Source: Spirogloea muscicola (lineage: Eukaryota; Streptophyta; Zygnematophyceae; Spirogloeales; Spirogloeaceae). From it: a stretch of 21,021 nt of DNA. Shown here piece by piece: positions 1 through 21,021 of the stretch. The notes under the pieces are model-generated. The model was not told the DNA's origin. It worked only from the letters and a program-made list of their open reading frames with translations, and made no database searches. Both the position numbers and the translations under genes were made by a program. Every line of letters starts with the position of its first letter. Positions within the stretch are counted from its first letter, which is position 1. The stretch is taken from the NCBI GenBank assembly GCA_009602725.1, contig WELB01000299.1:112909-133929 (forward strand). The letters run 5' to 3'.

Positions 1-11
1 GCCCGCCCGCC

Positions 12-272
12 ATGCTGCTCTGCCGCGCCCTCGCCGCCCGCCGCGCCGCGCCCCTCGCCCCGGTGCGCGTGCCCCCTCCTCCCAATCCGGCCGGGCCCGG
101 CCCAACCCCGGCAGCCTCCTCCCCAGCCTCCCACCTCGGCCCGACATCGAGCCTTGCGCAAAGTCTGGCGCGACGCTTTGCCGCCCTCTGCTCAGCTCCG
201 GTGCCCTCCTGCGTAGCGACCGGACGGCTGATGACCTCGCTCACCTCAGAGCTCGAGAGGCTCTGGCAGTAG
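12..272 (+). CDS. Possible 5' exon with organelle transit-peptide composition; gene not identified
   Basis: An ATG at 12 opens an 86-codon frame rich in Ala, Arg, Pro and Ser with almost no acidic residues in the first 50 positions (it begins MLLCRALAARRAAPLAP). That composition is typical of mitochondrial or plastid targeting peptides. Third codon positions are almost all G or C, as in the securely coding exons of the window, which supports real coding. The frame closes at 272 before any recognisable domain, so the true exon probably ends earlier, for example at a GT near 63 or near 200, and continues downstream. A Lys/Gly-rich frame at 617-859 might belong to the same gene. I recognise no family. 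Alternative: a 5' UTR with fortuitous coding character. Confidence 0.33.
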   Translation: MLLCRALAARRAAPLAPVRVPPPPNPAGPGPTPAASSPASHLGPTSSLAQSLARRFAALCSAPVPSCVATGRLMTSLTSELERLWQ

Positions 273-616
273 CTGCCTTGTCATATCCAGCTCCTCGGAC
301 AGCCCTACGCACGACAAGCACGCTCGCCCATCGATCCCTGACCACGACTATTGGCTGCCAGAAGGCCTGCAAACTCTGCCGTCATGGCAATCGACAGTGT
401 GGGCCAGTCAGCCCACGCACCGAGCTGACGCACTTCCAGTCTCCACAGAGCCTCCTCAATATGCACATGGGGTTCGACATTCTCAACGGGAAGACAGCAA
501 CCTCACAGAGCCCCTCGAGCCAAGCTGGACCCCTCCTTGTCTGCTGCCCGAAACCCTCACATCATGCCACCCAGTCCGCAGGTTGCTGAGATTCGCCATC
601 TTGCCTTGTTAAACAG

Positions 617-859
617 GTGCCGGCAGCAACCTCATGTGACCTGTGGCGCTTTACCCACTTCTCCACCCGGCCGGATAAAGAGGGTAAAGCCGCCGAAGGG
701 CTGGGCCCGGGCAAGAAGGATGCAGGTGTGAGCGCTGGTCAGACCTCCAAGGATGAAGCCAAGCCGCCTGGGACAGGGGAGGCAGTAGAGCCGATGTTCA
801 AGGACACACAGGCTGGAGGAGATGATAAGCAGGGTGATGACAAGCAAGCATCCAAGTGA
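617..859 (+). CDS. Possible downstream exon, Lys/Asp/Gly-rich; unidentified
   Basis: This open frame follows a plausible 3' splice site (AACAG ending at 616). It encodes a hydrophilic stretch with a short WRFTHFSTRPDKEGK segment, then a tail rich in Lys, Asp, Gly and Gln, ending at TGA 857-859. The RxFxxFSTR-like opening resembles the junction just after a mitochondrial presequence, which would fit the Arg/Ala-rich exon at 12-272, but no conserved domain follows. A GT at 726-727 (gcag|gtgtgag) could also end the exon early. I do not recognise the protein. Non-coding remains quite possible. Confidence 0.2.
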   Translation: MPAATSCDLWRFTHFSTRPDKEGKAAEGLGPGKKDAGVSAGQTSKDEAKPPGTGEAVEPMFKDTQAGGDDKQGDDKQASK

Positions 860-1500
860 TCAAGCCGCACCCGCGCGCTTGCGCCTCTCAAGTATGCGTC
901 CGAGCATGTCATTAGCTTGCCTGGATCAAAGTCCTTACAGGCTGCCGGGAAGGGTGAGCCCAAATTGCAGCACATGCATGCCGCATGATACGAGGGCACC
1001 TCTTCACTGTGTCCAGGTTGAGTCACTCCGAAGATCTCATTAAGATCTCACCGCGGACATTATTGGGTAGCCTCAAGCAGGTTACATTCTTATGCATTCA
1101 AAGGCGTCTCGGCAGAGCTTCCCCTGGCACCTGCTGACTGGTCTCTGGTGGCTGCTTGCATCGGGCTTGTGCTTGGAGGTGTCTACATTCAGTTTCAGGC
1201 CTCCGGTTGCTGTCTCGGGCAACCAAGCACGTGGAGGTTGCATAAGTACGGTTGCTTGAGCTTGCTCAGTGTGGCCGCCTGAGCTCAGGCCGGTCCTCTC
1301 CACCACTCTGTCCGCTTCTGCAGCCTGGCAATACACAGCTACAGCCCCATCTATGGATGTGGTGGAGAAAGCATCACCTGCCTCGTGGCCCTGAGGCCAC
1401 TCAAGCACATACTTTCTTGTGAGGGTTGGACATGACCGCGAAAGCGTTGCCTTGAGTTGTGAAATTCAAGCGAGATTGACCCGAAGCTCAGACTCAAATA
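860..1500. other. No supported gene
   Basis: The longest frame is a 108-codon minus-strand ORF at 1082-1408. It has no recognisable domain and no clear splice partners. I see no RNA gene here; the content is unresolved. Confidence 0.3.
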
Positions 1501-1507
1501 ACAGGCG

Positions 1508-1550
1508 GCGATGGCTGTGAAGGTTCAGCCCGAATGGGATGGACAGTGTG
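1508..1550 (+). repeat. Dispersed repeat module 1, diverged copy
   Basis: The stretch opens with gcgatggctgtgaaggttca and continues with an agcccgaatgggatggacag-like segment. It matches the order of blocks (GATGGCTGTGAA, then CAGCCC, then ATGGACA) in better copies at 15635-15691 and 15151-15200. It is a short degraded copy. Confidence 0.45.
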
Positions 1551-1789
1551 TAAGGGCGGTGGACAATGTCAATGATGATTGGCGAACCCGAGTGGACAAT
1601 AATCTCTTCAGCAGAAACTGGCTGTTTCTGATGGCCACTTCAGTAAAACATGCCCTCATCCCTCCCGCCAGGGGGTCCTCTGAGACTGGTCGTCAATGCT
1701 CCCGTGGCAATCTTTGATTGCCGAAGGAGAGGCTTTGCAGGGCTTTGGTAAGAGACATAGTATCTTAAGTGGCAGCTCCAGTGGAAGCT

Positions 1790-1915
1790 CCAACACAAGA
1801 AGAGGCCGTTCCGAATGGGGCGATGGCTGTAGAGGGCCGGCCCAACGAGAGTGTCCTTCTCCGTTATCGTTTGGGCTGGCCTTTCAAAGCCATCCCCCCT
1901 TCTGGAGGGACTCTC
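1790..1915. repeat. Fold-back pair of repeat module 1 (one + copy, one - copy)
   Basis: A forward copy (about 1790-1850, core gatggctgtagagggccggc) is followed at once by a reverse copy (about 1861-1915). The reverse complement of 1861-1894 begins gatggctttgaaaggccagc, so the two cores can pair over about 30 bp with only about 10 bp between them. The forward copy has the same left flank (agaagaggccgttccgaatg) as the copy upstream of the kinesin gene. The arrangement is typical of fold-back or MITE-like debris. Confidence 0.6.
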
Positions 1916-2563
1916 TCCGGAAGGGTGTCCTTCGATATCCCGTCGGTGGCTCATTTGCGTCGGTGCTGACAAGGATGCGGAGGTGGCTGTTCACGTGGCT
2001 ATCCCAGGGCGCGTCATTCCTCAATTTGGTGTGAAGATGGGGTCGCGAGCGCGGCATCTCCAACCCGCTTCGGTCAAGAAGATACGCCCAGATCTGGCTC
2101 GGTGCTGGCGCACCATCCGAGGCCCCCCCCTTGCCGTCTCCATCAACGGCGTGCAGAGCAGTGCCCATCTTGCTACCCAGACCACCCAAAGCCCCTCAAT
2201 CAGAGGCCGAGAAAGCTCATGAAAGCACGTTGAAGGCGTGACATGCCACGATGAGCCGTGAGGAACCGGCTGGGCAGTGGTGGGGAAATGGTAGGTAGTG
2301 GTAGATGCGAGTCTCGGGCTACACTGGCCTTGAGACCTGGGGGACCAGATGGGCCAAATGGCCCACCCCAATAAACGATGTAATCCTTTATCTGACCAAG
2401 CATGAGGGGTGTGGAGGGCCGGGGCCGAGTAGTTCACTCGGCTCATTCTCTTGCTTTGGATGTTGCCAACCTTTGCCGCCGCCCCTGCCGTCGCCGCCGC
2501 CGCTGTTGCATCAGCAGGCGTAGCGCGCGCGTCCAGGGCCACGCCAAGAAGGCGTGAGCATAG

Positions 2564-2821
2564 GAACGAGACGAAACTTCCGCTAAAGAGCTTTACACCG
2601 AGGAGCCCCGCATCCGGTTGCGTGAGACCGGCTCGCACTTGGTCAGCCGCGAATACCGCGACCTTGTGTGTGTTAAGAGTGCAGCCTCGAACACCGTCTC
2701 GAGCTGCTTAGAGGCTGTTGCATTACATTGCTTCAGCCTCCCTTGTGATGGCATTCCTTGGCTTGTGCCGGATCGTGGTTCTAAGCGTGCGACTTGTCTA
2801 TTGACCATCTTTACCAGATAA
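2564..2821 (+). CDS. Exon-like open frame, unidentified; real exon may end near 2666
   Basis: After a possible splice acceptor (catag ending at 2563) a frame stays open to TAA at 2819-2821. Its first 35 codons look like genuine charged globular protein (for example KELYTEEPRIRLRETGSHLV) with G/C-ending codons. After about 2666, where ctt|gtgtgt could serve as a donor, composition deteriorates. A possible first exon lies upstream at 2460, an Ala-rich transit-peptide-like start (MLPTFAAAPAVAAAAVASAG), but I could not join the two with matching phases. No family was recognised. An overlapping 205-codon minus-strand frame at 2021-2638 looks less protein-like. Confidence 0.25.
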   Translation, partial: ERDETSAKELYTEEPRIRLRETGSHLVSREYRDLVCVKSAASNTVSSCLEAVALHCFSLPCDGIPWLVPDRGSKRATCLLTIFTR

Positions 2822-2829
2822 AGAGGTTC

Positions 2830-3260
2830 ATCCATCCCAAGTTCTGAATTGCCAATCACGCCATCTGTCGGTTACTCCTATTCTGTTATGTTCGTTCCTG
2901 TTGTTTTCATCCAATTTCAATGTAGCACTCCATTCAACGCAAGCCTACTTCCATCTCATTTCCTGAGTGCCACCACGTAGAGGCTGATTGGTTGCCTACT
3001 TTCCGTACTGATCTGACTTATCGATGTTATCTGGCAGTCGACGCCCTGTGGCACGACAAGGGGAAAGGTGGGCGGAGCGCATGAAAAGCCAATTTGTTTG
3101 AAAAACATCGGAGCCACAGAGGCAGTGGGGCGCATTGGCGAGGAATGGCGCACACACCAATCTGTGCTGCTTCTGTGGGTATGTACGGACTCTGAAGCAC
3201 GGTGTGCAGAAGTCTGAATGCTGGCGTAGAGCACGATGTAGAGGATGACGCCTAGGGGTC
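2830..3260. other. No supported gene
   Basis: The sequence has mixed composition, no long frame with coding character on either strand, and no repeat-module match. Nothing is assigned. Confidence 0.3.
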
Positions 3261-3364
3261 TCCTGGTTGTGCTGGCCGCAGATGACCTTGAGGGGGGATG
3301 TAGAGGGGGAAAGAACTCAAGATGTAGAAGGGGGAGACATCGGGGACCCTCAACGCGCTCCGCG

Positions 3365-3575
3365 CTGTCTAGGACGACGGCCAGCCCAACGTCGGCATTC
3401 TGACGGTGTGGCGGCCGCCTGGCACGCCCGTCTCCGCGAGCTGGATGTTCCCCGGCTTGAGGCTCGCTCTCGCCGCGGCCGAGCTCCGCCGCGCGAAGGC
3501 GGGGCGGGCGGCGAAGAGGAGGGCGGGGGCGAGGGCGAGACCGGGGGCGGCTGCAGGCGACGGTGAGGGGAGTGG
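3365..3575. other. GC-rich stretch with coding-like composition, strand uncertain
   Basis: All frames have high GC at third positions, so coding potential cannot be assigned by composition. On the minus strand one frame without an ATG reads as an Ala/Leu-rich leader followed by SLKPGNIQLAETGVPGGRHT and a stop near 3372. On the plus strand a 60-codon frame starts at 3406. Neither has a recognisable domain. It may be a first exon or a CpG-rich promoter segment. Confidence 0.2.
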
Positions 3576-3636
3576 GGAGCGTACTTGAACACGGAGAGAG
3601 GGAGATGAAGAAGTGGAACTCCCAAGAGAGAGGGAG

Positions 3637-3776
<140 letters not shown>

Positions 3777-3880
3777 CTTACGAATGTCCTGGTAATGGGG
3801 TAATGCGCTGGCTTAGGGGGACACATAACATCCGCGAGTGAGCACATAAGAGAGAAGATGGAGGACCATAAATTGTCGGC

Positions 3881-3931
3881 AGGGCCAGCGAGGTGAGCTG
3901 CCCGGCTTCAACGCCGCCGAGTCGCTTGCCC
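3881..3931 (+). CDS. Short exon-like segment, unidentified
   Basis: Between a possible acceptor (gtcggcag ending at 3880) and a possible donor (gcccag|gtgttt at 3931/3932) the frame reads GQRGELPGFNAAESLAQ with strongly G/C-ending codons. It is a plausible 17-residue internal exon, but no partner exons or family were found. The rest of 3935-4500 is GC-rich with several overlapping frames and no identified product. Confidence 0.2.
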
Positions 3932-4527
3932 AGGTGTTTCGCGTGCGGCTGTCCATCTCCTTCCAACAACCCCAGGCACACGCAGTGCACTTGCAGGCAG
4001 GCCGCGCTTTGGCTGCTGTTTCGGGTCTCGTCGGGGTGCCTCTTGTACCCTTGGTGGTCTCCACGTCGTCCGGCTCCTCCGGACCGCGTTCAGCATGTTG
4101 TGGGCAGGCTGTTCCCATCCCCTGCGCCCTGGGGGAGAGCTGCGTCGGTCCGGGGCAGAGGCACGAGCCCGAGCTCGGCGCAGGCAGGCTGAGGCGCGGC
4201 GCCGCAGGAGCTTGGGGTAATGATGGAAGGCCAAAGTGGCCGGGTACGGCGGCAAAGCATGGCTGATCAAGTGCAGAACCCACTGCAAAACCTGGCCCGC
4301 AGCGGCGGGGTGGCGCGGCGCGCGCGTGCGGGGGCGCCCGGTCCGCATGCCGACACCCGGGTCAGCGCGCTGACCAGCGACGCTCCGAGTTGGCACCCCC
4401 CGCTCTCCTCCTGGCCCGCCGAGTTGGCAGCCGCTGCCGTCCACCGTCCCATGGCCCGCCCCACTCGCTCACCGCCGCCGCCGCTCGCCGCTGCTCCCCG
4501 CGGACCGCTGCTGCGGCGCGCCGTCCG

Positions 4528-7500
4528 ATGGCGCCCCCCCTCCTGCGCCTCGCCCCCCTCCTCCTCCTCCTCCTCCTCGCCGCCCCTCGCCCCTGCCTGC
4601 CCGCCGCCCCGCCGGTGAGCCCCTCGCCCCCCGCCCCGCTCCCTCAGCCCGCGCACGCCCGCCGCTGCCGCTTTGCAGCTCTCCCGTCCAGCACCGCCGC
4701 CGCCCTGGAGGGCCCGCAGCCGCCGGGCGCCGGAAGCGGGACACGGGGCCGAGTCGTGGCCAGGGAACGGCCCCCGCCCTGGCTCAGGCTCAGGCTCAGG
4801 CTCACGCTCACGCTCTCGCTCACGCCCCCCCTTCCGCCCACGGCCGAGCTCGGTCTCGGGCCCTGGCTCACGCCCGAGGCACGCATACTCGGGTCCAGGA
4901 AAACGCTCAGGCCCCCACTCGAACTCGGGCCTCGGTCTCGGGCTCGGCCCACAGTGGGCAGAAGGGACTGGCCACGCTCAGGCGAGGACAGGATGGGGGC
5001 CTGCCATGCCAGCCTTGGCCGCTGCGTGCAAGGACGCGGTGACGGACGGCCGCGGTGTTGGTCTAGCTCATTCGGGGCCAGTAGCCTGGACGGCAAGGCA
5101 ATGGCCTCGTTGGCGGGATCTGTTCAGGCCAGGCGGCACAGCGTGCGGGCCCGTTCGCCTGGCCCAGCATGGCCTCGCTCCCTCCCAAGCGCTCACCCCA
5201 GATCGACGCCCGCTCGCCGTGAGGGACTGACTCCCCCTTCTCCCGCCTCGCTCCCTCCTTCTCCTTCTTCTGGATACAGTCACCAGGCGCGGAGCGCAAT
5301 GGTGCGCCGGCGCGGCGGGTGCTGCTGGTGGGCCACCACGAGCCTGGCAAGGGAATGCACGCCGGCAAGACGGGCATGCACCCCCCCCGCAAGCGCAAGA
5401 AGACCCCAGTCTGGGGCCCCACCGCCAGTCAATCACAAGCCCTGAAGGGCCTCTTGGCAGTCAAGGCCGCCTTTGCCAACGGGCATGCCAGAGGCCCGCT
5501 GTCCACCTGGGTTGGTGCCAACCCGTGCTCGGGGGCTTGGACTGGAGTCACATGCGAGGCGGGCACGCCTGTCGGAGCGTCCGGCACGGAGCTGCTGGTC
5601 TCGGGCTTGGACCTGAACGGCTTCGGCCTCCAGGGGCCGCTCCCAGGAGCTGCCCTGCTGCAGCTCAAGGACCTGGGCTTCCTGCATGCCAGCCACGTGA
5701 GCACAAGTCCCCCCTGCACCTCTGCTGCCCGGACTCTGAGGCCATTGCAAATGCTGTACCTGCACGACATACCATGGCAATCCTCTTGCCCTTCCTGCGA
5801 TGCCGGACGAGCTCGTGCGCTTTCCTGGATATGCCCGCCTATCACTGTGGGTCGAGTGGCCCGCCGCTCGGCCTCCCTCGGCCTTTGTCAGCCCGCACCG
5901 TCGGTGGGGCTCTCAGAGGCGCCTATTGTGGTGCCCAGGCCGAGCCTGCAGGCCGAGCATCAGGTGGCTTCCCTGAGGCTCCCCGGGCCTAAAGCAGCCG
6001 CGCTCACCAGCGCTGCTCAACGCCTTTGGTCAACTGCAGAACCGCCTGACAGGGGCCCTGCCCAACCTCAGCACCCTAAGCAGGTTGGCGGAGCTGGACC
6101 TGAGCTCCAACTTCTTCCAGGGGCCCATCCCCGCCTCGCTGGCATCCCTGCCGGCCCTGAGGTACCTGGACCTGCGCTACAACCTTCTCACGGGCGGCAT
6201 CCCGCCCGCGCTGTGCGCGGCACAGCTGGATGTCCTCGCCGTGAACCAGAACTCGCTCGGTGCAGCCCTTCCCGCCAACCTGGGTAGCTCTCCGGTGTCG
6301 CTCGCGGTGCTTGGCAACAACCGCCTGAGCGGAGTGATCCCGCCCAGCATCTCCAGCATGGCGGCCACGTTGGTGGAGCTCTACCTCACGGGTGCAGGGC
6401 TGTCAGGCCCCCTCGACCCAGGGCTCGGGGCTCTTGTGTCCTCCCAGGTCCTGGACCTGAGCGCCAACAGCCTGACGGGCGACCTGCCCTCAGTGGCGAA
6501 GCTGAGCAATCTGGTCCGGCTCAACATTGCAAGCAACCAGCTTGACGGGAACATCACCAACAGTGACGTGTTCCACCTGCCAAGGCTCCAGAGTCTTGTG
6601 TACTCGCAGAACCGCTTCACAGGGCTCCCTCCCGCTGACACGTCCGTCCCATTCATTGACGGCTCTGCATGCGACTCTGGTGCCGCGAATGGGACGTTCG
6701 TCACAGTGGACCAGGTCTACAGGATTGGCAACCTGACCTGCCACCACTTTGTCATCCAGGCTCCCTCGCCTCCCCCACCGCGTGCCCCCGGCAGTCCGCC
6801 GGACTCCTCAAGGACCCCCCCCCCACCCCCTCCTCCCCCCATCCCCCCTCCCCCAACCCCTCCCTCTACTCCGCCGCCGCCACCGCCCGCACCCACCCCC
6901 AAGGTACAGCTGCGAATTGCGCCTCACTACATTCAGGCTGTGCTGCCGCCTGCTTAGGTCCGGCAGGTTCCTCACATCTGCTTCTGCCAGTGCAACTCTG
7001 ACCCTGACAGCGCCACAATGTCACGTCCAGCCCGGCCTGCCATGCTAGAGACCAGGTGACTGTCAGCGAGTGTCCATGGGTCATCCTCAGAGTGAGTGAG
7101 TACCGGCGCCCTGGTGCTGTTGTTCAGGCCAGCTCGCCTCCACCTCCACCAGAGAGGATGCAAACCCTGACCTACAAGGGCGGTCGCCTCCTCACCAACC
7201 CCATCGCCATCTACCTTGTTTGGTATGGCACGTGGACGCCCACCCAGCAGTCACTCATCCGTCTCTTTATCAACTCGATCAGCTACTCGCCTGGGGCTGC
7301 TGACGGCTCAGTGCCCACTGTTCAACAGTGGTGGAGCACCATCACCAGCCAATACGTTGACAGGTGCTCGCAAGCATAGCCCACGGCCCTGCCCCTGCCT
7401 GCGGCCCAACACCCAATTCTCGCCCCATTTTCACCCCCCCCCAAAGGCCTTCCAGGCCACGTGCACATCACTCAACCCCACCGCCTTCATCTCTCGCTTC

Positions 7501-9452
7501 TTGACTCCCCACTAACCTTCTTCCCTGCTATCTCATCCTTTATCCTTCCTTCCACTGCCACACCCCCACTTTGCCGCCGCCAGCCCCTGTTGCCAATCCA
7601 TGGCTGTCATTGTGAAGGCTTTGCAGGCTAGTAAGACATCAGCTTCATCAGTTGTGTAAATCTTCCGACCTCCTACTAAGAAAATGTGGTAGTTGCTGCA
7701 TGCACCCCGAGGGCCTTGCAGTGTTCTTGTCCTTCAATTCAGCTGTATGTTGTCTTGCAGCAACCAGAAGCATGTCAGTGCGTCGGTGCTTATCAAGGGG
7801 GAAGTCGAGAACCTGTACTCGCTGCAGAAAAGGCCCCTCGTTCTCTCCCAAGACGTGTTTCGCATCGTCTCCACCGGTATTGCCTCTCAACCCACAACAT
7901 AAAATTGCCAAAGGACAGCCAAGGAAGGTTGTGTGCCCTTGCCCTGGCAAAATCGAGCTTCGCTCCAGTCAGCTGTGCTTGGAAGTTGGCACAGAGATGC
8001 AGCGGTGCCTGCACGAGCTTCTGAATGCTTGTGCCTGCAGGTTGGGCCTTCAAATGGTCTCTAATCCAAATAATTACTTCTCTCTTGCAGCCATTGCTGG
8101 GCAATTTGGGAGTACAGTCGACCCAAACGGAGTGTATGTCGTGCTCACGAGGTTTGCTCACCCAACAATCAAGGAACAGTCTAATGCTGGCCAGTTAAAA
8201 TGTTAAGGAGAGGAACAGACTCTGAATGGACTCCGCAGCATACTGCATGCAGTGGAAGGGTATTGCGGAATATGGATCAGTCTGTTACCTGAAAGCAGGA
8301 TGCCCCCTCTGTTCCGATGAGCCAATCTGGCACCCCTGAGTGCCTCTTTCGCTGACTGCTGTGCACGTTCTCCAGCATGGACGTGTCCGTGGATGCTGCT
8401 TGCTCGCAGTACTGTTCCTTCTTCAGTCAGGACTTCTTCAATGACCCAACAGTTCCAGCGAATCTTGCCTCCTGGGCGTGGATTGGCAACTTAGGCACTC
8501 AGTGCCCCAAGCAGTGCACCCCTGTGCGCAGCTTGCACCCTTGAATCGATATTCGCTTGCTTTCATCCCTCTCGCCTCTGTCAATGGCAGAAAGGCTGGA
8601 ATGGTGCCCTGAAGGATTGGGACTCAAGCCTCATCCACCGAGAGTTTGTAGTCTGTGTAGGTGCAGTGGTATATGGCAAGAGCTTGCTTGTCACAAAGCT
8701 TTGCAAATCTGTACTGATCAAACTGGTTCGGTAGTTCTGCAGTTTGGCGCCAAGCGCACACAGTACAAACCACCAAATGGAGATGCCGGCGTTGACGGCC
8801 TTATCAGGTGCTCTGCAAAGCCCGCAAGTCGGCCCTCACTTTCTGATGCCTCTACATGCTGCTGCGTCACTGCCCCAACGAAAGCATGCCATGGTCTTCG
8901 CTCATCCATGCTAGTAGTTCTTCACACAAGCCCACAAGACCTGTCCAGCAATGGCCCGGCAAGACTAGAAGAGCGGGGCAGGCCCCACGAACTTGATCTT
9001 GACAATGAGGACACTGTGTACTTGAGGCAGTCTATTGGGCGGCGTACTCGCGGATGCGGCCACAAATCCTGGCCTTGGCGATGGGTACACGGACACCAGA
9101 GGCCTTGCTGCGGGGGGTGCTTGCAACTTCGACTTCCCTAACCTCCTCGTAAGCAGTCACATGGACCTGCCGCTGCATGCTCATTCTCCGTGCCAGCGTA
9201 TATCTCTATGCAGACCGTGGTAATGAACGAAGCAGTTGTGAGCGTGGAGGCGTCCTTGCAGAAATACATTTGAGCAAGGAAAACAGCTGACAGGCCATTT
9301 GCCGCAGTGCTCCTGCTGCTGACTAGTATTTGCTGCATTGCGCGCAGTTTAACAATCAATCTGCTGTCTACAATGTCATCGGCGAGCCTACCAAGACCAC
9401 GTTCTTGCTGCAGGGCTTGCTCGACCTTACCACAAAGGTCTGTGTCACGTGA
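4528..9452 (+). CDS. LRR / Pro-rich (extensin-like) / EXORDIUM (Phi-1) fusion protein, predicted secreted cell-wall protein
   Basis: Ten-exon model, 682 aa: 4528-4614, 5448-5696, 6040-6903, 7128-7363, 7761-7876, 8091-8151, 8376-8523, 8743-8807, 9031-9148, 9348-9452. All introns are GT-AG and all junction phases agree. Residues 1-29 are a signal peptide with a Leu run. Residues 30-66 are an LRR N-terminal cap (WVGANPCSGAWTGVTC). About 75-300 are plant-type leucine-rich repeats (LDLSSNFFQGPIP, YLDLRYNLLTGGIP, LDLSANSLTGDLP). Residues 354-408 are a Pro-rich linker. From about 410 to the end is a Phi-1/EXORDIUM domain: IYLVWYGTWTPTQQSLI, PTVQQWWSTI, VYVVLTS, WAWIGNLGTQCPKQC, PPNGDAGVDGLI, ATNPGLGDGY, and a C-terminal TFLLQGLLDLTTKVC. 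EXORDIUM proteins are apoplastic growth-related proteins; LRR-extensins bind wall components or peptides. A role in the wall or extracellular matrix is inferred. The first exon and its join (acceptor 5447) are the weakest part. The domain lacks the usual segment around GAYPGY before the C-terminus, so an exon in 9149-9347 may be missed. Confidence 0.85.
4781..4824 (+). repeat. Hexamer tandem repeat (GGCTCA/CGCTCA) in first intron
   Basis: About seven units of ggctca drifting to cgctca lie inside the predicted first intron of the LRR-EXORDIUM gene. Diverged ggctc/ggtctcgg units continue to about 4960. The tract would encode Gly-Ser/Ser-Arg repeats in one frame but lies between a strong donor (4615) and the LRR cap exon. 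Confidence 0.7.
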
Positions 9453-10075
9453 GACCATCAGCCTGCAGTCTGATGAAATCAGCACTGTCAACTGCGGAGA
9501 GGCCATTGCGCCACTTCCTCTTAGAATCGCTTGCGGACTTGCGGATGTGTGAGACAGCTAGCTCGATCCCACTACTTTGCTGGATTGCCATTGGCTCGTC
9601 TGACCTGTGCCGTGCAAGAGTTGGCCAGCTGCTACCTGTCTGCGCGCCAAACAGGCTAAGCACCTACACCTCCTGGATTCGCTATAGCATCAGAGCAGCT
9701 GGTGTGGATATTCGCAGGGCTGCTGAGTGTAAAGCCCGCAGGAGCAATTTCGCTCTCGTGCTGAGCCTAGATGGGTGACCTGTATTGTGAAGTGACAGCA
9801 AGCGATGGCTACAGCATCATAAACACAGCAGTTGCCCGGGACAGCAAGCTAACAACTAAACACGAGAGTGGGCTGCGCCCTCACAGCAAGTGAGGGCACG
9901 GCCATTCGTGCATTCATTACGTTGGCCTGTTCAGCGATTGCATACCTTATGACAACCTGCTCTTAACTTGATTGTCAGAGCCTGGCAAGCTAAGGATGCA
10001 CACACTCAAGAGCTCGCACATGTGCCTGCTGTATGTCATCGCTAGGATGTCCATTTGTGTGTTGCAATGTGGTTA
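9453..10075. other. Gap between convergent genes; no gene seen
   Basis: This stretch separates the stop codons of the LRR-EXORDIUM gene (+) and the CAX exchanger (-). Frames here are short or lack homology. It presumably carries the two 3' UTRs. Confidence 0.45.
9728..9732 (+). terminator. Possible polyadenylation signal TGTAA
   Basis: TGTAA is the usual poly(A) signal of many chlorophyte green algae. This copy lies 276 nt after the stop codon of the LRR-EXORDIUM gene. A five-base match is weak evidence on its own. Confidence 0.2.
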
Positions 10076-13000
10076 TCAAAGCACAACTGTCCCCTTGCCT
10101 TGCTCAGCCCAAGTATCTGAGGGGATGAGGAAGAATGCCTTGCTGTCCGCGCAGCCTTCGTCACCTGCGCAAGCCCAGCCATGCTTGTCAGCTGAATGAC
10201 ACTGAATGCACGTAGCAGGCATCTCGGCAGAGAGGCACAAGAGACGGGCTAGCCACGTCTGAGGTTGCGACCTGTTATGCTTGTCATCGTTCTTGTCCGT
10301 ATCGCGATGAACAAAGAAGCTCGCTGCAACAATCAGGTAGCAGAGAACTAGCATAAGACCCTTGAAGTAATTCGCCTGTCCCTCCTGCAGGATGTACAAA
10401 TTGCAAACAGTCACACTCACAAACCAACAAGCTGCTTCTGAGAGTGGGAGATGCAATCAGTGATAGCCCACAAGACATGGGCAACGCACAGGGCTACGAG
10501 CTTGTGAGCTAGCCATGTCCAGAACTGGATGCGTTGATAAGATGCAAGTATTGAAGGTGTTGCATGCGTATGAGGTGCTGCAGTCGAAAGTGGCCTCTGA
10601 GAGACCGACTCACAGGCAGACAGACAGACATATAGGTGAGGCTGCAAAGGTGTAGGAAGAAGGGGTTTTGGGGGGGAAGGGGGGGGGGCCGCGCGCTGCN
10701 GAGAGGGAGAGAGGACCAGGAATGGAAGAGAGAGAGGGAGGGGAGGAGAGAGAGGGAAGGGGGGAGCGAGAGAGGAAGGGGGAGAGAGAGGCGGAGAGGG
10801 AGGGGGACAGGAGAGGGAGGAGAATGGGGAGACGGAGAGGGAGCAAAAGAGAGAGGCATGGAGAGGGAGAGGGAGAGGGAGAGGCAGAGGGAGGGTAGAG
10901 GGAGAGTGGAGGCAGGTGGAAGGAAGGCAACGAGAGAAGAGAGAAGGCGTGCGGTGCACATGAAATGAAAGCGTGGCCACTTCAAGCCAATACATTGGAA
11001 AGAAACCAAGGGAAGCGGCGATGAGCAACCGAGGACTCCCTGCTGCAATAATGATTGACATTATGTGACATGAACCAGTCCCATGGTACAACTGAAGGGC
11101 TAGCTGACAAAACTCAAAGCGAGCCTGCCAGATGAGAGAGTCATTGGGAATCAGAAGCAAAGCTTTGCTTCTGAAGCAGGCTTTGCCCTTTGCACTGACC
11201 TGCAGAAGAACAGTGACGACTATCACTGTTATGAACAAGGTAGCAGTCTCAAAGATGTGGAAGTTGAGGTCCATGTCCACATCCATGCACCATGCTATGA
11301 CCACGCAGAAAGGTATCTGTGGTAACAGAAGCACGTCTCAAGATGATGTATATGCCTGCAAGGAAGCATTTGTAAAATCTGCCCTGCACTTATTGCTCGT
11401 ATCAGGGTCAGAGACCTGCCACGCGCCATACAGTGACTTGCACTACGTAAGAGTAGTAGAGACTGACAGCAAACATGGCGATTTGCGTCGAAGAGCCAAT
11501 AGCAACCCCGAGAGAGATGTCCTGCAGTGAGGCAAGCCACCGACATGCTTTGAACTTCAGGAATAACAATACACAATGATGCAGCTCTTGTGCAAGCTCA
11601 AGGGAGAGATAGCATGGGCAACTTAAAGCTCGCATTCCATGTAAGAAGGTGCAAACACTCAAGCCCTGGTCAACAATCACGAATGAGTGGTCTCGCTCCC
11701 AAGGGACGGCTGAGCGCACCAGTTTATCCTTCATAGCAAACAATATTGCAGATGCATGCTCTGCTGCATTGCCAACAATGGGCAACATGATCACACTGAT
11801 GAAGGCAACTGGTATATTCCACGATTCAGCGGCACCCTGCAGGCATGCAGCAAGCCAAGCAACGTGCTCATCAAATGCTGACAATTGCTGACAAGCGAAG
11901 GCGAGAGTCCACGGGATACACGACCTGCATGAAAACTGAAACAATGATGTAGCAACCTCAGATGGCAAGGTATTGGGGCGCCAGAACAGGAAATGCGTCA
12001 ATCGAAAAAACCTAGCACCTCAATTGAGATGACAAGATATCCAGAGAGGATGGAGATGAAGAGGGTTATGACGCCGAGCCAGACGGTGCAGCCCCAAAAG
12101 CTCAAAACTTGCTCCTCATCGTCCTCCACTGTGCTCTCTCGTTCCTCTTCAACTGCCATGTCAGGCAACTCCTGTTGATTGGTGGAGCAATCAGTGGCGA
12201 GGCCAACTTCTAAGCACAACCCTGCAACAACACTTCAACACTTGTGCAGTTCTTTTGAATGTATTCAAAACGCTGGGTCTATGTTAAGAACGAGGAAAAG
12301 CCCGGAAATTGTCATCCAACTGACCTCATCGTACAGGTGGCTGTGACTCTTCAGCTGAAAGAAGAGGAAGAAGGCGTACGCCACAAGCATTACACATGCA
12401 GAGAATCGCGAGAAGGCCAACTCTGACGACCGTTCTTTGATCTCTGTATGTGTAGCTTGAAGCACAGCAGGCAGTACCAGGCCCATGACAGCCATCAGCA
12501 ACAGCCCTGCATTGACCATGGCAGCAGTCTGCTCCAAGCCACCAGCAATGCATGACCAGCTGTTATACGCGGAACACGTGTGTGTCCTTTGGAGGCTTCA
12601 ATGTTATGTGAACCACAACAACATAGACCGCCCAGCAGAGGAAAAGAATCAGGGGAAAGTGCGTCTAATTTGGACGCAAGTACAATATCCTATTTCAAAC
12701 AGACTCCTCTTTCCTTGACATTAGAGCATGCATGCTTGGAGCTCATGAACCTACTTCCTTGTCATGAATTCATGACATGCTTGATTGCAAAGAACCTCTG
12801 GAACATGGACAGGAGCTATTGAGTACGTAGGCAGAACTGAGTCAAACCAGCTTTGGCTTCTTATGACTTCAATCTTGACGCAGAGAAGAGTGTCATCTAT
12901 AGCCACACTGCTTTTAGTAAAGCAAAAGTTCGTCTAGTGCAGGTTGAAGTCTGACACCTTATTGAAAAGTTGCTCCCGCTTCCGTAAGCCGCCAGCGAAG

Positions 13001-13899
13001 AAGGCGCACCCCAAGACAAGCAGCATGTTGGACAAAATTGATCCCAGAAGTGATAGTTGGACAACCCGGACGAGGTTGCTTTGCAAGGCGAAAATTGATA
13101 TGATCATCTCCGTGGCATTGCCAAAGGTGGCATTCAGAAGCCCACCCACTGCACAACATTTGAATGTGGTCAAAATCAGCACATACTACTTTGGACGCCC
13201 AACAGCTAGAGAGCAAGCCTCCTCTGCAACAGCAGCACTTGACCCCTCAGGCATACAGCCCAGACAGGGGATCCAGATGCTTTCTCATGTCAGTGATACA
13301 GTAGCACCATGGGCAAACGACATTTCCATTCAAAGTGCAGCAGCGGTTGAAAGCCAGGTTATGCTGCTCACATGTAGGCCCAACAAAGGTTGAGAGTTGC
13401 CTGTATACAAAGACGCACAAACAAAAGTCGGTGACAGTCACTAAACCTCATCAAACTTCAAGATATGCAGGCAACTGGCTACAGCAAGTAGATTGTGCGG
13501 GCTTACAACTCATGCCAGCAAGGACAAGCAAGGTGAAGCATAGACAACTCACTCCGTGACAAACCCAAGTCGCTCGGCAAGAGGCGCAATTCCAAACAAA
13601 CTGAAGATGAAGAGCCACCCCTGCAGTACAAGTGGAGCCAATATCAGGATGAGTGCCTCCGATCCTCAAACTTCAATCTGGTGCACGATGCAAACCTGAG
13701 TCTGGACACTACCTGCCATCACTCATCAACATGGGTTTGCCCTCTCCAGAGATGCACTGAGATGCTCACCTTACCCACACCAAGAACATCCGCTACGATG
13801 GACACTGGCACAAATAGCAGTAGAATGCTGAGCTTGTTTGCAAGAAGCAGCTGCCCCAGAATGTGACGGATACCTGGCCACCACAACTTCTTGCCCTTT
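10076..13899 (-). CDS. Vacuolar-type cation/H+ exchanger (CAX, Ca2+:H+ antiporter family)
   Basis: Minus-strand exons in coding order: 13899-13770, 13620-13553, 13400-13372, 13148-12958, 12528-12325, 12171-12019, 11836-11720, 11521-11468, 11316-11200, 10384-10076. All phases match, giving 456 aa; the N-terminus lies upstream. CAX proteins exchange cytosolic Ca2+ or other divalent cations for protons, usually at the vacuole. Landmarks, numbered from 13899: [20 protein letters not shown] (first TM), [29 protein letters not shown] (c-1 repeat, Glu at 89), [32 protein letters not shown], an acidic loop [14 protein letters not shown] (215-228) where CAX proteins carry their acidic motif, [11 protein letters not shown] (c-2 repeat, Glu at 284), [27 protein letters not shown] and [20 protein letters not shown]. 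Both ion-binding repeats are intact, so it should be functional. Exon 3 is only 29 nt. The last exon adds about 75 residues beyond the final TM, including four Cys within 20 residues. The last intron (10385-11199) carries repeat DNA. Confidence 0.93.
10659..10998 (+). repeat. Composite repeat (polypurine GA/GGGA tract plus module 2) in the last CAX intron; one ambiguous base
   Basis: From about 10659 to 10937 the plus strand is almost pure purine (GAGAGGGA-type), with an undetermined base n at 10700. It is followed at 10938-10998 by a clear module 2 copy (gagaaggcgtgcggtgcaca, then tgaaatg and ccacttcaagccaatacattg). The order matches 3641-3776. It lies in the 815-nt intron between the last two CAX exons, on the strand opposite to transcription. 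Long Ser/Pro/Leu frames across it are artefacts. Confidence 0.8.
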
Positions 13900-14100
13900 C
13901 TGCATAAAAGGCAGGGCTGTCAAGCAAAGGCCATAGACTCCGGGGGAGGACTCGGTGTGTTTGGGTGAAGGTAGCAACTCCTAACCGCGTCACTGTACAT
14001 GCAGCTTCGTGCAGGGGTGCACCCTGTGCTTGCACAGTGAATACATAGGAGCAAGCCTTGGTGCACGAAGAAGCCTTTCACAGTCGTCAGTGTGGCTCAC

Positions 14101-14288
14101 CCTGGCACGTCATTTGTTCTGCAAGCAGTGCCATCTGCAGGCGAGACCCCTGTGTCAAGGATTGGCTCCCCTCCAGCAGCTGCGATGCGCTCTGCAGATC
14201 TCGACCTTCCCACCAACGGCCTGTGCGGGCTCACTGACTGTCGACCCTTCACATCAGGCCCACTTCCGTCGCCCACAAGAGCTGCCAG
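14101..14288 (-). CDS. Tentative upstream exon of the CAX gene (hydrophilic N-terminal region)
   Basis: On the minus strand an open segment runs from a possible acceptor (gggcag before 14288) to a strong donor at 14101/14100 (ccagg|gtgagc). It ends in phase 2, exactly what the first confident CAX exon at 13899 requires. It would encode about 62 mostly hydrophilic residues (including GGEPILDTGVSPADGT), which suits a cytosolic CAX N-terminus. It has no ATG, so a further 5' exon would be needed. No homology supports it; the evidence is phase and splice sites only. Confidence 0.35.
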
Positions 14289-14399
14289 CTGCCCGCGTCA
14301 CCAGAAGGGGGCGCTTGTATGAGAGTCCCTCTTCTTGCAGATCTGCACGTGAAGCATGACAGCCAGCACCTGACACCGTGCCGTACCTCCAACTCGTCC

Positions 14400-14790
14400 G
14401 GCTTGTAGCCATTCATGGCCCGCCCTTGTGCGCGTCTCGCATCACTGCCCGTCGTCCTGGTCAGCGGGCAAGGAGAACCACCACTCTCGTGGCCGCCGCT
14501 GGCAGGCTATCATGAGGGGCCGAGGTCTCATGTTCTGCTATGGCGCCAAGCGGACCGAAGGGTGGGCCAAGGGCGGAGGAGCGCCTCCGCGCAGGCGGCG
14601 CGCGAGCAGAGCGGCGGCAGCAGGGGCAGGAGGTGCGGCGCGAGGGCGCGGGGGAGCCAGGGAGTCGGCGGCGGCGGGGGAGGCGGCCGCGGCGAGGCTC
14701 GCAGGTGCTGGGAAAGTTCCGAGGCTGGCCGGGGCGGGGCGCCGCAGGCATGCGGAGGCAATCGAGGAAGACGGACTTTCCCGGCGGAGG
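14400..14790. other. GC-rich segment without an assignable gene
   Basis: Positions 14570-14760 are extremely GC-rich and open in several frames on both strands, giving Ala/Arg/Gly-rich translations without domains. It lies upstream of the CAX gene and may be its promoter or first exon; the minus-strand translation is transit-peptide-like. I could not tie it to CAX by splice phase. Confidence 0.25.
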
Positions 14791-14930
14791 GCGATGGCCG
14801 TGATGTGGCCAGCCCAGAACCAGAATGAACGAGTGGCAAGGACCGCCGCCAGAGAGAGAGGGTGCGCGGTGTGTGCATCCCTTGGCCCCTTCGACCTTTT
14901 GTTCACTCTTTTCTCTGGGCTGGCCAGCTC
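14791..14930. repeat. Fold-back pair of module 1 flanking a module 2 fragment
   Basis: Module 1 forward (14791-14844: gcgatggccgtgatgtggcc, then agcccagaaccagaatgaac) is followed by a purine/module 2 fragment (14848-14871, gagagagggtgcgcggtgtg). Module 1 in reverse follows at 14881-14930. The reverse complement of 14881-14930 contains ctggccagcccagagaaaag, then agtgaacaaaaggtc, so the outer arms can pair over about 50 bp. Confidence 0.65.
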
Positions 14931-15060
14931 CCCACCCACCACCCTCTCATGGAAGCGTCTTTCTTTCAATAACAGGCAATTTTCGCCGGTATAATGTGCA
15001 GCCGAAAGCTAGTGCAAGCAGTGGGGCTAACGTGACAGTGAGAAGTTGGCGTGCAAGCAG

Positions 15061-15114
15061 TGTACTGGCTTGCTTTGGCCTCCCTCCCAAGTCATGTGCA
15101 CCGCGCCTTCTCTC
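15061..15114 (-). repeat. Dispersed repeat module 2, inverted copy
   Basis: The reverse complement opens gagaaggcgcggtgcacatg and continues through gggagggaggccaaagcaag. It lines up with the plus-strand copies at 3729, 10938 and 16487 over more than 50 bp with a 2-bp deletion in the core. Confidence 0.75.
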
Positions 15115-15131
15115 CTGAGTAGAATGAGAAA

Positions 15132-15238
15132 GCGCGGCCAGATTGACTGGTGGCTGTGAGAGGCCAGCCCAAAGGAATGGACAAGGTCTGAAGGAGCCGG
15201 AGTGCCAAGTGCTAAGACACCAGTTAATCTGGCCGCGC
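15132..15238. mobile_element. MITE-like element, 107 bp with 19-bp terminal inverted repeats
   Basis: The left end gcgcggccagattgactgg (15132-15150) and the right end ccagttaatctggccgcgc (15220-15238) are inverted repeats matching at 18 of 19 positions. The interior is a module 1 copy (15151-15200: tggctgtgagaggccagccc, then aaaggaatggacaaggtctg). There is no coding capacity. I see no clear target-site duplication in the immediate flanks. A structured RNA hairpin is the alternative reading. Confidence 0.6.
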
Positions 15239-15336
15239 GTGCCTTGCCCCTAAGATAGCAGCAAGGAGACTCTCAGTAACCTCTAGTCAGTAGATGCAAG
15301 TCGGAATAGCTAGCAGGCGGATAGACGTCGCCCTGA

Positions 15337-15475
15337 CCGAAGCCGGAGGCGGCAGCCAAAGCGCGTAAAAGTAGAAGAAGCTGCTTTCTCAGTAGCAGGC
15401 GATGGCCGTGAAAGTGGAGAGGAAACCCTTCCCTTGGCCGTGCTCTAGCCGCAGCCTCTGGCTTCCGTCAAGGGA
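15337..15475. repeat. Imperfect inverted repeat with a module 1 fragment in the loop
   Basis: The left arm ccgaagccggaggcggcagc (near 15341) pairs with the right arm gccgcagcctctggcttccg (near 15449), with mismatches, over roughly 26 bp. The loop contains gcgatggccgtgaaagtgg (15399-15417), the start of module 1. The left-arm motif recurs at 15870-15896. Confidence 0.5.
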
Positions 15476-15579
15476 ACTGCTTTCCGGCGGCTAGTCCTTC
15501 TAACCTGCGGCTGCTGACCAGAGCTTACTAACTGATTATCCCACATGCTTCTTGCTTAGTCATGTTTATTAGTGCTTTT

Positions 15580-15695
15580 CGGTCCCTTTGGGCCTTGTGT
15601 AACCATTTCTGGGCTGGCTGTTCCCCTTGTGGGAGCGATGGCTGTGAAAGGCGACCCCAAAGATATGGACAAGGCCAACGAGGCCAAAGACCACC
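15580..15695. repeat. Head-to-head module 1 copies (reverse then forward)
   Basis: A reverse copy (15580-15622: ggtccctttgggccttgtgt, then aaccatttctgggctggctg) is followed by a forward copy (15635-15691: gcgatggctgtgaaaggcga, then ccccaaagatatggacaagg). The order is opposite to the fold-backs at 1790 and 14791, so the two left ends face each other. Confidence 0.65.
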
Positions 15696-15769
15696 ACTGT
15701 TTGTCGCCAAAGCGAGTGGCTATCAGCCATGGCCACTCAATAACCATGGCCGCAGTTGAGATGACTAGC

Positions 15770-15896
15770 AGCCGAAATGAAAGAAGCAGCTCTTCCATAG
15801 AGGCGAAGGCTGTGAAAAGCCAGCCCACAAAACAAGGATGAACAAGGAAAAGAGTCGCCGCCTTATTGGCTTGAGGCGGCAGCCAGGGCGCGGCCA
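15770..15896 (+). repeat. Module 1 copy with extended left flank, plus short GC repeat
   Basis: The left flank (gaagcagctcttccatagag) and core (gcgaaggctgtgaaaagcca) at about 15780-15850 align with 15382-15417, 16430-16480 and the reverse copy at 16881-16969. At 15870-15896 ggcttgaggcggcagccagg repeats the inverted-repeat arm found near 15341. Confidence 0.55.
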
Positions 15897-16420
15897 GTGC
15901 CCAGACGCAAGGCAGATGTCAGAAATTGTTGCAGCCAAATGTATAGATGCATATGGTATACAAGGGCTGAAGAGCCCGCGGCATCGATCTGTGCCCCCTG
16001 CTTCCCTGCCGTCAAGACACCGCTTGTCGCACGAGCCGCTTCAGGAGCTCAAGCTACTGGGCCCCCGGCGACCTTTGACGTTTGTGAGTGGGAGAGACTT
16101 ATTCCTCCACAACAGAATCGCTTTATACTTCACTTCTTACCACGGGCGGCTTTGGCGATCCCGTGCCCTGCCATCAATCCTGAGGGGACCGAGGTTTAGT
16201 GGTTTCAAGCTTCTGTGGTGATCACTTGGGCGATGCTGCGGGGGGCCCCGCAGGCATGATGGCCACCGGTTGACATGCCTTGCGTGGGGTCCGTCTGGGC
16301 GCTTTCTGTGCAACCTGTTGCCCTGCCTCCCGGAAGATGCCAGACATAGCATCTCTGAGGAGGTCATGGGGGGCCCGCCACTAAGTGACGGCATGGAGTA
16401 CATTGCCACACTCAAAGCGA
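15897..16420. other. No supported gene
   Basis: Frames up to about 127 codons cross this stretch but have no domains or coherent codon preference. No further repeat-module match was noticed. Confidence 0.3.
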
Positions 16421-16423
16421 GGT

Positions 16424-16660
16424 GAGAATGAAAAAGCAAGCTCTCCCAATTAAACGGCAACGGCTGTGAGAGGCCAGCGCAAAGAAAGAGAGAAGGCGCG
16501 CGGTGCGCATGCGATGGAAGGGAGGCCAATTCAAGCCAAAACATTGTTCAGGCATAAAATCAACGCAAGAAGATATGGCTACATCAAATGGAATGTACAA
16601 GGTCTGAAAGGGCCGGAAGGAGAGAAGGCGCGTGGTACGCATGAAATCACCGGGAAAGGA
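16424..16660 (+). repeat. Two tandem composite elements (module 1 + purine spacer + module 2)
   Basis: Unit one has module 1 (about 16424-16480, core cggctgtgaggccagc-like), a short purine spacer (aaagaaagagagaag), then module 2 (16487-16546, ggcgcgcggtgcgcatgcga, then ggaagggaggccaattcaag). Unit two has the right half of module 1 (about 16590-16618, gaatgtacaaggtctgaaag) followed directly by module 2 (16619-16660, gagaaggcgcgtggtacgca). These show that the two modules belong to one element and that the GA tract sits between them. A purine run (16738-16785) follows. Confidence 0.7.
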
Positions 16661-16880
16661 AGCCGAGCCAACTCTTGCAGAAGGGGGGCCGATAGGGCAA
16701 CACAGGAGCGGAAAACTTGAGGGGCTAAGGAAGCAGGTTGAAGAAGAGCGAGAGCGAGAGATAGAGGAGGAGCGGGGGCCGAGGGGCGCTGCTCCGACGC
16801 TCCAGGCCGAGCGTCCCTGCCTTTTACAGCTGCCCTTGGAGTTATGAATCCTAAGCCCCTTTCCTTCCTTCTTCAGCGCA

Positions 16881-16969
16881 TTTGGCCCCTTCGGACCTTG
16901 GCATTTTTTATCGGGCTGGCTGTTCACAGCCCTTGCCCCCTTCGGAAGAGCCACTTCTTTTCATATCAG
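16881..16969 (-). repeat. Full-length inverted module 1 copy just upstream of the kinesin gene
   Basis: The reverse complement reads through the whole module: gaagtggctcttccgaaggg, gcaagggctgtgaacagcca, then gcccgataaaaaatgccaag and gtccgaaggggccaaatg. It ends about 80 bp before the kinesin start codon and so lies in its promoter or 5' UTR. Confidence 0.65.
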
Positions 16970-17050
16970 CAACCGCATTCTTTCCACCTCCTCGGCCGCC
17001 TGATCCGACCCGCCCCACCGAATCACCGCAGGCGGCTGCAGGCTGCCCCC

Positions 17051-20000
17051 ATGGCCCGCGTCTCGGTGTGCGTGCGCTTCCGGCCTCCCAGCCAACGCGA
17101 GAAGGCGGAGGAGCAGCGCAGCTGCGTGCAGCGCGCTTCCAACGAGTCCTTTGCCTGGAAGGTAAGCCCGGGCCTCAACATGCATGCCCAAAACCTCCGA
17201 GTCCCCATCCCCATCACATGCTCTCAGTGAGCAACAGTATCCCCCTTGCTACTCATTATATCGTTGACCACTCATAGTCTCGTTGTCGCTGGCCTGCGGA
17301 TCTGCAGAATGACCGAGAAGGCAGCCTGTCCTTCACGTTTGATCGCATCTTCTACCCAGACGCGCAGCAGGCTGAGGTCTTCGACTATGTGGCTGAGCCG
17401 ATTGTCAGAGGTCAGTACTTTCAGGGGTCCCTGCACATGCAGATAGCTCGATTGCAATGCTCCGCAGCTGCGTAGTTGATCGCAACGCCTGTCATGGCAG
17501 GCGCTTTTGCTGGAATCAATGGCTCCATACTGGCCTATGGACAGGTTCGCACTCAGCCTGACGGCCGTGCTTCAGTCTGGATCTTCACCATAACTCAACT
17601 TCAATTGAGTGAGGCATTTGGTGCACCATCATTCTCCGACCTGTTGCTGCGTTGTGACCTCTATCTCCTTGCGCTGTAGACGGGGGCAGGGAAGACTTAC
17701 ACAATGGAGGTGGAAACCTCACCTTGCACGAGACAATTCTGTGCGTCTGGAGGACATGGCCTGTCCCTGCTGCTGCCTACCACCACTGATGTGCAGCTCG
17801 CCATACTGAAGCGGAACCTCCAGTGACTGCTCTTCCATGCCCTTGCAAATCAGGGGCCTAATCAGGGGCCGCGCGCGAGTCTTGGACATCCTGATGATGA
17901 TGGCATTTTGCCAAGGCTAGCTAAGGCAATCTTTGCTGCAATCAGAACAGCGGATCCAAAGGTGGAGTTTGTCATCAAGCTTGCCATGGTGACTCCTGTT
18001 GCCCGCAAGAAACACACTAGACTTGTGCCAGTGCATGCTCCTAGGTACTGTTGTGAACTTCAAGTCATATTCAAGTTCAACTTCACCAGCCATTTATATT
18101 CTGCGCACTTAGAATTGCACACTTAGAATTCATATATTGTCTTCTGCATAAAGCTTTCGATCTAAATGTCACGTGGTCAATGAGCAACAACTTTTGCTGA
18201 TATCTCCTAGGTAGAGATATACAAGGAGAAGATCAGGTACATTGTCGTTCTCAGTGTTACATTGTGGAAGTACCTAGCATCTGGATAAGGTCTTCAGCAA
18301 GCCGTGCGCGTCGCCTTCATCCATTCACTTGGTCGGTGACCTCCACCAAGGACAACTGAAGACTCGTGCAGTGTGACTATGAGAAGCAGGGACCTGCTCG
18401 ATACCGACAAGGACAACCTCCTGATCAAGGAGGGCAAGGATGAGGGCATCTACATCGCGGGTGCCACAGAGGTGTGCTCTTCGCATGTAGAGGTGGTCAC
18501 TTTGGCTTTGGCTTTGGCAGATGCCCAGTTGTGCGACATTACCTTAGTCTCTCCTAGGTAGTGCTTGCTCGCTAGCTTGCTCGTGAGTTGATAATAGATG
18601 CATAGGTGCGGCATCTGCTCATATTACTCGTGGCATGCTTGATGTAGGCCTTCGTGCAGACCGAGTTAGAGATGCAGAAGCTTCTGCAGGTTGCTTACTC
18701 CAGCTTATGATGCAGCTTCTTGTGATAATGTGTCTTATTTGCCCGGTGACTTGCTCTCTGTGCAGCATCAAGCTGTCGATAGTTAGTTGAGAAAGAGGAC
18801 GCTGTTGCAGATGCTATGCTCTGTTGCCGTACTCAGAGTGCATCGTGTGGGGGTGTGTTGTAGGCTGGCATCATCAATAGGGCTGTGGCTGCGACTGGTA
18901 TATTCACCATGCACTGATCATCACTCTTCGGTTGCAAATTATAAGAGCAGTGTTGCTTGTCCTGCATGCTGTGGAGCATTTCTCTGTTGAAATGGCCCTG
19001 CAGACATGAATGAGGAGAGCAGCAGGAGCCACTGTGTATACATGGTGACCATCCAGCAAGAGAGCATTGACGATCGAAGGTCTGCCTTATTTGGCCTGAC
19101 TACGCATTCCTCTCTGCATCAGCCCTCGTGTGACACTGTTCCTGAAGCATCTGCTTGTCGCAAAGGCAGACTGTTAAATCAGTTGGGCACAGAGCTGAGT
19201 CAGTGCAGTTGACGACTTACTGTGCACAAAGTGTCATGTCTACCTTTCCAGCGTACGAGTTGGGAAGCTACACTTCGTGGACCTTGCTGGGTCAGAGAAG
19301 GTCGTCAAGTCAAGCACACATGGGCACCTCGTGGATGAGGCCAAAACCATTAATAAGTCACTGTCCGCCTTGGGCATTGTCATCAACGCTCTGACCGATG
19401 GTAAGCAGACCCCAGCCATTCTAGGAGTAAATTCATTGATTGTTGCTGCACTTACTCCAAAGATGTGCTCATGCAAGCTCTGCACGACTTTCAGGCAAAT
19501 CTCGGCACATCCCTTATCGTGATTCAAAGCTTACACGAGTCCTTCAAGAAACTCTGGTTAGCATCGCTCTGTCGGCCTGGTCAATTGGTCCCCTGATCGG
19601 TCGGTCCATACCGAACAATGATTGATTGCTTCGGCCAATCCCCCTGGCCACACGCTGCTGCAACTGCAAAACTGACGCTAGCATCTCTTGTATACGTTGT
19701 GTAAAAGGGAGGAAACTGTCAGACCTGCCTGCTTTGTTGCTGCTCTCCCAGCAGCTTCAGCGCCGCAGAGACACTCTCCACTTTGCGATTTGGTGCACGG
19801 TATGACCACTTCCGACTTGCACCCATTATAACGCTTGTACTACCACAGGTTGCAAGTCTGGTCCAGGTGATAAGGATGGCGTCAACTTCTGTGATCTCGC
19901 ATCAGAGCCGGTTAGCAGGACATGAAAGCTGTGCCGCTGTAGCAGTTTCCATGGATGCTTTCAGGGCAGCAGAGGTGAAAAACGAGCCAACTGTGAATGA

Positions 20001-20755
20001 TCAGCGGCCAAGTGGCACTGTCCAGCAAAAATTGGATGCAGCTGTCGAGGAATGCAATGCATTGCGTGCTCAATTGCTCGATCTAAATATTCACCAGTCA
20101 CAGCGTATGTACATAAGTTACTCACGGGCAGGCCCACTATCGGCATGGCTTGCAACTGCTCGCATTTTGCCCTTGCTGTGCTTAGAGGCCAACTAAGTAG
20201 AGTGGCTGCTCTCGTCGTCTGGCTCTCAAACCCACAACGACTACGCCTGTGTGGAGTGAATGGAGATAACATCATCGCTAGCAATACCTCGACCGCCAAA
20301 AATGATACTGGACACTCCGTTTTGCGGCACAGCTGTCAGTCGAAAAATCACCATACAACCGAGCTTGGTAATCGTCAACAAGGTATGCAAAACTGACGCA
20401 TTGCATATTTGGTTGAAGATTCGCCTGTGCATCAGCACTGTAGATTGCGCAGAGAATAACAGGCATGTCATGCACGTGGGTGTTGCAGGCTATATTTGCT
20501 TGTGTGCAAGCGATGGTGCAAATACTATGTGCACCAGCCCAGCAAGAACGACCCCAGCGAGAAGAGCACTTGCATGGCGACAGGAGCCACGAACTAGCAA
20601 CTGAATTTGAGATTCTGGATGAAAACTCTGCCCTCTCTCTGCATGCCTTTGTTGAGGCGAGTTCAACTGCCGATCCACAGCAGCGTGCGGATACTTCTCT
20701 GCTTTCACTTGTGGAAAAGGCCGTGCATGACTGGAACTTGAACCTCTCTGCATAA
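17051..20755 (+). CDS. Kinesin-1 motor protein, short plant type (KIN-1/PSS1-like)
   Basis: Fifteen-exon model, 447 aa, phases all consistent: 17051-17161, 17308-17410, 17501-17544, 17680-17709, 17854-17988, 18211-18236, 18390-18471, 18648-18689, 18864-18897, 19004-19079, 19252-19400, 19495-19556, 19708-19799, 19965-20104, 20538-20755. The N-terminal motor domain moves on microtubules by ATP hydrolysis. Motifs: VCVRFRPP (start), [11 protein letters not shown]-loop [14 protein letters not shown] (83-96), [13 protein letters not shown], switch [10 protein letters not shown] (204-212), switch [10 protein letters not shown] (237-244), [18 protein letters not shown] (261-278), [14 protein letters not shown] (282-295), [11 protein letters not shown], then neck linker VKNEPTVN (333-340). 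About 107 residues follow, partly Glu/Gln-rich. Animal and fungal kinesin-1 is about 900 aa or longer; plant KIN-1 (rice PSS1) is about 470-480 aa, so this length fits the plant form. The last exon (acceptor 20537) is the least certain. Where most kinesins have NSRTTLIINCSP, this one has [12 protein letters not shown]. Confidence 0.93.
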
Positions 20756-20986
20756 CTACGTTCGTGTCAAACACCTCAAGCTATTGTCAGGAGATTCGAC
20801 CAGTCAGACATAGAATGTGATGTGATCAGCAGCTCGAGTGACAGCGTCTCCTTTGACTAAAAGTAGCTCTCACCAAGCCTGATGCAATATATATGTGATT
20901 AAGGAAAAAATATTTCTGGAGAGAGCTGAAGAGCTTAGGCCTAATGCTTGCGCCTTGCCCCATGGGGCTTCGTGCTTCTTGGGACT
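20756..20986 (+). other. 3' flank of the kinesin gene
   Basis: No frame of note. An A/T-rich patch (20886-20914) may lie near the transcript end, but no TGTAA signal was found here. Confidence 0.3.
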
Positions 20987-21021
20987 GGGTTTCGGGTTTC
21001 GGGTTCGGGGTTCGGGGTTCG
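20987..21021 (+). repeat. Telomere-like tandem repeat at window edge
   Basis: Units of gggtttc (two) drift to gggttc and ggggttc (three) and run off the end of the window. They resemble but do not equal the plant/algal telomere unit TTTAGGG. It could be a minisatellite or a degenerate subtelomeric array. Confidence 0.6.

Follow-up and report, generated by a model that had tools for sequence, protein, structure and literature searches.

A leucine-rich repeat (LRR) region, a proline run and an EXORDIUM (Phi_1) domain follow one another on the forward strand of a 21,021-nucleotide stretch of Spirogloea muscicola DNA, the whole of which was analysed (the window). The locus raises the question of whether these parts belong to a single gene and, if so, what the resulting protein might do.

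Gene model and the LRR half

The region 4528-9452 was predicted to be a ten-exon gene on the forward strand, the spliced product of which is 738 aa plus a stop, not the 682 aa given by an earlier sequence-only reading. That reading had also placed LRR cap, LRRs, Pro linker and EXORDIUM domain on one transcript model with agreeing intron phases, and this was borne out: all nine introns have GT-AG borders and are in phase, introns 5697-6039 and 6904-7127 are both phase 0 as described, and exon 3 contains the LRR/Pro join. The features are listed below; C88 and C117 are two sister loci.

4047..4403, +, 5′ flank common to the sister loci (C117, 77% over 4051-4346; C88, 73% over 4047-4403)
4528..4614, +, exon 1: 29 aa, hydrophobic, signal-peptide-like N-terminus
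5280..5696, +, exon 2: N-terminal stretch rich in His and Lys, then LRRNT_2 cap and first LRR
5445..5555, +, LRRNT_2 cap, aa 85-121 (Pfam)
6040..6903, +, exon 3: LRRs, then two-Cys cap, then Pro-rich hinge
6040..6633, +, LRRs of LRX type, first part of exon 3 (Pfam, PDB matches, in-genome LRX-like genes)
6670..6750, +, two-Cys cap, Cys379 ... Cys402 and Phe405 (invariant C241, C264 and F267 of the alignment with LRX-like genes)
6763..6903, +, Pro-rich hinge, end of exon 3 (also in C88 from window position 6817 and in C117 from 6853)
6904..7127, +, phase-0 intron within the hinge (GT-AG borders at all three loci)
7128..7363, +, exon 4: final Pro run (ASSPPPPPE), behind which Phi_1/EXORDIUM begins
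7761..7876, 8091..8151, 8376..8523, 8743..8807, 9031..9148 and 9348..9452, +, exons 5-10: remaining Phi_1/EXORDIUM and stop
9041..9055, +, site matching bacterial HExxE, here GVLAD (alignment with bacterial Phi_1 proteins)

In a hydropathy analysis, hydrophobicity over 19 residues peaked in the stretch beginning at aa 1, and no strongly hydrophobic segment lies beyond the N-terminus. The Pfam search matched LRRNT_2, LRR_8 and Phi_1, the three domains expected by the sequence-only reading; LRR_1, LRR_4 and LRR_8 scored above their cut-offs, and the Phi_1 match runs from aa 470 to 738 and covers positions 1-275 of the 276 in the profile (E 1.5e-47), a full-length domain. The Rfam search gave no match.

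The fused protein contains an N-cap and an LRX-type LRR domain in which about ten repeats were counted by eye, against about 10-11 in LRX proteins. The top single-stretch PDB match of the LRR was LRX2 (165 bits), which was also matched with a family profile (223 bits over profile positions 1-227 of 257), by the C-terminal half of the LRR (89 bits) and by a 69-aa piece (77 bits). The LRX2 match ends at aa 368, ahead of two conserved Cys that lie beyond the LRR. LRX-like genes elsewhere in the genome, on C8, C137 and C223, share with the fused gene the LRR and the two-Cys cap (C...C..F), at 50-53% identity, and a Pro part behind them, one of the two units on C223 being without Pro directly behind the cap. 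No EXORDIUM match was found at these three.

The hinge is 60 aa long, with two SP≥3 motifs (at least three Pro) and no Tyr, and is short; it is therefore not a full extensin domain, and what follows it is Phi_1 and not a C-terminal extensin domain of repeated Ser-Pro(n). The proposed identity as an LRR-extensin thus held for the LRR part, given the LRX2 match, and failed for the extensin part. From the sequence, the anatomy of a fusion of LRX-type LRR, Pro hinge and EXORDIUM is well supported as a prediction. The architecture is apparently new; its parts are known.

Sister loci and the hinge intron

Both C88 and C117 keep the end of the Pro exon, all seven introns including 6904-7127, and the Phi_1 exons without gaps. 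The Phi_1 exons are free of frameshifts, all three copies keep the seven splice-site pairs, and dN/dS among the window and sister loci is 0.206-0.244. The LRR exons are intact in the window copy only (one of three loci): the assembly breaks in the Pro tract of C88 (1973 N) and in that of C117 (a single N, with unrelated sequence). About 50 bases of this tract (near 6770-6817) are seen in the window copy only.

The reading frame of exon 3 runs on through 17 codons of the intron to a TAG stop at 6955-6957 that is common to all three loci, and an LRR-Pro gene might accordingly stop there, with a separate EXORDIUM gene downstream. The conserved in-frame TAG would fit two such genes, as would the near identity of the sisters in this extension (dN 0.027, dS 0) and the surroundings of the other EXORDIUM loci fetched from the genome, some of which have a signal-like start of their own. 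No LRR was found near Phi_1 loci, by match or by pattern, in any of 20 regions (L021-L040, two being the sisters and some overlapping), N runs of about 5-6 kb lying upstream in L023, L024, L030, L033 and L038 and shorter ones in others. However, between the window and the sisters the extension has dN of 0.20 and 0.24 (dS 0.31; 17 codons), against 0.03-0.04 in the Phi_1 exons; no signal peptide is found in the readable frame ahead of exon 4, and the first Met of that frame falls within the domain; and the Pro run crosses the intron in frame at all three loci. Two adjoining genes are thus quite unlikely. The passage of the Pro run into the EXORDIUM exon, proposed from the window alone, recurs in both sisters, and a single fused gene is supported because each side of the hinge is found again at other, independent loci and the frame before exon 4 lacks a signal peptide.

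An assembly chimera, with an LRR-Pro and a Pro-EXORDIUM contig wrongly merged at the C-rich Pro tract, was also considered. Both sisters break in this tract, one of them seemingly wrongly filled; moreover, no near-identical second copy of the LRR half turned up among the candidates scored (108 of 432), whereas the remainder of the locus is present three times. Against a chimera, the only N in the window is at 10700 and none lies within 4528-9452, and the frame, the phase and the boundary between Cys cap and Pro fit on both sides. The 5′ flank also belongs to the same threefold locus: in a comparison from which the dispersed repeat 3871-4046 was left out, only C117 and C88 gave matches longer than 140 bases (all 15 candidates scored), though the sister flanks cease to match about 110-180 bases upstream of the ATG. 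The flank lies about 2.4-2.5 kb from the Pro exon in the window and 2.2 and 2.6 kb from it in the sisters; the spacing agrees with the sister gap sizes. We regard a chimera as unlikely. Collinearity of 3871-4046 with C88 was rejected as evidence because the stretch is a dispersed repeat.

Sets of three contigs were also found for S24e, many GRAS genes, malectin-like genes and several other Phi_1 matches, some Phi_1 sets having only two. Since these other genes occur in threes as well, homeologues fit the sister loci better, and a local or subtelomeric triplication was held less likely. A chlorophyte origin was ruled out by the GRAS genes and the three copies of ribosomal S24e; the host, taken for a chlorophyte in the sequence-only reading, is instead indicated by the GRAS genes and threefold gene sets to be a zygnematophyte (streptophyte alga). 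The fusion may go back to an event, probably older than the tripling of the genome, that brought together an EXORDIUM gene and the LRR-cap-Pro half of an LRX-like gene.

The EXORDIUM domain and its bacterial relatives

A first scan of bacterial genomes yielded 29 stretches and no relative. In alignment A2, Phi_1 was matched in 53/53 members, the window's included. Of the HExxE motif, which in the bacterial type is placed in the long helix towards the C-terminus, H206 and E207 were present in 52/52 aligned bacterial rows and E210 in 51/52, whereas the window has GVLAD at this site. The window keeps 35 of the 81 columns conserved among the bacterial rows; polar residues near HExxE are replaced, and Cys and WYG.W are kept. 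Overall, much of the core and the cysteines of the domain are retained, while other residues kept by the aligned bacterial relatives have been replaced. The genome's Phi_1 genes amount to 24 domain starts among 46 matches (an approximate, exon-level count), and HExxE is absent from other EXORDIUM loci too (L034, L037, L019 and L020). A structure model of Phi_1 reached pLDDT 70.8 and pTM 0.75, and a single-sequence model pLDDT 33.8; searching PDB sequences with Phi_1 profiles brought up no convincing relative (best E 0.25 and 0.35).

As judged from these residues, the EXORDIUM half is probably enzymatically inactive and may serve as a binding module, a reading that assumes a putative catalytic role of the bacterial HExxE. 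Against it, E210 to D is a mild change and 35 of the 81 bacterial columns are retained. The loss of HExxE and other polar invariants would also suit a true fused gene that is decaying or unexpressed and without function, as would the position of the locus, which is separated by about 11.6 kb from a contig end that carries degenerate telomere-like repeats (repeats judged by eye). Such decay is very unlikely, given a dN/dS of 0.21-0.24, the intact frame of the Phi_1 exons, the splice-site pairs kept in three copies and the lack of HExxE at the other EXORDIUM loci as well.

Proposed working and comparison with known systems

We infer the function of the fused protein as follows. It would be a secreted, wall-anchored protein in which an LRX-like LRR is combined with a probably enzyme-inactive EXORDIUM domain whose part in wall growth is that of a binding module (probability about 0.6). 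Through its Pro hinge, hydroxylated and glycosylated, the protein would be anchored in the matrix of the wall; the LRR, in the manner of plant LRXs, would bind a plasma-membrane partner or peptide; and the EXORDIUM domain may be a binding or scaffold module linked to wall expansion or osmotic stress. Fusion would fix a 1:1 ratio and a shared place of the two, and from the fusion itself it is plausible that the halves act together, as the sequence-only reading had suggested, although the EXORDIUM half has replaced residues retained by its aligned bacterial relatives. Malectin-like domain genes of the genome encode possible partners; a RALF search gave no match, its controls being silent as well.

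More tentatively, and with considerable doubt, EXORDIUM might work inside the LRX wall-integrity module and descend from a bacterial secreted zincin-like HExxE enzyme, the copy here being a dead, binding-only one that LRX-type anchoring keeps in the wall. In a passage of PMC7357788, LRXs are described as regulating wall formation and binding RALF peptides and FERONIA. A 2026 paper calls, in one passage, the biochemical function of EXO/EXL unknown (PMC13103426), and an excerpt of PMC12820192 has an exordium-like protein with a predicted wall location rising under osmotic stress in zygnematophytes. A gene joining LRX and EXORDIUM is a direct lead on the working partners of EXORDIUM, and the HExxE of bacterial relatives, lost here, offers a testable idea of the domain's past role. 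Two secreted wall-growth modules that are separate proteins in plants are joined in an alga near land plants, which hints at joint work at the cell surface. The LRX-like genes of Spirogloea also bear on the time at which the LRX module arose: a passage of a 16-genome survey gives no LRX for four algae, including the streptophyte Klebsormidium (PMC4769139), and an LRX1-like protein is reported in a passage on Penium (PMC6027541).

Compared with known systems, plant LRX and pollen PEX proteins are secreted, as the fused protein probably is, and like it have an N-cap, an LRR and a Pro-rich part behind the LRR; the two Cys beyond the LRR may correspond to their Cys-containing link. The LRR of the fused protein gives single-stretch alignments to LRX2 and to a chain of pollen-specific LRR extensin-like protein 1. 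Plant LRXs terminate in an extensin domain (as stated in a section of PMC7357788), whereas here the Pro part is internal, with EXORDIUM behind it. Within the genome, the relatives of the putative LRX-like donor on C8, C137 and C223 have longer Pro tracts, of hundreds of residues as against 60 aa in the fused gene, and two of the three examined loci (C137 and C223) have a second LRRNT-LRR beyond the tract, the sequence of C8 running into N. EXORDIUM and EXORDIUM-LIKE proteins (Phi-1, PF04674) have a complete Phi_1 domain, as does the fused protein; in the known family, however, it makes up nearly all of about 300 aa (the conserved region being roughly the whole protein, in the wording of a passage of PMC2661892), whereas here it lies behind an LRR and a Pro hinge in 738 aa. 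Bacterial Phi_1 proteins, many of them from soil, have the same domain, mostly as a single domain of about 300-350 aa and sometimes in longer proteins (no LRR was noticed by eye in eight of the long ones); they keep HExxE and CGWH, whereas the EXORDIUM half of the fused protein is without HExxE.

Gene model and domain order of the fused gene

Contig C299 ends with the window, which occupies positions 112909-133929 of its 133929 bases (21 kb); the eukaryotic assembly comprises 471 contigs and 153 Mb. A gene with ten exons was found at 4528-9452 on the + strand, and its product carries the following features.

Exons and Pfam domains of the fused gene
4528-4614, 5280-5696, 6040-6903, 7128-7363, 7761-7876, +, exons 1-5 of the splice model
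8091-8151, 8376-8523, 8743-8807, 9031-9148, 9348-9452, +, exons 6-10 of the splice model
aa 85-121 of the fused protein, LRRNT_2
between aa 149 and 362, best stretches of the LRR models
aa 470-738, Phi_1 (PF04674), profile positions 1-275 of 276, E 1.5e-47

The spliced gene encodes 738 residues followed by a stop, and its introns are GT-AG in 9/9 cases with consistent phases. The splice model bears out the gene start, the gene end and the two introns named in the sequence-only reading, while the protein length of 682 aa given there was wrong. Hydropathy showed that the strongest hydrophobic stretch is N-terminal and that no similar one follows; on this basis the protein looks secreted and is unlikely to be membrane-bound. 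No description of an LRR-EXORDIUM protein was found in the excerpts of the literature searched on this architecture. Centaury Phi_1 proteins were judged probably not to be chimeric AGPs (excerpt of PMC8471777), and a wall-proteome review assigns phi proteins to a different group from LRR proteins (excerpt of PMC9029284).

The end of the fused gene lies about 11.6 kb from the contig end, where degenerate telomere-like repeats (TTTCGGG/TTCGGGG) were seen by eye at 20980-21021. TTTAGGG repeats occur in the genome at some contig starts and also elsewhere. The window further contains frames for an exchanger of the Na/Ca or cation/proton type (PF01699; 11408-13185, - strand; one frame slightly below the cut-off), within the stretch common to the window, C117 and C88, and a kinesin motor domain exon (PF00225; 19199-19522, + strand).

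Putative homeologous loci and the two domain joins

Among algae, GRAS genes are not known outside zygnematophytes. The genome gave 92 GRAS exon matches, many as sets of three contigs, three matches to ribosomal protein S24e on three contigs and 15 malectin-like matches. Spirogloea muscicola, a zygnematophyte, has undergone a recent whole-genome triplication (excerpt of PMC10487979). The organism is probably Spirogloea or a close relative, and C299, C117 and C88 are read as homeologues.

Identity to the window is 88% for C88 and 90% for C117 over the stretch that starts at 6817 or 6853 and ends near 9876, and similarity extends about 5 kb further (C117 93%, C88 87%). The alignment showed that all seven introns (7/7) are retained as GT-AG in the sister loci and that the seven Phi_1 exons have no gap columns in any of the three comparisons, indicating that at three loci Phi_1 is joined to the phase-0 intron and the Pro-rich terminal part of exon 3. 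Gaps were present in 17 of the 21 intron comparisons. The dN/dS values of the Phi_1 exons were 0.226, 0.206 and 0.244, and the substitution pattern shows the EXORDIUM exons to be under purifying selection. The frame read upstream of exon 4 lacks a signal peptide and reaches its first Met only inside the Phi_1 domain. Retention of the intron would make exon 3 end at 6957, at a stop present at all three loci. The resulting 17-codon extension is near-identical between the sisters (dN 0.027, dS 0); between the window and the sisters its dN was 0.20 and 0.24 and its dS 0.31, compared to a dN of 0.03-0.04 in the Phi_1 exons.

At the LRR position, C88 has a run of 1973 N beginning in the Pro tract, and in the Pro tract of C117 one N is followed by about 2.6 kb of unrelated sequence; no near-identical second copy of the LRR exons was found, the next-best match being 51% (108 of 432 candidates scored). 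Thus, the LRR is intact in one locus of three. The unrelated C117 sequence (3046-5640 of the fetched region) holds short TTTAGGG repeats and what looks by eye to be an ESCRT-III-like reading frame; it is possibly an assembly gap filled wrongly.

The 5′ flank (4047-4403) matches C117 at 77% and C88 at 73%, and no other match of more than 140 bases was found (15/15 candidates scored). The match of the sister flanks to the window ends about 110-180 bases upstream of the ATG, and the distance from flank to Pro-rich exon is about 2.4-2.5 kb in the window, 2.6 kb in C117 and 2.2 kb (mostly N) in C88. LRX-like genes on C8, C137 and C223 share with the fused gene, at 50-53% identity, the LRR and a two-Cys cap ending C..F, and Pro follows the cap in three of the four LRX-like units compared (C8, C137, C223). 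The shared flank and spacing, together with the recurring LRR-cap-Pro order, argue that the LRR belongs at the fused locus. Since the sisters share the Pro-Phi_1 side and the LRX-like genes share LRR-cap-Pro, both joins recur at independent loci, which leaves about 50 bases of Pro tract supported by the window only. The architecture of the fused gene and the existence of the sister loci are shown at the sequence level.

The LRX-like family (two units on C223, one each on C8 and C137) has an LRR, a Cys cap and Pro tracts hundreds of residues long, with a second LRRNT-LRR after the Pro tract in C223 and C137. Window positions 3871-4046 are a dispersed repeat found in at least 39 other places at 82-88% identity (40 of 1825 candidates scored).

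The EXORDIUM domain compared with bacterial Phi_1 proteins

When bacterial and archaeal genomes were scanned, 173 of 208 candidate stretches proved to be relatives, of which 80 were kept; 78 of these 80 have an H[DE]xxE-type motif in their later part. The kept proteins span Acidobacteria, Proteobacteria, Myxococcales and many other bacteria; HExxE is almost invariant in them, and a few have other C-terminal extensions. This is contrary to a 2009 study that named EXO homologues only in land plants and one bacterium, Solibacter (excerpt of PMC2661892).

All 53 rows of an alignment of 52 of these relatives with the window's domain matched Phi_1. H206, E207, H147, D214, E228, N229 and D231 are conserved in 52/52 bacterial rows and E210 in 51/52. 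The window has H206→G, E207→V, E210→D, H147→F, D214→N, E228→A, N229→A and D231→G, of which E210→D and D214→N are mild; at the level of the alignment, the bacterial polar invariants are thus shown to be replaced in the window's domain. It retains 35 of the 81 columns in which bacterial conservation reaches at least 90%; WYG.W and the cysteines at 144, 178, 233 and 273 are among those retained. Within the same genome, HExxE was found by pattern in 9 of the 20 regions fetched around Phi_1 matches and is visible in the alignment in L027 and L030; it is absent from the window, both sisters, L034 and L037, and its position was not located in L025, L029, L031, L038 and L039.

An AlphaFold2 model of the domain (53 sequences; mean pLDDT 70.8, pTM 0.75; C-terminal part weakly predicted) has the order strand-helix-helix-strand-helix-strand-strand-strand-helix, short helices omitted, and places the HExxE position within the last long helix (195-213). 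We take this order to resemble that of zincins, and a zincin-like fold is a lead from the model.

Putative working and class of the LRR

A hydroxylated Pro hinge could anchor the protein in the wall, the LRR may bind a partner, by analogy with LRX (excerpt of PMC7357788), and the EXORDIUM part may be binding-only, in wall growth or osmotic response. Excerpts of earlier work report a zygnematophyte exordium-like protein with predicted wall location, up under osmotic stress (PMC12820192), 12 EXL homologues in Mesotaenium (PMC10505561), 18 EXORDIUM-like proteins in Marchantia, 10 of them detected in the wall proteome (PMC8792609), and stiffer hypocotyls in Arabidopsis exo/exl higher-order mutants (PMC13103426).

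Among the best 60 of 128 matches to solved structures, Arabidopsis LRX2 matched in one stretch (residues 104-368, 165 bits), as did pollen LRX (147/146 bits) and polygalacturonase inhibitors (85/83 bits); receptor kinases outrank LRX2 in total score by repeat summing, the top one being GSO1 (best listed segment 86 bits). With the C-terminal LRR half, LRX2 reached a single-stretch score of 89 bits, and no segment listed for five receptors exceeded 46; with a 69-aa LRR piece LRX2 reached 77 bits, and no segment listed for three receptors exceeded 31. When five algal LRR units were combined into a profile, LRX2 covered profile positions 1-227 of 257 as a single stretch (223 bits) and pollen LRX covered positions 1-223 (192 bits). 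The hinge, however, is short (60 aa, 58% Pro, no Tyr) with two SP≥3 motifs, whereas LRX proteins end in an extensin domain. Because LRXs are defined by this C-terminal domain (excerpt of PMC7357788), the fused protein is an LRX-like chimera and not an LRX proper.
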